In this document: positions 1-64,000 of the stretch, in pieces | Position numbering within the stretch: the first letter of the stretch is position 1 | How the letters are laid out: every line of letters begins with the position of its first letter | Origin: Chthonomonadaceae bacterium | GTDB lineage: Bacteria; Armatimonadota; Chthonomonadetes; Chthonomonadales; Chthonomonadaceae | NCBI GenBank assembly: GCA_027459665.1 | Contig: DAIDHN010000010.1 | Span: 1-64,000 of the forward strand | DNA: 64,000 bases | Reading direction: 5' to 3' | Notes under the pieces: generated by a model | The model's input: the letters and a program-made list of their open reading frames with translations, nothing else | Databases searched by the model: none | Told to the model about the DNA's origin: nothing | Translations under genes and position numbers: made by a program

Positions 1-1483
1 CGCTGACCAGTGGGAGATATTGCTTTTGGTGGTCGTAGACTGCCATATCAAGCAGAAAACGTGCTGCTGCAAAGCCAATAGAGTTGTGCAGCGTAGCGGC
101 GGCGGCGCCTCCCCACTGCGCCCGCCATCTGCCTGAGAGGGGCTGGCGCCAGTAAAAAGCCGGCTTTTTGTTGAGCTGAAAATGCACACCTGCCTGTGCC
201 AGGGCGGCAGCTTCGGTTTCCAGTTTTTTCAGCATCGCGGTATCGTGTGCTGCGGCAAAAGCAGCTACATGCCCCTCATCCTGTTGATCCCAGCCGTCAA
301 GCGATTTGGTTCCGGCTATTCCAAAGCTTCCAATGCCTGAAAAAAGAGTGCCCTGTGGTGCATCTGGAATACTCTGGAGTTGGGCAGATGTACTGAGAAA
401 ACCCATATCGGCTGCTGCCGGAACATGGGGCAGACGATCTTTAATCCATGGGTTGCTCCACCACCTTTGCCACAGTGTACGGTTGGGGTCTGACAGGGAG
501 CTTAGGTGCATGCGAAATACAAGTGCTGCTGACGTATGAATTTGCTGGCCGGGCATTGGATAGATACAGCGCTGATAACCTGTGCCGCCATGGGGAAAGA
601 CCAGAGCTGCAAACCCTGTTTTGCTCTTTTCATCTGCGTTTAGCGCTGTCTGCTGCTGAGGCGTGAGGGAGGCCGGATAAGTTTGCAGGTTGACATGCAG
701 GGCGCTTACAGGAGGGATTTTTTCACTCGAAGTTCGCACTTTTGCTGTAGTGTCTGGAAGAATAAGTCGATTGCAAAAACCGGTTGCAATATTGCGTTCG
801 GAATTATTTTGCAGTCGAGTCTTCATGAAATCCCAGGCTGCATACCTGCCTGTTTGCGGCGCCCATAAGCCGATTACCGGCAGTGGGTGTGCAGAAAGCG
901 GCGGGGTGTTTGACCACTCGCGGTTGTAATGATAACCCGATATCTCAGGTGTGCCGATATGACTGTCTAATAAAAGTGGGAAAGGATCGGAACGGGGGGT
1001 TGCATCGAGCCATCCTCCCTGCTGCCAAACCTCTGCGTCGGGGACAGAAATCGTAAGAAAGTGGAAAGGCTGAATGCCTGTTTCATGCTGCCACTGGAAG
1101 CTGTTGAACCTAACGAAATGAAGCTGGAATTTTACTTCAGGATAGTGACGCAGCCTGAGAATAACTGTGATGCTGCTGTTTGAAAGGGTAATGCCGCTGT
1201 TTGGAGCGCCTTGCAGTGGTGAAAATGTGAGAATATCTTCCCCTGGCATGTGCTGCAGTTTTACAGTACTGGCAGTGAGCATTCCCAGGGAAGAAAAGCG
1301 CACTGGCACGGCAAGCTGGTTGTCAGCGTATACATCGAACCCTGTGTAGACCTTGTTTTTCTTCAGCGCTTTTACTACAATGGTGTAGCCACGCGGTCCG
1401 ATTAGGCTGCATTGTTGGGCATTTACCCCTTTTTGAGCGCAGAGAAGCGGCAGGATTAAGAGCGTTAGAAACCGTTTGTGCAT
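1..1483 (-). CDS. Large secreted protein, C-terminus off the window
   Basis: An uninterrupted reading frame runs from an ATG (complement of 1481-1483) to the left edge, giving at least 494 residues. The first 23 or so residues form a clear Sec signal peptide (basic MHKR, then a leucine-rich core, cleavage near VNA-QQ). The mature part is rich in aromatic residues and beta-type segments and includes the stretch SGYHYNREWSNTPPL near residue 180. I cannot assign a family; the style (large, exported, Trp/Tyr rich) resembles carbohydrate-active proteins and suits this polysaccharide-oriented window, but that is inference only. It lies downstream of ligA on the same strand with a gap of about 100 bases and probably has its own promoter. 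Confidence 0.8.
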   Translation of the reverse strand, partial: MHKRFLTLLILPLLCAQKGVNAQQCSLIGPRGYTIVVKALKKNKVYTGFDVYADNQLAVPVRFSSLGMLTASTVKLQHMPGEDILTFSPLQGAPNSGITLSNSSITVILRLRHYPEVKFQLHFVRFNSFQWQHETGIQPFHFLTISVPDAEVWQQGGWLDATPRSDPFPLLLDSHIGTPEISGYHYNREWSNTPPLSAHPLPVIGLWAPQTGRYAAWDFMKTRLQNNSERNIATGFCNRLILPDTTAKVRTSSEKIPPVSALHVNLQTYPASLTPQQQTALNADEKSKTGFAALVFPHGGTGYQRCIYPMPGQQIHTSAALVFRMHLSSLSDPNRTLWQRWWSNPWIKDRLPHVPAAADMGFLSTSAQLQSIPDAPQGTLFSGIGSFGIAGTKSLDGWDQQDEGHVAAFAAAHDTAMLKKLETEAAALAQAGVHFQLNKKPAFYWRQPLSGRWRAQWGGAAAATLHNSIGFAAARFLLDMAVYDHQKQYLPLVS

Positions 1484-1586
1484 GGTCTACTCCGAAAATA
1501 AGATAGATTCAGTGTGAACTTTCTCTTTTTTCAGTTTAGATACCTGCCTGAATTGAATTGCTGTGCCTGTTCTTGCGATAGAATAA

Positions 1587-3676
<2,090 letters not shown>

Positions 3677-3743
3677 ATTGTGGTTGTATAAGCGCTCTAT
3701 GGTAAGTGAAGGAGGAGTGTCTATTGTGAGGAGTAATTTTTTT

Positions 3744-4257
3744 ATGGAACCTGTTATCCCCCCTCAACTCGTCTGTCCCCGCTGCGAATCAGTAGATCGT
3801 CAAGTCAAGATCGGCTTTAACCGCAGCGGTGAACGCCGCATTCGCTGCCAGCATTGCAAGTGAAGTTATCAACTTCCTTCTTCCCGTTGTGTGTATTCCG
3901 ATGAAAGAGTAATTTCTCTTCGTAGCTGCTGCCATTGACCGCACTACACGCTGCCTGCTCTCCTTTCGCGTCTGTGAGGCATTCAGTTGGGAGGAGGCGC
4001 AAAGGGTGCTGGATGCCTGCATACCGGCTGCACGCTGCTACTCAGATGGATGCACTGCCTATGCTGGATTGATGTACCCGGGCAAGAGCCAGACATTCAG
4101 TGTAGAGGGAACCAGCGCAGACTTGCGGCATTATCTGGCTCGCTTGGCACGCAAAAGCAGATGCTTTACACGAAGTGCTGAGGCGCTCAGATGCGCAGTC
4201 AGGCTCATGAGTAGTGCCTACAATCGAACGCAGCTGCACAGGCAGTGCTTCATCTGA
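3744..4257 (+). pseudogene. Degenerate IS1-family transposase remnant
   Basis: An ATG at 3744 opens an InsA-like zinc-ribbon (CPRCES...RRIRCQHCK), which ends at a TGA at 3861-3863. Reading through that stop gives SYQL, as expected after the zinc ribbon. The frame then changes (from the frame of 3744 to that of 4006) and the C-terminal DDE part follows: AAIDRTTRCLLSF (first Asp), CYSDGCTAYAGLMYPGKS (second Asp) and VEGTSADLRHYLARLARKS (Glu), ending at 4257. The DNA-binding helix-turn-helix segment between zinc ribbon and catalytic domain is missing, so the gene has an internal deletion, a stop and a frameshift. It cannot make active transposase. I could not find convincing terminal inverted repeats. 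Confidence 0.85.
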
Positions 4258-4290
4258 GGCAGGCAGCCAGGCATCGGCGATTGCCTGCCT
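4257..4290 (+). terminator. Hairpin after the transposase remnant
   Basis: AGGCAGGCA (4257-4265) pairs perfectly with TGCCTGCCT (4282-4290) across a 16-base loop, directly after the transposase stop codon. There is no proper T-run afterwards. It may be a remnant of the insertion sequence end or a weak terminator. Confidence 0.4.
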
Positions 4291-4332
4291 GTGCTTGATT
4301 AGGCAGTAATTATATAAAGTAGATGAAAAATA

Positions 4333-4377
4333 TTAACATTTTATTAAAAATGAATTAACATTGTGTTAAGGTAAAAT
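4333..4377 (+). promoter_or_regulatory. Operator-like TTAACA repeats and -10 box
   Basis: TTAACA-TTG-TGTTAA (4355-4369) is a perfect 6-3-6 inverted repeat, and a third TTAACA copy sits at 4333-4338. A -10-like TAAAAT (4372-4377) follows immediately, 37 bases before the ATG at 4414. No -35 hexamer is visible where one would be expected, so the repeats may bind an activator or a repressor that controls the secreted protein gene downstream. Confidence 0.45.
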
Positions 4378-4413
4378 AGTATGCTTTTATTTAACATTAA
4401 GGAGAGTATCTAT

Positions 4414-5187
4414 ATGTGTGTTACCTGCGGTACGCGAGTTTCTGCCTTCATAGTGCTTATGTCTGCTTTAAGTTTACTGCTTGCATCTGGGACTGCACTG
4501 GCTGGCCCACCATACACAACCGATAACCCGCAGACTGTTCCTTTCAAAACATTGCAGGTGATAGCGGTTGCCAATGTAAATACTGCTCATGGCAGTATGA
4601 CAGCACAATTGCCCTATGTTGAACTGAATTATGGGTATACCCGTGACTTACAACTGCATGTTTCGATTCCTATCGCCTACAATTCACCGCGTGTGGGCGC
4701 AGACTTCATAGGCCCTGGTGATCTTGATTTTGCAGCTAAGTATCGGTTCGTGCAGGAAACCAGCAAAACCCCCATGGTAGGTATTTATCCTCATATCAAC
4801 CTTCCAACCGGCAATGCGCAGCATGGGCTGGGTGCAGATCACGTGCAGTTGTACCTTCCACTGTGGCTGCAGAAAAGTTTTGGCAGCTGGAAAGTAGATG
4901 CAGGGGGAGGGTATTATCTAAATCCTGGTGAAAAAAACAGAGATTACTGGCTGACAGGTGCTCTGGTACAACATGATCTGAACCGCTGTCTCACACTTGG
5001 CAGCGAACTATTCTATCAGTCTGCTGCAAAAGTAGGCGGTAAACACCAGCTTGATTTCAGGGTGGGCGCTGACTATCATCCCGATGCGAATCATCACTAC
5101 CTGCTGAGTGTTGGGAGAAGTATAAGTGGTGACAATGATTTGCTTTTCACTGCTGGAATAATCGTTTATTTTCCTCATTACCACTGA
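4414..5187 (+). CDS. Secreted MetA-pathway-like outer membrane protein
   Basis: A 257-residue exported protein. The N-terminus has a hydrophobic signal sequence ending near ALAGPP, followed by YTTDNPQTVP and alternating amphipathic strands. The pattern matches the family annotated as putative MetA-pathway of phenol degradation proteins, thought to form outer-membrane beta-barrels. The substrate is unknown. I chose ATG 4414 because AAGGAGAG lies directly upstream with normal spacing; an in-frame ATG at 4381 lacks a ribosome site. It is a single-gene unit, with an operator-like repeat upstream and two hairpins downstream. Confidence 0.7.
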   Translation: MCVTCGTRVSAFIVLMSALSLLLASGTALAGPPYTTDNPQTVPFKTLQVIAVANVNTAHGSMTAQLPYVELNYGYTRDLQLHVSIPIAYNSPRVGADFIGPGDLDFAAKYRFVQETSKTPMVGIYPHINLPTGNAQHGLGADHVQLYLPLWLQKSFGSWKVDAGGGYYLNPGEKNRDYWLTGALVQHDLNRCLTLGSELFYQSAAKVGGKHQLDFRVGADYHPDANHHYLLSVGRSISGDNDLLFTAGIIVYFPHYH

Positions 5188-5216
5188 TTTGGTCTGTTGC
5201 TTTCAATAGAAAACAG

Positions 5217-5240
5217 CAGTTCATACTCGTGTATGAACTG
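5217..5240 (+). terminator. First of two tandem terminator hairpins
   Basis: CAGTTCATAC (5217-5226) and GTATGAACTG (5231-5240) form a perfect 10-bp stem with a 4-base loop TCGT. It is followed by ACTTGTTTTA, 30 bases after the stop of the secreted protein gene. Confidence 0.7.
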
Positions 5241-5253
5241 ACTTGTTTTACTC

Positions 5254-5286
5254 AACATGCTGCAGAATATTTCTCTGCAGCATGTT
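5254..5286 (+). terminator. Second tandem terminator hairpin
   Basis: AACATGCTGCAG (5254-5265) and CTGCAGCATGTT (5275-5286) form a perfect 12-bp stem with a 9-base loop, followed by ATTTTAT. Together with the hairpin at 5217-5240 it isolates the arsenite transporter from upstream transcription. Confidence 0.7.
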
Positions 5287-5373
5287 ATTTTATAAGCCCC
5301 AACCACCACAGTTCACCATTGTGATCGGCGAGCGCACCCTGGTCATTTTTGCATAGTTTGCTGTGGGCATGCC

Positions 5374-5449
5374 TTGACATGAACACAAATATTGTGATAT
5401 GTTATTTCAATACTTTTCGAAATGAAGAATTAAAAGCATGCATTTTAAT
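5374..5449 (+). promoter_or_regulatory. Promoter and operator-like repeats of the arsenite transporter
   Basis: TTGACA (5374-5379) is a consensus -35 box, with TATGTT (5398-5403) 18 bases later as -10. Around the expected transcription start lies an inverted repeat ATTTC (5404-5408) / GAAAT (5419-5423). A second one, ATTAAAA (5429-5435) / TTTTAAT (5443-5449), follows. Such AT-rich dyads over the start site would suit an ArsR-type repressor, but no arsR gene is in the window, so the regulator is inferred only. Confidence 0.5.
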
Positions 5450-5479
5450 GCAGCATACAGGAGTGGAGCAAGATAAACC

Positions 5480-6574
5480 ATGGCTGAAACTGTGTCATCA
5501 GGTGGGCAATGCGAGACAAAAAGGCTTTCATTTTTGGACAGGTACCTAACCTTATGGATTTTTATGGCGATGGCAATGGGGCTTGCACTCAGTGTTGCAG
5601 CACCAGCGATTGCCAAGTCTATCGCCGGATTGTCTAGCGGTACTATTTCTCTGCCACTTGCAGCAGGTCTGATTTTGATGATGTATCCACCGCTGGCACG
5701 AGTGAAGTATGAACGGATGCCAGTAGTTTTTCGCAATAGAAAAGTGCTTTTACTTTCGCTGGTTCAGAACTGGGTGATAGGCCCGCTGCTCATGTTTAGT
5801 TTGGCAGTATTATTTTTATCCAGCCATCCTGCATATTGTGCAGGTCTTATTCTTATTGGCCTGGCGCGGTGTATTGCCATGGTGATTGTCTGGAATGATC
5901 TGGGGCAGGGAGACCCTGAATATGCTGCTGGCCTGGTAGCGTTCAATTCATTGTTTCAGATGTTTTTTTACTCGGTTTTCGCATGGTTTTACCTGAAAAT
6001 ACTGCCTGCACATTTGGGACTCTCTTTTGGGAAAATAAACCTTGCGGGAATTACCATTTCGGGCATTGCGCAAAGCGTGCTTCTCTACCTGGGAACCCCT
6101 TTTTTTGCCGGCATGCTTACGCGTTTTATCTTATTGAAGTCAAAAGGCAGTGAGTGGTATGAGCAGGTATTTGTACCCAAAACCAGCCCGATTACCCTGA
6201 TAGCGCTGCTTTTCACTATTGCGATCATGTTCTCTCTCAAGGGGCAGTACATTTTGCGGCTGCCAATTGATGCAGCGCTCATTGCCTTGCCCATGGTGAT
6301 CTATTTTGTGATTATGTTTCTGGTTTCTTTCGCGCTGAGTAAAAAAGCAGGCGCGTGTTATGCCCAGTCTGCAACGCTTTCTTTTACCGCCGCAAGCAAC
6401 AATTTTGAACTGGCTATCGCTTTGGCTGTTGCGGTTTTTGGCATACATTCTGGAGAGGCTTTTGCCGCAGTTATTGGACCTCTTGTAGAGGTGCCAGTAC
6501 TGATTGGTCTGGTACAGGTTTCTCTTTTGTTTCGCAAACGTTTTTTTTCGCACGAACTGCCTGCCGAATCATGA
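5480..6574 (+). CDS. acr3: ACR3-family arsenite efflux permease
   Basis: A 364-residue, roughly ten-helix inner-membrane protein that exports arsenite using the proton-motive force. Family hallmarks are visible in order: [11 protein letters not shown] (about residue 68), [19 protein letters not shown] with the conserved cysteine at about residue 131, [20 protein letters not shown], and [20 protein letters not shown] near the C-terminus. The length matches bacterial ACR3. There is no arsC or arsR neighbour, so arsenate reduction must be encoded elsewhere if it occurs. The next gene, a phosphoesterase, starts 21 bases downstream and could be co-transcribed. The ATG start has a distant GGAG about 12 bases upstream. 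Confidence 0.95.
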
Positions 6575-6595
6575 TGAAAGAGGGGTAAAAGAAGT

Positions 6596-7330
6596 ATGAA
6601 AATCGCTCTATTTTCTGATGTACATGCCAACCTGCCTGCACTTGAAACCGTGTTGGGGCACATAGGCGCAAATGCCTATGATGCAGTGTACTGTTTAGGG
6701 GATATGGGGGGATATGGAGGTAATCCTAATGAAGTGCAGGAGGCAGTAGCTGAACTGGGATACCCTGTATTGCTGGGCAATTATGATGAAGCTGTTGGTT
6801 TTGAGAAAGAGAATTGCGGTTGCAGCTATACTAAACCATTTGATATTGAGATGAGCAGAATATCATTTCAATGGACTTTGGCGCATACCTCTGAACGCAA
6901 TAAGTCATTGCTGAGAGCATATCCTCAAACCATGCGTCTCAATGTAGAAGGGCTGTCGATACTGCTGTGTCATGGTTCGCCCGTGTCGAATACTGAATAT
7001 CTTTTTGAGGCCAGGTCAGATGGGTACCTGAGTAGATTTACCAGCGGTGAAAAGTATGATGCACATGCTGATGTGATTGCATTTGGACACACTCATGTGC
7101 CTTTTCACCGATGTGTTGCCGGGGTGCATTTTGTAAACACAGGCAGCGTAGGTCGTCCCAAGGATGGAAATGCCCTGGCAGGGTACACTTTGCTTACTAT
7201 AAAAGCTGGGAAAGTTGAGACAGAGCATATACGACTGGAATACAATGTTGAGGCAGCATGCAAAAATTTGATTGAGGCTGGGCTGCCAGAATATTTCGCC
7301 AATTATCTGCGTACGGGCGGCGGGGCCTGA
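6596..7330 (+). CDS. Calcineurin-like metallophosphoesterase
   Basis: A 244-residue cytoplasmic protein of the YfcE-like metallophosphoesterase family. The metal-binding motifs are in order: SDVHAN (Asp8, His10), GDMGGYGGNP (Asp36), GNYDEA, CHGSP and FGHTHVPF. The central GNYD replaces the more usual GNHD, as in a subgroup often annotated as diadenosine tetraphosphatase-like or generic phosphoesterases. The substrate cannot be told from sequence. The start has AAAGAGGGG upstream and lies 21 bases after the arsenite transporter, so it may share that promoter. A functional link to arsenic is not established. Confidence 0.85.
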   Translation: MKIALFSDVHANLPALETVLGHIGANAYDAVYCLGDMGGYGGNPNEVQEAVAELGYPVLLGNYDEAVGFEKENCGCSYTKPFDIEMSRISFQWTLAHTSERNKSLLRAYPQTMRLNVEGLSILLCHGSPVSNTEYLFEARSDGYLSRFTSGEKYDAHADVIAFGHTHVPFHRCVAGVHFVNTGSVGRPKDGNALAGYTLLTIKAGKVETEHIRLEYNVEAACKNLIEAGLPEYFANYLRTGGGA

Positions 7331-7366
7331 AAAAGTCATCTGCCCGTTTTACGAGTAATCAGAGTA

Positions 7367-7372
7367 TATAAT
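7367..7372 (+). promoter_or_regulatory. -10 box of moeA
   Basis: A consensus TATAAT lies 32 bases before the moeA ATG, after a 36-base gap from the previous stop. The -35 region (CCGTTT) is poor, as for several promoters in this window. Confidence 0.5.
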
Positions 7373-7404
7373 AGATGCAGATGCTATAGATGAAAGGAGA
7401 AGTA

Positions 7405-8634
7405 ATGCTTCTGGCTACCGTAGAGCAGGCGCTGCAGCGTATACTTGAGCGCTCATACAAACTTGAAGCGGAAGAGATAGAGCTTGCCGAGGCCGCAGGC
7501 AGAACGCTTGCCGAGGATATTGCCGCAGACATTCCCATTCCTCCTTTTACCAATTCTGCGGTAGATGGGTACGCTGTATTATCTGCAGACACAAGGCATG
7601 CCACTTCTCAGCAGCCCGTTGTCCTAAAGATTTTGGAAGAAGTTTCAGCAGGCAGCCTTCCAACACAAACAGTGCGTTCGGGATACGCAACACGGGTATT
7701 GACAGGAGCTCCCTTACCTGCGGGTGCTGATGCTATGGTGATGCAGGAAGATACGGAGCGGGCAGCAGGAATTGTACGCATACTTGCCACTGCCACTGCT
7801 GGGCAGCATATTCGCTTTGCAGGGGAAGATGTATCGGCAGGCGAAGTGGTTTTGACCAGAGGCACAGTATTGCGTCCGTATGAGATTGGCATGCTTGCTA
7901 CATTGGGAGGCAGTGTTTTTAAGGCAGTGCGAAGACCGCGGTTGGCGCTTTTTTCTACCGGGGATGAAGTGATTGAGCCATTGCGCGGCGTTGTTCCGCC
8001 AACTGGCAAAATAAGAAACAGCAATTTGCCTGTGCTAGAGGCGCTTACCCTGGAAAGCGGGTCACAAATTCATACTGCCAAGCATTTACCAGATGATTTG
8101 TTTCAGATAGAGGCTGCGCTTTTGGAGTGCTGCGGCGGGGTAGATGCAGCAGATGTAATAGTTGCAGCAGGCGGGGTTTCTGTGGGTGACAGGGATTTCG
8201 TAAAGCCCGCACTGGAACGAATTGGGAAGATGGAGTTGTGGAAGATTGCAATGAAACCGGGCAAACCACTTGCTTTTGGGAGCATTGGCAAAACGCTTTT
8301 TCTAGGTTTGCCTGGCAACCCTGTTTCTGTGATGGTTACCTGGGAATTGTTTGTTCGACCTCTAGTCTGTGATTTGATGGGCAGAAATGACTACCGGCGG
8401 CTTGAGGCTGAGGTTGTTTTGCAGCAGGACATTATGCACAGGCCAGGCAGAAGAGAGTATATACGCGCTCATATCAGCCAGGGAGAATCGGACTTGACCG
8501 CGGAAGTTACCGGCAATCAGGGTTCTGGAAATGTGCGCTCCATGCTTCATGCCAATGCACTTCTTGTTATACCGGAAGATGCAGGGGCGTTGAAAGCCGG
8601 CAGCAGAGTGAAAGCGCTCTTGATTCAAAATTGA
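7405..8634 (+). CDS. moeA: Molybdopterin molybdenumtransferase MoeA
   Basis: MoeA inserts molybdate into adenylylated molybdopterin, the last common step of molybdenum cofactor synthesis. The 409-residue length is normal. Motifs seen are TNSAVDGYAV near the N-terminus, TGAPLPAGADAMVMQED, the FSTGDEV motif, NSNLPVLEAL, and the GGVSVGDRDFVKPAL plus PGKPLAFG and GLPGNPVSVMV segments of the MPT-binding domain. ATG 7405 is preferred over 7390 because AGGAG sits 6 bases upstream of it. No other cofactor-synthesis gene is nearby, so the gene appears isolated. A strong hairpin follows the stop codon. Confidence 0.96.
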   Translation: MLLATVEQALQRILERSYKLEAEEIELAEAAGRTLAEDIAADIPIPPFTNSAVDGYAVLSADTRHATSQQPVVLKILEEVSAGSLPTQTVRSGYATRVLTGAPLPAGADAMVMQEDTERAAGIVRILATATAGQHIRFAGEDVSAGEVVLTRGTVLRPYEIGMLATLGGSVFKAVRRPRLALFSTGDEVIEPLRGVVPPTGKIRNSNLPVLEALTLESGSQIHTAKHLPDDLFQIEAALLECCGGVDAADVIVAAGGVSVGDRDFVKPALERIGKMELWKIAMKPGKPLAFGSIGKTLFLGLPGNPVSVMVTWELFVRPLVCDLMGRNDYRRLEAEVVLQQDIMHRPGRREYIRAHISQGESDLTAEVTGNQGSGNVRSMLHANALLVIPEDAGALKAGSRVKALLIQN

Positions 8635-8635
8635 A

Positions 8636-8663
8636 CCCGGACAGAGTGTGCACTCTGACCGGG
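8636..8663. terminator. Bidirectional hairpin between moeA and a small gene
   Basis: The arms at 8636-8648 and 8651-8663 pair over 13 positions with a single A-A mismatch and a 2-base TG loop. It lies between convergent genes: moeA on the plus strand and the small gene at 8686-8910 on the minus strand. No marked T-run is present on either side. Confidence 0.65.
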
Positions 8664-8685
8664 CGAGGAAGCTTGTTGAAATTAT

Positions 8686-8910
8686 TTATGGGAGTACATT
8701 TTGCAAGCTGCGTGCCATGTGACCCCATAGGCTGACCTTCATGTAGCAGGCTACTCGCCCGTCTAGGCTGGCTGGAAGAAAATCTTCACGGTCAATGCAA
8801 ATTTCTCTGTCTGCTCCAATCTGACGGTATGTGCCTGGTTTTACACGCTCTCCTGCCAGATATAGCTCCTGTATGCCATCGTATTCGTTATCTTGCTGCA
8901 TATAATTCAC
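8686..8910 (-). CDS. Small hypothetical protein, 74 residues
   Basis: An acidic-to-neutral soluble protein that I do not recognise. It has the short motif GERVKPGTYRQIG, which reads like a small beta-type domain, followed by REDFLPASLDGRVACYMKV. The GTG start (complement of 8908-8910) has AGAAGG just upstream; an internal ATG three codons later is also possible with AAGGTG. It converges with moeA and shares the hairpin at 8636-8663. The clear ribosome site and sensible composition favour a real gene, but no function can be given. Confidence 0.6.
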   Translation of the reverse strand: MNYMQQDNEYDGIQELYLAGERVKPGTYRQIGADREICIDREDFLPASLDGRVACYMKVSLWGHMARSLQNVLP

Positions 8911-9287
8911 CTTGCCTTCTCACATTGAGGTGAGTAACGAGTCTGCGGCTGTTTTGGCAGACGCCTGAAGTCTGTGTATCAACCTGAACCGCAGAAATTT
9001 TTCTGTATACCCTGTGCGATGCAATGTGCTGGAAAAGTATGTTCGCTGTTTCGTATGACGAACCATTACTGAAAACAGGTAGCATCAAGACTAACTGTTC
9101 TCAGTAAACAAGGTTGTTTCCATTATCGGAGGGCAACCCAGTATTCTTTAGAGGGTATATTAAAAAATACGTAATATTTTAAAAAAAATTTGCTTTGGCA
9201 ATGCCATGCCTGCAAAGTTTCTGGCCGCCCAGCTGCTGAAAGAGGGGTATATGGTTTTTCGAGAATGTGATCTAGATAGGAACCTGT
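8911..9287. other. Gene-free intergenic region of 377 bases
   Basis: This divergent region separates the small minus-strand gene from the phosphopantetheinyl transferase. It holds a GTCTGC / GCAGAC dyad (8941-8946 and 8957-8962). It also holds an AT-rich tract around 9151-9190 beginning AGGGTATATT, which resembles the -10 box found elsewhere in the window. I see no RNA gene and no convincing coding frame. Confidence 0.5.
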
Positions 9288-10052
9288 ATGAAATATATAG
9301 ATAACAGTGCCTGCAGAATAAATATTCAGGATGGAAAAATGAGCTGTGTAGAGGAATTGCTTATGTTTCCTTTTTCGAATGTGCTTTCTGGCAGAATGAT
9401 ATGCGTTGCACAGACTTTGAAGGAACACCGGGATATGCAGTGTATGCTTCGTGCGGTTTCTCTGCTGTCAGAGAGTGATGAGGAGTGGGTGATACAACGC
9501 AATGTTTTGGGAAAACCAGAAGTATGGCAATGTGGTGCAAAGTGTTCACATCTGCTGGTGAGCAATACTCACGATGGCGGAATGCATATTGCCGCTGCCT
9601 ATCGCAGCACAAGTGCAGTTGGTTTGGGAATAGATGCTGTTTGGCTGCCTCGGCTGCGGCAGAGAGGCAAAGAAAAGAGGTATTTGCTTAAGCTGGCAGC
9701 TCGTATTGCAGCACCGCGAGAGTTTATGCATTTGGAGGAAAAAGCTGCTTGTGAGAGTACTGAACAGTTTAGACAGCGCGTTGCTGCTCATTTTTCATTG
9801 AAGGAATCGGTATCAAAAGCATTGGGTACAGGTTTGAAGCTTGGCATTGGTTATGGATTTTCGGAATCTATATCTCCTCGTCAAATTGAAGTAATAGACA
9901 AGGGGTTGGACATCAGGCTTCCTGCAGAGAGGGGGATACAGCAATGTGAACTGCTGGGACAGGTTATTTGCTGGAATGGGTTTATGGTAAGTGCGGTTGT
10001 GTGGGGTACGAGTTTGCTATGTGAAAATCAGCCTGGAAATAATGTGTCGTAA
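9288..10052 (+). CDS. 4'-phosphopantetheinyl transferase superfamily protein
   Basis: This enzyme type transfers phosphopantetheine from coenzyme A to a carrier-protein serine. Two signature regions are present: VGLGIDAVWLPRL (about residues 105-117; the Asp would bind magnesium) and HFSLKESVSKALGTGLKLG (about 167-185; Glu and Lys of the WxxKEAxxKA-type motif). At 254 residues it is longer than AcpS and closer to Sfp-type enzymes. AGGAA lies 5 bases before the ATG. No polyketide or peptide synthase gene is nearby, so the partner carrier protein is unknown. Its 3' end overlaps the convergent kinase gene by 25 bases. Confidence 0.75.
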   Translation: MKYIDNSACRINIQDGKMSCVEELLMFPFSNVLSGRMICVAQTLKEHRDMQCMLRAVSLLSESDEEWVIQRNVLGKPEVWQCGAKCSHLLVSNTHDGGMHIAAAYRSTSAVGLGIDAVWLPRLRQRGKEKRYLLKLAARIAAPREFMHLEEKAACESTEQFRQRVAAHFSLKESVSKALGTGLKLGIGYGFSESISPRQIEVIDKGLDIRLPAERGIQQCELLGQVICWNGFMVSAVVWGTSLLCENQPGNNVS

Positions 10053-11512
10053 AGTTCTTTTTGTTTTTGAAGCAGTTGTGCATAGAGTTCTTTTTTGGCA
10101 GGGACAGGTATGAACTGTTTGCCGTAGGCAGGGGCAGGCAGTTGATCAGACAGGCAGCCAATTACCTGTAAGGCAAGAAGCGCTGCTCCTCTGCTGCTGG
10201 CCTCTGGTTCAAGGGTGAGTGTGATAGGCGAGCCAATTGCATCGGCAAACATTTGCGCCCATGCAGAAGAATGTGATAGCGCTGCACCAGAGGCAATGAT
10301 CTCATTGGCTTGAGGGAACTGTTTTCTCAATGCATCTGCTGCCAAAGCAAAACGAAGTGCAACCGATTCCAGCATAGCATGTGCGAGCGATATGGCATCT
10401 GTCCCCAAGTTCATGCCAGAAAGTACAGCATGTGCGCGTGGATTCCAGCCCATGCTTCTTTCACCTGCGAAAAAGGGGAGACAAAGCAGTCCGTGGCTGC
10501 CAGGCTCTATATTCTGCAGGGCATGTTCGAGTATTGGCAGTGATGGAATTTGCAAGTTTTTTGTAATCCATTGAAACAGGTTGCCCCCGTCGCTGAATGC
10601 TGCACCTGTTAGTGGGCGGCGGCTGTCTATGCAATAGCGCCAAAGACCGGGCGAGGGATAAGATGGAGTGTTTTCTTTCTCAGAGAGCACTCGAACTGCC
10701 CCCGATGTTCCCAGATTGATAGCCATGCGGTGTGAGTCGGTGCATCCGCTTCCTGCATTGCTGCATGCACCGTCTCCCAGCGCCAGACAGAAGGGGATTT
10801 TTGCCAGAAGCGGCCACCGTGATGCATACTCTGGGAGCAGACCACTGCGGGTATTCTGCAGATCGGCAATGACTGGAAGTCTATCTTGTGTAATATTCAG
10901 ATGATGCAGCATTTCTGCATGCCATGTGCCGGTAGAGTGCTGATAGAGGCCTGTTCCTGCTGCCATAGATACAGAGATACAAAGGTTATTTTTGCCGAAC
11001 CATTTACTGAAGAGGTATTCTGCCGGAGAAGTCCAGTATGCAGCAGATGAAAAGATTTGCGGGTTGGTTTTTTGTATCCAGCGCAGTCGTGCGGGATAAT
11101 AGGAGGGATGAAGCATACACCCGGTTGAGTTGTGTATTTCTGTTTCATCCAGTTCAGTACGCAGTTCTTCGGCAGCTTTTGAGGGTCTTGTGTCAGCCCA
11201 GTTATAGATGGGAGTGAGCGGTGCGTGGTGTGTGTTTAGTGCAAGGAAAGAGTGCCAGAAGGTAGATACGCCTGCACACACAATCTGCCCCGGAGGCTGC
11301 TTGCACTGTTGAAACAGCATATCCAGGCAGTTTTCAATATGCGTTAGAAATTCAGGGGCATCCATTTCCACCCCGCCATCAGGGGTTGTTCTCATCTGGT
11401 AGGCAATCTGTGCTCGTGCACCATCTACTTCCCTGCCGGTTTCATCCCAGAGAATGGCACGTGCAGACGAAGTTCCTATATCCAGCGAGAGCGCGAGTGG
11501 CGGGGTGGACAT
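10028..11512 (-). CDS. FGGY-family sugar kinase, gluconokinase type
   Basis: This 494-residue protein should phosphorylate a sugar or sugar acid in the cytoplasm. The N-terminal ATPase motif LSLDIGTSSARAILWDETG and the C-terminal EASSRGAALLALQ motif are typical of FGGY kinases. The DIGTSSARA form with a following GVEMDAPEF is seen most in gluconate kinases, so gluconate is the best guess, with xylulose or other substrates possible. It starts 5 bases after the hpnJ stop and likely depends on that transcript. The ribosome site is weak, suggesting translational coupling. It overlaps the end of the convergent PPTase gene. Confidence 0.85.
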   Translation of the reverse strand: MSTPPLALSLDIGTSSARAILWDETGREVDGARAQIAYQMRTTPDGGVEMDAPEFLTHIENCLDMLFQQCKQPPGQIVCAGVSTFWHSFLALNTHHAPLTPIYNWADTRPSKAAEELRTELDETEIHNSTGCMLHPSYYPARLRWIQKTNPQIFSSAAYWTSPAEYLFSKWFGKNNLCISVSMAAGTGLYQHSTGTWHAEMLHHLNITQDRLPVIADLQNTRSGLLPEYASRWPLLAKIPFCLALGDGACSNAGSGCTDSHRMAINLGTSGAVRVLSEKENTPSYPSPGLWRYCIDSRRPLTGAAFSDGGNLFQWITKNLQIPSLPILEHALQNIEPGSHGLLCLPFFAGERSMGWNPRAHAVLSGMNLGTDAISLAHAMLESVALRFALAADALRKQFPQANEIIASGAALSHSSAWAQMFADAIGSPITLTLEPEASSRGAALLALQVIGCLSDQLPAPAYGKQFIPVPAKKELYAQLLQKQKELYDTLFPG

Positions 11513-11517
11513 GGTGT

Positions 11518-12975
11518 TTAGGCAGTCATGGCATGAGACCTGTTTGTGCGAGCTTGTTCTTTTCGTTCTTTGAGGTAAGAAAAGAATTCTCCGCCTTCGC
11601 GCAGGCGTCGAACAAACATCTGCCTGTCTTGGAGCATTTCGGCAACAATAGAGCCAATTTTTTTAGGTCTGAAGTAGAACTGTCGGTACATTCGCTCTAC
11701 GGCATCTTCAATTTCATCGGCCGACATGCGTTCGTAGTGCAGTGTAGAAACCTGAATACCGCTTCCGTTGAGCATGCCGTTGTCTTCTGAGAACCATTTG
11801 TTTGCCTGTGCCTGTTCATACAGTTCGGTGCCGGGATAAGGTGCTGCAATAGATACCTGTATGGTATGCGGGTCTAGTTCCTTGGCGAATCGTATGGTTT
11901 CTTCAACGGTTTCAGGGGTTTCAATGGGTAAGCCAATGATGAAAGTGCCGTGTACTTTTATTCCAAGTTTTTTGCAGTTTTGCATAAATTCACGGGCCAT
12001 TTCCAGCTTGATACCCTTTTTGATTCTGTTGAGAATTTGCTGATTGCCAGATTCAAAGCCAACCAGCAGAAGGCGAAGGCCGTTGTCTCTCAGTTCCTTG
12101 AGCGTTTCGTACTTCACATGCGCTCTTGCATTGCAGCTCCATGTAAGGTTGAGGCGCTTCATATGGCGTGAGATTTCAATAGCTCGTTGTTCGTTGATAG
12201 TAAAAGTATCATCGTCGAACATGTATTCGCGCACTTTATCTCCCCAGAGTGATTTTGCTATTTCCATTTCCCTGCCTACGGCATCTGGGGTTTTGGTGCG
12301 GTAACGGTGTCCTCCAATGGTTTGCGGCCAAAGACAGAATGTGCATTTGGCAGGGCACCCGCGACCGGTATAGAAGCTTACATAGGGATGAAGCAGGTAG
12401 CCAATAAAGTATTTGGTGATGTCGAGGTTCTCGGCATAGGTAGGGAATACAGATGGCATTTCATCCCAGTTTTCGATCAGGTCTCTGTCTGACGTACGCT
12501 GTATTTGGCCATTTTCATCGCGGTATGAAAGCCCTGGTATCTCGCTCCAGGGTTTATCTTGTGCCAGGTCGCGGCATGTATAATCAAATTCGTGTCGGCA
12601 TACAAAGTCTATAAGAGGGTTCTGCTGCAGTGTTTGGTCTGGGAGTACGGCAACATGCGCACCAATGAAGCCAACTTTTATACCAGGTTTTTGTTCTTTT
12701 AGGCGTCGTGCGCACTCAACATCGTTTGCCAGCGATGGAGTGCTGGTGTGCATGACTACAAGGTCGTAGTCTTTTGCCTGAGTGAGTACATCTTCTACGC
12801 TGAGATTGTGCGGCGGTGCATCTATCAGTTTGCTTCCGGGCACAAGCGCTGCAGGCTGGGCGAGCCAGGTAGGATACCAGAATGAAGTAATTTCGCGTTT
12901 TGCCTGGTACCGTGCACCAGCTCCACCATCGAAACCATCAAAAGAAGGCGGGCTGAGGAAGAGGGTTTTCTTCAC
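11518..12975 (-). CDS. hpnJ: Hopanoid-associated radical SAM protein HpnJ
   Basis: HpnJ is a B12-binding-domain radical SAM enzyme linked to forming the cyclitol head group of bacteriohopanepolyol ethers. The N-terminal signature KTLFLSPPSFDGFDGGAG, an N-terminal cobalamin-type domain, and the cluster-binding CPAKCTFC (Cys207, Cys211, Cys214) are all present, followed by MFDDDTFTIN and GFESGNQQILNRIKKG. The first in-frame codon is a TTG at 12999, but GTG at 12975 gives the usual N-terminus VKKTLFL and lies 12 bases after AAGGAG, so I chose it. No other hopanoid gene is in the window. A kinase gene follows after 5 bases. Confidence 0.92.
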   Translation of the reverse strand: MKKTLFLSPPSFDGFDGGAGARYQAKREITSFWYPTWLAQPAALVPGSKLIDAPPHNLSVEDVLTQAKDYDLVVMHTSTPSLANDVECARRLKEQKPGIKVGFIGAHVAVLPDQTLQQNPLIDFVCRHEFDYTCRDLAQDKPWSEIPGLSYRDENGQIQRTSDRDLIENWDEMPSVFPTYAENLDITKYFIGYLLHPYVSFYTGRGCPAKCTFCLWPQTIGGHRYRTKTPDAVGREMEIAKSLWGDKVREYMFDDDTFTINEQRAIEISRHMKRLNLTWSCNARAHVKYETLKELRDNGLRLLLVGFESGNQQILNRIKKGIKLEMAREFMQNCKKLGIKVHGTFIIGLPIETPETVEETIRFAKELDPHTIQVSIAAPYPGTELYEQAQANKWFSEDNGMLNGSGIQVSTLHYERMSADEIEDAVERMYRQFYFRPKKIGSIVAEMLQDRQMFVRRLREGGEFFSYLKERKEQARTNRSHAMTA

Positions 12976-13019
12976 AGTGAAGGGTATCTCCTTAATCAAT
13001 AATGCAATTCTTTTTAAAG

Positions 13020-13029
13020 AGTATACCCT
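13020..13029 (-). promoter_or_regulatory. Putative hpnJ promoter, extended -10 box
   Basis: The minus strand reads AGGGTATACT, ending 45 bases before the GTG start of hpnJ. The box is identical to those before ligA and the GH74 gene. The -35 region overlaps the stop of the upstream gene and is weak. Confidence 0.45.
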
Positions 13030-13042
13030 TATACTGCAGATA

Positions 13043-13591
13043 TTATCGTATGGGGGTAATAGAATACGTTTCCTGTACCAGTTGTCCTGCTTTGGTAAGA
13101 CCCAGGTAGAACGTTTGGGTTTGGGTGCCTCCCGGCAGCGAAAGAGTGAAGCTGGTGGTTTTGTAACGAACTACAATGTCGCTGGGTGCAGTTGAACTAG
13201 TAGGGCGTATGTATACTGCCTGTTCGGGTTGAGCATTTGAGTCGTTTTGAAAAGAGAGATCGCTATTATCCGGCAGGTAATTGGGAACCAGCTGCGATAG
13301 TGAGGCAGGATAATCTCCTTTGTGCTTTTTTTTCCACTGCAGCAGAGCGGTGTTGATGCCCATGAGCTTTTGTCTTGCATCTTGTGTGTTGCCGGCGATA
13401 TGCTGGGTTGCACTTGAAACCTGCGAGAGGGTTTTTCTGATATTAGGCACAGCAACAATCACCATAATGATGCTAATTACCAGTAGTATGCCGCATCCTG
13501 CCAGGCCTCCCAGCAGGCAGTTGCTTTGCACACTGCGCTGCGGGCGTACAGGCAGCGGAGGCGGCGCTGATAATGGATCGTAGTTGCTCAT
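13043..13591 (-). CDS. Membrane-anchored pilin-like protein, unknown function
   Basis: A 182-residue protein with a proline-rich cytoplasmic N-terminus (about 25 residues) and one hydrophobic helix (about residues 28-50, CGILLVISIIMVIVAVPNI). A helical then beta-rich extracytoplasmic domain follows, containing YPASLSQLVPNYLP. That last motif is common in type II secretion pseudopilins and DUF1559-like proteins, but the N-terminal cleavage motif of prepilins is missing, so it is probably not a true pilin. It begins 11 bases after the sugar ABC ATPase and has a strong AAGGAG. Function unknown. Confidence 0.7.
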   Translation of the reverse strand: MSNYDPLSAPPPLPVRPQRSVQSNCLLGGLAGCGILLVISIIMVIVAVPNIRKTLSQVSSATQHIAGNTQDARQKLMGINTALLQWKKKHKGDYPASLSQLVPNYLPDNSDLSFQNDSNAQPEQAVYIRPTSSTAPSDIVVRYKTTSFTLSLPGGTQTQTFYLGLTKAGQLVQETYSITPIR

Positions 13592-13602
13592 CTCTGTCTC
13601 CT

Positions 13603-15105
13603 TTATTCTCCACCCGTAGCGAGATGCATGATTTTCTCCTGTGTTGCTTCCTCTCTGCTTAGTTCACCTGCCAGGGAGCCTTCATGCATTACGAGAATTC
13701 TATCACTCATACCCAGAATTTCCGGCAGTTCAGAGGAAATCATCAGAATGGCACAGCCTTCTGCTGCTAACGAGTTCATCAACTTGTAGATTTCGCTTTT
13801 TGCCCCAACATCTATTCCACGGGTAGGCTCATCAAAAATCAGAATGCGTGAACCACTGTAAAGCCATTTTGAAAGCACAACCTTTTGCTGATTTCCGCCT
13901 GAAAGGTTTTTTACGGCCTGTTCTACTGAAGGGGTTTTGATATTGAGGCTCGTTCGGTACTGTTCGGCCACTTTGCGCTCTTTTCCCATTTTGAGAAATC
14001 CCAAGCGGCTGATGAGAGGTAGATTGGTTAACGTTGTGTTTTGTTTTATAGGCATTGGCAGCACTAGCCCCTGTGCTTTTCTATCTTCTGTTACCAGGCC
14101 AATGCCGTTTTTAATTGCATCGCGGGGTGAACGTATTCTCACTGTGCTGCCATCAACTTTAATGCTTCCAGAGTCTATAGGGTCTGCGCCAAAAATAGCG
14201 CGTGCGGTTTCGGTGCGGCCTGATCCAACCAGACCGGCCAGCCCAACAATTTCACCATGTTTCAGCTCAAACGAAATGTTGTGCAGCACTCCTTTTCTGG
14301 TGATGCCTTCTACTGTCAGGGCAGGCTGACCAATGGGAGCAGTTTCTTTGGGAATGGCTTCTGTGAGTTCGCGTCCTACCATGTACCTCACGATTTCATC
14401 GCGAGTAAGTCCTTCTACTTCACCTGTGTATATGTGTCTGCCGTCTCTCATAATGGTAACGCGGTCGCAAATTTCAAACACTTCTTCTAGCCGGTGTGAG
14501 ATATAGATTATGCTCACTCCCTCATTTTTGAGGCGTTTAATCAGGTCAAAGAGAGCTTCAAGTTCATGGTCAGTAAGTGGGGCGCTTGGCTCATCCATGA
14601 TAATAATGCTTGATTTTCTACTGGTTGCTTTTGCAACTTCCACCATTTGCTGCTGCGCTACGCTGAGTTGTGCAACCGGGGTATGCACATCCATGCGAAC
14701 TCTGAGACGATCTATCTGTTCCTGAGCATTGCGGTAGAGTGTTTTGAAATCTATCATGCCTGGGATGATAGACCGTGGTTCTCGCCCAAGAAAAATATTT
14801 TCGGCCACACTCAAACTTGGCGCCAGGTTGAATTCCTGGTAGATAATGGATATACCGAGGCTCATCGCCTTTTGCGGGCTGTCGATATGCACAGTTTGGC
14901 CATGAATAAGAATCTCGCCCGTATCGAGCGGCTGCGCTCCGGCGAGGATTTTCATAAGTGTAGATTTACCTGCCCCATTTTCTCCCAGGAGCGCATGTAC
15001 CTCACCGGGCATTACCTCCAGGCTTACTCCGTCGAGCGCACGCACTCCTGGAAATTGTTTGGTGATGTTGCGCATCTGAAGCGCAGGGGTTATGTTTTCT
15101 GCCAA
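13603..15105 (-). CDS. CUT2-type sugar ABC transporter ATP-binding protein
   Basis: A 500-residue tandem ATPase of the RbsA/MglA/XylG type that powers import of monosaccharides. The first ATPase domain has Walker A GENGAGKST, the signature LSVAQQQ and Walker B IIIMDEPSAPLTDHE. The second has the degenerate Walker A GLVGSGRTE usual for this family, the signature LSGGNQQK and LIFDEPTRGIDVGAK. Start is TTG (complement of 15103-15105) with AGAGGA 9 bases upstream. No permease or binding protein is adjacent; the only matching permease in the window lies 19 kb away at 34106-35107. It may be co-transcribed with the TPR gene upstream. Confidence 0.95.
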   Translation of the reverse strand: MAENITPALQMRNITKQFPGVRALDGVSLEVMPGEVHALLGENGAGKSTLMKILAGAQPLDTGEILIHGQTVHIDSPQKAMSLGISIIYQEFNLAPSLSVAENIFLGREPRSIIPGMIDFKTLYRNAQEQIDRLRVRMDVHTPVAQLSVAQQQMVEVAKATSRKSSIIIMDEPSAPLTDHELEALFDLIKRLKNEGVSIIYISHRLEEVFEICDRVTIMRDGRHIYTGEVEGLTRDEIVRYMVGRELTEAIPKETAPIGQPALTVEGITRKGVLHNISFELKHGEIVGLAGLVGSGRTETARAIFGADPIDSGSIKVDGSTVRIRSPRDAIKNGIGLVTEDRKAQGLVLPMPIKQNTTLTNLPLISRLGFLKMGKERKVAEQYRTSLNIKTPSVEQAVKNLSGGNQQKVVLSKWLYSGSRILIFDEPTRGIDVGAKSEIYKLMNSLAAEGCAILMISSELPEILGMSDRILVMHEGSLAGELSREEATQEKIMHLATGGE

Positions 15106-15173
15106 TCTAGGTTGTCCTCTGTAAATAGATGCTTGCCAGCAGGAAAGAGCAGTGATTAATTCATCTTCTGACG

Positions 15174-18100
15174 TTATTTTTCCTGCCCAGGTTTCGCTGC
15201 TTGATTCAGCCGCTGAATTCCATCGAGTGCAGGCGGGTAGCCTGGGAACAGCTTGAGTGCAGCATTGTATTTTACTCTAGCTTCTGCGATATTGTGTTGT
15301 TCAAGGTATCCTGCCCCTTCTACACTGAGTGCCATTGCCTGCAGAGGTTTTGCAGCGCCTGCATGATGAAAGGTCTGTTTTGCCAGGTCAATCATTTGCT
15401 GCACATGCCCCTGCTGGTTCAGCAGAGTGGCCAGGGTATGAAAAATATCCGGGTTGATCGGATCAAGAGCAAGTGCCTGCTGTGCAAGGCGTGCTGCCAG
15501 TGATAGCTTGTTTTGGTTTTGAAGCCTGGAAATGAGTTGAAGTCGCAGCGCCTGCTGTTTAGGCAGGGCAATGCCGGGTGCAGCAAGCAGGGCAGTGTAC
15601 ACTGCATTTCCCTGAGCCTGTTCTCCTGCGGCATCGAGCGCCGATACGTAACGGTTTTGCAGGTTGATGTTAGAAGGATTTGCATTTGCAAGCCTTTTCA
15701 GTAAGGGGAGCGCTTTTTGAGGCTGCCCGGCTGCCTGCAGTGCATTTGCAACTGCTATCATAACATTCTGTTTGGCGGCATACTGTTTTTCTATGGCGCC
15801 GATTACCCTGCCGGCGGTATCTGGCTGTTTCTGAATTGCGCATGCATCGAGAAAAGCTGCGATAAGCGAACTGTTTGCAGGCGATGCCTGCAGGCGTGTT
15901 TGCAGCCACTGAAGGTACTGTGAATTCTGGTTTTGCAGCGAATAAATGTGACCTATGTCTGCATAGGTTTGCTGCGAGTCGGGATGCTGCTTCAGCTGCT
16001 GCAGCCGAATGGCAAGGGCGTCTTGATAGCGCTTCAAGTGAGTGAGAATCGCTGCCTGTTTATCTGGAATCCATTGAAACCATGGGCGGAGTTTCTGCAG
16101 TTTTGTCAGCGTGGCAAGTGCGTCATCCTCTTTGCCTGCCGCCTCTTGTATATTGGCTTCTGTTTGTAAAAAGTCGGGGTCAGACTGGTATTTGTTTGGC
16201 AGTGTTTGCAGCAGCGACAGCGCCTGAGGGTACTCGCCATATTTTTGATACAAGGCAGCTGCCTCAAGCGAATAACGCAAGGGGGTTTTATCTCGTTCAC
16301 CTGCCTTCTGCAGCGCCTGGACAGCCTGAGGTATCTGATTCATCTGCTCATAAATAGGTGACATCAGTACCCACGGGGTTGAATCGAGCGGATTGAGTTT
16401 TGCGAGCTTTTGCAGCTCATCTATTGCTTTTTGTGGAGCATTCAGTTTCAGGTACAGAGAGGCTACTTCCTGATAAGGGGTGTTGCGCACCTGCTGATGA
16501 TTGATCTGCTCATAGGTGATATCTTCCTGCTCCGCTCTGTGCAGGTAGTGTATTGCTTTGCGGTAATGCTTAGCTGTTCGAGCTATGTCGGCCAGGCCCT
16601 GAAGTGCAGTGAGATGCCATGACTGCCTGTTAGCCCGAACAATTACCCGCTGATTTGCAGGCACATCGGACGCCTGCGCATTGAGTGCAAGGATGTTGTT
16701 GTAATACTCTGATGCCAGTTGAGGCTGCTTGCTCTTCACATAGTCATTGGCAAGAGCGAGCACTGCATCTCCATCCTGCGGTTCGATGAGCAGTAGCTTT
16801 TTGTAGGTATCTGCTGCCTGCTGCCACAGACCGCTGCGTTCGTACAGAGAGGCTATTTGCTGGTAGGCAACCACATCGCGAGGCTGATGCACAAGATAGT
16901 CATGCCATGCCTGCAAAGCTCCCTGCAAATTGACCAGCATGATGTTGAGGTTTGAGATTCCAAAAACCGCAGAGCGGTTGGAAGGGTCGTGTGCCAGGAT
17001 ACCTCGGTAGATAGCCATTGCCTTGTGAAAGTGGTTGGTGAGTGCGTACAGCTGTGCTTCCTGAAAGACAAGCTTCTGGTTGCCGGGGTCGAGTTTTTGT
17101 GCTGTTTGAAATGCCTTTGCCGATTTTAGTATACATTGTTCCTTAGCCACAATGTTTGGGGCATTCATGGCGCACTGCATTTCAGTTTGTGCCTGCATAA
17201 TGGCTACGCGAGGGCTTTTGGGTCCAAATGCACCGTTTGCCTGTTCGAATTGTGCCGCCGCAGCTGGGTAGTTTTTTTCTTCATAAAAAAGAGTACCAAG
17301 ATTGAAGTGCGCCCCAGGGTTGTGCGGAGACCGTGAAAGCGCTTTTTCATACATGCTCACGGCTTTCTGGTTAAGATGCAGCTGTTGATAAATAAATGCG
17401 AGGTTGAAGAGCGCAGGCAGGCTGCCTGGCTGTTTTTTGAGCAGTGCTGTGTAGGTAGCCGCTGCTCCCTGTAAATCGGATGCCTGCTGCTGTATTGCTG
17501 CCGCAAGCAGATACCCCCCTGGGTCGGAAGGAATGAGTGCAATGACTTTTTGCGCCTGTGCGAGAGCAGGAGCATATTTTTTGATCTTCAGCAGAGAGAG
17601 AGCGGCATCATAGTGTATTTGGGGGTCGGCAGGCTTGCAGTTGGCGGCCTGCAGGTAATGGTCTGCTGCCGCAGCCGCGTTGCCCTGGCGGGTTGCAGTA
17701 AGGCCCAGCGCCATCTCTGCATCGCCACGAAGCAGATTTGAAACAGCAGGTTTGTGTGCAAGCACCCTCAACGCCATTTTTGTGGCAAGCGAGCTATCCT
17801 GCTGAAAAGCCGCCAGCTGTGCCAGCCTAGCTGCTGCAGCCATATCCTGAGGCGCAAGCGTGGTGATGTGCTGCAGAGCATCCATCAATACGGGAAGGCG
17901 GTGCAGCTGCAAGGCGATATTGTACACCTGCGCATACCCAAGCACAAGCATGGAGGAAGGAGCATGCAGTTTGCCGGCGGTTTCGATGTAGTTTTCAAAG
18001 GCTGTGAGCGCCTGCGTTTTTCGGCCTTTTTTGAGAAGCGCCCCTGCATGGTTGTAGAGAGCCGCCAGCTTTTTGTTAACAGGTGAAAGCGGAGGTGGAG

Positions 18101-18185
18101 CGGGGGCGGCATGAGCGCTGGAAACCGACAGCAGAGTGTAAAGCAGCGTACATAGTGTACGCCTGTTTGTACGCCGGAATATCAT
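15174..18185 (-). CDS. Exported TPR-repeat protein, 1003 residues
   Basis: The N-terminus is a signal peptide (basic FRRTNRR then a hydrophobic core, cleavage near AHAAP). The rest is an array of 34-residue tetratricopeptide repeats, recognisable by runs such as YEKALSRSPHNPGAHFNLG spaced through about residues 45-990. Such proteins act as scaffolds in the periplasm or outer membrane, for example in exopolysaccharide or pilus assembly. The partner cannot be identified here. It is the first gene before the sugar ABC ATPase on this strand, with a 68-base gap. The ATG has AAGGAG 13 bases upstream, which is rather far. Confidence 0.85.
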   Translation of the reverse strand: MIFRRTNRRTLCTLLYTLLSVSSAHAAPAPPPLSPVNKKLAALYNHAGALLKKGRKTQALTAFENYIETAGKLHAPSSMLVLGYAQVYNIALQLHRLPVLMDALQHITTLAPQDMAAAARLAQLAAFQQDSSLATKMALRVLAHKPAVSNLLRGDAEMALGLTATRQGNAAAAADHYLQAANCKPADPQIHYDAALSLLKIKKYAPALAQAQKVIALIPSDPGGYLLAAAIQQQASDLQGAAATYTALLKKQPGSLPALFNLAFIYQQLHLNQKAVSMYEKALSRSPHNPGAHFNLGTLFYEEKNYPAAAAQFEQANGAFGPKSPRVAIMQAQTEMQCAMNAPNIVAKEQCILKSAKAFQTAQKLDPGNQKLVFQEAQLYALTNHFHKAMAIYRGILAHDPSNRSAVFGISNLNIMLVNLQGALQAWHDYLVHQPRDVVAYQQIASLYERSGLWQQAADTYKKLLLIEPQDGDAVLALANDYVKSKQPQLASEYYNNILALNAQASDVPANQRVIVRANRQSWHLTALQGLADIARTAKHYRKAIHYLHRAEQEDITYEQINHQQVRNTPYQEVASLYLKLNAPQKAIDELQKLAKLNPLDSTPWVLMSPIYEQMNQIPQAVQALQKAGERDKTPLRYSLEAAALYQKYGEYPQALSLLQTLPNKYQSDPDFLQTEANIQEAAGKEDDALATLTKLQKLRPWFQWIPDKQAAILTHLKRYQDALAIRLQQLKQHPDSQQTYADIGHIYSLQNQNSQYLQWLQTRLQASPANSSLIAAFLDACAIQKQPDTAGRVIGAIEKQYAAKQNVMIAVANALQAAGQPQKALPLLKRLANANPSNINLQNRYVSALDAAGEQAQGNAVYTALLAAPGIALPKQQALRLQLISRLQNQNKLSLAARLAQQALALDPINPDIFHTLATLLNQQGHVQQMIDLAKQTFHHAGAAKPLQAMALSVEGAGYLEQHNIAEARVKYNAALKLFPGYPPALDGIQRLNQAAKPGQEK

Positions 18186-18352
18186 AAAAAAGCATGTGCT
18201 CCTTACTTACAGTTTGCAGGTAGCATTTTGGCGAAGAGAAGGGGGTTCTGTCAAGCAGAACGCATATCAGACTGATTTTATAACAAAATGAGTACCAGCG
18301 TATTATTGCAGTGTATTGTACATTGAGAAAACTGTTGCAGCAGATAAAGGAA

Positions 18353-18396
18353 AACAGCCTGTGAATCTGCAATCGCCGTCAGATTCACAGGCTGTT
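18353..18396 (-). terminator. Strong terminator of the metalloprotease gene
   Basis: A perfect 17-bp stem (18353-18369 with 18380-18396) with a 10-base loop. On the minus strand it is followed by TTTTCCTTTATC, 20 bases downstream of the protease stop codon. This is the best intrinsic terminator in the window. Confidence 0.85.
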
Positions 18397-18415
18397 CTAG
18401 AATGCCTGTGCAGTG

Positions 18416-19165
18416 TTAGTGCAGCAGGCAGCTGATGCTGGTATTTTTTGCTGCGGATGGAGCAGGAATGCCTATGCCGCAGTAGGCTGTGAGCAGTGTA
18501 TTAACATCACGCGAGGAGAGACTAGTGAGCATATAGGTAGAGGCACCTGGATACATTACGTCTGCTGTGTTGTCTGAGTGGCCTGCAATGCCGAGTGCAT
18601 GACCAAATTCATGGGCGGCTACCGGTGAAATATCCAGTACCTGATTGAGATAAGTCATATTGAATGTTGTGACGGCACGCTGCATTTCACCATTGCCATT
18701 TACACTGTATGAGGTAATGGCTCCATATGAGGTATACCCTGCGTTTTGAAACTGCAGCACAATATTTGCCTGGGCAGCAGAGTTGACTACTTGATAAGTC
18801 ACCATGCTGCCGGTTGCCGTTACCCACCAGTTCATGCCATTGAGCACCTGATTTATGCGCTGCTGGCTTACCAGGGAGGATGGGGTGATATAGACTGTTA
18901 CAGGGAAATGCGCCCAGTGGTACAGCCGGTTGGGTAGACCTGAAATAGGATCGGTGCCATTTGCAAAGTTTGGCTGATAGGATGTATTGCGACATCCTGC
19001 CGAGGATACAGTGCTGCCAGTTCCGCTGAGATCGCTTACTGTTTTGCCGGGCGCCTGAATAGGCGCAATGCCGCCTCCCGAACCGCAGCCCGTTAACAAC
19101 AGGATGAAAAAGATGGCAAAAGTTCTGAAATAGGGCAAATTAATATTCAAAGTATTTTTGGGCAT
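18416..19165 (-). CDS. Matrixin-like zinc metalloprotease lipoprotein
   Basis: A 249-residue protein. A lipobox LLTGC with Cys27 after a hydrophobic stretch indicates a lipid-anchored protein exported through Sec. The zinc motif HEFGHALGIAGHS (residues 185-197) fits the metzincin pattern HExxHxxGxxH, and VMYP (about 203-206) is the Met-turn found in matrixins. The expected target is an extracellular peptide or protein; none can be deduced. It is a single gene, divergent from murJ and closed by a strong terminator. Confidence 0.88.
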   Translation of the reverse strand: MPKNTLNINLPYFRTFAIFFILLLTGCGSGGGIAPIQAPGKTVSDLSGTGSTVSSAGCRNTSYQPNFANGTDPISGLPNRLYHWAHFPVTVYITPSSLVSQQRINQVLNGMNWWVTATGSMVTYQVVNSAAQANIVLQFQNAGYTSYGAITSYSVNGNGEMQRAVTTFNMTYLNQVLDISPVAAHEFGHALGIAGHSDNTADVMYPGASTYMLTSLSSRDVNTLLTAYCGIGIPAPSAAKNTSISCLLH

Positions 19166-19349
19166 GACGTTTAGGTTCCTGTCTGAAAACTGATGTGCTA
19201 ATAATCGGAGGAACCACGGTAATCTTGAGGGGAGAAGGAAAACTTTACTGAAAAAAATACTGGTTTTTCTTTACGCTTTTCGTATGATTTGTCAGAGTTG
19301 AAAGCGCCTGAATTGACATGCCCTGCCGGTTGCAGGTAGATTGAAACAT

Positions 19350-21086
19350 ATGGCAAACGAAACTTTAAATAGAGAAGGCTCCAATACGCACAGGCGAGTA
19401 GCACGTGGAACTGCCTACATGATGCTGGGAATACTTGGCAGTCGTATTGCCGGTCTGTTGCGTGAGCGCGTAATAGCGCACCATTTTGGGCAGGGCTACT
19501 ACACAGACATATACAGCGGTGCGTTTACCATACCTGATCTGATATTTTTTCTAATAGCCGGTGGTGCGCTGTCGAGTGCATTCATTCCTGTGTTTACAGA
19601 GTATATTACGCGCGGAGAAAAGAAAGAAGCCTGGCGTGTGTTCAGTGTTGTATCTACTGTGATGTGCTGCATATTGTTTGTGCTGATTGTGCTGGGCGAG
19701 GTATTTGCGCATCGGCTGGTACTGCTGACCAACCCTGGGTTTGCGCTTATTCCGGGCAAGGTAGACGCCACTGTTCCACTTACCCGCATACTTTTGCCGG
19801 CACAAATCTGCTTCTTTTTAGGTGGGCTGATGATGGGCAGCCTTACTGCACGAGATATTTTTTGGGGGCAGGCAACCGGCCCGATTATTTACAATATTGG
19901 TATTATTGCCGGAGGCATCTTTTTAACCAGCAGGTACGGCGTAGCAGGTTTATGCATAGGGGCAGTAGGCGGCGCACTGGCGGGAAACCTGATATTGCAA
20001 TGGATTTTAGTACGCTGGAGCGGAGGGTACTATGTACTGCCGCCTTTGAGAACTACCGGGCGCTGGCTGTGGAACAGAATGCGAGGCAATGCTGGTGCAA
20101 TGCCGCCTGAACTCGCAGGCTACTGGAAGCATCCGGGAGCGAAAAAGGTGTGGAAGCTTATGCTGCCTGTTATACTTGGGCTTGCGCTACCTCCTGTTTC
20201 TACACTGATTAACAAAATGTTTGCTTCCACCCTGGGAAACGGGCCGCAAACTGCTCTGATGAATGCAAACAAGCTGATGAATATCCCCATAGCCATATTG
20301 GGGCAGGCCGCAGGCATTGCCATTTTTCCAACTATGGCTGCTCAGGCTGCACGGCGTGACATGGTTAGCCTGCGCAGAAGCGTGAATTTTGGAGTGCGTT
20401 CTATTCTGTTCATGACTGTACCCGCTTCGGTGCTTTTGTTTCAGCTGGCAATGCCGCTGGTTCAGCTGATGCTGCAAACAGGAAAGTTTGAACACAGTGC
20501 AGCTCTGCTTACCGCCGCTACCCTGCGGGCATTTGCTGTGGGGGTGTTTGCATGGTCTACTCAGGCAGTGGTGGCAAGGGGCTTTTATGCTGTGCAGGAT
20601 ACGCGAACCCCTGTGATAGTGGGAACTTGCATGACAGTACTATTTTTAGGCGGCAACTGGCTGCTGCTGCACGAAGTAGGCACTGAAAAAACGATGCTTG
20701 CTACCGCTGGACTGGCGCTTCTCACATCGGTATCTGCCAGTATTTTAATGATAATGATGCTTATTCTGCTGCATCGAAAGCTGGGCGGCATCAATATGCG
20801 CAGACTTGCTGTTTCTATATTGCGCACTCTTGCTGCCAGTGCCGCACTGGCAGTAGCATGCGTACCTGTTCGAAATGCAATTGCTGCCCACTTTCCAGTT
20901 CTCAGCCAGGATTCTCCTGGTCAGCGTGTAGCGCTGCCAGCTCTCACTGTCATTCTTGGCAGTACTGCTGCAGGCATAGCGGTGTACCTTACTGCTGCGC
21001 ATTTGCTGAAAATGGAGGAGGTTTCTGTGCTGAAACCAATTGGGAGAAAGCTGCTTCGCAAGAAAAAAAGCGCCACAACAGTCTGA
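19350..21086 (+). CDS. murJ: Lipid II flippase MurJ
   Basis: MurJ moves lipid II across the inner membrane for peptidoglycan synthesis. The 578-residue length and about 14 predicted helices fit the family. Diagnostic stretches are GSRIAGLLRERVIAHHFG near the N-terminus, DLIFFLIAGGALSSAFIPVF and AGIAIFPTMAAQAARRD. ATG 19350 is the likely start; a TTG nine bases earlier is in frame, with AGGT closer to it. The gene stands alone, divergent from the protease and ending 3 bases from the convergent ABC exporter, so the two transcripts probably overlap. Confidence 0.95.
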   Translation: MANETLNREGSNTHRRVARGTAYMMLGILGSRIAGLLRERVIAHHFGQGYYTDIYSGAFTIPDLIFFLIAGGALSSAFIPVFTEYITRGEKKEAWRVFSVVSTVMCCILFVLIVLGEVFAHRLVLLTNPGFALIPGKVDATVPLTRILLPAQICFFLGGLMMGSLTARDIFWGQATGPIIYNIGIIAGGIFLTSRYGVAGLCIGAVGGALAGNLILQWILVRWSGGYYVLPPLRTTGRWLWNRMRGNAGAMPPELAGYWKHPGAKKVWKLMLPVILGLALPPVSTLINKMFASTLGNGPQTALMNANKLMNIPIAILGQAAGIAIFPTMAAQAARRDMVSLRRSVNFGVRSILFMTVPASVLLFQLAMPLVQLMLQTGKFEHSAALLTAATLRAFAVGVFAWSTQAVVARGFYAVQDTRTPVIVGTCMTVLFLGGNWLLLHEVGTEKTMLATAGLALLTSVSASILMIMMLILLHRKLGGINMRRLAVSILRTLAASAALAVACVPVRNAIAAHFPVLSQDSPGQRVALPALTVILGSTAAGIAVYLTAAHLLKMEEVSVLKPIGRKLLRKKKSATTV

Positions 21087-21089
21087 GGT

Positions 21090-22886
21090 TCAGAGGCTCT
21101 CTGCATGTGATATGTTCTTGGTATCTAGTAAATTTCTGTGCAAAGAGGCATAACCTCCGTTGTGTTGCATGAGCTGAGCATGAGTGCCATATTCCATTAT
21201 TTCACCATGATCCAGTACTGCTATCTGGTGAGCATTTTGCACTGTGCTAAGTCTGTGTGCAATCACCATGGTGGTACGCCCTTGCATCAGTCGTTCTAGG
21301 GCTTCATGCACCAACGCCTCACTGCGCGTATCCAGTGAAGAAGTAGCCTCATCAAGCACAAGAATGCGCGGGTTTTTCAGCACTGCACGTGCAATGGCCA
21401 CCCTTTGTCGCTGTCCTCCCGATAGTGTAACCCCCCGCTCACCAATGAGCGTATCGCAGCCATTGGGAAGATTTGCAGCAAATTCTGAAACATTGGCGGC
21501 TCTGGCAGCCTCTTCTACCTCTTCATCTGTAGCCTCCAGCCTTCCGTAGCGGATATTCTCCCGCAATGTAATGTTGAAAAGCGCCGGCTCCTGCGGCACC
21601 ATTCCGATATGTTCCCTCAGGCTGCTGCGCTGCAGCTGTCGTATATCTTTGCCATCTATGCGTATGCTTCCGGCCTCCAATTCATAAAAACGGTAGAGCA
21701 GGGCGGCAAGAGTGGTTTTCCCTGAGCCGGATGCTCCTACCAGTGCAGTGACTCGGCCGGCGGGAAGTTGCAGATTCAGGTTTTTGATCACAGGCGTATT
21801 GGAACTGTACGAAAAGCAGATGTTTTCAAACTCAATCAACCCTGGTCCATTGGGAAATGGTTCTGCACTGGGTGTATCTTCAATTTCGGTAGATTCGTCG
21901 AGTACGCTAAACAAACGTTCCGATGCACCTGCTGCCCTTTGCAGCCCTGTGTACTGCATGGCGAGCGACCCCATTGGACCGCTGATGATGGCGATAGTTA
22001 CCAAAAAAGCAAGCAGCGAGCCGGGGGTAAGCGTTCCTTGCAGCACACATCGCCCTCCATACCACACCACCCCCATGAGTATAATCATAAAACCTGAATA
22101 CCCCATGGAGTTGAAGCTGGCTTCTATGACAGATGCCTTCATGTTCAGGTTGAATATTTTTTGCAACCCTTCTAAAGTGCGCTTCTCTTCATGGCTTTCA
22201 CGCGCAAATGCCTTTACAAGTCGAATGTTGGCAAGTGCTTCTGTGATGCCTCCCATAGTTTGGGAGAGTGCATCGAGACCTGCACGATTTAGTTTGCGCA
22301 GTCTGGGGCCGAGCAGTACAAAGTAGCTTAAAAGCAGTACAAGCAGGAAAATGACAGTGAGCGTAAGCCGCCAGTCTATGGCAACTGCAAGCCCAATGCC
22401 TCCTAGCAGCGTAACCAGGTTGCCAACAAAACGTACAACATCTTCTGTAAGAGTTTGCTGCAGCTGGCTCACGTCATTGGAGAGCCATGAGGTAGTGTCG
22501 CCTGATCTGTGATGGTCAAACCAAGTAACGGGCAGTTGTTCCAGATGTGCGAACAGGTCGTACCGAAGGTTTTTGACAATAGAGTTGCCTGCCCATGCCA
22601 CCAGTATATATTCTGTAAACAAGATCAGCCCCGAGGCAATGAGCAGTGCTGCAATATAGAGGGCATAGCGGTTCAGCACTGCCGGCTGGTGTGTGCGAAC
22701 CAAAGTATCTACCGCATTGCGGCAGAGCAGTGGAAAAAGCAGACTGAGTACTGTATCACCCAGTATCAGAATGCCAGCGAGAACAAGCTGCAGTCTGAAC
22801 GGGCGCGCGAGGCCAAACAGCCTGCGGAGCGCGGGCAGGTCCAGCCTGCTTTTGGAGGTTTCGGTTTGGGGAGCATGGTTTTCCAT
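21090..22886 (-). CDS. ABC exporter, fused membrane and ATPase domains
   Basis: A 598-residue half-transporter of the MsbA/MDR type that works as a homodimer. Six membrane helices occupy about residues 30-330. The ATPase domain carries Walker A GASGSGKTT, signature LSGGQRQRVAIARA, Walker B ILVLDEATSSLD and the switch histidine in IAHRLSTV. The substrate could be lipid, peptide or drug. I chose ATG 22886 because it fits the usual N-terminal length; a longer frame reaching 23063 would overlap the GH172 gene. No clear ribosome site is visible at 22886, so the start is uncertain. Confidence 0.9.
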   Translation of the reverse strand: MENHAPQTETSKSRLDLPALRRLFGLARPFRLQLVLAGILILGDTVLSLLFPLLCRNAVDTLVRTHQPAVLNRYALYIAALLIASGLILFTEYILVAWAGNSIVKNLRYDLFAHLEQLPVTWFDHHRSGDTTSWLSNDVSQLQQTLTEDVVRFVGNLVTLLGGIGLAVAIDWRLTLTVIFLLVLLLSYFVLLGPRLRKLNRAGLDALSQTMGGITEALANIRLVKAFARESHEEKRTLEGLQKIFNLNMKASVIEASFNSMGYSGFMIILMGVVWYGGRCVLQGTLTPGSLLAFLVTIAIISGPMGSLAMQYTGLQRAAGASERLFSVLDESTEIEDTPSAEPFPNGPGLIEFENICFSYSSNTPVIKNLNLQLPAGRVTALVGASGSGKTTLAALLYRFYELEAGSIRIDGKDIRQLQRSSLREHIGMVPQEPALFNITLRENIRYGRLEATDEEVEEAARAANVSEFAANLPNGCDTLIGERGVTLSGGQRQRVAIARAVLKNPRILVLDEATSSLDTRSEALVHEALERLMQGRTTMVIAHRLSTVQNAHQIAVLDHGEIMEYGTHAQLMQHNGGYASLHRNLLDTKNISHAESL

Positions 22887-22971
22887 ACAAAGAGTACGAA
22901 GCGGTGTGCAGAGCGGTTTCGCGCGCAGTTTGTGCGGGAAGCAGTGGGTGATGCTTCCCGCATGGAGGGGG

Positions 22972-24063
<1,092 letters not shown>

Positions 24064-24128
24064 TTAGTGTTCATTTCTGCTCACATTACTGGCAGGGGCG
24101 CCAGTTTGAGCGTGGGATAAAGACAGGT

Positions 24129-25163
24129 TTAGTTCATGTCAAAAACTACTTTACCGCATAGCCCGTCCCGCATCAGCTCCATTCCATGCTGATATTCTGA
24201 GATAGGCAGCTGGTGCGTTATTACTGGCTCTACATTCAGTCTGCCAGATGCAAGCAGCGCTCGCATTGTGTGCCAGGTTTCGTACAGCCGCCGCCCCACA
24301 ATGCCATGTACGGTTATGCCGCGAAAAATCAGGTCTTCAGCCAGATTGATAGAAACAGGCCCTGCTGGAATTCCCATGAGGGAGACTGATCCGCCGGGGC
24401 GTGTAATACGCAGCGATTGCTGTATAGCAGAGGGCGCTCCAGACATTTCCAGCGCGACATCTACGCCCTGTCCACCGGTGAGCTGTGCAAGCGCCGTTTC
24501 CACATTTTGTTCCAGCGGATTGAAGGTTTCTGTAGCGCCGAGCTTGCGTGCAAGTTCCAGGCGGTATGGGCTGGTGTCTGTGGCGAACACCCGGCTGGCG
24601 CCAGCTGCCTGGGCAACTGCTACCGCGAAGATGCCTATTGGCCCGCAGCCCAGCACAGCCACATCGCTGCCTGCAATAGAGTGTGCCATGGTAGCATGCA
24701 CTGCATTGCCAAGAGGGTCTTGAATACATGCAAGGTGGGGAGGAATGTTTTCATCGTTGCGCCAGGCGGAGCGTTCAGGCACTACCGCATATTTTGCAAA
24801 ACAGCCGTCTACATCTACCCCCAGAATGCGCGTGTTGGCGCATACATGGTACTGGTTGCGCAGGCACTCTGGGCAGCGGCCGCATACCTGGTGGCTCTCG
24901 CCGCTTACATAATCTCCTGGTTTGAGGCTTTGTACTTCACTGCCGACTTCCACCACTCTGCCGGCAAATTCGTGGCCCATAATTCTGGGCGGTTTCACTC
25001 TTCCTGCCGACCAAGAGTCCCATTGGTAGATGTGGTAATCGGTACCGCAAATTGAGGTAGCCAGCACCTGTATTTTTACCTGGTCTGGTCTGGTGATAAC
25101 TGGTTCAGGCACATCAATGCGATCAGCGCCTGGTGCAGAGCTGGTTTTGACTACTGCGAGCAT
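24129..25163 (-). CDS. Zinc alcohol dehydrogenase, threonine dehydrogenase-like
   Basis: A 344-residue medium-chain NAD(P)-dependent dehydrogenase. The catalytic zinc site is seen as ICGTDYHIY and GHEFAG, the structural zinc site as CGRCPECLRNQYHVC, and the nucleotide fold as VLGCGPIGIFAVAVAQAAGA. Overall similarity is to L-threonine 3-dehydrogenase (Tdh), including DYHIYQWDSW and VKPPRIMGHE, but sugar alcohol dehydrogenases share these features, and the polysaccharide setting keeps that open. ATG 25163 gives the standard N-terminus; the longer frame to 25304 would overlap the upstream gene. Confidence 0.85.
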   Translation of the reverse strand: MLAVVKTSSAPGADRIDVPEPVITRPDQVKIQVLATSICGTDYHIYQWDSWSAGRVKPPRIMGHEFAGRVVEVGSEVQSLKPGDYVSGESHQVCGRCPECLRNQYHVCANTRILGVDVDGCFAKYAVVPERSAWRNDENIPPHLACIQDPLGNAVHATMAHSIAGSDVAVLGCGPIGIFAVAVAQAAGASRVFATDTSPYRLELARKLGATETFNPLEQNVETALAQLTGGQGVDVALEMSGAPSAIQQSLRITRPGGSVSLMGIPAGPVSINLAEDLIFRGITVHGIVGRRLYETWHTMRALLASGRLNVEPVITHQLPISEYQHGMELMRDGLCGKVVFDMN

Positions 25164-25201
25164 AGCGATAAGGGGTCCTTTCCGGGTGAGAAGAGTGGAG
25201 G

Positions 25202-26446
25202 TTATGGGTCGGTTTGAGCAGGCTCCTGTGCCAGGCGTGGATAGTTGTAAAACAGAATAATTTTGATAGAGGCAGCTACCGGGGTGGCAAGCAGCATGCC
25301 CCACACTCCGAAGAGCGTGGCTCCGGCAGCCAGCGCAAAGAGGCTTGCTACGGGATGCAGCCCTACCGAGCCTCCCACTACTCTGGGGTACACCAGTTGA
25401 TCAAAAACAATATTTGCCAAGCCTATGCTGCATGCCATTACCAGTAAGGCAAACGGCAGGTTGTGCTGCGGTACATCAAATAGAAACAGAGGGTGATGAC
25501 TGCTCAGGTAGGCAAGAGTTGCCGCACTGGTTGCTGTGATCAGATTACCCACATAAGGTACAGCGTAGAAAAGCCCTGCAAGCAGCGCAAGAAAGAGTGC
25601 ATATTGCACATCGAGCGACTGAAAAAGTATAAAAGCACAAATGGAGAATAGTATGCAGATTTTTGCAAGCCCTCTGAGGTATGCGCTGAATATTTCCATT
25701 ATTTCGGTACTGATGGCATCTACCTGCTGCTGACGGTTTTCGGGGAATATGCTGATAATGCGTGTTCGCATGGCAGGATAGTCTCGCATTATAAAAAAGC
25801 CCGATACCGGTATGATTACCAGCCAGAGCAGATGTGAAAGCAGCCAGTTGAGGCTTGAACGCACTCCATCTAGAAAGAGGTCTACCGTCCTTTGAACGGG
25901 GCTGCTTTTGTCGTTGATGAGTGACTTGATGTTGGTTTGATGCACGCCAAATGAGTCGAGCAGTTTGTGATGCAGCAGGAGGAAGGTGTTTGCTGTTTGC
26001 TGAATGCTTGCGTAGTAGCTGCTTAGATTTGTGCTGAGGGTTTGCAGCTGCTGCCAGGCAAGAGGCGCTACAAAAAAAATGATTCCCAGCAGAATGAGTA
26101 GCGCGATGAGATAATAGGCCAGAACCCCCTGCGTTCTGGTATGTATCCACTTGCCGTTTTTTTCCAGATAACGAAGGGACGGGTCTAGCAGGGCAGCCAG
26201 AAAAAAGGCAATGAGGAATGGTGGCAGCACTGACTGCACATAGTATAGAAACACCAGCAGCACCAACCCTGATATGCAGTATCCAAGCGTGCGCCGCAGT
26301 TGCGAGGGGGTCCAGCCAAAAAGATAAACCGATCGCGCCGACATCATAATGCCATGCGAGGTTTGCGCGACAGGATTTTCTGCAGGCCCTGCGTCGGAGG
26401 AAATCAGTTTTCCTGCAGCTCCTCTCTGTTCTACAGGGTCTGCCAT
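25202..26446 (-). CDS. AI-2E family (PerM-like) membrane transporter
   Basis: A 414-residue inner-membrane protein with about eight helices and the family pattern VLPPFLIAFFLAALLDPSL near the N-terminus, AVPYVGNLITA and PRVVGGSVGLHPVASLFALAAG near the C-terminus. Members of this family have been linked to AI-2 export, sodium/proton exchange or unknown transport, so no substrate is claimed. It begins 4 bases after the ytxH-like gene and is the last member of the tightly packed mnmA run. Confidence 0.9.
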   Translation of the reverse strand: MADPVEQRGAAGKLISSDAGPAENPVAQTSHGIMMSARSVYLFGWTPSQLRRTLGYCISGLVLLVFLYYVQSVLPPFLIAFFLAALLDPSLRYLEKNGKWIHTRTQGVLAYYLIALLILLGIIFFVAPLAWQQLQTLSTNLSSYYASIQQTANTFLLLHHKLLDSFGVHQTNIKSLINDKSSPVQRTVDLFLDGVRSSLNWLLSHLLWLVIIPVSGFFIMRDYPAMRTRIISIFPENRQQQVDAISTEIMEIFSAYLRGLAKICILFSICAFILFQSLDVQYALFLALLAGLFYAVPYVGNLITATSAATLAYLSSHHPLFLFDVPQHNLPFALLVMACSIGLANIVFDQLVYPRVVGGSVGLHPVASLFALAAGATLFGVWGMLLATPVAASIKIILFYNYPRLAQEPAQTDP

Positions 26447-26450
26447 AGGT

Positions 26451-26726
26451 TTATTCAGCTGCCTCTTCGTCTGATGTTTCGCCCAGTTTTTGCGCCATTT
26501 GTGCGCGCAGTTTTTCAGAAGCGGCTGTTACTTTTTGGCCCATATTCTGGCCAAGTTCATTTACTTTGTCAGACAGTTCATTCATTGTTTTGATCAGGTC
26601 GTCTCTGGTTTCCTCACCAGATTTGGGGGCAAGCAGCAAACCTGCTGCAGCTCCCACCAGCACCCCTATGCCAATGCCGGCCAGTACGCTAAAAAGTACT
26701 CCGCGATCATCATCTGCGTTGTTCAT
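26451..26726 (-). CDS. YtxH-domain protein
   Basis: A 91-residue protein with one N-terminal membrane helix containing GIGIGVLVGAAAGLLLAPKSGEE, shown here in part: GVLVGAAAGLLLAPKSG is the hallmark of YtxH. The remainder is an amphipathic, charged helix that may form a coiled coil. YtxH proteins are membrane-associated, often stress-linked, with no known activity. Its ATG overlaps the stop of the upstream gene by 4 bases. Confidence 0.9.
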   Translation of the reverse strand: MNNADDDRGVLFSVLAGIGIGVLVGAAAGLLLAPKSGEETRDDLIKTMNELSDKVNELGQNMGQKVTAASEKLRAQMAQKLGETSDEEAAE

Positions 26727-27226
26727 TTCTTTACTCCTTTGCCTGTCGGGTTTTGACCAGTGTTTTTACTGGAAGAGGCTTTATGCTTCCAAATACCGGC
26801 AACGCTCTTCAGTATACCACTGGAATTTTGTGTTCGGTTTTTGCCAGCTGTTCTTGTTTTGAGAATTGCCGATGCAATTGTCCCTGCGGTAGAAATCATT
26901 TTTGCCGCACTGCCGGCAGCCTGTGCTTTCATCGCTATGCCTCGCAGCGAGCTTGTTGCTTCATTGAGAGTTTGAGTAACTGCTCCGGCATTTTCAAGAA
27001 CAGTACGTGCACTTTGGAGAACAGGTGTCACTTGCTGATTGAGCAACGTATTCACATTGTCTAGCGTGACATCTACCTGCTTCATGGTATTCTGTGCCTG
27101 CCTGCGTGTATCTTCTACGCCCCCCAGCATTTTTTTTACTTCTCCTAGCAGCAGATAGAGCCTCAGCGCCGCTGCGATGAGAATAAGCAGCAGCAAGATT
27201 TCCAGTGCATGGGAGAGAGCATTCAT
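26723..27226 (-). CDS. DUF948-like single-span membrane protein
   Basis: A 167-residue protein with one N-terminal helix (about residues 5-28, rich in leucine), then a helix-forming region with the pattern TLDNVNTLLNQQVTPVLQSA, and a basic, Lys/Asn/Gly-rich tail. This layout matches DUF948 proteins, which commonly sit beside YtxH genes, as here. The two likely work together at the membrane; no biochemical role is known. It overlaps both neighbours by 4 bases, so translation is coupled. Confidence 0.75.
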   Translation of the reverse strand: MNALSHALEILLLLILIAAALRLYLLLGEVKKMLGGVEDTRRQAQNTMKQVDVTLDNVNTLLNQQVTPVLQSARTVLENAGAVTQTLNEATSSLRGIAMKAQAAGSAAKMISTAGTIASAILKTRTAGKNRTQNSSGILKSVAGIWKHKASSSKNTGQNPTGKGVKK

Positions 27227-27660
27227 GGCAGCACCTCTTTTTGACTATTGGTTTCACCAAGAAGTAGAAATGGTTTGGGAAGCAGTTCAGCTACTGTGAA
27301 TGTGCCAATGCCATCTATGATCACCAGTGCATTCTGGGGCATCAGCTCTGCCATTACCTGTCGGCATGCTCCGCAGCACATGCCTGTTTCCGGTCTTGTA
27401 TCGGCTGTGGCGTTTGTGCATGAAAGAGCCAGGCGGGTAAACCTCTTTGCACCGCGGGAAACCGCTGCAAAGAGGGCGCTGCGTTCGGCGCAGCAGCTTA
27501 GGCCGTAGGAGGCATTTTCAACGTTGCATCCTTTTACAATGCCGATTTCAGATTCGCAGGCGGCGCCTACAGCAAAATGAGAGTATGGACAGTAGGCGTG
27601 TTTGGCGGCATCGCGTGCCTGCTGCAGCAGAAACTCTTCATCTCGCGTGAGAGTACTCAT
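27223..27660 (-). CDS. cdd: Cytidine deaminase
   Basis: A 145-residue tetrameric-type cytidine deaminase, which converts cytidine and deoxycytidine to uridine forms in pyrimidine salvage. The zinc-binding motifs are complete: SCCAERSALF (Cys and the proton-shuttling Glu) and MCCGACRQVMAEL. The substrate-binding YSHFAVGAA and GCNVENASYG segments precede them. It overlaps mnmA upstream by 4 bases and the DUF948-like gene downstream by 4 bases. Confidence 0.96.
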   Translation of the reverse strand: MSTLTRDEEFLLQQARDAAKHAYCPYSHFAVGAACESEIGIVKGCNVENASYGLSCCAERSALFAAVSRGAKRFTRLALSCTNATADTRPETGMCCGACRQVMAELMPQNALVIIDGIGTFTVAELLPKPFLLLGETNSQKEVLP

Positions 27661-28781
27661 CCTGCTGTCACCGCGATTTGGGTGTCTGTGAGAGTGCCGC
27701 CTCCAAGCACTACCTGCCCTTCTTCTTCATTTTTGCCCCCATAGAATACAGCAGCCTGCCCGGGCGTAACTGCCCTTTGAGGAGTCTGGAATATTCCTTT
27801 GACCGTCATCGGTGCTGTATCTGGCAGCAGCTGTGCTGCTACCGCCTGCCCATTGTATCGTATTTTCGCCTTGACATTCATGGGTGTTGACAGTACTTCA
27901 ATAGCGCTCCATGTGCAGTTTTCAGCCTGGAAGCCGGGAGCCAACAGGTCTTCTTCTGAGCCAACAACCACGGTATTGATTTCGGCAAGCAGCTGAACCA
28001 CTACCATAGGTTCTCTGCTACCGCCAGGCAGTCTTTTTCGCTGGCCAATGGTATAGAGCGCCACTCCATTGTGCGTGCCAATCACCTCACCCTTCAGGTT
28101 CACAATGTTTCCCTGCCGCAGCACATCAGGCGCGTGATCCTGCAGGAAAGAAACATACCCTTCCCGTGGTACGAAACAAATTTCCTGCGAGTCTGGCTTG
28201 TTTGCAACAGAAAGCCCAAGTTCGGCAGCAATGCGCCGGGTTTCCTGTTTCGAAGCCAGATGTCCCAGGGGCATGAGTGTACGACTGAGAGCATACTGAG
28301 AGAGCGTATAAAGTGCATACGATTGATCTTTAGACAGGTCGCATGCGCGCAGCAGTTCGTGTCTTCCAGAAGTCTCATTAAATCGAATGCGAGCATAATG
28401 GCCGGTAGCCAGATAATCGGCGCCCAGGTTTTCGGCATGCCGCAGCATTTCTTCAAATTTCACACTGCGATTGCACTCTACGCATGGGTTTGGCGTGCGA
28501 CCTCTTCGGTATTCTTGCACAAACTGGTCGATTACTTTTTCGGCAAAGTATTCTCTAAAGTTGAGCACATAATGTGGTATGCCAATACGATTTGCCGCTC
28601 TGCGCGCATCCTCTACCGCACCCAGCGAGCAGCATCCTCCAGTTTTTCCCTGTTCAGAATGCTCCTGCCAAATTTGCAGCGTTATTCCTATTACTTCATA
28701 GCCCTGCTGTTTCAGCAGGGCAGCAGTAACAGCACTGTCCACTCCGCCGCTCATGGCAGCAACCACGGTTCCTTTAGTCAT
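27657..28781 (-). CDS. mnmA: tRNA 2-thiouridylase MnmA
   Basis: MnmA adds sulfur to U34 of the tRNAs for Lys, Glu and Gln. Its 374 residues contain the PP-loop AMSGGVDSAVTAALL near the N-terminus, NPCVECNRSVKF with the first catalytic cysteine (about residue 100), the GHYAR motif and DSQEICFVP with the second cysteine. The gene leads a run of five genes with 4-base overlaps or gaps. The 250-base region upstream separates it from the GH29 gene and should hold its promoter, although I could not define one with confidence. Confidence 0.97.
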   Translation of the reverse strand: MTKGTVVAAMSGGVDSAVTAALLKQQGYEVIGITLQIWQEHSEQGKTGGCCSLGAVEDARRAANRIGIPHYVLNFREYFAEKVIDQFVQEYRRGRTPNPCVECNRSVKFEEMLRHAENLGADYLATGHYARIRFNETSGRHELLRACDLSKDQSYALYTLSQYALSRTLMPLGHLASKQETRRIAAELGLSVANKPDSQEICFVPREGYVSFLQDHAPDVLRQGNIVNLKGEVIGTHNGVALYTIGQRKRLPGGSREPMVVVQLLAEINTVVVGSEEDLLAPGFQAENCTWSAIEVLSTPMNVKAKIRYNGQAVAAQLLPDTAPMTVKGIFQTPQRAVTPGQAAVFYGGKNEEEGQVVLGGGTLTDTQIAVTAG

Positions 28782-28924
28782 TCCTGTTTCCCGGTATGCA
28801 TAGGCTTGCAGAAGCAGGTGCGCCGCTGCTGCAAACCATAAGGCCTAGTCTCAATATATTAACTGGTGTAAGTGTACTACAATTCCTGCGCTCTGTACAG
28901 TGCGGAGGGCTGAAAACCTGAACA

Positions 28925-29007
28925 GGTAGAAAGCAGCAGCATGAATTGGTGCAGATAGTACTGCCAGTTGTAATCTAACAGAACAAAAATCAGCTGCTGT
29001 TTCTACC
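28925..29007. repeat. Imperfect inverted repeat with long loop
   Basis: GGTAGAAAGCAGCAG (28925-28939) can pair with CTGCTGTTTCTACC (28994-29007), leaving one bulged base and a loop of about 54 bases. It lies after the GH29 stop and before mnmA on the same strand, so it could slow or end transcription from GH29. No T-run follows it. Confidence 0.4.
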
Positions 29008-29032
29008 CGGTTATCTTGTGTGCTACTGTGCG

Positions 29033-31075
29033 CTATTGTGCATGACGCAGCACAAGCGAGGCGAGGTTGATGGGAGACCAGTTTTGAGGGTCGGCTGGCC
29101 TTACTGTAACAGTAAGATCGCCGGCAGCATCAATATGAAGTGTGCCGCAGTCTATAGACTGGTAGGTGTTCCATGCACCTGTGTTTACCGCCTGCGCTGT
29201 TACACTGCTGTTTGCAGCACTTACAATGAAGGCTGGTGGATTGGCTGTGCAGGAGACCCGGGCTTCTACTTTCCATGCGCCAGTCTGCGTGACAGAGGCA
29301 TGCCAGACCGCGTAGCCTTTTGCGCTGTCCCAAAACCCAATATCCTGAGTTCCATTGACTTCGGTTTGCAGTCCTCCATGCAGTTCGGCCTCATTGGGGG
29401 TAAGGTTCAGAACTCCGTTTGCCTCTGTTACCGGCGGCAGGGGGGGCATGACAGGCTTTGACTGAGAAGCATTCAGACCTTCTATCTTCACCACCCATGC
29501 ATAGTCGCAGGGAGGGTTTTGGGGAAGTGTGATCTCCAACCCTTCAGGCGTTCTGCGGAAGTCTACCTTGCGGGGGCTTCCCAGCAGAGTAACCTTGCGA
29601 ATGTTCCCCACGATGCCTGGTGCATTGGAGGCGAGTGAGCGAATGAGCAGTTTGCGGTCTGCCGGCCAGCCGAAAGTTGCCGCATACAAAGTATTGCCTT
29701 TTGTGGTGAATCGAAAGTCTTTGTGTGTAAGCGTATCATTGCCGCTGTCGTTGCCGGGAAGCCCTGAGCCTTCTCCGTAAATTCCCCATGGCCTGGTATC
29801 GTGAATAGCTTCACTATTCACCTGCATCCAGTCTGTAAAGCCTTGCAGAAAGAGGAACTCATCCGGGTCGGGCGATCCATCTCCCTTGAGCGGGATATTG
29901 AGCATAAGGTTGCCGTTTTTGCTTACTATATCCAGCAGCATTCTGGCTACCTGAAAGGGTGTTTTGTATCGATGATTTTCGTACAGCGAAAGCTGGTAGT
30001 GCCAGTTGCCAATGCAGGTATCTGTCTGCCACGGCAGAGCTTCAATGCCCTGCGTACGACCCCGTTCATGGTCTTCAACCATCGACATTCTCTGCTGGTC
30101 GTTCAGCCCTTTTCCATTGAGCACCACATTTACCCTGCCATCGCGCTTTACGCTCTGGTTATAGTAGTATGCTGCAATTTTGAGACCTATATCGCTTACG
30201 GGGTAAAAGGGGAGTACAGTATCATCGAAATAGAGCACATCAGGGTGATATTTGTCTATTAGGTCAACGACCCTGTTGTAGAATTTTGTGAGGTATGCCT
30301 GATCAGGCTTTACGCAGTGAGGGTCTGTAAATTCCCATGAAAAAGCGCCAGGTTTGTGGTTTTGCGCATACAGCTGCACATTTGGGTTGAGGCCCTGCCA
30401 CCACAACCCGCTGCCGTTGGCTTCGGTCATTACCCCATCGTATGGAATGCCCTTGTACGGCCCTTTTGTGTCTGCACCCTGTGCCACCTCAAACCAGTTC
30501 CAGGCATGTGAGGCATGAACAGAAACCCCGAATTTTAGCCCTGCGTCTCTTGCTGCTTTTGCCCATGTTCCTACAATATTTTTCATGGGGCCAATTTTTG
30601 TAGAGTTCCAGGGCTGGTAGTCGCTGTCCCAGCAGTCAAAATTATCGTGATGATTTGCCAGTGCAAAAAAGTACCTCGCCCCCGCTGCCTTGTAGAGAGA
30701 AATCAGTTTTTCAGGTTCCCATGCATCTGTTTTCCAGATATGGTCAATGTCTTTGAAGCCGAATTTAGAGGGGTGCCCATAATGCTTCACATGGTATTCA
30801 TACTGCTCGCTGCCTTCCTGATACATACCTCTTGCGTACCAGTCACCCTGCTCTGGAACGCACTGTGCACTCCAGTGTGCCCAGATGCCGAACTTTGCGT
30901 TTCTAAACCACTCGGGGCACTTATAGTTTTGCAGAGAATCCCAGTTAGGCTGAAATGGTCCATCCATGTCGGGGCGTTTTGCGGCTGAGGCAGTCTGTGC
31001 TGCTGTGGGAAGCAGGGTGAAGCCTGCTGCAGCTGCAGCACTTTTGCGCAAAAATTTTCTACGTGAAAGCAACAT
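29033..31075 (-). CDS. Secreted alpha-L-fucosidase, GH29
   Basis: A 680-residue enzyme exported by the Tat route: SRRKFLRKSA then a hydrophobic stretch at the N-terminus. The GH29 catalytic domain spans about residues 45-440, with KFGIWAHW, ANHHDNFDCWDS and VLYFDDTVLPF, where Asp284 is the probable nucleophile. The C-terminal 200 residues form beta-rich domains that may bind carbohydrate. AGGAG lies 6 bases before the ATG. It is a single gene. A second, signal-less GH29 at 50242-51540 suggests one outside and one inside enzyme. Confidence 0.93.
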   Translation of the reverse strand: MLLSRRKFLRKSAAAAAGFTLLPTAAQTASAAKRPDMDGPFQPNWDSLQNYKCPEWFRNAKFGIWAHWSAQCVPEQGDWYARGMYQEGSEQYEYHVKHYGHPSKFGFKDIDHIWKTDAWEPEKLISLYKAAGARYFFALANHHDNFDCWDSDYQPWNSTKIGPMKNIVGTWAKAARDAGLKFGVSVHASHAWNWFEVAQGADTKGPYKGIPYDGVMTEANGSGLWWQGLNPNVQLYAQNHKPGAFSWEFTDPHCVKPDQAYLTKFYNRVVDLIDKYHPDVLYFDDTVLPFYPVSDIGLKIAAYYYNQSVKRDGRVNVVLNGKGLNDQQRMSMVEDHERGRTQGIEALPWQTDTCIGNWHYQLSLYENHRYKTPFQVARMLLDIVSKNGNLMLNIPLKGDGSPDPDEFLFLQGFTDWMQVNSEAIHDTRPWGIYGEGSGLPGNDSGNDTLTHKDFRFTTKGNTLYAATFGWPADRKLLIRSLASNAPGIVGNIRKVTLLGSPRKVDFRRTPEGLEITLPQNPPCDYAWVVKIEGLNASQSKPVMPPLPPVTEANGVLNLTPNEAELHGGLQTEVNGTQDIGFWDSAKGYAVWHASVTQTGAWKVEARVSCTANPPAFIVSAANSSVTAQAVNTGAWNTYQSIDCGTLHIDAAGDLTVTVRPADPQNWSPINLASLVLRHAQ

Positions 31076-31318
31076 GACATACTCCTAAATCTAGTTCTAT
31101 ATGAACGGCAACCTGTAATAGAGAAAAATTCAATGGGCATGCAGAGTATTCCTGCCTAAGATTGCGCTAAGTTAATTTGAGATACCGTTTCTTGGTGTAG
31201 TAACGGCTTTTTTGTATGCTCTACGAATATGTTAAGGTTTGCGAACCAACTGTATGTGTATAACAGATGACAGAGATGCTATTTATGTCATAATTTGGGG
31301 TGTTGGAAAGGTGGAGAG

Positions 31319-32677
31319 ATGAGCATATTCAATGGCAGCCGCCTGCCTTTGCACACGTTCAAACTAGATGTAGAGCGAATGCGAAAAGGGTGGTACTCAG
31401 ATAAGTATTTTTACAACACTGTAGAAGTGCTGCGAACCCTGGCAAACAGAGGGTATCGGTACAGTAATCAGCATGTGCAGAAAGACGGCAGCTTAGCAGG
31501 AATATCTATTGGTGATATCGAAGTAGAGATGCAGTGGTTTACGCGCCGCAAGCCTTATTCTGTTGTTGCTGGGGTAGACAAGGCGCTGGCTATACTGCAG
31601 ACATGCACCGGCTTTTATCGTGAAGACGGGCTGTGGGAAGATACCTACAGCAACTTTGAGGTAGAGGCAGTGCATGACGGGGTTATTGTGAACTATGATT
31701 CTGACCCGATGCATGTGCAGCCTGTATTGAGAGTGCGCGGCTGCTATCGAGATTTCGCCATGCTCGAAACCCCTACCCTGGGAGCGCTTACACGGGGTAC
31801 GCGAATAGCTACCAATGTTTATAAGGTAATGGAAGCAGCACAGGGCAAAGACGTGCTTTATTTTCCTGCTCGATTTGATGCACATGAATTGCAGGCCGCC
31901 GATGGATATGCCTACCATATAGCAGTGCAGGCTTACAATCAGCGCAGGGGGCGCAAAGCCGGCACCCATGTTTCTACCGACGAACAGGGAGACTGGTGGG
32001 GCGGCGCAGGCGGCGGAACAGTGGCGCATGCAGCCATAGCCTGTTTTCTGGGTGATACCGCAGAGACCATGATGTGCTTTGCCGATGTGCTGCCCCCGGC
32101 AGTGCCCCGCATTGCACTGGTGGATTTTCATAACGACTGTATTGCAGACACCCTTCAAACCATGCGGCGCATGTTTGACCGCTACCGGCAGCTGCTGGAA
32201 GACGGACAGGAAGCGGAAGCTATGCGCTACAAACTCTATGGTGTACGGCCTGATACCGGCGGGTTGATGCGGGATGTGAGTTTGGAGCCATTGGGAGACC
32301 CCCGCCTTGACAATGGAGTGAACCCCAGACTCTGTTTTCGTTTGAGAGCAGCTATGGATGACGCCTGGAAAAACTGGGGGCTGCCGCTGGCATGGCAGGA
32401 GCACGCCGAGAACTGGTGCCGCGGCGTTAAGCTGGTGGTAACAGGTGGATTTACTCCCGAACGCATACGCAGTTTTGAACAGATGGGGGTGCCTGTAGAT
32501 GTATACGGAGTGGGCTCTGCTCTGCTCTCGAACTGTTCTGAGCATGGCACTGCCAACGATTTTACTGCCGATATAGTTCGTGTCAAGATAGACGGAGAAT
32601 GGGTTTCTATGTCGAAGGTTGGGCGTACTGCCTGCGATAACCCTGATTTACAGCCTGCCGAGAGACTGATGGAATAG
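31319..32677 (+). CDS. Nicotinate phosphoribosyltransferase family protein
   Basis: A 452-residue protein with the C-terminal core of nicotinate phosphoribosyltransferase: VDFHNDC, the phosphate-binding region with RPDTGGLMRDVSL, then VTGGFTPERIRSFEQMGVPVDVYGVGS. The family makes nicotinate mononucleotide from nicotinate and PRPP in NAD salvage. The N-terminal half also fits, but its company (an unrecognised protein and a ComB phosphatase, in one operon) is odd for NAD salvage, so a different substrate is possible. ATG 31319 is chosen because GGTGGAGAG lies just before it; an in-frame TTG at 31295 is less likely. Confidence 0.85.
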   Translation: MSIFNGSRLPLHTFKLDVERMRKGWYSDKYFYNTVEVLRTLANRGYRYSNQHVQKDGSLAGISIGDIEVEMQWFTRRKPYSVVAGVDKALAILQTCTGFYREDGLWEDTYSNFEVEAVHDGVIVNYDSDPMHVQPVLRVRGCYRDFAMLETPTLGALTRGTRIATNVYKVMEAAQGKDVLYFPARFDAHELQAADGYAYHIAVQAYNQRRGRKAGTHVSTDEQGDWWGGAGGGTVAHAAIACFLGDTAETMMCFADVLPPAVPRIALVDFHNDCIADTLQTMRRMFDRYRQLLEDGQEAEAMRYKLYGVRPDTGGLMRDVSLEPLGDPRLDNGVNPRLCFRLRAAMDDAWKNWGLPLAWQEHAENWCRGVKLVVTGGFTPERIRSFEQMGVPVDVYGVGSALLSNCSEHGTANDFTADIVRVKIDGEWVSMSKVGRTACDNPDLQPAERLME

Positions 32678-32694
32678 TTAAGGAGCATAGAGCG

Positions 32695-33345
32695 ATGATA
32701 CAAGTGAGCAGCGAAACACTGCAGAATGTGAAGCATAGCTGGCGTTTGGCAAAACCATTTATCACTCCTGTGAAGAGTGTTCAGCGCGATGGAGTACATT
32801 ATAGGCTGTGGGTTTCCTCTTACAAACTTCCTGCACTCATCACCCTGCCTCCACGCCCTGTCAGGCTGGCGGCTGTGGCGCCTGTGGCTCCTGATTTGAA
32901 AATGGTATTTGGCGCAGCTAAACTGGTGCGCGATTTGGGGGCAGACAGAGTGCAGTATGAAGCCATGTTGGCATCTCCTCTTTTGCCGGGGGCGGCATTT
33001 GCAGGCACAGGTGCGCGCTACAAGTTTGCGAAAACCATGTTGGCGGTGATACTGGATGAGTACAAACAGCTGGTGCCGTCTGCCATGGGGCGTTCGCTGA
33101 GAAAATGCGCCGAGCTTGCACGCCAGTCTGATTGTACCGGTTTGATTGTGCCTGACTTTACTGCAAACCTGATTGTTCAGCCCAACTGGTTAACTGAACA
33201 GCAGCGTAAAGAAACCGCTGAGCAGACAGCGCTGCTCACGCTGGAGGCGCTGAAAGGCTGCAAGGGCTTGATTGAACAGGTGGAACTGTGGTGCTGGGAA
33301 CCAGAAAACGCCTTTGCATGGCAGCGTGAGCTGGAACGCATATAA
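32695..33345 (+). CDS. Unrecognised protein in the NAPRT-ComB operon
   Basis: A soluble 216-residue protein without signal peptide. Conserved-looking blocks are VAPVAPDLKMVFGAAKLVRD, PLLPGAAFAGTGARYKFAK and GLIVPDFTANLIV. I do not recognise the family. The arrangement of glycine/proline-rich turns between short strands and helices suggests an alpha/beta enzyme or binding fold. It starts 17 bases after the phosphoribosyltransferase homologue and its stop overlaps the comB start (TAATG), so the three are made together. Confidence 0.75.
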   Translation: MIQVSSETLQNVKHSWRLAKPFITPVKSVQRDGVHYRLWVSSYKLPALITLPPRPVRLAAVAPVAPDLKMVFGAAKLVRDLGADRVQYEAMLASPLLPGAAFAGTGARYKFAKTMLAVILDEYKQLVPSAMGRSLRKCAELARQSDCTGLIVPDFTANLIVQPNWLTEQQRKETAEQTALLTLEALKGCKGLIEQVELWCWEPENAFAWQRELERI

Positions 33346-34103
33346 TGCACAACACGGCACTTCGGGTGGCATTTCTACCCGAACAGGTGATAAATGCAGG
33401 CAATTCAGTGTGTATTGTGCTGGATGTACTGCGTGCCACAACCTGCATGGCAGTACTTTTTTCACGCAGGTGCCCGCGTATTTACGCATCTGATTCTCAT
33501 GAAAAAGCACGCGCCTTTGCTCGGCCAAGGGGGTTTGCTCTTTGCGGTGAGGTGGGAGGATTGCGCGTAGAAGGATTTGATTTTGGTAATTCTCCCGTAG
33601 AATTCACCAGCAATGACTTTTTAGGAAAACCTGTAACACTTTCCACCACAAACGGCACCAAAGCGATTGCCCGTATATCTGAGGCACCCTGCGTGCTAGC
33701 GGGAGCGGCTGTAAATATGCAGGCGGCAGCAACTGCGGCATGGATGGCTGCCCAGGAAACCGACAGGGATATTACCCTGGTGTGCAGTGGTACAGATGAA
33801 TACTTTACACTGGAAGATGCAGTGGTGGCAGGTATGTATGTAGAGCGTTTGCAGAGTTTTTCGTCGGTACAGCAGCCAGTTACCATCACCGATTCGGCAC
33901 TTGCTGCCATGCGTCTTGCCGCATCACCCAGTGGTTTGCTGCGCAATATAATGGAGGGGTATCATGCCCAAAAGCTATGTGATTTGGGTTTTGGTGCTGA
34001 TGTGGAGTACTGTGCGCAGGTTGACATTCTACATAATGCACCCGTGCTTGTAACAGAGCGATATGCCGACCAGGTAGAAGCGCCTCTGCTGCTTGCCGTA
34101 TAG
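33345..34103 (+). CDS. comB: ComB-type 2-phosphosulfolactate phosphatase
   Basis: ComB removes phosphate from 2-phosphosulfolactate, a step in coenzyme M synthesis in methanogens. Bacterial homologues are widespread but their role is often unclear. This 252-residue protein has the family blocks VLDVLRATTCMAVLFSRR near the N-terminus, ALCGEVGGLRVEGFDFGNSP, LSTTNGTKAI and LVCSGTDEYFTLEDAVVAG. Its start overlaps the upstream stop by one base. No other sulfolactate or coenzyme M gene is present, so the actual substrate is uncertain. It ends 2 bases before the convergent permease gene. Confidence 0.88.
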   Translation: MHNTALRVAFLPEQVINAGNSVCIVLDVLRATTCMAVLFSRRCPRIYASDSHEKARAFARPRGFALCGEVGGLRVEGFDFGNSPVEFTSNDFLGKPVTLSTTNGTKAIARISEAPCVLAGAAVNMQAAATAAWMAAQETDRDITLVCSGTDEYFTLEDAVVAGMYVERLQSFSSVQQPVTITDSALAAMRLAASPSGLLRNIMEGYHAQKLCDLGFGADVEYCAQVDILHNAPVLVTERYADQVEAPLLLAV

Positions 34104-34105
34104 CA

Positions 34106-35107
34106 TTATATTGTTTTGTAATTTCTTCTTCCCGGGCCAAACCGGTCATACAATACAGCAAGAATAATTACCGTGCCAATAATCATCTCTTGCAGCTCAG
34201 GGCCGTATCCTTTCAATTCGCAGCCATTGCGTATGGTGAAAATAAGCAGCGCTCCAATCAGCGCACCCGGAATGCCTCCCTGCCCTCCAAACAGTGAAGT
34301 GCCGCCCAGTACAGTGGCGGCAATAGAATCGAGTTCATAGCCAATCCCGGCATCCTTTGAGGCCACCCCGGCTCTGGCGACGCTGACAATGGCTGCTACC
34401 CCTGCCATGAGGCCAGACAGCATGAATATAAGAACCGTGAGATTTTTCACCTTGATGCCTGAAAGCCGCGTAGCTTCGGGATTGCTGCCCATTGCATACA
34501 GCGATCTTCCCACCACTGTTCTGGAGAGAAATATGTGTACAACAATGGCAGCTACTGCAAGCACCAGTACTGCATAGGGAATGCCGTCTCGCGTTGCGCT
34601 GCCAAAAAGTTCTCCATATCCAAATACAGATAACCTGGCTGGAGCTTGTATGTCTACAGAATGAGACAGCACGCCAGCCGCTCCATGTACTATGCTGAGT
34701 GCACCCAGGGTTACTATGAAAGAGGGGATGCCTCCCCATGCTGTTACCAGCCCGTTCAGCAGGCCGCACCCTGCCCCTGCCAAACATGAAAGCAGTATGA
34801 GCAGCGGGATAGGAAGAGGGTGGTGTATCGCTGCCAGTGAGATGACAATGCCGCAGAAGGCCATGATAGCGCCAACAGAAAGATCGATGTTTGCGGTGAT
34901 GATGACAATAGTTTGACCGCAAGCCAGTATGGCTACCACGGCAGCCTGTATTGCAATTTGTTTCAGATTGTCTCTTGTAGCAAAGTGTGGGGCTACTCTC
35001 CAAAGCACAAGATCGAGCAGAAGAAGGAAAGACAGAGGCGCTATGATTCCTGAAAATTTCGATAAGAGGTATTTTAGGGAAATGCGGCTGGGATTGGCAG
35101 AGATCAA
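34106..35107 (-). CDS. CUT2-type sugar ABC transporter permease
   Basis: A 333-residue inner-membrane permease of the RbsC type, with about ten helices. Diagnostic stretches are TANIDLSVGAIMAF, GIPSFIVTLGALSIVHGAA, YAMGSNPEATRLSGIKV and ATVLGGTSLFGGQGG. The frame extends to 35242 but the true start is most likely TTG at 35105-35107, because AGGAG stands 6 bases upstream and the added residues are not like the family. It has its own strong promoter. It should partner with the ATPase at 13603-15105, as no other candidate is in the window, but that pairing is inferred. Confidence 0.9.
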   Translation of the reverse strand: MISANPSRISLKYLLSKFSGIIAPLSFLLLLDLVLWRVAPHFATRDNLKQIAIQAAVVAILACGQTIVIITANIDLSVGAIMAFCGIVISLAAIHHPLPIPLLILLSCLAGAGCGLLNGLVTAWGGIPSFIVTLGALSIVHGAAGVLSHSVDIQAPARLSVFGYGELFGSATRDGIPYAVLVLAVAAIVVHIFLSRTVVGRSLYAMGSNPEATRLSGIKVKNLTVLIFMLSGLMAGVAAIVSVARAGVASKDAGIGYELDSIAATVLGGTSLFGGQGGIPGALIGALLIFTIRNGCELKGYGPELQEMIIGTVIILAVLYDRFGPGRRNYKTI

Positions 35108-35135
35108 ATTAAGCTCCTGACTTGTTATATTTCTA

Positions 35136-35164
35136 ATTATACAGAGGGATGCCTCGGAAGTCAA
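35136..35164 (-). promoter_or_regulatory. Near-consensus promoter of the sugar permease
   Basis: On the minus strand, TTGACT (complement of 35159-35164) is followed after exactly 17 bases by TATAAT (complement of 35136-35141). Transcription would start about 20 bases before the TTG start codon. This is the best sigma-70-type promoter in the window. Confidence 0.8.
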
Positions 35165-35276
35165 TTGGAAAAGAGAGTAATTCTGCAGCAATGGGCAGGT
35201 AAATGCTGCTTCGAAGAGGAAATGGTAGCAGAAATGCAGCAACTATGTACATTCGTTCATCAACAGGAGCCTGCGA

Positions 35277-37226
35277 ATGCGTTCGATACTCTCATCTTTT
35301 ACATCATGTTTACTTATAGCGTGCTGCATGCCGGCATTTGCATTGCATCTTACTCCGTATCCTGTGCATATAACCAGAGAAAACGGAATATTTACTTTAA
35401 ACAAAAACACCAGCATTTATCTAAATACAAAAGATGCTGAGGCAGTTGGCCGTCTGCTTGCAAAGCGTTTGCGGCTGGTTACGGGGTATGCGCTGCCATT
35501 TACACGTTACAAAAAGAAGAACGAGATTGCGCTGCAACTGAGCAGCAAATGTTCTGTTGCATACCCTGAAGGCTATCTTCTGTCTGTAGAGCCTGCTGGC
35601 ATACAAATAGAAGCGCAAAAGCCTGCTGGTCTGTTTTATGGAATTGATACTCTGTATCAGCTTTTACCGGTATCTGTTATGAGCAGTACTGCACAGCATA
35701 AAACACACTGGCAGGTAAGATGCGTGCGTATTGCCGACTGGCCGCGCTTTTCATGGCGCGGCCTCATGCTGGATTCTGCCAGACACCTGCAGAGCGTGCA
35801 GTTTATCAGGCAGACTATAAGACGCATGGCCTACTACAAACTGAATACTCTTCACTGGCACTTGTCGGATGGGCAGGGATGGCGTTTACAACTCAATGGC
35901 TATCCTGCACTCACCAGCACAGGAGCCTGGCGAATTGATAATGGAAAACGCTATGGCGGTTTTTACACCGAAAGTGAAGTTAGAGAACTTACCGCCTATG
36001 CAAAAGCCCGGTTTATTCGCATTATTCCAGAGATAGATATGCCGGCACACTGCCAGGCTCTGCTGGCCTCCTATCCACAGCTGGGGTGCACATCGGGTCC
36101 TTTTCATGTTCTCAGCCTGGCTCCTTCAGAGGGAACAGATGATGTGATTGATCCTGCAAAAGCATCTACCTACCAGCTTCTGGAAGGGATACTGACCAAG
36201 CTGATGCGCCTTTTTCCCTCGCACATACTGCACATTGGAGGTGATGAGTGCCCTGTGTCTCAGTGGCAGGAAGCGCCAGACTGTCTGGCGCTTATGAAGC
36301 GCAAGGGAATGACAAACCCGTATCAGCTTGAAAACTATTTTGCAAACAAACTTGCTGCATTTTTACAGCAGAATGGCTGGCAGATGGAGGGATGGAACGA
36401 ATTGCTCTATACTGGGCCGCTGCCGCAGGGAGTAATTGTACAGCAGTGGAATAGCCCCGATGCAGCGGTGCAGGCTATACAGCAGGGACATGCAGTTGTT
36501 TCCTCACTCACCCACTATGCCTATTTTGACTACAGTTACGACACCACTACACTTGGACGCGTATATCGTTTCAATCCGATGCCGGCGGGCCTATCTCCCA
36601 AACAGAAAAAACTGCTTCTTGGCCCAGAAGCCTGCCTGTGGACAGAAACCAAGCCTACCGATTCTGTTGCAGACAGTTTTATATGGCCCAGACTGCTGGC
36701 GATTGCAGAAGCAGGCTGGACGCCGCAGGCAGAAAAGAACTGGAAGCGTTTTGTAAAAAGCCTCACTGCCTCACAGTATGCACGTTTGGCCCTAATGGGG
36801 GTAGACGCTCCCAGGGGGGTGGAGGAACTGCTGGCCGACAGCAATTTTACGCCGCATGTTACAGTGGCCCAGTGGCTGCCTGCACAGATGTCGGAAAAGT
36901 GGGAAACACTTACCTGGAATATCACTGCCAGCATTCATAAAAGCGGCAGATATAGAATGCATCTAACCTATACACAGGGCGGAGACGGTATACATATAAA
37001 GAGCGTTGAACTGCGGCAGAATGGCCAGCGCATTAGTATAGATCAGCACGCCGGCTGGGCTGGCGACGTTTCACACAGCAACGACTATATCATCAACATC
37101 CCTGCCTATCAGCCGGGGGAGCAGTACACCCTGAGCGTGCAGCTGCGCTGCGACGGCGGGGTGGATTCGCAGGGCAAGCTGGTAATGTACGGGCCAGACC
37201 CTGCAGTGAAGGGGGAGACTGGATAG
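35277..37226 (+). CDS. Secreted beta-N-acetylhexosaminidase, GH20
   Basis: A 649-residue exported enzyme that removes terminal N-acetylglucosamine or N-acetylgalactosamine. A Sec signal peptide ends near residue 22 (MPAFALHL). A GH20b-type domain precedes the catalytic barrel, which has GLMLDSARHLQS, YKLNTLHWHLSDGQGWR, IPEIDMPAH and the catalytic pair in HIGGDECP (Asp323, Glu324). A C-terminal beta-sandwich follows from about residue 530. AGGAG lies 7 bases before the ATG. It is probably transcribed alone. Likely substrates are chitin-derived or peptidoglycan- or glycoprotein-derived oligosaccharides. Confidence 0.95.
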   Translation: MRSILSSFTSCLLIACCMPAFALHLTPYPVHITRENGIFTLNKNTSIYLNTKDAEAVGRLLAKRLRLVTGYALPFTRYKKKNEIALQLSSKCSVAYPEGYLLSVEPAGIQIEAQKPAGLFYGIDTLYQLLPVSVMSSTAQHKTHWQVRCVRIADWPRFSWRGLMLDSARHLQSVQFIRQTIRRMAYYKLNTLHWHLSDGQGWRLQLNGYPALTSTGAWRIDNGKRYGGFYTESEVRELTAYAKARFIRIIPEIDMPAHCQALLASYPQLGCTSGPFHVLSLAPSEGTDDVIDPAKASTYQLLEGILTKLMRLFPSHILHIGGDECPVSQWQEAPDCLALMKRKGMTNPYQLENYFANKLAAFLQQNGWQMEGWNELLYTGPLPQGVIVQQWNSPDAAVQAIQQGHAVVSSLTHYAYFDYSYDTTTLGRVYRFNPMPAGLSPKQKKLLLGPEACLWTETKPTDSVADSFIWPRLLAIAEAGWTPQAEKNWKRFVKSLTASQYARLALMGVDAPRGVEELLADSNFTPHVTVAQWLPAQMSEKWETLTWNITASIHKSGRYRMHLTYTQGGDGIHIKSVELRQNGQRISIDQHAGWAGDVSHSNDYIINIPAYQPGEQYTLSVQLRCDGGVDSQGKLVMYGPDPAVKGETG

Positions 37227-37252
37227 TCTGGCCAGTTATCGTTTCATTCTTT

Positions 37253-39451
37253 TCAGCGTTTTGCCGGCACAGGGTCTGCATAAAGTATGCCTCTGCCGTT
37301 GGTTCCCAGATAGACTCTGCCAAAGATGCGAGGATCACCTGTGACTGCTTCTCCAATCCAGCCATACTGGTGCATGTCGTCGTTGATGCGCACTACAGTC
37401 TTCCCATTGTCGGTACTGCGAAAAACGCCTTCCACACCTTCTACGGTGCCTGTGAAGTAGATGGCAGGAACATTCTGCCCTGGAGCGGCCTTGCCGAAAC
37501 CAAGATTTGAGCAGGATTGAATGCTGTTGATGTGCACTATCTTTTCATTGAAGATATGATACAAGCCACTCTTCTCTGAAGCAAACCAGAGGCTGCCTGC
37601 TGCATCTGGCGCAGCAAACAACTTGCCTCGTTCAACCGGCAGGGCAATCCTTTCTGGTATGAAGTGTCTACCACCGTCTCTGCTTACGAACAGCCTGCCT
37701 CCCGATGCACAGTAGAAAGTAGCTGCTGTAGAGCGATCGGACACAGGTACGGCGAATGCTGGTATGCCGGAACAAGGTGTCCATGTTTTTCCATTATTGT
37801 TTGAGCAGGCGGGAGCTGCCCCCTGTGCTGCCCACACAATCCAGTGTCCGTGTGCAGAGAGCGCGATTTTGCCTCCTCCGCGTGTTCCTGCCGGATTGGA
37901 TGGAAATGGCGACCATGTTGTACCGCCGTTATCTGAAACAGCACCGCACTGCCCTGGCGCTCCATTGCCTGAGCGCACGATGATTTGGGAAGCCATTGCA
38001 GCAAAATCAAGCGAGGTAGTAGTGTTGAAGAGAGGATGCATGAACATGCCTGCTCTGGGAGAGCGCTGCAGGTCATTGTGCCTGAAGCCGCCAATATCAC
38101 CGAGGGCGCTCAGCAAGTGCGCTCCTTCTGGCGGGCTGATCAGATCGAGTACGGCAGTTTCTTCAATCCCTCTTGCTCCCACCTGCCACTGAACTGCACC
38201 CCCAGTGTCTGCGTTTGCGATGTCGTTGGTTTCCCAGATGGTAGCGCCGGTACCGTAGAGAACATGACCGGGGAAAAAGGGGTCTATTTCCAGTGTGCCT
38301 ATCCACCAGCCTGGTCGCGGTTGAGCTGCCCCCCATTTCAGATAGGGAGAGAGTGAGGGGTTGAAACTGGAGAGTGGAAATACAGCCTTCCAGTGGCCGC
38401 CCTCGTCTGTACTGCGAAAAATTTGGTCTCCCCCAGACCAGTGGTCGAGGGTTGATACCATAACGATGGCAGGAGTTCGCGCATCTACGCTTAGCCCTGC
38501 AAAACCGGACTGCGCTGCACCGCTCTGGAAGACTGGAGTGATGTTTTTCCAGTGCCCGTTGTGCGTATTGTAGCGCCATACCGCACCGCTCGTTACTCCG
38601 TTTGGGCCTTCTGCGCTGCCGTAAGTAATATAAAGAATACCGCTTGCAGACAGCACTCCATGCTGGGGGAGCAGACCTTTGGGCTGCCCGGAAACCGTGC
38701 TCCAGGTTTTTCCGGCATCTGTAGAGCGATACAGGTTGAAACCTGTATCTTCAACGCCAACATAAATGGTGGCAGAAGCTTTGCCTGGAGTTCCAGTAGA
38801 GAGATCAAACACCTCCCAGCCAATGCCATCATTTGGGCCGTGCTGGTTAAGTGGCGTATGAATACCCTCTGCTGGAAAAGAACTTACCTTATGCCATGTA
38901 ACTGCACGGTCTGTGCTTTTCCAGAGACCGTCGCTGCGCGAGCCAAAATAGAGAATGTGTGTATTGTTAGGGTCTACGACCAGTCTTTCTCCAATAGAGC
39001 GCCCATTTTCATTGCCACCCATTGGGAAGGGCATTTGCGTCAGTTTCCAGGTACGCCCCTGGTTGTCTGACCGTGCTATCACTCCATTGCCTGCATTCAT
39101 ATAAGTGCCAAGAGCAGCATAAACTCTGTTTGGGTTTTGTGGATCGGGCGCCAGGCTCTCTACGCCTCTCAGGTTGCCGTTAGCCTCGCCAACCCAGTCG
39201 GTAAGCGGTATCCATTGTTTTTTCAGATAGTCCCATCTATAAGGTCCACCGATGTCTGTACGGCAGTAAATAAGATGAGGGTCGGCAGGGCTGAATTCTA
39301 TCCCTGAAACGAATCCGCCGGCCACAATGGCAACGCTTTGCCATTGATACGGCACAGAAGCGGGGGGTGCAGCTATGGCAGGCAGGAGAGTGAGCAGGCT
39401 AAAAGCGGCAATCGAAACGGTTCGACTAACCAATGTAAGACAGGGTTGCAT
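37253..39451 (-). CDS. Secreted GH74-type xyloglucanase
   Basis: A 732-residue exported protein with a signal peptide (about residues 1-28) and two stacked seven-bladed propeller domains built from Asp-box repeats (SxDxGxTW type, e.g. RSTDAGKTWS). The GH74 signature GGFVSGIEFSPADPHLIYCR, given here in part as GGFVSGIEFSP, leads to RTDIGGPYRWD, with Asp66 a likely catalytic residue. LTDW and GVESLAPDPQNP also match. GH74 enzymes cut the glucan backbone of xyloglucan, which fits the xylose and fucose enzymes nearby. AGGAGG stands close to the ATG. Confidence 0.9.
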   Translation of the reverse strand: MQPCLTLVSRTVSIAAFSLLTLLPAIAAPPASVPYQWQSVAIVAGGFVSGIEFSPADPHLIYCRTDIGGPYRWDYLKKQWIPLTDWVGEANGNLRGVESLAPDPQNPNRVYAALGTYMNAGNGVIARSDNQGRTWKLTQMPFPMGGNENGRSIGERLVVDPNNTHILYFGSRSDGLWKSTDRAVTWHKVSSFPAEGIHTPLNQHGPNDGIGWEVFDLSTGTPGKASATIYVGVEDTGFNLYRSTDAGKTWSTVSGQPKGLLPQHGVLSASGILYITYGSAEGPNGVTSGAVWRYNTHNGHWKNITPVFQSGAAQSGFAGLSVDARTPAIVMVSTLDHWSGGDQIFRSTDEGGHWKAVFPLSSFNPSLSPYLKWGAAQPRPGWWIGTLEIDPFFPGHVLYGTGATIWETNDIANADTGGAVQWQVGARGIEETAVLDLISPPEGAHLLSALGDIGGFRHNDLQRSPRAGMFMHPLFNTTTSLDFAAMASQIIVRSGNGAPGQCGAVSDNGGTTWSPFPSNPAGTRGGGKIALSAHGHWIVWAAQGAAPACSNNNGKTWTPCSGIPAFAVPVSDRSTAATFYCASGGRLFVSRDGGRHFIPERIALPVERGKLFAAPDAAGSLWFASEKSGLYHIFNEKIVHINSIQSCSNLGFGKAAPGQNVPAIYFTGTVEGVEGVFRSTDNGKTVVRINDDMHQYGWIGEAVTGDPRIFGRVYLGTNGRGILYADPVPAKR

Positions 39452-39511
39452 AGGCCTCCTCAGAGGGTTTTGGTATAGCAGATGACCACACAGTTTACAA
39501 ACAGATATCTT

Positions 39512-39521
39512 AGTATACCCT
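39512..39521 (-). promoter_or_regulatory. Putative GH74 promoter, extended -10 box
   Basis: The minus strand reads AGGGTATACT, 61 bases before the GH74 start. It is the third exact copy of the box also found before ligA and hpnJ; the -35 region is poor. Confidence 0.45.
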
Positions 39522-39598
39522 TCGATATGGGTTGTAAGTAAACAGAGTGAAGCGACCGACCTACAGTTGGTGCTGTTCGCGAGGGGTATGGAGAGCGG

Positions 39599-39604
39599 TA
39601 TAAT
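39599..39604 (+). promoter_or_regulatory. -10 box of rpiA
   Basis: TATAAT preceded by GCGG lies 28 bases before the rpiA ATG. No convincing -35 hexamer is visible (TTCGCG at 17-base spacing). Confidence 0.5.
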
Positions 39605-39631
39605 GAGGAAAACATACTGTAAGGAGGGGGT

Positions 39632-40312
39632 ATGAACGCAAAAGAGGCGGCGGCGCGTTCAGCTGTGAGCATGGTGAAAGATGGAATGGTGCTGGGGCTG
39701 GGAACAGGCAGTACTGCTGCGTACGCTCTTCAGGCTTTGAAAGAACGCATCGAGGAGGAAAAGCTGCAGATTAGCGGCATACCTACCTCTGTGCGCAGCG
39801 AAAAAATGGCTTTGGAATATGGCATTCCGCTCACAAATTTTAATCATCATCTTATAGTAGATATGACAATTGATGGAGCAGATGAAGTAGATGAGCACTG
39901 GAATCTGATAAAGGGCGGGGGAGGCGCATTGATGCGCGAAAAAGTAGTGGCTTCTGCCAGCAGAGAGATGGTGGTTATATGCGATGCCAGTAAACTGAAG
40001 CAGCGCCTGGGTCAGCATGCCCTGCCTGTAGCAGTGCTGCCTTTTGGACATGAAGTAACTGCCGGCATGCTGCAGGAGTACTGTCTTGCCTGCCCGCTGC
40101 GCAGAAACGAAGACGGTTCTGTATTTGTTACAGATGACGGCTTGTACGTGTACGATATGTTTTGTGATGAGATACGAGAGCCTGCACGCCTGCAGCAGGA
40201 GCTGATTCAGATGGTTGGCGTGATGGAAATAGGGCTGTTTGTAGACATGGCATCGCATCTAGTGGTGGGGTATGAGGACGGGCAGGTAGAGACTCTGTCG
40301 CGCACTCTCTAG
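39632..40312 (+). CDS. rpiA: Ribose-5-phosphate isomerase A
   Basis: RpiA interconverts ribose-5-phosphate and ribulose-5-phosphate in the pentose phosphate pathway, which fits with xylose catabolism here. The 226-residue length is standard. Motifs are GLGTGSTAAYAL (phosphate loop), TIDGADEVDEHWNLIKGGGG with the catalytic Asp-Glu region, and MREKVVASAS with Glu and Lys of the active site. AAGGAGGGGG stands right before the ATG. It diverges from GH74 and converges on wecB. Confidence 0.97.
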   Translation: MNAKEAAARSAVSMVKDGMVLGLGTGSTAAYALQALKERIEEEKLQISGIPTSVRSEKMALEYGIPLTNFNHHLIVDMTIDGADEVDEHWNLIKGGGGALMREKVVASASREMVVICDASKLKQRLGQHALPVAVLPFGHEVTAGMLQEYCLACPLRRNEDGSVFVTDDGLYVYDMFCDEIREPARLQQELIQMVGVMEIGLFVDMASHLVVGYEDGQVETLSRTL

Positions 40313-40350
40313 GCAGCCATACCCCCTGCATTTTGTTGCGATACAACTAC

Positions 40351-41487
40351 TTATCCGGGCTGATATGCCTGCAGAATATCAACTATGCGTTGTGCTGCGC
40401 TTCCATCACCGTAAGGGTTTGCCGCATGAGACATTGCTGCATGAGCAGCTGCATTGGTGAGCAGGGTTTCGGCAGCCTGCACAATGTCATTGGTGTTCGA
40501 GCCAATGAGCAGAGCGGTGCCTGCATCTACCCCTTCCGGCCGTTCTGTGGTTTTTCGAAGCACCAGAATGGGCACACCCAGGGTGGGGGCTTCTTCCTGT
40601 ACTCCGCCGCTGTCGGTGAGTATGAGAGAAGAACGCTGCATGAGTTTAATGAAAGGTACATACTCCTGCGGCTCTGTAAGCAGGACATTGGAGAGGTTTT
40701 GCAATACTGGGCAGAGGCTTTCTCTTACCAGAGGATTGCGGTGCATGGCAACCACAAACCAGATATCCGGGAAGCGCCGGGAAAGTTGTGCAATGGCCTG
40801 TGCTATGCTGGTCATAGGCTCACCCCAGTTCTCTCTTCGATGGGCTGTTATGAGTACCAGGCGCTTATCACTGGCAACAATCTCCCTGAGCTGCGTGTCA
40901 TCAAAAACATATTTCTGACTGGCAACCATGCGCAGCGCATCGATGGAGGTGTTGCCTGTAAGGTGTATGTCGGAAGCCTGGATGCCTTCTGCAAGTAGAT
41001 TTTGGCATGCCTTGCTGGTAGGAGCGAAGTGCCAGGCGGTAAGCGGCGCTGCCAGCCGGCGGTTCATTTCTTCAGGGTATGGATCGTAGCGGTTACCGGT
41101 GCGCAATCCCGCTTCAATGTGCCCAAAAGGCACTTTGTGATAAAAGGCGGCCAGCGCTGCTACAAATGTTGTAGTGGTATCGCCTTGGGCCAGGCAGATA
41201 TCGGCAGGGTGACTGGCGAGGTAATCGCTCAGCCCAGTAAGTGCCCGCGTAGTGATTTGGGTAAGCGTTTGACCATGCTGCATGATAGCCAGGTCGTGGT
41301 CGGGGGTGATCTGAAACACGTGCAGCACCTGATCCAACTGTTCACGATGCTGCCCCGTAACCACTATTTGGGTAGAGAAGATGGCAGGCCGTGCCAGTAG
41401 TGCCTTCACTACAGGAGCCATTTTAACAGCATCTGGTCGAGTACCGAATACGCAAAGTACACGCAGGAGGGAATTCTGTGTTGTCAT
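40351..41487 (-). CDS. wecB: UDP-N-acetylglucosamine 2-epimerase
   Basis: A 378-residue non-hydrolysing epimerase that makes UDP-ManNAc from UDP-GlcNAc for cell-surface polysaccharides. Family motifs are FGTRPDAVKMAPVV, QGDTTTTFVAALAAFY, HIEAGLRTGNRYDPYPEEMN, HRRENWG and LTDSGGVQEEAPTLGVP. It follows the LacI regulator by 44 bases on the same strand and might share its transcript. No glycosyltransferase cluster is nearby. AGGAGG is not visible before the ATG; a CTCTTGGGG-type stretch precedes it. Confidence 0.96.
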   Translation of the reverse strand: MTTQNSLLRVLCVFGTRPDAVKMAPVVKALLARPAIFSTQIVVTGQHREQLDQVLHVFQITPDHDLAIMQHGQTLTQITTRALTGLSDYLASHPADICLAQGDTTTTFVAALAAFYHKVPFGHIEAGLRTGNRYDPYPEEMNRRLAAPLTAWHFAPTSKACQNLLAEGIQASDIHLTGNTSIDALRMVASQKYVFDDTQLREIVASDKRLVLITAHRRENWGEPMTSIAQAIAQLSRRFPDIWFVVAMHRNPLVRESLCPVLQNLSNVLLTEPQEYVPFIKLMQRSSLILTDSGGVQEEAPTLGVPILVLRKTTERPEGVDAGTALLIGSNTNDIVQAAETLLTNAAAHAAMSHAANPYGDGSAAQRIVDILQAYQPG

Positions 41488-41531
41488 GATATAAGATTAC
41501 CCCAAGAGAGCGCAGCAGAGTACCTGAAACT

Positions 41532-42551
41532 TCAGGAAATGGGTGGGGCCACCGACTGCCGCAAAATCAGTTCTGGAGAGATCAGTTCCCGCATGCCCTG
41601 TCTTCCTCCCTGCAAGAGTCGTAAAAGCATTTCAGCGGAATGGGAGCCGATTCTGCTGAGAGGCTGCCGCATTGTTGTGAGCGGAATCTGAAGCTGTTCA
41701 CCATGGGTGTCGTCGATTCCCAGTACAGATACATCCCCTGGTATACGAATGCCATGTTCCTGCAGCGCCTGCATGGCCCCTGCCGCAATATTGTCACTTC
41801 CGCAGAAAAGAGCAGTTGGTCGCTGTTTCGGCGGCATGCGCACTATCTCTGTTCCCATACTGTAGCCAGCCTGGCGTGAGTAGACTCCTATGAGAACCGG
41901 GCATTTTTCCAGTTCGAGCCGAAATTCCTGGATCGATTTATGATAGGCAGCCAGCCTCTGTTCGGCGCTGCGTATGCTTAGGTTGCCGCTGAGCAGAGCA
42001 ATACGCCTGTGCCCAACAGAGACCAGATACTGCATGCCCTGGCGCATAATGTGCTCATTGTCTATATCTACGCAGGAGAAAGAGAGATCGGGATGCATAT
42101 CTCCTATGAGCATAAACGGCATTTTTTTACGGTGCAGGGCTTCGGGGATGGAAAGATCGGTTGGCGGTGCTACAACCAGAAGCCCGTCGCATCTGCCATC
42201 GCAGTAACTGGGTAGGTTGCGCGGTACGTCTTCCCATAGATTAGCGGTGAAGAGCATGGTATTTTGTTTGTGGCGCATAGCAGCACCTAAAATGCCATGC
42301 AGTATACCCACGAAGTAATAATCTGGTTCGGTAGCCTCCCAGTAAGTATAGAGCACTCCCAGCGTATCCATGCGTTTACGCGACAGTGCCCTGGCAACAG
42401 CATTTGGTTCAAACTGCAGTCTTCGCGCAGTTTCGAGTACCTTGTTGCGAGTTTCCTCGCTTACCTGACGAGGGCCGTTGTTGAGTACATAAGAAACAGT
42501 GGAAATCGAGACACCGCTTTCTCGGGCAAGGTCTTTAATCGTCACGGACAT
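41532..42551 (-). CDS. LacI-family transcriptional regulator
   Basis: A 339-residue repressor. The N-terminal helix-turn-helix TIKDLARESGVSISTVSYVL (about residues 4-23) and the hinge helix VARALSRKRMDTLG precede a periplasmic-binding-protein-like sugar sensor domain. Such proteins usually control sugar catabolic genes. ATG 42551 is chosen because GGAG lies 7 bases before it, while the ATG at 42557 abuts the same GGAG. The divergent DUF4185 gene, a possible target, begins 116 bases away. I found no clear dyad operator in that gap. Confidence 0.94.
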   Translation of the reverse strand: MSVTIKDLARESGVSISTVSYVLNNGPRQVSEETRNKVLETARRLQFEPNAVARALSRKRMDTLGVLYTYWEATEPDYYFVGILHGILGAAMRHKQNTMLFTANLWEDVPRNLPSYCDGRCDGLLVVAPPTDLSIPEALHRKKMPFMLIGDMHPDLSFSCVDIDNEHIMRQGMQYLVSVGHRRIALLSGNLSIRSAEQRLAAYHKSIQEFRLELEKCPVLIGVYSRQAGYSMGTEIVRMPPKQRPTALFCGSDNIAAGAMQALQEHGIRIPGDVSVLGIDDTHGEQLQIPLTTMRQPLSRIGSHSAEMLLRLLQGGRQGMRELISPELILRQSVAPPIS

Positions 42552-42666
42552 GGGCATTCTCCCAGTGGTCTTATTGAACTGGACTAGCGGGTAATGGCGA
42601 AAGGATGACTGAGCGGGTATTATTGCAGATATTATAACATAAATTTGGCTAAGGAAAGCGAAAAAC

Positions 42667-43785
42667 GTGTCATTTCAAGTAAATCACTCACAAGATGCCA
42701 GCCAGATCAGCCGCCGCCAGCTGCTTGGCCTGCTTGGCGGATGCTGTCTGCTACCTGAGCGAGGCAGCGCTTCTGATGAGACGCATGTGCTTTCGGTACG
42801 AAATGAGGGTTTGCTGTTTACAGACAATCGGGCAGGGGTTAGTGGAGTAGACTGCGGATACTCTGTGTCGCTGCCCCACAGCACCCTTTGGCTGTTTGGC
42901 GATGTTTTTTTGCAGAACCCGAATTCTGTACTGCAGCCTTATGTGGGCGGGGTGAGCAACTGCGGTTTGCTTGCTCCGCACGGATCGGGAGCAGAGCCAC
43001 TGAAAAAGTATCGTTTTATTACGGGCAAAAATGGCATTGCGCGTCAATTGATAGAGCCGGGAGCGCAGCACAAGCGGTACTGGCCCCTGGGCGGTTGGTA
43101 CAGCATGCATGCGAAAAAACTGTTTCTGTTCTACTCTCGCATACGGGTTACCGGCCACGGGATGCTGGACTTTGTACAGGAGGGCACCGGCCTTTGCGAG
43201 GCAGATGCAGACCATGCCATGCATATGCAGCCTGCCATTATGCCATCAGGCAGTGGACATACCTTGTGGTGGGAATCGAATGTTACGTATGGTCAGGCGG
43301 TGATATACGGCACAAAAGGTCCATGGGTCTATGCAGCAGGCATGCGGGATACAGGCGGCATGCACACCTGCACACTGATGCGGCTGCCCGAAGCCGCTCC
43401 GACGCTGGCTGGATGTGAGTATTACGCAGGTGGCAAGACCAAACCGCGCTGGAGCAGGAACCCTGGCGACGCTGTTGAGGTGCAGGGCATTTCCAATTTT
43501 CCGGGTGAACTATCTATAAGCTACAACCACTATCTTGGCAGGTATCTCGCCCTGCATACCATCGGGTTATCGCAAAAAGTACAGATCAGTCTGGCAGAGC
43601 ATCCGTGGGGGCCATACCAGCCTTTTGCTGTGGTTGGCGCCCGGCACCGGCTGTTTAGCAAGGCACTCTGCTATGCTGCCAAGGAACATCCTGAGCTTGC
43701 AGAACAGAATGGGAAAGCAATCTATTTCACTTTTGTAGACAGTGAGCGTTACTGGCTGCAGCTGCAGCGTGTTGAGTTTTCATGA
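42667..43785 (+). CDS. Tat-exported DUF4185-like protein
   Basis: A 372-residue protein with a Tat signal (SRRQLLGLLGG near residue 15). The body fits DUF4185 and related five-bladed propeller glycosidases: LWLFGDVFLQNPNS, GGVSNCGLLAP, RYWPLGGWY and ISYNHYLGRYLALHTIG. Family members are found with polysaccharide genes but have little biochemical characterisation. GTG 42667 is the start, with AAGGAA 10 bases upstream. It is divergent from the LacI gene and its 3' end overlaps the convergent GDPD gene by 6 bases. Confidence 0.7.
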   Translation: MSFQVNHSQDASQISRRQLLGLLGGCCLLPERGSASDETHVLSVRNEGLLFTDNRAGVSGVDCGYSVSLPHSTLWLFGDVFLQNPNSVLQPYVGGVSNCGLLAPHGSGAEPLKKYRFITGKNGIARQLIEPGAQHKRYWPLGGWYSMHAKKLFLFYSRIRVTGHGMLDFVQEGTGLCEADADHAMHMQPAIMPSGSGHTLWWESNVTYGQAVIYGTKGPWVYAAGMRDTGGMHTCTLMRLPEAAPTLAGCEYYAGGKTKPRWSRNPGDAVEVQGISNFPGELSISYNHYLGRYLALHTIGLSQKVQISLAEHPWGPYQPFAVVGARHRLFSKALCYAAKEHPELAEQNGKAIYFTFVDSERYWLQLQRVEFS

Positions 43786-44499
43786 GGCAGTCAGTTCGGC
43801 CAGCAGGTCCATTCGATTTGAGATTATGCCGTCTACTCCCATGGCCTGCAGCACTTTCATAATCTCCAGGCTGTCTACTGTCCATGCAAATACCTTCTTT
43901 CCGGCATGGTGCAGTGCCAGTACTCTTTCTTCGGTGATGAGGGGGAACTGCCATGTGACCGCCTCTGTGTCGAGAGATGCCAGAAAGTGCTGGAAACCAC
44001 TTCCCCACAGCATGCTTCTGGCAGAGGCATCGAGTGAAAGCGAGAGTGCGAAGTGAGGCGCCATTAGCCTCAGCCGGTTTCTGCATTCGGGGCTGGCGCC
44101 GGGCAGAATCAGCATATTGTGCGGGAGAGGGGCAAGCGATCGTACAAGTTCTTTTTCCGCCTGTTCCCCTTCTTCCTTTACATCTGCCATCACCATACAT
44201 CGCGTAGAAGCCCATTCAGCCAATTCAAGCAGAGTGGGCACGCCTTCCCCTTTGCCCAGGTTGATCTCTTGCAGCTGGCGTGTGGAGCATTGTGAGATAA
44301 CATACCTGGTGCCCTCTGTATCCTGTACGTCTTTGTCGTGCGAGAGCACTGCAATCCCATCTTGCGACAGTCGTACATCGCACTCAACCATATCGCAGCC
44401 CATAGAGTATGCTAGTTCAAAACCGAGCATTGTGTTGCCTGGGAATTGGTGTGGAAAACCCCGGTGAGCTACCTTGAGGAGGCTGGAGGCAGGCGTCAT
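43780..44499 (-). CDS. Glycerophosphodiester phosphodiesterase
   Basis: A 239-residue cytoplasmic enzyme with the GDPD motifs: AHRGFPHQFPGNT, DMVECDVRLSQDGIAVLSHD (catalytic Glu, Asp and His) and a C-terminal FAWTVDS. It hydrolyses glycerophosphodiesters from phospholipids to glycerol-3-phosphate. No signal peptide is present. Its ATG overlaps the stop of the PpiC-type gene by one base (TAATG). It is the last gene of the five-gene run from the cytoplasmic fucosidase. Confidence 0.92.
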   Translation of the reverse strand: MTPASSLLKVAHRGFPHQFPGNTMLGFELAYSMGCDMVECDVRLSQDGIAVLSHDKDVQDTEGTRYVISQCSTRQLQEINLGKGEGVPTLLELAEWASTRCMVMADVKEEGEQAEKELVRSLAPLPHNMLILPGASPECRNRLRLMAPHFALSLSLDASARSMLWGSGFQHFLASLDTEAVTWQFPLITEERVLALHHAGKKVFAWTVDSLEIMKVLQAMGVDGIISNRMDLLAELTAS

Positions 44500-45608
44500 T
44501 AGAGGTGCTCTGTATTCGACGGCAAAACTGGCAGGGCTGGGTAGGCAGCCCCTGCTGCCTGAACGGCATCTGGCGGCAGCTGAGTATGTGTAACAATGTG
44601 AGCCATTTTGCGCAGGCGCTGAATGTAGAATATGCGCTGGTTTGCGAGCAGCTGGTTGAAAGCATTGTCGCGCTGATATGCAGTGAGAGTTTCCCCTGTT
44701 TGCTCAACCCGAAACACCCACCAGCCTGTGTTCCAAAATACCGGTTTGCTGAGAGTATGCAGGGGGAGAGAGTAAATTACCTTCTGCAGAGCAGCCGGCC
44801 AGTAGGTGCTGTAGAGAGTTGGCCCAATCAGGCCATCGTTTTTCTGTAGCACAGCATTCTCGTTTTGTTCTGCCAGTGTTGCCATGAGTGCAGGTGTGGC
44901 CGCCGCCTTTGCCGCCAGTTTTTTTATTCTTTGCAGAGCAGCATTCACTGAAGCGAGGGTGACTGCCCCCCCGCTGGGCGCTGCAGAAGTGTAGAGACAG
45001 CGCACAGTTATCCAGTCAGCAGGGCGAATGGGGTGTCCTATTTGACGTGCCAGGTGATTTTCATAGAGTTTTTCCACTTGCATCTGCATAGTCATGTCTG
45101 CAAGCAGGGCAGAATAGGGTACATGAAATTTAGCTATGATCTGGGCATCGGTATAGTGCCATCGGTGCTGCTTTCGTACGCTGTTAAACAGCAGGTGCAC
45201 CGAGTGTTTTACTTGAGCCAGAGTGACCTGCTGGTGTTTGTTTGCGGCGGCATCTGCCACTACCTGCCGTGAGATGAGGTTTGAGAGAGAGTCTGCCCAG
45301 GGTGGAGGGCTTTTGCTGGTGATTGGAATATTATAAAGAGCAGAATAAAATGCACCGGCTGAAACAGAATAAGAGTCAGACAGTCCGTTTTTGCCTTGAT
45401 ACTGCTGTACAAGCAGTGCGCCCAGCCTGCTTTGCAGGGTTGAATCTGCAAGCAGCCAGAGAAAAGTAACCTGCCTGCGTGTAATGACATGGCCGTCTAC
45501 TCGCGCCATGACATCGGAAGCATGATAAGAAGCAGGCGCTGAAACAGCCTGTCGGCAGAGAACAGTCAGTAATATGAGGCTGACCGCGGTGCGGATTATG
45601 TTGCGCAA
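44499..45608 (-). CDS. Exported PpiC-type (SurA-like) prolyl isomerase
   Basis: A 369-residue protein with a signal peptide (about residues 1-24, ending in AVSAPAS). The N-terminal part has MARVDGHVITRRQVTFLW, which is the start of SurA/PrsA-like chaperones, and the parvulin region is visible as QKNDGLIGPTLYSTYWP and LSKPVFWNTGWWVFRVE. It would help fold exported proteins in the periplasm. It begins 5 bases after the GxGYxYP gene and may assist the secreted protein made from it. The parvulin domain is shortened compared with the usual type. Confidence 0.75.
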   Translation of the reverse strand: MRNIIRTAVSLILLTVLCRQAVSAPASYHASDVMARVDGHVITRRQVTFLWLLADSTLQSRLGALLVQQYQGKNGLSDSYSVSAGAFYSALYNIPITSKSPPPWADSLSNLISRQVVADAAANKHQQVTLAQVKHSVHLLFNSVRKQHRWHYTDAQIIAKFHVPYSALLADMTMQMQVEKLYENHLARQIGHPIRPADWITVRCLYTSAAPSGGAVTLASVNAALQRIKKLAAKAAATPALMATLAEQNENAVLQKNDGLIGPTLYSTYWPAALQKVIYSLPLHTLSKPVFWNTGWWVFRVEQTGETLTAYQRDNAFNQLLANQRIFYIQRLRKMAHIVTHTQLPPDAVQAAGAAYPALPVLPSNTEHL

Positions 45609-45613
45609 TGGGT

Positions 45614-48559
45614 TTATTTTTCCTTTTCTACTTTAAATAGGTCTATGCTGTCTATGCGCAGCGGTACTGAGCCAAACCAGAAAAGACGTGTTTCGAGCGG
45701 TGCACCGTGTGTGGTGAAGGTTAGCGGAACCTCGATGTATTTTCCTGCAGGCAGCTGATTTGCCGACAGGGTAAGCTTTTGCAGAATATGTGTGCCCCCC
45801 TGTGAAGCAACATCGAGGGTGGCAGCGCTGCCCGTACCGATGCCAGTGCGCTCTATGCGAAACAGAGCTACATACTTACCGGGCGTGAAGCGCTGATAGG
45901 GGCCGTATATCAGGTAACTGCCAGCGGATGGTGAGGCTGTCGAATCTGGACTGCTCCAGGCATGCCTGTGAAATGCTTGTACGTCAAACACCTCGGCGCC
46001 GGCACGGTGTGGAAGAGTTACAGCCCAAATGTGTGTTACATGAGTGACTTCCCCATGAGGCAGCGCCGCTGCGCCCCCCAGTATGCTGCCAGGATGAATG
46101 ACAGTAACTATCAACTGAGATATTCGCTCTGCCCCTGCTATTTGCATTTTTGTTGTGACAGTGGAAGGGGTATGAGGCAGTCTGACAGTCAGTTTGTAAC
46201 GCTGCCCTGATTGCAGAATTTTACTGTAGTGAAGTGTTTTTCCTGCTAATGAGACAGAGAGCCTCAGCCTGTGTGCAGATTGCGTGGTGTTTTGCGCCCA
46301 GAGCGAAAAACTTAGGGGCTGCTTGGCAATTGCATAGAGCCTGTGAGGCAGATGAGTGAATAAACGATGCAGACGCAGATATTGGCTGTACAGCGCTGTA
46401 AGCTGATCGGGGCGTACTGCCACATATTCCTTTCCCAGTTTCTGCATGACCTGGCGTAAAATGGAGAGCCGAGTGAACCAGTTGAGTGCAAACAGATGCA
46501 GGAAGGCTGGAGTGGTGTTGGGTGTTATGCTGCGAATTTGCTGAACCAGGCTGTCTACCTGCTGTGCAGGGGAGGCATTTTCCTGCCAGCTGGTAACAGC
46601 GTGAAAGACAGGCACATTGCGCCTTACCGGATAGGTAGTGTTTTTATATGTGGTGAGCCTGGCAGCGCCATAGTCTGGAAACAGCGCCTTGAGCGTTGGG
46701 ATGGCAGTGACGAAATCGTTGAAGAGTTTGCGCCGGGTTATGTTCATCAGCCAGGCATCCTGCAGGTCCATACGTTGATAGCCCAGCCGGGTCTGGTTGA
46801 GAAATCCTTTCCAAACCTCCTCGCGGTAGGATGAGCGGAACCTGGTTCCATAGTAATCTGGGTAGGTATACCCTACGCCCGATACAGCGCCTACAAATTG
46901 ATCGAGCGGCGTAGCAGTTTGATAATAATAGCTGACTATATCTGGTATGAGGAGAGCGGCAGAGGGTGACACAGACCAGCCGATAGGGATAGTGCCGCGC
47001 AGAGGGTTTTGCCAGAACTGTGGAAAATTGCCATTGGTTAGTACTGGCAGGTTGTCTCCATCTGACATAATCCACGCAACATAAATTTTGTTATACTGCA
47101 GGGGCGGCGGGGCAGGATGTGCCTGATGAAATGGCGCCACACGAATACCGGAATGAACACTGAGGTTGGGGCAGTTGGTGCTGCCTACCAGGTATTTGCC
47201 GTATTCAGCAAACAGGGTTACTCCCGGCCCTTCTCCTATTCCTACGTCTTTTCCATCATAGGGGTAACTGATCACCGGTATATTTGCAGGCATTTTTCCC
47301 AGGAGTTTTTCCATAAGATTCAACTCTGCCTGGGGGTTGCTGCCGGGCTGCACACCATCAAGAGGGCCTGAAAGCCAGAAAAGAAACACTTTCTTTTCCA
47401 CCAGGTAGTCCCTGAGATTCAGCTGGTCTGGGGCCGTGCATGCAATTACCCTGTGGCTCAGTTTTGGCCAAAGAGTTTGCCAGGCCCAAAGAGTAGCCTG
47501 TACGCTGGTATGCCATCTGTGGCGCAGGTCTGCAACCACAGTGAGGTGCATTTGATGCGCCAGCTGCGGGCCGGCCACCAGTGCGTTTTTTACAGAAGCA
47601 AGCATAGTGGCAGTATTGATGGTGGCAGGCAGGTTTGGGTCGAAAACCACTGCTCCATGGTAAGAACCTGCATATTGTTTCAGAAGTGCAGCCGGGGAGC
47701 AAATACGGTAGCCCCGTATCCATTTCTTTTTTACCATCCAGTGCAGCCACTGAATATCGGTGGGATCGAAAATTGAGTAGATACGCGGCTGTTTTCTATT
47801 CACCAGCCCTTCCAGGCTAAGCAGAAGCAGTCGTTTTTCTGGTCCTACCTGTCTCATATCCAGAACCTGCAGCGTAGCGGCAGGGGGATTGGAGCGCGGG
47901 AATAGATCATCGTACCGCATGTGAATGAGGGTAGGGCGTAGGCTGCTGGGGCTGTTTGATTCGGTGGGCTGCGGCGCACGGTTTGAAAGTGGGAAACTGG
48001 CAGCGCCTGTGAGGCGGTAAAGCAGCACATTGTCTATGCGAAGAGGGGTATAGCCCGGCCAGCTGAGCCTTACTTCCAGTTTTCCGCCCTGGTAACTGAA
48101 GGCGAGCGGAATTTCTGAATATCTGCCGGGAGGAACTTGTGAAAGTGTTATTGTTTCAGAGTTGAGGGGATTGCTGCCGTAATCAGTAGCCGCATCCAGT
48201 TCTGCCAGCTGGGGCATATCGGATGTCCCCATTGGCTTTATGCGGTAAAAGGCAATGTATTCTCCCGGCGCTATCTGTGCGTATGGACCGAAGAGAGCAT
48301 CTTGAAAAGGTGTATCTCCCTTTGCCACTTGCCAGGCTTTTCCGTGCGATGCCTGTGCATCTGCAACCGCTTTGCCTATGATGTGGCTTTGCGGCCCACC
48401 TGCTGCCTGCCAGTTTGCTGCCAGAGTATAGGCTGCAGAGGGCAGTTTGAAGCTGACCGGCACCTGTCTGAGAAGAGAAGCCGGCAAGCCAGTTTGTGCG
48501 CAAGCTGGAATCGAAAGGGCAATGAGCAGCCCTGCAGAAAGCCAGTTAAGCGATTTCAT
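45614..48559 (-). CDS. Secreted GxGYxYP-family protein
   Basis: A 981-residue exported protein (signal peptide MKSLNWLSAG..., cleavage near ACAQ-TG). The GxGYxYP family motif is seen as SGVGYTYPDYYGT around residue 560. The central domain contains WIMSDGDNLP, typical of this presumed carbohydrate-active family, and beta-sandwich regions at the N- and C-termini repeat the sequence pattern GxYxEVPL...RLxWxGxxPLRID, suggesting duplicated carbohydrate-binding modules. Enzymatic activity is not established. AGGAGG lies 5 bases before the ATG. Co-operonic with a fucosidase and a xylulokinase. Confidence 0.85.
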   Translation of the reverse strand: MKSLNWLSAGLLIALSIPACAQTGLPASLLRQVPVSFKLPSAAYTLAANWQAAGGPQSHIIGKAVADAQASHGKAWQVAKGDTPFQDALFGPYAQIAPGEYIAFYRIKPMGTSDMPQLAELDAATDYGSNPLNSETITLSQVPPGRYSEIPLAFSYQGGKLEVRLSWPGYTPLRIDNVLLYRLTGAASFPLSNRAPQPTESNSPSSLRPTLIHMRYDDLFPRSNPPAATLQVLDMRQVGPEKRLLLLSLEGLVNRKQPRIYSIFDPTDIQWLHWMVKKKWIRGYRICSPAALLKQYAGSYHGAVVFDPNLPATINTATMLASVKNALVAGPQLAHQMHLTVVADLRHRWHTSVQATLWAWQTLWPKLSHRVIACTAPDQLNLRDYLVEKKVFLFWLSGPLDGVQPGSNPQAELNLMEKLLGKMPANIPVISYPYDGKDVGIGEGPGVTLFAEYGKYLVGSTNCPNLSVHSGIRVAPFHQAHPAPPPLQYNKIYVAWIMSDGDNLPVLTNGNFPQFWQNPLRGTIPIGWSVSPSAALLIPDIVSYYYQTATPLDQFVGAVSGVGYTYPDYYGTRFRSSYREEVWKGFLNQTRLGYQRMDLQDAWLMNITRRKLFNDFVTAIPTLKALFPDYGAARLTTYKNTTYPVRRNVPVFHAVTSWQENASPAQQVDSLVQQIRSITPNTTPAFLHLFALNWFTRLSILRQVMQKLGKEYVAVRPDQLTALYSQYLRLHRLFTHLPHRLYAIAKQPLSFSLWAQNTTQSAHRLRLSVSLAGKTLHYSKILQSGQRYKLTVRLPHTPSTVTTKMQIAGAERISQLIVTVIHPGSILGGAAALPHGEVTHVTHIWAVTLPHRAGAEVFDVQAFHRHAWSSPDSTASPSAGSYLIYGPYQRFTPGKYVALFRIERTGIGTGSAATLDVASQGGTHILQKLTLSANQLPAGKYIEVPLTFTTHGAPLETRLFWFGSVPLRIDSIDLFKVEKEK

Positions 48560-48580
48560 ACATACCTCCTGCGGCCTCTG

Positions 48581-50113
48581 CTAGATATCTGCTACCGCAT
48601 CGAAGTCTTCTTTAAGGTGTTGATAGAGTGTTTTATACAGGCCGTACTGGCGTGTGTACGCGGCATGGCTGAGATTGCATGGCAGGAGGGTGTCGGTGAT
48701 CTGAATGGCAGCATTGCAAGCTTCTGCAACCGTTGCGTAGAGACCGGTTCCCACACCAGCAAGCAGCGCCACCCCCAGAGCAGGGCCTTCATCCACATTG
48801 ATGACCGAATGAGCGTGCCCTGTTACATCAGAGAGAATCTGCCTCCATATTTTGCTCCGTCCTCCTCCGCCAGAGGTGCGAACCTGTGTGATGGGCACCT
48901 TCATTTCGGTGAGAATCTCAAACGAGTCGCGCAGGCCGTATGCTACTCCCTCCAGCACAGCCCTGGCAGTATGAGATCGGTTAGTGCGGCGTGTTATGCC
49001 AAACAGCACACCACGTGCATTCGGGTTGGGATAAGGCGTGCGTTCGCCTGTAAGATAAGGCAGCAGAATCATGCCTTCGCAGCATTCGGGCGCTTGTGCC
49101 GCCTCGGCACAGATAAGCTCATAGGGGTCTTTTCCCAGCGAAGGAGCAATCGCTTTCTCCATTTGGCAGAAAGTATCACGGTACCACTGCAGCGTTCCTC
49201 CTGCAGAAAGCATCACCCCCATGAGGTGCCATGCTCCCGGCACAGCATGGCAAAAGGTATGCAGCCGCAGCTGCGGGTCTACTACAGGTTCTGCGCTGTA
49301 TGCGAACACTACGCCTGAAGTGCCGACCGTACTCGAAACCACTCCTGGTTCTACAATGCCGTTTCCAACCGCTCCTGCCGCTTGGTCTCCCCCTCCGCCA
49401 GCCACTGGCGTACCCGGGTGCAGACCGGTGAGCGCTGCCGCCTGTTCAGAAATTCGCCCGCTAATCTCCGGCGACTCGTAGCAGGCAGGCATCCACTGGA
49501 GGGGTACGCCGATGGCATGCAGCATTTCTTCAGACCACCTGCGTTTTTTTACATCAAACAAGGCAGTGCCCGATGCATCGGAGACTTCTGTAGCAAACTC
49601 GCCAGTAAGTTTGTAGCGAATGTAGTCTTTGGGAAGCAGTACTTTTTTCACACGAGCATAATGGTGCGGTTCATGGTTGCGCAGCCACACAATCTTGCCA
49701 GCCGTAAAACCCGTGAGTACTGGGTTGGAGATGTAGTTCACTACATTTTCCGCGCCTACCGTGCTGGTGATCCATTTGCATTCCTCTGCGGTGCGCTGGT
49801 CGTTCCAAAGAAGTGCGCGACGTATTACCCTGTTGTTTTCGTCTAAAAACACCGACCCGTGCATCTGACCAGAAAGGCCGATTCCCACTATGTGCTGAGG
49901 CGGGACTTCGCTTTGCTGCAGCACGCTTTGCACAGTAGCACACACTGCCTGCCACCAGTCGTCAGGTTCCTGCTCACTCCATTGAGCCTGCGGAGTATAG
50001 AGCGGATACTCTGCTGTGGCTCTGGCAAGCACCCTGCCTACCGGGTCTATGAGAATGGTTTTTGTGCCGCTGGTGCCTATGTCAATGCCCAGCAGGCAGG
50101 AGGTAGTGGTCAT
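48581..50113 (-). CDS. xylB: Xylulokinase-type FGGY kinase
   Basis: A 510-residue kinase with LLGIDIGTSGTKTILIDP, QWSEQEPDDWW, GGGDQAAGAVGNGIVEPG and TSGGGGRSKIWRQILSDVTG, all typical of xylulokinase, which phosphorylates D-xylulose. ATG 50113 matches the normal start; the longer frame to 50179 would add a non-family N-terminus. It follows a fucosidase gene by 128 bases, so related sugars such as fuculose cannot be excluded. No xylose isomerase xylA is seen. Confidence 0.9.
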   Translation of the reverse strand: MTTTSCLLGIDIGTSGTKTILIDPVGRVLARATAEYPLYTPQAQWSEQEPDDWWQAVCATVQSVLQQSEVPPQHIVGIGLSGQMHGSVFLDENNRVIRRALLWNDQRTAEECKWITSTVGAENVVNYISNPVLTGFTAGKIVWLRNHEPHHYARVKKVLLPKDYIRYKLTGEFATEVSDASGTALFDVKKRRWSEEMLHAIGVPLQWMPACYESPEISGRISEQAAALTGLHPGTPVAGGGGDQAAGAVGNGIVEPGVVSSTVGTSGVVFAYSAEPVVDPQLRLHTFCHAVPGAWHLMGVMLSAGGTLQWYRDTFCQMEKAIAPSLGKDPYELICAEAAQAPECCEGMILLPYLTGERTPYPNPNARGVLFGITRRTNRSHTARAVLEGVAYGLRDSFEILTEMKVPITQVRTSGGGGRSKIWRQILSDVTGHAHSVINVDEGPALGVALLAGVGTGLYATVAEACNAAIQITDTLLPCNLSHAAYTRQYGLYKTLYQHLKEDFDAVADI

Positions 50114-50241
50114 GATTTCTCTCTTTAAGTCTGTGTAAAACAGTGGGATGTTATGGCTTGCTATTCGCCTTTGGCACACTGTATTCCTGCTTTTTGCTTT
50201 TACAGCAGCCCAGAGCCTGCGGCAGGACAGGCTGGGAAGAA

Positions 50242-51540
50242 CTACTTTATAAACAATTCAATTACTGGGATAGCAGCTTCAGGTTTGCGGATGGGCAGGT
50301 GCAGGGTTAGCAGTGTTTTCCCGCGTTCTGCAGGCTGCATGGCGCCGTAGCTCTCTTCGGGTATTCTGTCCATCATGCGTACTTCAGAGGCATCGTTGAG
50401 AAGCTGTGCGTATTCCACCTTTCCGCCAAACCCATCCAGGTGAAGATGCTGAAATGGCCATGCAAGCACATGCACATACATTCGGCGCGTAACCGGGTTC
50501 CAGGTGAGCCTGCAGTCCTGCGGGCATTGGAATTCCGGCGGGGCTTGTGTACAGCCGTAAATTGACCTAGAATGCAGCCGCATCCATTCCCCTATCCCCT
50601 TCAGACGCTGAAGGGCACGCTGGTCAAATTCGCCTCGGCCAGTTGGCCCTACGTTGAGCAGCAGGTTGCCTCCCTTGCTAACGCTGTCTATGAGCATGAG
50701 CAGCAGCATTTCAACGCTTTTCCAGCTTTGCTCATCTCGGTGGTATCCCCATGAACCGCTGAAGGTTTGACATGCTTCCCACACGACAGGCTTGCCATTT
50801 ACATGCACCCATCCGCGCGGCTGGTACTGTTCGGGGGTTTTTACATCCTGGTCGATGTTCAGCCGGTCATTGAGAATGATGTTTGGCTGCAGCGATCGTA
50901 TAAGCTTTATCAGCTCCTCGCTGCGCCATGCTTCCCTGCTCTTGCCTTCGAAGCGGTCGGTTTTGCCCACCGAGAAATCGTACCAGAGAATATCTACCTG
51001 CCCAAACTGCGTGAGCAGTTCCCTGGTTTGGCCATGAAGGTAGTCTGTGTAGAGGCTGAGATTACGTTCGGCATCCTTGGCCGCGTATTCGCTGTTGTCA
51101 CGCATGGGGTGGTGTGCATCTACTGTGTAGTGGGGGTGGTGCCAGTCGAGCAGTGAGTGATAGAAGCCAATGCGCAGCCCATTCTCTCGAAAGGCATCGA
51201 CCATGGGGTGCAGCAGATCGCGTTTAGCAGGGGTGTTGGTGGCCTTGTAGTGAGTAAGCTTCGTATCCCAGAGGCAGAAGCCCTCGTGGTGTTTGGTTGT
51301 TACCACAAAGTATTTCATGCCTGCATTTGCAGCAGCTTTTGCCCAGAGTTCGGGCTGATAGAGATCGGGGTCGAAGTGTTTGAAATACTTCTCGTACTCT
51401 TCGGTACTAATGCGTTCGTTGCTTTTTACCCATTCATGTCTGGCAGGCAGGGCATAAAGGCCCCAGTGAATAAACATGCCAAATCGGTCTTGTACAAACC
51501 AACTGGTATCGCCATCTGTGCGTTCCGGCTGCAGTGTCAT
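50242..51540 (-). CDS. Cytoplasmic alpha-L-fucosidase, GH29
   Basis: A 432-residue GH29 enzyme without signal peptide. Motifs are RFGMFIHWGLYALPARHEW, TTKHHEGFCLWD, VDILWYDFSVGK with Asp188 as the likely nucleophile, and GGNLLLNVGPTGRGEFD. The compact length fits the GH29 catalytic domain with a short C-terminal domain. AAGGAG lies 6 bases before the ATG. It leads a run of five minus-strand genes ending with the GDPD gene. An operator-like dyad lies about 115 bases upstream. Confidence 0.95.
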   Translation of the reverse strand: MTLQPERTDGDTSWFVQDRFGMFIHWGLYALPARHEWVKSNERISTEEYEKYFKHFDPDLYQPELWAKAAANAGMKYFVVTTKHHEGFCLWDTKLTHYKATNTPAKRDLLHPMVDAFRENGLRIGFYHSLLDWHHPHYTVDAHHPMRDNSEYAAKDAERNLSLYTDYLHGQTRELLTQFGQVDILWYDFSVGKTDRFEGKSREAWRSEELIKLIRSLQPNIILNDRLNIDQDVKTPEQYQPRGWVHVNGKPVVWEACQTFSGSWGYHRDEQSWKSVEMLLLMLIDSVSKGGNLLLNVGPTGRGEFDQRALQRLKGIGEWMRLHSRSIYGCTQAPPEFQCPQDCRLTWNPVTRRMYVHVLAWPFQHLHLDGFGGKVEYAQLLNDASEVRMMDRIPEESYGAMQPAERGKTLLTLHLPIRKPEAAIPVIELFIK

Positions 51541-51654
51541 AGTATTCTCCTTGACGGCAAATGTATGCCAGGCACTTTTTCTACATGTGAAGCATTGCTT
51601 CCTGCACAGAAGAAGCGTAGTGACATTTAACCCGGCAAAAAATATGAAACCAGT

Positions 51655-51668
51655 GAAACCATCGTTTC
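51655..51668. promoter_or_regulatory. LacI-type operator-like dyad
   Basis: GAAAC (51655-51659) and GTTTC (51664-51668) form an inverted repeat with spacer CATC. It resembles operators of LacI-family regulators. It lies in the divergent region between the fucosidase operon and the 51722 membrane protein gene. Only one copy was noticed, so the regulator assignment is speculative. Confidence 0.35.
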
Positions 51669-51721
51669 GTAGAGCGGTTAAAGCTTACTGTGAATACAAA
51701 AATATTAGGTAGGAGAAAGCC

Positions 51722-52240
51722 ATGACACTGGCACAGGTACAGGCCGCAGTGGCCGTTTTTGTCACCCTTATAGCCCTGCTTACAGGGCTGTTAACTTCTG
51801 TTTCGCTGATGCTGCCAGGCACTACCAACCGTGCAGCGAATACACTGGAGAACTCTATCTGGAAATGCATTGGGCTTGGTTTGCTGATGCTGATTCCCAT
51901 GGTAGCGGGCATTGTTCTCATTCGTGTGCCTAATCCTGTTGTAAAACTGGGAGGCGTACTGATTTTGCTTGCCCTCAGCGGGCTTGCCGTGACTGGCGGT
52001 GCAGGTCTGGCGCACCAGATGGGTAAAAGAGTTGGAGAGTTGTCGGGTGCGCGCACTTCCTTTGGGTCGCTGGTGCGCGGATGCCTCTGCTTTGCGCTGG
52101 GCGCTCTGTTTCCTTTTGTGGGCTGGTATCTTATTGCACCCATTGCTCTGCTAAGCTGCATGGGCGCCGGCGTGCTGGCAATTCGCCCAGCAGCAGGGGT
52201 GCAAGCTCCTCCGGTTACCGCAGGACAGGGAGCATTCTGA
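51722..52240 (+). CDS. Four-helix membrane protein, unknown function
   Basis: A 172-residue protein with four predicted membrane helices (about residues 6-30, 50-70, 78-98 and 118-152) and very few charged residues. I do not recognise a family. TAGGAG sits 8 bases before the ATG. The next gene starts one base after its stop, so the two are translationally coupled, which suggests it works with the DUF1800 protein. Confidence 0.7.
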   Translation: MTLAQVQAAVAVFVTLIALLTGLLTSVSLMLPGTTNRAANTLENSIWKCIGLGLLMLIPMVAGIVLIRVPNPVVKLGGVLILLALSGLAVTGGAGLAHQMGKRVGELSGARTSFGSLVRGCLCFALGALFPFVGWYLIAPIALLSCMGAGVLAIRPAAGVQAPPVTAGQGAF

Positions 52241-52241
52241 G

Positions 52242-53768
52242 ATGGAAGAGAGGGCAGTGCATTCGCGCCGTGCTTTGGCCCTGGCTGCAGCAGGGGCCGC
52301 TGCATTGGCCGGCTGCGGCATTCGGGCAAAGTTTCGCAGCCTCACCGGGCCGGATACTGCCCTCTGGCAGACTCCGCCTGCCAGCCCTGCAGCGCTGCAT
52401 GTGTTGAACAGGGTGGGGTACGGCGCTTGGCCGGGCGATCTGCAGCGAGTGGAACGCATGGGGATACGTGCGTGGATTGAAGAGCAGATTGCAGACAGCA
52501 TGCCCGAAGACCCTGCCGTGGCATGGCGCGTGAACGGGCTGGATGTGCTGCAGGATACACAGGACGCACCGGATCTGCTGGCAAGCCTTTCAGATGACCA
52601 GCTGCTGGAAGAGACCCAGAAAGCTGCGTTGCTGAGGGCGGTGTACAGCCGTCATCAGCTTCGTGAGCAGATGGCAGACTTCTGGACCAATCACTTCAAC
52701 ATTTATGCACTGAAAAACAGGGGACGAGAACGTATTCCGGTAGAAACAGAACGCGCCCTGCGCCCTCACCTGCTTGGTAAGTTCAGGCATCTTCTCACTG
52801 CAGTCGCTCACAGCGGCGCCATGCTTTCTTACCTTGACAGCAACCAGAATCGCTATGGCCCTCACGATCGTGTGAACGAAAATTATGGGCGCGAATTAAT
52901 GGAACTGCATACTGTGGGTGTGCATGCCGGGTATACCCAGCAGGATGTGCATGAAGTTGCCCGTTGTTTTTCGGGCTGGGGAGTAGGGGAAAGCTGGCGG
53001 CCGGGAGAGTTTGAATTCCATACTGACTGGCACGACCCAGGGGCAAAGTACATTCCATTTCTGCATCTTTCCCTGCCTCCAAACGGCGGTGAGAGTGACG
53101 GGCAGAGAGTGCTGAATGCGCTAGCGGCTCACCCCGCTACGGCAAACCGTTTGGCTCGCCAGTTGTGTCAACGTTTTCTTGGCCATGCCCCCCGTGCGGT
53201 GGTTGAGAAGGCGGCTGAGGCTTATTTGCAGCAGGATACCAGCATTCGAGCTTTGCTGCGGCCAATTCTGCTGGAAGCTCTGCCCGATGCAGGCAACTGC
53301 CGCCCTCTGTTCAAGCGGCCCTTCGCTCTGGTGGTTTCCTCGCTCAGAGCGCTTGCTGCCGATACAGATGGGGGCAGTGCGCTGCAGAAGCACCTTGAGC
53401 AGATGGGGCAGCCGCTCTATCAGTGGCCCATGCCAGACGGTTTTCCGGTGCAGGCAGCTGCGTGGCAGAGTGCTTTGCTTCCGCGCTGGAATTTTGGAAT
53501 TGCGCTGGTATCTGGCGCTATACCTGGAACCACGGTATCGCTAGAATCTCCACTTCGCATGGAACATGCCTCGGATGATGCCGCCAGCGTAGATGTACTG
53601 ACAGGAGTTGTGCTGGGGAGGAACGCGGAAGCCAGCGACTTGCAGCCTTTGCGCCAGCGGCTGCTGCAGCATTTACAGGCAGCACGCAGCATAGGAGTGC
53701 CAGATTCTGAACGCATAGCAGAAATAACAGGGCTATTGCTTTGCTCGCCAGAGTTTCAGTGGCGCTGA
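52242..53768 (+). CDS. DUF1800-family protein
   Basis: A 508-residue exported protein. The N-terminus has a hydrophobic signal with a possible lipobox (LAALAGC, Cys at about residue 25). The DUF1800 core is seen in VLNRVGYGAWPGDLQRVERMG, REQMADFWTNHFNIYA, GRELMELHTVGVHAGYTQQD and the C-terminal pattern. The family is common in Planctomycetes and relatives, usually paired with a DUF1501 gene. Here the pair is absent and a small membrane protein takes its place. Function unknown. Confidence 0.88.
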   Translation: MEERAVHSRRALALAAAGAAALAGCGIRAKFRSLTGPDTALWQTPPASPAALHVLNRVGYGAWPGDLQRVERMGIRAWIEEQIADSMPEDPAVAWRVNGLDVLQDTQDAPDLLASLSDDQLLEETQKAALLRAVYSRHQLREQMADFWTNHFNIYALKNRGRERIPVETERALRPHLLGKFRHLLTAVAHSGAMLSYLDSNQNRYGPHDRVNENYGRELMELHTVGVHAGYTQQDVHEVARCFSGWGVGESWRPGEFEFHTDWHDPGAKYIPFLHLSLPPNGGESDGQRVLNALAAHPATANRLARQLCQRFLGHAPRAVVEKAAEAYLQQDTSIRALLRPILLEALPDAGNCRPLFKRPFALVVSSLRALAADTDGGSALQKHLEQMGQPLYQWPMPDGFPVQAAAWQSALLPRWNFGIALVSGAIPGTTVSLESPLRMEHASDDAASVDVLTGVVLGRNAEASDLQPLRQRLLQHLQAARSIGVPDSERIAEITGLLLCSPEFQWR

Positions 53769-53877
53769 CTATGCTGTACTGCACAGCATCATTGCAGCTT
53801 GAATGAAGTGTGATGTTTATCTGTGAGAACACGAGGGTAGAATAACAGGAACTATTTGCTTGACAAAGGACCTTGGC

Positions 53878-54717
53878 ATGAACCCCATCTCTATTGCTTC
53901 CTACAGTGTGCACGGCTTGCTTGCGGAAGGTAAAATCGATCTTTTCGGCTATCTGGAAAGCTGCCGCTACCGTTACGACTTGAGAACTGCAGACATCTGG
54001 AACGGACTAATGCTCTCACTTGAGCCTGAGTATTTGCAGAAAGTGCGTCAGGGGATGACAGAGCGTGAACTTACCCTGGTAAATTACCATGTAGATGGCG
54101 TGCATTTGTGGGAAGACGATGCCGAAGCGAGAGAGAAAAACCGTACCCTTGCTGTGCAGCATTTGCAGGCAGCGGCATTTTTGGGGGCAAAAACCGTACG
54201 TTTTGATACCGGTGGCAAAGTGGAACCCATCTCGCAGCAGCAGCTTGACCTGCTGGCTGAACGGTACCGAGAGTACTGTGAATTTGGCGCAGTCCATGGT
54301 TTTAGAGTTGGCCCGGAGACCCACTGGGGGCTATCGCTGCTGGCAGACAATATGGAACAAATTGCCAGAGCAGTGGACCATCATGCTTATGGCATACTGC
54401 TGCATATTGACCACTGGGAGCAGGGCGATATTGAAGAGGCGAACCGCCGCCTGGCGCCCTGGACAATGCACACCCATGTGGATGCACGTGTAACCCGCAC
54501 CTGTTTGAAAGAAAGAATGCAAATGCTGCTGGATGCCGGCTACACAGGGTGCTGGGGAGTGGAGCACCATTCTGCCCGAAGAGAATACGCTGAAATAGAC
54601 TGCCAGCTGGCGGCAGTGCGCCGTGCCGCTGCAGAACTCACAGAAGAAGCGCAGATAAGCGCACACATTCCTGAAGGAAATCCGCTGCTTACTGTTGAAC
54701 AGGAGCGCAGAGGCTGA
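53878..54717 (+). CDS. Sugar phosphate isomerase/epimerase-like TIM barrel
   Basis: A 279-residue protein of the AP endonuclease 2/xylose isomerase-like barrel superfamily. Metal-binding candidates are seen in order: GPETHWG (Glu, His), HIDHWEQG and the C-terminal GVEHHSARREY. ATG 53878 is selected because AAAGGA lies 7 bases upstream; an in-frame TTG at 53860 is not needed. The substrate is unknown. It is followed by a sulfotransferase gene, suggesting a two-gene unit on a sugar-derived metabolite. Confidence 0.8.
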   Translation: MNPISIASYSVHGLLAEGKIDLFGYLESCRYRYDLRTADIWNGLMLSLEPEYLQKVRQGMTERELTLVNYHVDGVHLWEDDAEAREKNRTLAVQHLQAAAFLGAKTVRFDTGGKVEPISQQQLDLLAERYREYCEFGAVHGFRVGPETHWGLSLLADNMEQIARAVDHHAYGILLHIDHWEQGDIEEANRRLAPWTMHTHVDARVTRTCLKERMQMLLDAGYTGCWGVEHHSARREYAEIDCQLAAVRRAAAELTEEAQISAHIPEGNPLLTVEQERRG

Positions 54718-54767
54718 GAGCCATTCAGTCAGTTCCACCAAAATAGATGATATTGGAGGAATGCAAT

Positions 54768-55694
54768 TTGGAAATTGTACCTGTGCGGTACCACAGCATG
54801 CTTATGGACAGTTTGAGGTGGGAGGGGTTTCCGTTTCGAAAAGGGGATATTGTGATCTGTACGCCTCCCAAATGCGGAACAACCTGGACACAGATGATAT
54901 GCGCACTGCTTATTTTTCAGACCCCCCAGCTGGAGAAACCGCTTTCAGACTACTCTCCCTGGCTGGATATGAAAATACGCAGCAAGGAAGAAGCGTGGGA
55001 GATGCTGGAGCAACAGGATAACCGACGCTTCATTAAAACCCATACTCCTCTTGACGGCCTTCCGCAGGATGAGAAAGTTTTTTACCTCTGTGTGGGACGA
55101 GACCCGCGGGATGCCTTTTTTTCACTTCAGAATCATGGCGCCAATTTGAATGAAGAAGTGTTTAAGCAGATATTGCAAGATCAAGCCGTTGATCAGCAGA
55201 ATGATCCGTATGCGGTTGAAGACTTGAGCCTGCTTTCGGCAGAGGAGAGATTCTGGAGATGGGTAGATGGAGACTGGCCGCTTGGGAGAGGGCCGTTTTC
55301 ACTTAAAAAAGTGCTGCACCATTATCAACTGGCATGGAACCGCCGCGACAGCCAGAACGTGATAAGCATGCATTATGCAGCTATGAAAGCCGATCTGGAG
55401 GGACAGATGCGCCAACTGGCAAGCCGTTTGGGTATTGAAGTGCCCGAAAGTGTATGGCCGCAACTGGTAGAAGCTGCACGGTTTGAGAGTATGAAAGAAC
55501 GAGCCTCACAGCTTGCACCAGATGCCAAAAAAGGCGCATGGAAAGAGGTTGACAATTTTTTTCACCGCGGCGGCGGCGGCTACTGGCGTGACTTGTTTTC
55601 AGAAAGCGACATGGAACGTTATATGCAACGTGCTTCCGTGCTTGCTTCCCCCGAAGTACTGAAGTGGGCGCATCAGAGCGCTGCCTCCCTGTAA
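54768..55694 (+). CDS. PAPS-dependent sulfotransferase
   Basis: A 308-residue cytosolic-type sulfotransferase of the SULT1 fold. The 5'-phosphosulfate loop CTPPKCGTTW (about residues 31-40), the KTHTPLDGLP motif, the 3'-phosphate motif VGRDPRDAFFSLQNHG and the C-terminal FFHRGGGGYWRDLFS (an RKGxxGDWK-type loop) are complete. It would transfer sulfate from PAPS to a hydroxyl or amine of a small molecule. The start is likely TTG 54768, because GGAGGA lies 7 bases upstream. The longer ATG frame at 54747 puts the ribosome site inside the gene. Confidence 0.88.
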   Translation: MEIVPVRYHSMLMDSLRWEGFPFRKGDIVICTPPKCGTTWTQMICALLIFQTPQLEKPLSDYSPWLDMKIRSKEEAWEMLEQQDNRRFIKTHTPLDGLPQDEKVFYLCVGRDPRDAFFSLQNHGANLNEEVFKQILQDQAVDQQNDPYAVEDLSLLSAEERFWRWVDGDWPLGRGPFSLKKVLHHYQLAWNRRDSQNVISMHYAAMKADLEGQMRQLASRLGIEVPESVWPQLVEAARFESMKERASQLAPDAKKGAWKEVDNFFHRGGGGYWRDLFSESDMERYMQRASVLASPEVLKWAHQSAASL

Positions 55695-55801
55695 TGCTGC
55701 AGTCTGGCATTCTGACTTGCCATACTGTCTGTTTGTACTGCTTATATTATACGCTCTTCTAACCGCATCTGATCTAAATTCACTGACGTTGGGAGTACCG
55801 T

Positions 55802-57076
55802 ATGAAATTTTTGCATGCCGCAGATCTTCATTTGGGCGCACCTTTTCGCTCTGTACAGGCTGCCTCGCCACAAATCGCAGTGATGCTGGCCAAGGCTGTT
55901 AGAACTGCAGTGGATCGCATGACTGATCTTGCACTGCGGGAATGTGTGGATTTTGTAGTTATCTGCGGCGATATTTTTCACTCTGACGAGACCATGCAGG
56001 CGTCGCAAATACATTTCCGCGAGAATATGGGCAAGCTCAACTCGGCAGAAATACCAGTCTATCTAATCTGCGGCAACCATGATCCACTAATGCCGGGCAG
56101 CAAACGCATTTCTCTACCGGCAAATTGTCACCTGTTTCCTGCTGATACGGCAAGATGCTGTAGAGTAGTGAAAAACGGTGAAATCCTCGCTGAAATTGCA
56201 GGAATAAGCTACCGTGCAAAAAACGTAGGCGAGAACCTCGCACTCCACTATCCTTCCCCCTCAGCAGACTGTTTCAGCATAGCACTGCTGCACGGCAATC
56301 TGACAGGCAGTAGAGAACCGCATGAGAACTATGCTCCTTTTTCCCTGGACGACCTTGCCTCAAAAGGCTACCATTACTGGGCGCTTGGGCATATTCACAA
56401 GCCTCAGCAGCATAAACTAAAAAACGGTATAGCAGTATATCCCGGATCAATACAGGGGCTTGACCCAACAGAAACTGGTGAACATGGCTGCATGCTGGTT
56501 GAAACCGACCAGAAGGGCATTGCTGATGTGCAGTTTCACCCCCTTTGCCCTGTTCAGTGGGAACAGCACAGGCTTACCTCAAAAGAGACAGATCGGCTGC
56601 AGATAACAGACCTGTTAGACACCCTGTATGAGACAGTTCAGATGTACAAAGAGAAAGCAGAAGAGAGCCGCCGCTCTATTGCGCTGCGCATACAGCTGGA
56701 TGGCCGCACACCGCTGTATCATGAAACATTGAGCGAGGGCTTTCGCAAGGAGGTGCTGAATAACCTGCAGGAAAGTGAACCGCATGAACCCTTTGTGTGG
56801 GTGGAGCAGATTGAATGGAATCTTCGCCCCGATATTGATTTGCAGGCTATGGAAACCGACCCCTCCTATACTGGAGAAGTAGCTAGGCAGAGCCTGCTTG
56901 CATTAAGTTCACCTGAATTGCTGGGCAGCCTGTTTGGCAAGGAGAATGCGGGAGTGATATGGGATGGAATGCCCTGGTGGCTGCAGAAAGAGTTTGCGGA
57001 TACAGAGAGCCAAAAGCGTCTGCTGGAGAAAGCACGCGATATGGCGCTGGATATGCTGCTAGCCGAGGAGAACTGA
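55802..57076 (+). CDS. yhaO: YhaO-type (SbcD-like) nuclease subunit
   Basis: A 424-residue metallophosphoesterase-type nuclease of the YhaO/SbcD/Mre11 group. Motifs are AADLHLG (Asp8, His10), CGDIFH (56-60), CGNHDPLMPGS (Asn92, His93), LLHGNLTG and GHIHKP. It would form a complex with YhaN (next gene) to process DNA ends or hairpins. The next gene starts one base after its stop. The C-terminal part is helical and resembles the YhaN-interacting region. Confidence 0.92.
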   Translation: MKFLHAADLHLGAPFRSVQAASPQIAVMLAKAVRTAVDRMTDLALRECVDFVVICGDIFHSDETMQASQIHFRENMGKLNSAEIPVYLICGNHDPLMPGSKRISLPANCHLFPADTARCCRVVKNGEILAEIAGISYRAKNVGENLALHYPSPSADCFSIALLHGNLTGSREPHENYAPFSLDDLASKGYHYWALGHIHKPQQHKLKNGIAVYPGSIQGLDPTETGEHGCMLVETDQKGIADVQFHPLCPVQWEQHRLTSKETDRLQITDLLDTLYETVQMYKEKAEESRRSIALRIQLDGRTPLYHETLSEGFRKEVLNNLQESEPHEPFVWVEQIEWNLRPDIDLQAMETDPSYTGEVARQSLLALSSPELLGSLFGKENAGVIWDGMPWWLQKEFADTESQKRLLEKARDMALDMLLAEEN

Positions 57077-57077
57077 T

Positions 57078-60000
57078 ATGCAGATAGATGAACTGAACAT
57101 TGAAGGGTTTGGCGTGCTGGAAAATACTAATCTGTACAGCATTGGCGCAGGTTTAGTGATTGTTTATGGGTTAAATGGAAGCGGCAAGACCACCCTGCAA
57201 AGCTTTTTGCAATCGCTGCTTTTTTCAGCACGCAAACAGAGAAGCAACCCTGAATATCAGCCGCATTCGGGGGGACAGCACAAAGGTACTGTTCGCCTGC
57301 GCACCCGTCTGGGTGCTGCATATGAATTGAGAGGCAATTTTTCTGCTGCAGCCACACAGGACAAAGTTAAACTGATTCCCCTGCATGGTGCACAGCAAAT
57401 TGACCGTGAGTACCTGGTTGCTCATGCCGGCAGGGAACTGTTTACAAGTGTTTTCTCCATAGGGCTGCATGAACTACAGAACGAGAACATGCTGCAGCAG
57501 AAAGAGATAAAAGATTTGATGGGGGGCCTTACAGGCAGAGGCGTATCTCAAACCCAGAAAAAGCTGCGCGCCGAGGCTGAGAACCTGTATAAGAAAAAAG
57601 GCCGGGAACCTCTGTTGAACAAGCAGGCAAAAGAATGGAAGGTGATGGAAGAGAAGCGCGGCGCCCTGATTCGCAGCCAGGAAGACTGTGCAGTTCTTGA
57701 GCAGAAGTTGAGTGAAATTGAGCAGCGAATACGGTCAAGTGAAGTATTGCTGGAAGCCGCAAGAGAAGAAAACTCGCACCTGTTGAATCTGGAAAAAGCA
57801 TGGGTGATTTGGCCAGAGTACCGTTTGCTGAGGCTAGAGATAAAGGAGGCTGGAATCTTGCTGGCGGATTTTCCTGAAAACGCAGCAGCCACACTGGAAA
57901 ATAAACTGGAGGCATTGAAGCAGTGCCATCTGAAGCTGGCAGAAGCAGAAGAGGAATTGAAGCAGCAGGTAGCAAGAGTAGAGAACATAAATGAAGACAT
58001 TTCTGCGCTGCAGGCAGCGCCACTGATTGATGAGATGAACAGGAGCATTGAAAACTTCCTGCGCATTGCTCAGGAAGAACGTGAGTGCAACGAGAAACTG
58101 GCTGACGAGAAATCAAAAGCAGAGAACGCATTGCGGCAGATGCTTCGATGGGAGGGATGGACAAGGGAGCGTATAACCTCTTTTGCCTTGAGCAAGGATC
58201 AGGAAGTGCAGGGGAGAAAATTTGCTGAAGCTCTGTTAAAGGCAAGTGCCGCACTTGAACAGCATGCTGGAGAAACAGGGCAGATTACCTCGCCAGTACA
58301 GTTAGAAGCACAGAGTACGCTGAGAAGCGCAATCTCAGAGCTGCAGGCGCGTATGGTTGAGCTGCAGCAGCAGTTTTCGAAGAGGGAAGCTGCTGTGACG
58401 TACAGCGAACTGGATAAGGCTCTGCGCCCACTGCAGCAGCAGAGCAGTCTGGTTGAAAACAGACTGGATGAGCAGAAACGCCTGCGTAGTGAACTGGCAG
58501 CTATTCGTAGTGAACTGGCAAAACTGCCATCCTCTGCAGCGGAGCAAGTATCCTGGCATGAGGGACAGGAACGGGAAGCGGATCGGCTGGATGCTGCCTT
58601 GCTAAATGCAACCGAGAGGTATGAAGAGGCCGGGGATCAGGTTTTGCAGTGCCGACGTGCCGTGGAACAGAAGCAGGCTGAATTGGCAGAGCTTGAGCAG
58701 GCAGAGGCAGAAAAACCGCTTTCCAATGTGAAAACACTCTCAAATCGTGCTGATCAAATTGCTGAAGCACTTGTACAGGTAAAGCACAGAGATGTACTAC
58801 GCAACAGACTGAACGAACTGAAAGGGATTGAAAACTCGACGGGGGATGGCAAAAAAACAGCTCGCATGCAGTTGCCTGCCGGAATTGTACTTGCTTTGTT
58901 GGGGGCGATTGTAGCGTTTGCACTGCACAGCACCATGTTGTTTTTGTTGCTGGGCATATTGCTGGCACTGGCGGGAGCTGCGTTGACGGCATTGTCTGTT
59001 AGAAGCTCTCAGACTGCCAATACCATGGCGCCGACAGCCCAGACACTGCAGAACGTGCAGCAGGAACTGGAGGCCGTAAACAAGACCTGCATGAACATGC
59101 AACAAGCTTTGCAGATTGAGCTGACCCTGGCTGAATTGCAGGAAGAAAGTGAGCGTTTGCGGGCCGAACGAGATAAGCTGCTAGAGGCTGGCGATGGTCT
59201 GAGCCAGGTAAAGATACTTCAACTTAAGCAGAACGATTTGAAAGAACAGGAGAAGATCGCCCAGCAGAAACTGGAAGAGTGCAAGCTAAAAATGCAGGCC
59301 GCTCAAAAAAACTGGCACACTCTGATGAAGAACATCGGGTTGCAGGAAACCGCCAGCCTGAATGATGCGCTGAGATGTTTGCAGCAGAAGAAAAGAGAAT
59401 CTGAACTGTGTCAGAAGGAAAAACAGATTGAGAGCAGAGCAAGAGAAATAGAAGAGAAGCTGGAAGCCTGCCGTTTGAAAGTGAAGGAAGCTGCAAACCT
59501 GCTGAACAAAGAACTGCCTGCCGCTGAACATCTTTTGGAGTTTGTGGCAGAGTGCAATCAGTTTCTGGAAGAACTGGGAAGTGCGGAAAAGCATGAAGAA
59601 GATTTGCGGCAGCAGTACAAGCAGTATGAGACAGAGATGAACGGGAAGCAGGAGCAGCTAAAGATACTGGAAGAAACATTTCATAAAGAAGGTCTGCAAC
59701 AGGAAGAAGCCCTGCGCCGGCAGGAGGAAGCGAAAACTTCATGGCAGAGCTGGTTGAAAAACCTGGGCCTGCCGGGGGGATGGATGCCTGATGAGGCGCT
59801 GGAGTTTGTGGATCTGTATCATGCTGCCCAAAGTTGCTTACAGCAGGTGGAATCTGCTGCTGCCCGATGCACGAAACTGCATATACAGCTGCAGGAGATG
59901 GCAGACAAGGCAGACAGAGTTGCCTTGCTGCTGGAGGATCAGCCAGGCGGCGTTACAGGCTTTAAGGAGGCTGTAATACGCTGCAGCGAGCGCTTACAAA

Positions 60001-60971
60001 ATGCCAGAAATGCTGAACAAATAAAGCAGTCGATACAGGAGAGCATAGGAATCGGTATGCGAAAATGTGAGGAATACAAGCGCAAAATTACTGATGCCGA
60101 ACAAGAGAAGCAGAAACTGCTGCATCTGTATGGCGTAGAAACAGTTGAGCAGCTGAACCAGAAAGTAGAACTGCTCAGAGAGATGCAGGGAAACAAAGAG
60201 AGGCTGCGCACTCTGCAGATACAACTGGAGGGGTATTCTGCTCCCGGAAAAGATGTGGAGCTTCTGATAGAGGAACTGGAGCTGCTGAATTCCATCACAA
60301 TACAACAGAAGCTGGAAAACAACCGCAGTAAAATTGAGCATCAGAAAGCAGAGATTGGCAGACTGCAGAGTGAAAAGGGCAGTGTTGCCCAAAAACTGGA
60401 GGATATTGCACTAGACCTGAGGATGGAGACGCTGCAGCAGGAGGAAGAGAATCTGGCTGCAAGCATGCGTCAGCTTACAGAACAGTGGCTCACATACAAA
60501 CTGGCCGAATTACTGATGGAAGAAGCGCGCAAAGAGTATGAAAAAAAGCAGCCGCAGGTGATGCGCCATGCCAGCAGTTTTTTGAATACCATGACCTGTG
60601 GTGAATATACTGAACTGCGCTCTGTGCTGAATCAGGAAACCCCGCTGATTATAGACAGAAATGGAAGGCCAAAACAGATGCCCGGCAACCGCGCGCTGCA
60701 GGATGTTGTGTACCTTGCCCTTCGCATGGCTATGATTAGACAGTGGAACGAAGAGCATGAACCACTGCCGGTAATACTGGATGATGTACTGGTAAATTGC
60801 GACAAAGAAATGCAGCACGGCGCTGCATCTGCAGTGGCGGAACTGGCAAAAACCTGCCAGCTATTCTATCTTACCTGCCATGCTGAAACAGAACAGCTGC
60901 TGAGGAAACATGCACCTGACTGCGATTATGTGCTTTTGGAAAACGGAAAGCTGAAGCGTTCGGCGACATAG
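57078..60971 (+). CDS. yhaN: YhaN-type (SbcC-like) coiled-coil ATPase
   Basis: A 1297-residue SMC/Rad50-like protein. Walker A GLNGSGKTT is at about residues 31-39, followed by a long Glu/Gln/Lys-rich coiled coil. The coil is interrupted near residues 598-640 by two hydrophobic helices (AGIVLALLGAIVAFALHS and FLLLGILLALAGAALTAL), which is typical of YhaN and would anchor it to the membrane. Walker B LPVILDDVLVNCD is at about 1230-1242 and the C-terminal domain has YLALRMAMIRQ. It shares an operon with yhaO, with AGGAG inside the yhaO end. The reading frame is intact. Confidence 0.93.
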   Translation: MQIDELNIEGFGVLENTNLYSIGAGLVIVYGLNGSGKTTLQSFLQSLLFSARKQRSNPEYQPHSGGQHKGTVRLRTRLGAAYELRGNFSAAATQDKVKLIPLHGAQQIDREYLVAHAGRELFTSVFSIGLHELQNENMLQQKEIKDLMGGLTGRGVSQTQKKLRAEAENLYKKKGREPLLNKQAKEWKVMEEKRGALIRSQEDCAVLEQKLSEIEQRIRSSEVLLEAAREENSHLLNLEKAWVIWPEYRLLRLEIKEAGILLADFPENAAATLENKLEALKQCHLKLAEAEEELKQQVARVENINEDISALQAAPLIDEMNRSIENFLRIAQEERECNEKLADEKSKAENALRQMLRWEGWTRERITSFALSKDQEVQGRKFAEALLKASAALEQHAGETGQITSPVQLEAQSTLRSAISELQARMVELQQQFSKREAAVTYSELDKALRPLQQQSSLVENRLDEQKRLRSELAAIRSELAKLPSSAAEQVSWHEGQEREADRLDAALLNATERYEEAGDQVLQCRRAVEQKQAELAELEQAEAEKPLSNVKTLSNRADQIAEALVQVKHRDVLRNRLNELKGIENSTGDGKKTARMQLPAGIVLALLGAIVAFALHSTMLFLLLGILLALAGAALTALSVRSSQTANTMAPTAQTLQNVQQELEAVNKTCMNMQQALQIELTLAELQEESERLRAERDKLLEAGDGLSQVKILQLKQNDLKEQEKIAQQKLEECKLKMQAAQKNWHTLMKNIGLQETASLNDALRCLQQKKRESELCQKEKQIESRAREIEEKLEACRLKVKEAANLLNKELPAAEHLLEFVAECNQFLEELGSAEKHEEDLRQQYKQYETEMNGKQEQLKILEETFHKEGLQQEEALRRQEEAKTSWQSWLKNLGLPGGWMPDEALEFVDLYHAAQSCLQQVESAAARCTKLHIQLQEMADKADRVALLLEDQPGGVTGFKEAVIRCSERLQNARNAEQIKQSIQESIGIGMRKCEEYKRKITDAEQEKQKLLHLYGVETVEQLNQKVELLREMQGNKERLRTLQIQLEGYSAPGKDVELLIEELELLNSITIQQKLENNRSKIEHQKAEIGRLQSEKGSVAQKLEDIALDLRMETLQQEEENLAASMRQLTEQWLTYKLAELLMEEARKEYEKKQPQVMRHASSFLNTMTCGEYTELRSVLNQETPLIIDRNGRPKQMPGNRALQDVVYLALRMAMIRQWNEEHEPLPVILDDVLVNCDKEMQHGAASAVAELAKTCQLFYLTCHAETEQLLRKHAPDCDYVLLENGKLKRSAT

Positions 60972-61019
60972 GGAAAAGTCTGCACGTGTGACAAACACTT
61001 CAGCCGCCGCAAGCATGGG

Positions 61020-62786
61020 TTATGGTATTTGTACTGTGAGCGTGTTTCCCGGCTGTTTTAGAACCGCCTTTTGTGTAATGGCACCGCTGCTGCTGTCTAC
61101 ATGCACCAGATAATCTCCCAGATAGCCTTTTACGCTGCATTCGCCTTTTGCACTGGTGTGCAGTGTTGCATCTGTCCACCACTTATCAAAGACAAGGTGC
61201 AGCCACTCTTTGCCGGCAGGTTTCAGGCTCCAGTCAGTGCGCCAGAGAGCAGCCTGCGGCCGCCAGTGTGCTTTTTGCCAGAACCCCCACATAATGATGC
61301 CTTCTACATCCGGCTGGCTGAATGCAGCAGTCATAAAGTCGCGCAGGTAATTTGCCTGCAGCTGTTCACTGGGAACGGTGATATCCATCTCGGTTACTTC
61401 CAGAGGAAGACCCAGAGCTGCGAAACGGTTGAGTATTTTCAGCGCGAGTGAGGGAGGTGTGAGGTCTGTGTCAAAATGGCACTGTATTCCAATCCCCTGT
61501 ACAGGCGCACCCTGTGCCAGCAGAGATTGTATGAGCGAGTAGTAGGCGTTTTGCGACTCCGTATCCTTGCCGCCTGCCGCTACAATACTGTAGTCGTTGA
61601 TGAAGAGGCGGGAACTGGGATCTGTTTGGTGAGCCAGTTTGTACCAGTGTGCCACAATATCAGGTGGAAGCAGTTTGATTATGTTTTGGTTGTGCACTAC
61701 TTCATTTGCTACATCCCATTCCACACACTGGCCGCGGGTGGCATCCAGCTCCTGGACGATGTGCTGATTGATGGCTTTGTTGAGTGCAGCAGGGTCGTTT
61801 TTGAGAGCCGCAATGTTTTGAGGCAGGTATACCGATGCCGGCCAGACGAGGTTGTGCCCGCGAATCTGGATGTGGTTCCTGTGCAGCCATGCCATGCCGT
61901 TCAAAGCCATCTGTGGGTCTTGCTGCCATTCAGGCCATTTCAGATCATTTTCCAGTACCACGCGGTTGAAGTATTTCTTTACAATGTGCTGGTACTGTTT
62001 GTCATTTGGAGTGTTTCCCAGCAGGCGCGATGCATCTACAGCTGACCCAAATGCAAACGCATGCCTGGTCATTTCTATGTGAACCAGTGCATTTTTGACC
62101 GGCTTGCCCTCTGCATTTATCACCCTGATGGTGAATGGCGCCATTCGATACTTTTCGATTCGTTGCTGTGCCGCTTTGCGCCAAGACGCAGTGAGGCTTT
62201 CTCCCTGGTAGGTAATGGGTGTGACCGGAAGTGCCCGGAGTGAAATTTTTGATCCGTAATCTACAACTGAAATGTCTGCAATTTCGACTGTTTGGGTTTG
62301 AAACCCAAGACGGAAGTTGATCTGCGCTCCTCCTGGTGCGAACGACATGTTTGCCCTGAAGGGTACATAAATGGTCTGCCATTTCGGTGTGACCTGCAGG
62401 TTCATCACTACCGACTGCTGGTAAGGCGGTCCTGCCTGCTCAAAGACGAAAGCAGTTTGTGCGCTCACGCCTCCTTCTGAACGGATATGAAACTTCCCCA
62501 GGATTACATCACCTCTCTGCACGGGAGCAGTGATGCGGGCGCTGATTTGAGCGAGCCATGGAGTCTGAGGTTTAGTGAGAGTTTTAGCCTGGAGAGCATA
62601 GTGAGCGGCGAAGCCGTCTGCGGTTACCTGACGCACCTGCAGGGTGGAGGGGGGACCGGATGCATTGAATGCAGTGAGAGGGTTTGCAGGCAGCAGTGAT
62701 GTGCCTGGCGGAAGCGGGTGCCCCTGTGCAAGAGCAGCACTTTCACTGATTATAAGCAGGGCAGTGAGCAGGCGTAATGGTTTCAA
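61020..62786 (-). CDS. Secreted GH10 endo-1,4-beta-xylanase
   Basis: A 588-residue exported xylanase. After a signal peptide (LKPLRLLTALLIISESAALA), a beta-sandwich region (about 40-200, CBM-like) precedes the GH10 barrel. The acid/base Glu362 is in WDVANEVV, the nucleophile Glu466 in LEVTEMD, and GHNLVWPASVYLPQ matches the family. The C-terminal 70 residues form a short extra domain. The frame extends to 62873, but that would overlap the oxidoreductase; TTG 62786 gives a perfect signal peptide with GGAG 11 bases upstream. It converges on yhaN with a 47-base gap. Confidence 0.92.
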   Translation of the reverse strand: MKPLRLLTALLIISESAALAQGHPLPPGTSLLPANPLTAFNASGPPSTLQVRQVTADGFAAHYALQAKTLTKPQTPWLAQISARITAPVQRGDVILGKFHIRSEGGVSAQTAFVFEQAGPPYQQSVVMNLQVTPKWQTIYVPFRANMSFAPGGAQINFRLGFQTQTVEIADISVVDYGSKISLRALPVTPITYQGESLTASWRKAAQQRIEKYRMAPFTIRVINAEGKPVKNALVHIEMTRHAFAFGSAVDASRLLGNTPNDKQYQHIVKKYFNRVVLENDLKWPEWQQDPQMALNGMAWLHRNHIQIRGHNLVWPASVYLPQNIAALKNDPAALNKAINQHIVQELDATRGQCVEWDVANEVVHNQNIIKLLPPDIVAHWYKLAHQTDPSSRLFINDYSIVAAGGKDTESQNAYYSLIQSLLAQGAPVQGIGIQCHFDTDLTPPSLALKILNRFAALGLPLEVTEMDITVPSEQLQANYLRDFMTAAFSQPDVEGIIMWGFWQKAHWRPQAALWRTDWSLKPAGKEWLHLVFDKWWTDATLHTSAKGECSVKGYLGDYLVHVDSSSGAITQKAVLKQPGNTLTVQIP

Positions 62787-62805
62787 GAAAGAATGATCTC
62801 CATAA

Positions 62806-64000
62806 TTAGTTGTGAAGGTCGTTTTGCACATCCTGCCAGACTCCGTTCTTCCCGGCAGACTGCAGACAGGCATCCATAATGCGTTGAACGGCGAGGCCGT
62901 CTTGTAAGGTAGGAGACTGGGTGAGGAGAGGTTTGCCTTCTTCTAGACGGGCAATGTTTTGCACAAAATCGAACAGACTGTGAATGTGAAAATTGATCCA
63001 GCCGACACTGTTTTTTGTTGCTCCCAGTGCATAGGGAGAGGGATAGCGGGTAACGCATTCGAGGCGTGTAAATCCCCTGTCGCCCCCCAGAGGCGCTTCT
63101 GGGAGAGTAGCGTGGTAGACATCCAGCCAGTTGGGGTCCATCAGGTTGAATCGCATCGCCCCCTCTGTGCCATGAATCTCCAGCCTCAGCTCATCCTGCG
63201 TACCAGTGGCCATGCGCGATGCCTCCAGGGTTCCCATTGCTCCCCCCTGCAGTTTGGCTTGTACCAGTGCAATATCATCTACATCTACCGGCAGTGGTTC
63301 TCCTGTTGCGGGATGCGGTCGTTGTGCGACTATGGTTTGAAGAGATGCCGCAACGCTCTGCCATTCTCCAGCCGCCTGCAGCGGCAGGCTGGGACCGGTG
63401 AGGTATCGAACCAGGTCGATAGCATGCGACCCCAGATCGGCCAGCGCTCCCCCTCCACTGAGCGCCTTGCTGAGCCGCCATGAGTGCGGCCTGTCTGGGT
63501 TGACATAGCCGGCATGCAGATATGCAGCGCGAAAGCCCAGCAGTTTGCCAGGGAAGCCGCCTTCCGCCAGTTCTCTTGCACGCATCATGGCAGGTACAAA
63601 ACGGTTGTGAAACGTCATCTGATGCACTGTTGGAGTGGTGGTAGAAAGGGAGGCAAGTGTTTCTGCTTCTGCAGAGTTGAGGGCAAGCGGCTTTTCGCAG
63701 TAGATATGCTTTTTTGCATTCAGAGCGGCACGCACCGCTTCAAAGTGCTGTGCGTTTGGGGTGCATATATGTACTATATCTATATCTGGATGTGAAATCA
63801 GCTCATCAATGCTGCAAGTGTGAAAATTGAATCCTGCCTGCCGGCAGGCGCGTTCACCGCTTTGTGAAGAACTGGTGCATACACCTATCAGGTGTGTGCG
63901 CAGAGGGAGAGGATGGTAAAACAGAGGCAGTGAGAGGTGTGCGTGAGCATGCACTCTGCCGATGAAGCCAAACCCTACCATGCCTACTCCCAGTGTACGC
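62806..64000 (-). CDS. Gfo/Idh/MocA-family oxidoreductase, start off the window
   Basis: The visible 397 residues form an NAD(P)-dependent sugar oxidoreductase: MVGFGFIGRVHAHAH (Rossmann start), PDIDIVHICTPNAQHFE, IYCEKPLALN (substrate-binding EKP) and GGGALADLGSHAIDLV. Reading upstream of the ATG at 63979-63981 gives RTLGVG preceded by a codon ending in G, so the true start codon probably lies just 2 bases beyond the window. The GH10 gene begins 19 bases after its stop, so the two are likely co-transcribed; the enzyme may act on sugars released by the xylanase. Confidence 0.93.
   Translation of the reverse strand, partial: RTLGVGMVGFGFIGRVHAHAHLSLPLFYHPLPLRTHLIGVCTSSSQSGERACRQAGFNFHTCSIDELISHPDIDIVHICTPNAQHFEAVRAALNAKKHIYCEKPLALNSAEAETLASLSTTTPTVHQMTFHNRFVPAMMRARELAEGGFPGKLLGFRAAYLHAGYVNPDRPHSWRLSKALSGGGALADLGSHAIDLVRYLTGPSLPLQAAGEWQSVAASLQTIVAQRPHPATGEPLPVDVDDIALVQAKLQGGAMGTLEASRMATGTQDELRLEIHGTEGAMRFNLMDPNWLDVYHATLPEAPLGGDRGFTRLECVTRYPSPYALGATKNSVGWINFHIHSLFDFVQNIARLEEGKPLLTQSPTLQDGLAVQRIMDACLQSAGKNGVWQDVQNDLHN

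Follow-up and report, generated by a model that had tools for sequence, protein, structure and literature searches.

A divergent macro domain protein encoded between nicotinate phosphoribosyltransferase and ComB-family phosphatase genes in a Chthonomonadaceae bacterium

Three consecutive plus-strand genes of a Chthonomonadaceae bacterium most likely constitute a conserved housekeeping operon that recycles vitamin B3 into NAD. They are located in a 64,000-nt stretch of DNA, hereafter called the window, which belongs to a 3.67 Mb draft genome. The identities of the three parts, namely a nicotinate phosphoribosyltransferase (NAPRT/PncB), a macro-fold protein, and a ComB-family phosphatase, are close to certain. 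The best explanation overall, in which we place somewhat less than even confidence, is a housekeeping salvage operon that combines NAPRT, a macro protein binding a salvage ligand, and the ComB-family phosphatase. Each part comes from a known family, and what is new is a divergent macro subfamily within a salvage operon. No description of this gene set was found in the literature covered, most subscription journals being outside its scope.

The NAPRT gene (31319-32677, 452 aa) is separated by 17 nt from the middle gene (32695-33345, 216 aa), which overlaps the ComB-like gene (33345-34103, 252 aa) by 1 nt within TAATG. This arrangement of open frames agrees with the first-pass annotation, whose names for the outer genes, NAPRT-like and ComB-like, also proved correct at the family level by Pfam, NCBIfam, and PDB profile searches. 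The three ORFs are real genes, since uninterrupted homologues occur in dozens of genomes. Shine-Dalgarno-like stretches were found at the NAPRT gene (GGAGAG) and the middle gene (AAGGAG). A promoter and terminator scan yielded one extended -10-like site upstream of NAPRT (31267-31294), which is a weak and the sole hint at a common transcript. An Rfam search of the whole window gave no matches, and control by an NAD riboswitch or another riboswitch was rejected. The operon is flanked by genes for a GH29 fucosidase with a Tat-like leader (29033-31075, minus strand), a GH20 hexosaminidase (35277-37226, plus strand), and a BNR/sortilin-type repeat protein (37253-39451, minus strand). A ribose-type ABC permease gene (34106-35242, minus strand) faces the operon, and such a permease adjoins ComB in relatives of genus g2 too (L034, L035).

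The middle protein had been reported as unplaceable, and on its own it indeed gave no match in Pfam. Its score against the NCBIfam ADP-ribose-binding model (E 0.12) is insignificant by itself and agrees with the macro assignment obtained later. When a 28-member family profile was used, PDB macrodomains were matched (2dx6, E 2.9e-9; PARP14 macro, E 6e-6), so that the protein could be placed after all. Pfam Macro (PF01661) was matched at E<=1 by 22 of the 28 middle-gene relatives, the best at 1.8e-14, and orthologues from G002, G009, G013, G020, G025, and other genomes were above the curated Macro cut-off in genome searches. The AlphaFold2 model of the middle protein had a pLDDT of 91.7 and a pTM of 0.86, and Foldseek aligned it with macrodomains at TM-scores of about 0.6-0.67 by query and 0.7-0.79 by target. 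Foldseek's highest-ranked matches, SPX entries 7d3y and 5iit, were set aside: 5iit is listed as a Vtc4-macroH2A fusion (crystallisation carrier), and 7d3y is presumably a similar fusion. The family profile and the predicted structure assign the middle protein to the macro domain superfamily as a divergent member. The profile and structure searches proposed in the first-pass annotation thus returned macrodomains, and the idea of a pathway running through an unknown middle gene is not upheld. No other macro domain above threshold was found in the window genome.

Several relatives of the middle protein carry additional N-terminal elements. Five of them (L037, L041, L043, L044, L045) carry, ahead of the macro fold, a lipobox-like motif and then a hydrophobic helix, which suggests membrane-anchored macro domains. 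A hydrophobic N-terminal helix was present in six further relatives, and L046 (5381-6868) encodes a 496-aa protein that combines an N-terminal membrane segment with two tandem domains, the divergent macro domain and another macro-like one. The window's own macro protein has no clear membrane segment and no lipobox-like anchor.

Alignment with canonical macro domains revealed that both ADP-ribose-binding loops are replaced in the middle protein. Residues 62-80 (32878-32934, plus strand), which form loop β3-α1 and the start of the next helix, read APVAPDLKMVFGAAKLVRD instead of NAAN...GGGGVD, and residues 153-160 (33151-33174, plus strand) in loop β6-α4 read PDFTANLI instead of CSISTGIY. APVA occupies the NAAN stretch, MVFGA the glycine-rich GGGGV, and alanine the position of the catalytic aspartate, and the replaced residues include both NAAN asparagines as well as the glycine and tyrosine of loop β6-α4. 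The MacroD-like signature (NAAN plus GGGGV loop, catalytic Asp, and SxG(V/I)Y at β6-α4) is therefore absent from the window protein. In Oceanobacillus OiMacroD, the residues at the equivalent positions (N30, G37, D40, S130, G132, V133, and Y134) bind or process ADP-ribose (PMC5413906). Since both loops with their key residues are replaced, the reading of the middle protein as a canonical ADP-ribose hydrolase was rejected. The replacement loops are themselves strongly conserved as PVxPDLKM and PDxTxNL. At least 23 of the 25 members compared at the level of the order share D67, L68, M70, G73, K76, R79, D80, Q87, D121, D154, and Q162, and D154 in loop β6-α4 is invariant across the family alignments. 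Since the new loop residues are conserved, the macro site of this family appears to have been repurposed instead of decayed.

An alternative that we consider unlikely, though with a substantial chance, is that the middle protein still processes ADP-ribose, O-acetyl-ADP-ribose, or Appr-1''-P by means of different residues and thereby feeds or protects the NAD cycle. Replacement of the NAAN asparagines, the GGGGV loop, the catalytic Asp, and the β6-α4 glycine and tyrosine argues against this, whereas the macro fold itself and the lack of another above-threshold macro domain in the window genome are in its favor. It also gains from L066, a locus of another Armatimonadota family and one such case, where a canonical macro gene (NAAN..GGGGV, 7425-8075) lies directly upstream of a NAPRT gene of the same clade as that of the window.

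The three genes were counted in a census of 201 genomes of the phylum Armatimonadota, and coordinates and gaps were recorded to assess linkage. The window's family f1 (17 genomes) has the middle gene in 16 genomes, ComB in 17, and NAPRT in 8, and the sister family f3 (12 genomes) has the middle gene in 11, NAPRT in 4, and ComB in none. In each of the 12 NAPRT-bearing genomes of the two families, the middle gene immediately follows NAPRT in the same orientation, with a gap of 6-56 nt in 10 of them. The macro gene directly precedes ComB in 12 of 16 f1 genomes (gaps -23 to 63); the exceptions are three genomes of genus g4, in which the two genes are on different contigs, and G001, in which both are at contig ends. 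The earlier proposal that the genes form a conserved unit is borne out by these figures. The sister family f3 has the NAPRT-macro pair and no ComB. The flanks of the trio vary by genome (fucosidase, Rrf2 regulator, recR, cmk-plsC-upp) while the NAPRT-macro pair is kept. The grouping of the trio is more than chance, because relatives whose flanking genes differ have it too. In two further families, f2 and f6, NAPRT and the macro gene lie apart from each other, which counts against the favored reading. No independent re-formation of the pair was seen outside one order, and the linkage could partly reflect common descent within that order.

NAPRT is lacking from 8 of the 16 f1 genomes and 7 of the 11 f3 genomes that carry the macro gene; G014 is included in this count only because the contig of its incomplete assembly begins at the macro gene. 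In six NAPRT-less genomes the macro gene directly follows the gene for uracil phosphoribosyltransferase (Upp) with a gap of 26-150, and in one more, 4.7 kb lies between the two. In five f3 genomes it directly follows a nucleoside:H+ symporter gene with a gap of 68-122. At L053-L056 and L058, the gene immediately before the divergent macro gene encodes the symporter (PF03825), and in several of these a Spo0M-like gene is found on the other side. Since the macro gene is retained without NAPRT and then follows Upp or the symporter, its tie is to nucleobase and nucleoside salvage in general. These results bear on continued ADP-ribose processing in two ways: the constant adjacency of NAPRT and macro in the 12 genomes having both is in its favor, whereas retention of the macro gene where NAPRT is missing is against it.

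It is also conceivable that the gene order is only inherited from an ancestral cmk-plsC-upp-NAPRT-macro-ComB housekeeping string, with no functional tie among macro, NAPRT, and ComB. Housekeeping strings normally mix functions, cmk-plsC-upp is found upstream in many members of the family, and macro and ComB are on different contigs in genus g4. Two findings count against it: the NAPRT-macro pair stays constant while its flanks change, and the macro gene without NAPRT lies beside other salvage genes, Upp or, in the other family, the nucleoside symporter. We regard this explanation as rather improbable.

The product of gene 1 matched PRK07188 of NCBIfam (E 1.6e-57) under the model's cut-off and scored under the NCBIfam equivalog cut-offs, and Pfam QRPTase_N was marginally above its cut-off. 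A 15-sequence profile matched solved NAPRTs over the catalytic domain (2i14, E 3e-19; T. acidophilum NAPRT 1ytd, E 5e-9). The NAPRT motifs for nicotinate and PRPP are FxxR, GTxxH, LVD, RxD(S/T), GG, and GVG. FPAR, GTxxH, LVD, VRxDT, GG, and YGVGS are invariant in the alignment of the 15 sequences, including R185, G233, T234, H237, L267, V268, D269, R310, D312, T313, G376, G377, G397, V398, and G399. The clade is common to Armatimonadota and many Chloroflexota. Among relatives from both phyla outside the window's family, its neighbors encode NAD synthase, NUDIX proteins, nicotinamidase-like hydrolases of the isochorismatase type, or, once (L066), the canonical macro domain described above; the NAD-salvage neighbors are not found in the window itself. 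By motifs and context gene 1 is a NAPRT, with predicted catalysis on nicotinate and PRPP. Since nadA for de novo NAD synthesis is present in the window genome (30 of 31 genomes in total), NAPRT represents salvage beside de novo synthesis. The first-pass annotation had suggested a pathway covered by neither the NAPRT nor the ComB name; the contexts of NAPRT elsewhere point instead to ordinary NAD salvage.

ComB enzymes take various 2-phospho-hydroxyacids. The gene 3 product matched PF04029, the 2-phosphosulfolactate phosphatase family, over its full length (E 2.4e-61) as well as PDB entries 2yyv, 1vr0, and 2z0j (E 7e-25 to 5e-28), and retains the motifs DVLRATT, CGE, GNSPxE, TTNGT, CxGT, and LED, and it is under every NCBIfam ComB equivalog cut-off. 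ComA (PF02679, phosphosulfolactate synthase) was not detected in any of 31 genomes, the window's and its 30 nearest relatives, in searches with positive controls. Since ComA is absent from these genomes, coenzyme M synthesis was rejected as the purpose of gene 3, which accords with the earlier suspicion that the ComB name does not describe its actual role. In a context survey, comB was moderately conserved near cyanobacterial petRP (PMC9252766), which fits a role broader than coenzyme M. ComB homologues in such bacteria should accordingly not be annotated as coenzyme M genes. That the trio makes up a dedicated route for the biosynthesis of a nicotinate- or phosphohydroxyacid-derived compound, along the lines first supposed, is very unlikely despite the tight gaps with likely translational coupling and the NAPRT-macro-ComB order repeated in the family, because the parts are found separately, ComB is missing from sister families with NAPRT-macro, NAPRT occurs in NAD-salvage contexts elsewhere, and no other conserved biosynthetic genes were found around the trio.

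In the salvage operon that we favor, NAPRT would make nicotinate mononucleotide from nicotinate and PRPP as part of Preiss-Handler NAD salvage, which would run in parallel with de novo synthesis by NadA. The protein with the macro fold would bind a small (phospho)ribosyl metabolite from nucleobase or nucleoside salvage and would not hydrolyze ADP-ribose. Its most likely role would be that of a sensor or adaptor serving the enzymes and transporters of salvage, namely NAPRT, Upp, and the nucleoside symporter, and in several relatives it would be membrane-anchored. The weakest link in this mechanism is the one that leads from gene linkage to a sensor function, and an enzyme with new chemistry is possible. 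ComB would have a housekeeping function and not one in coenzyme M synthesis, dephosphorylating a 2-phospho-hydroxyacid or another small phosphate of a similar kind. The wider proposal, that the Chthonomonadales macro subfamily swapped ADP-ribose for another ligand and serves as an often membrane-tethered sensor or adaptor of nucleobase, nucleoside, and NAD salvage that couples transporters with phosphoribosyltransferases, is doubtful at present. Macro domains are treated as ADP-ribose readers or erasers; if the proposal is true, a subfamily that keeps the fold and has swapped loops, near salvage enzymes and nucleoside transporters, would offer a handle on other macro ligands.

The window NAPRT shares the superfamily and the core motifs of the catalytic half with archaeal-type NAPRTs (2i14, 1ytd, PRK07188), whereas it is longer (452 aa versus 358-398 in the solved ones), matches them only partially, and falls into a separate clade with Chloroflexota. 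Gene 3 shares a full-length match and conserved motifs with the ComB family (PF04029; 1vr0, 2yyv, 2z0j), although its context differs from that of coenzyme M ComB in that the window genome and its 30 relatives are without ComA. The nearest solved structure to the middle protein is T. thermophilus TTHA0132 (2dx6), with which it shares the fold and overall alignment. Compared with the PF01661 superfamily, the middle family has a different conserved set in place of the ADP-ribose loops and catalytic residues, and some members look membrane-anchored or lipoprotein-like. Phage NAD-salvage neighborhoods (NadV/NadM with ADP-ribose-processing domains such as NADAR, PMC9503650) likewise pair a phosphoribosyltransferase of salvage with a domain of the ADP-ribose type. 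Unlike these, the window operon shows no sign of a conflict system, is chromosomal, and combines a nicotinate rather than a nicotinamide enzyme with a degenerate macro domain.
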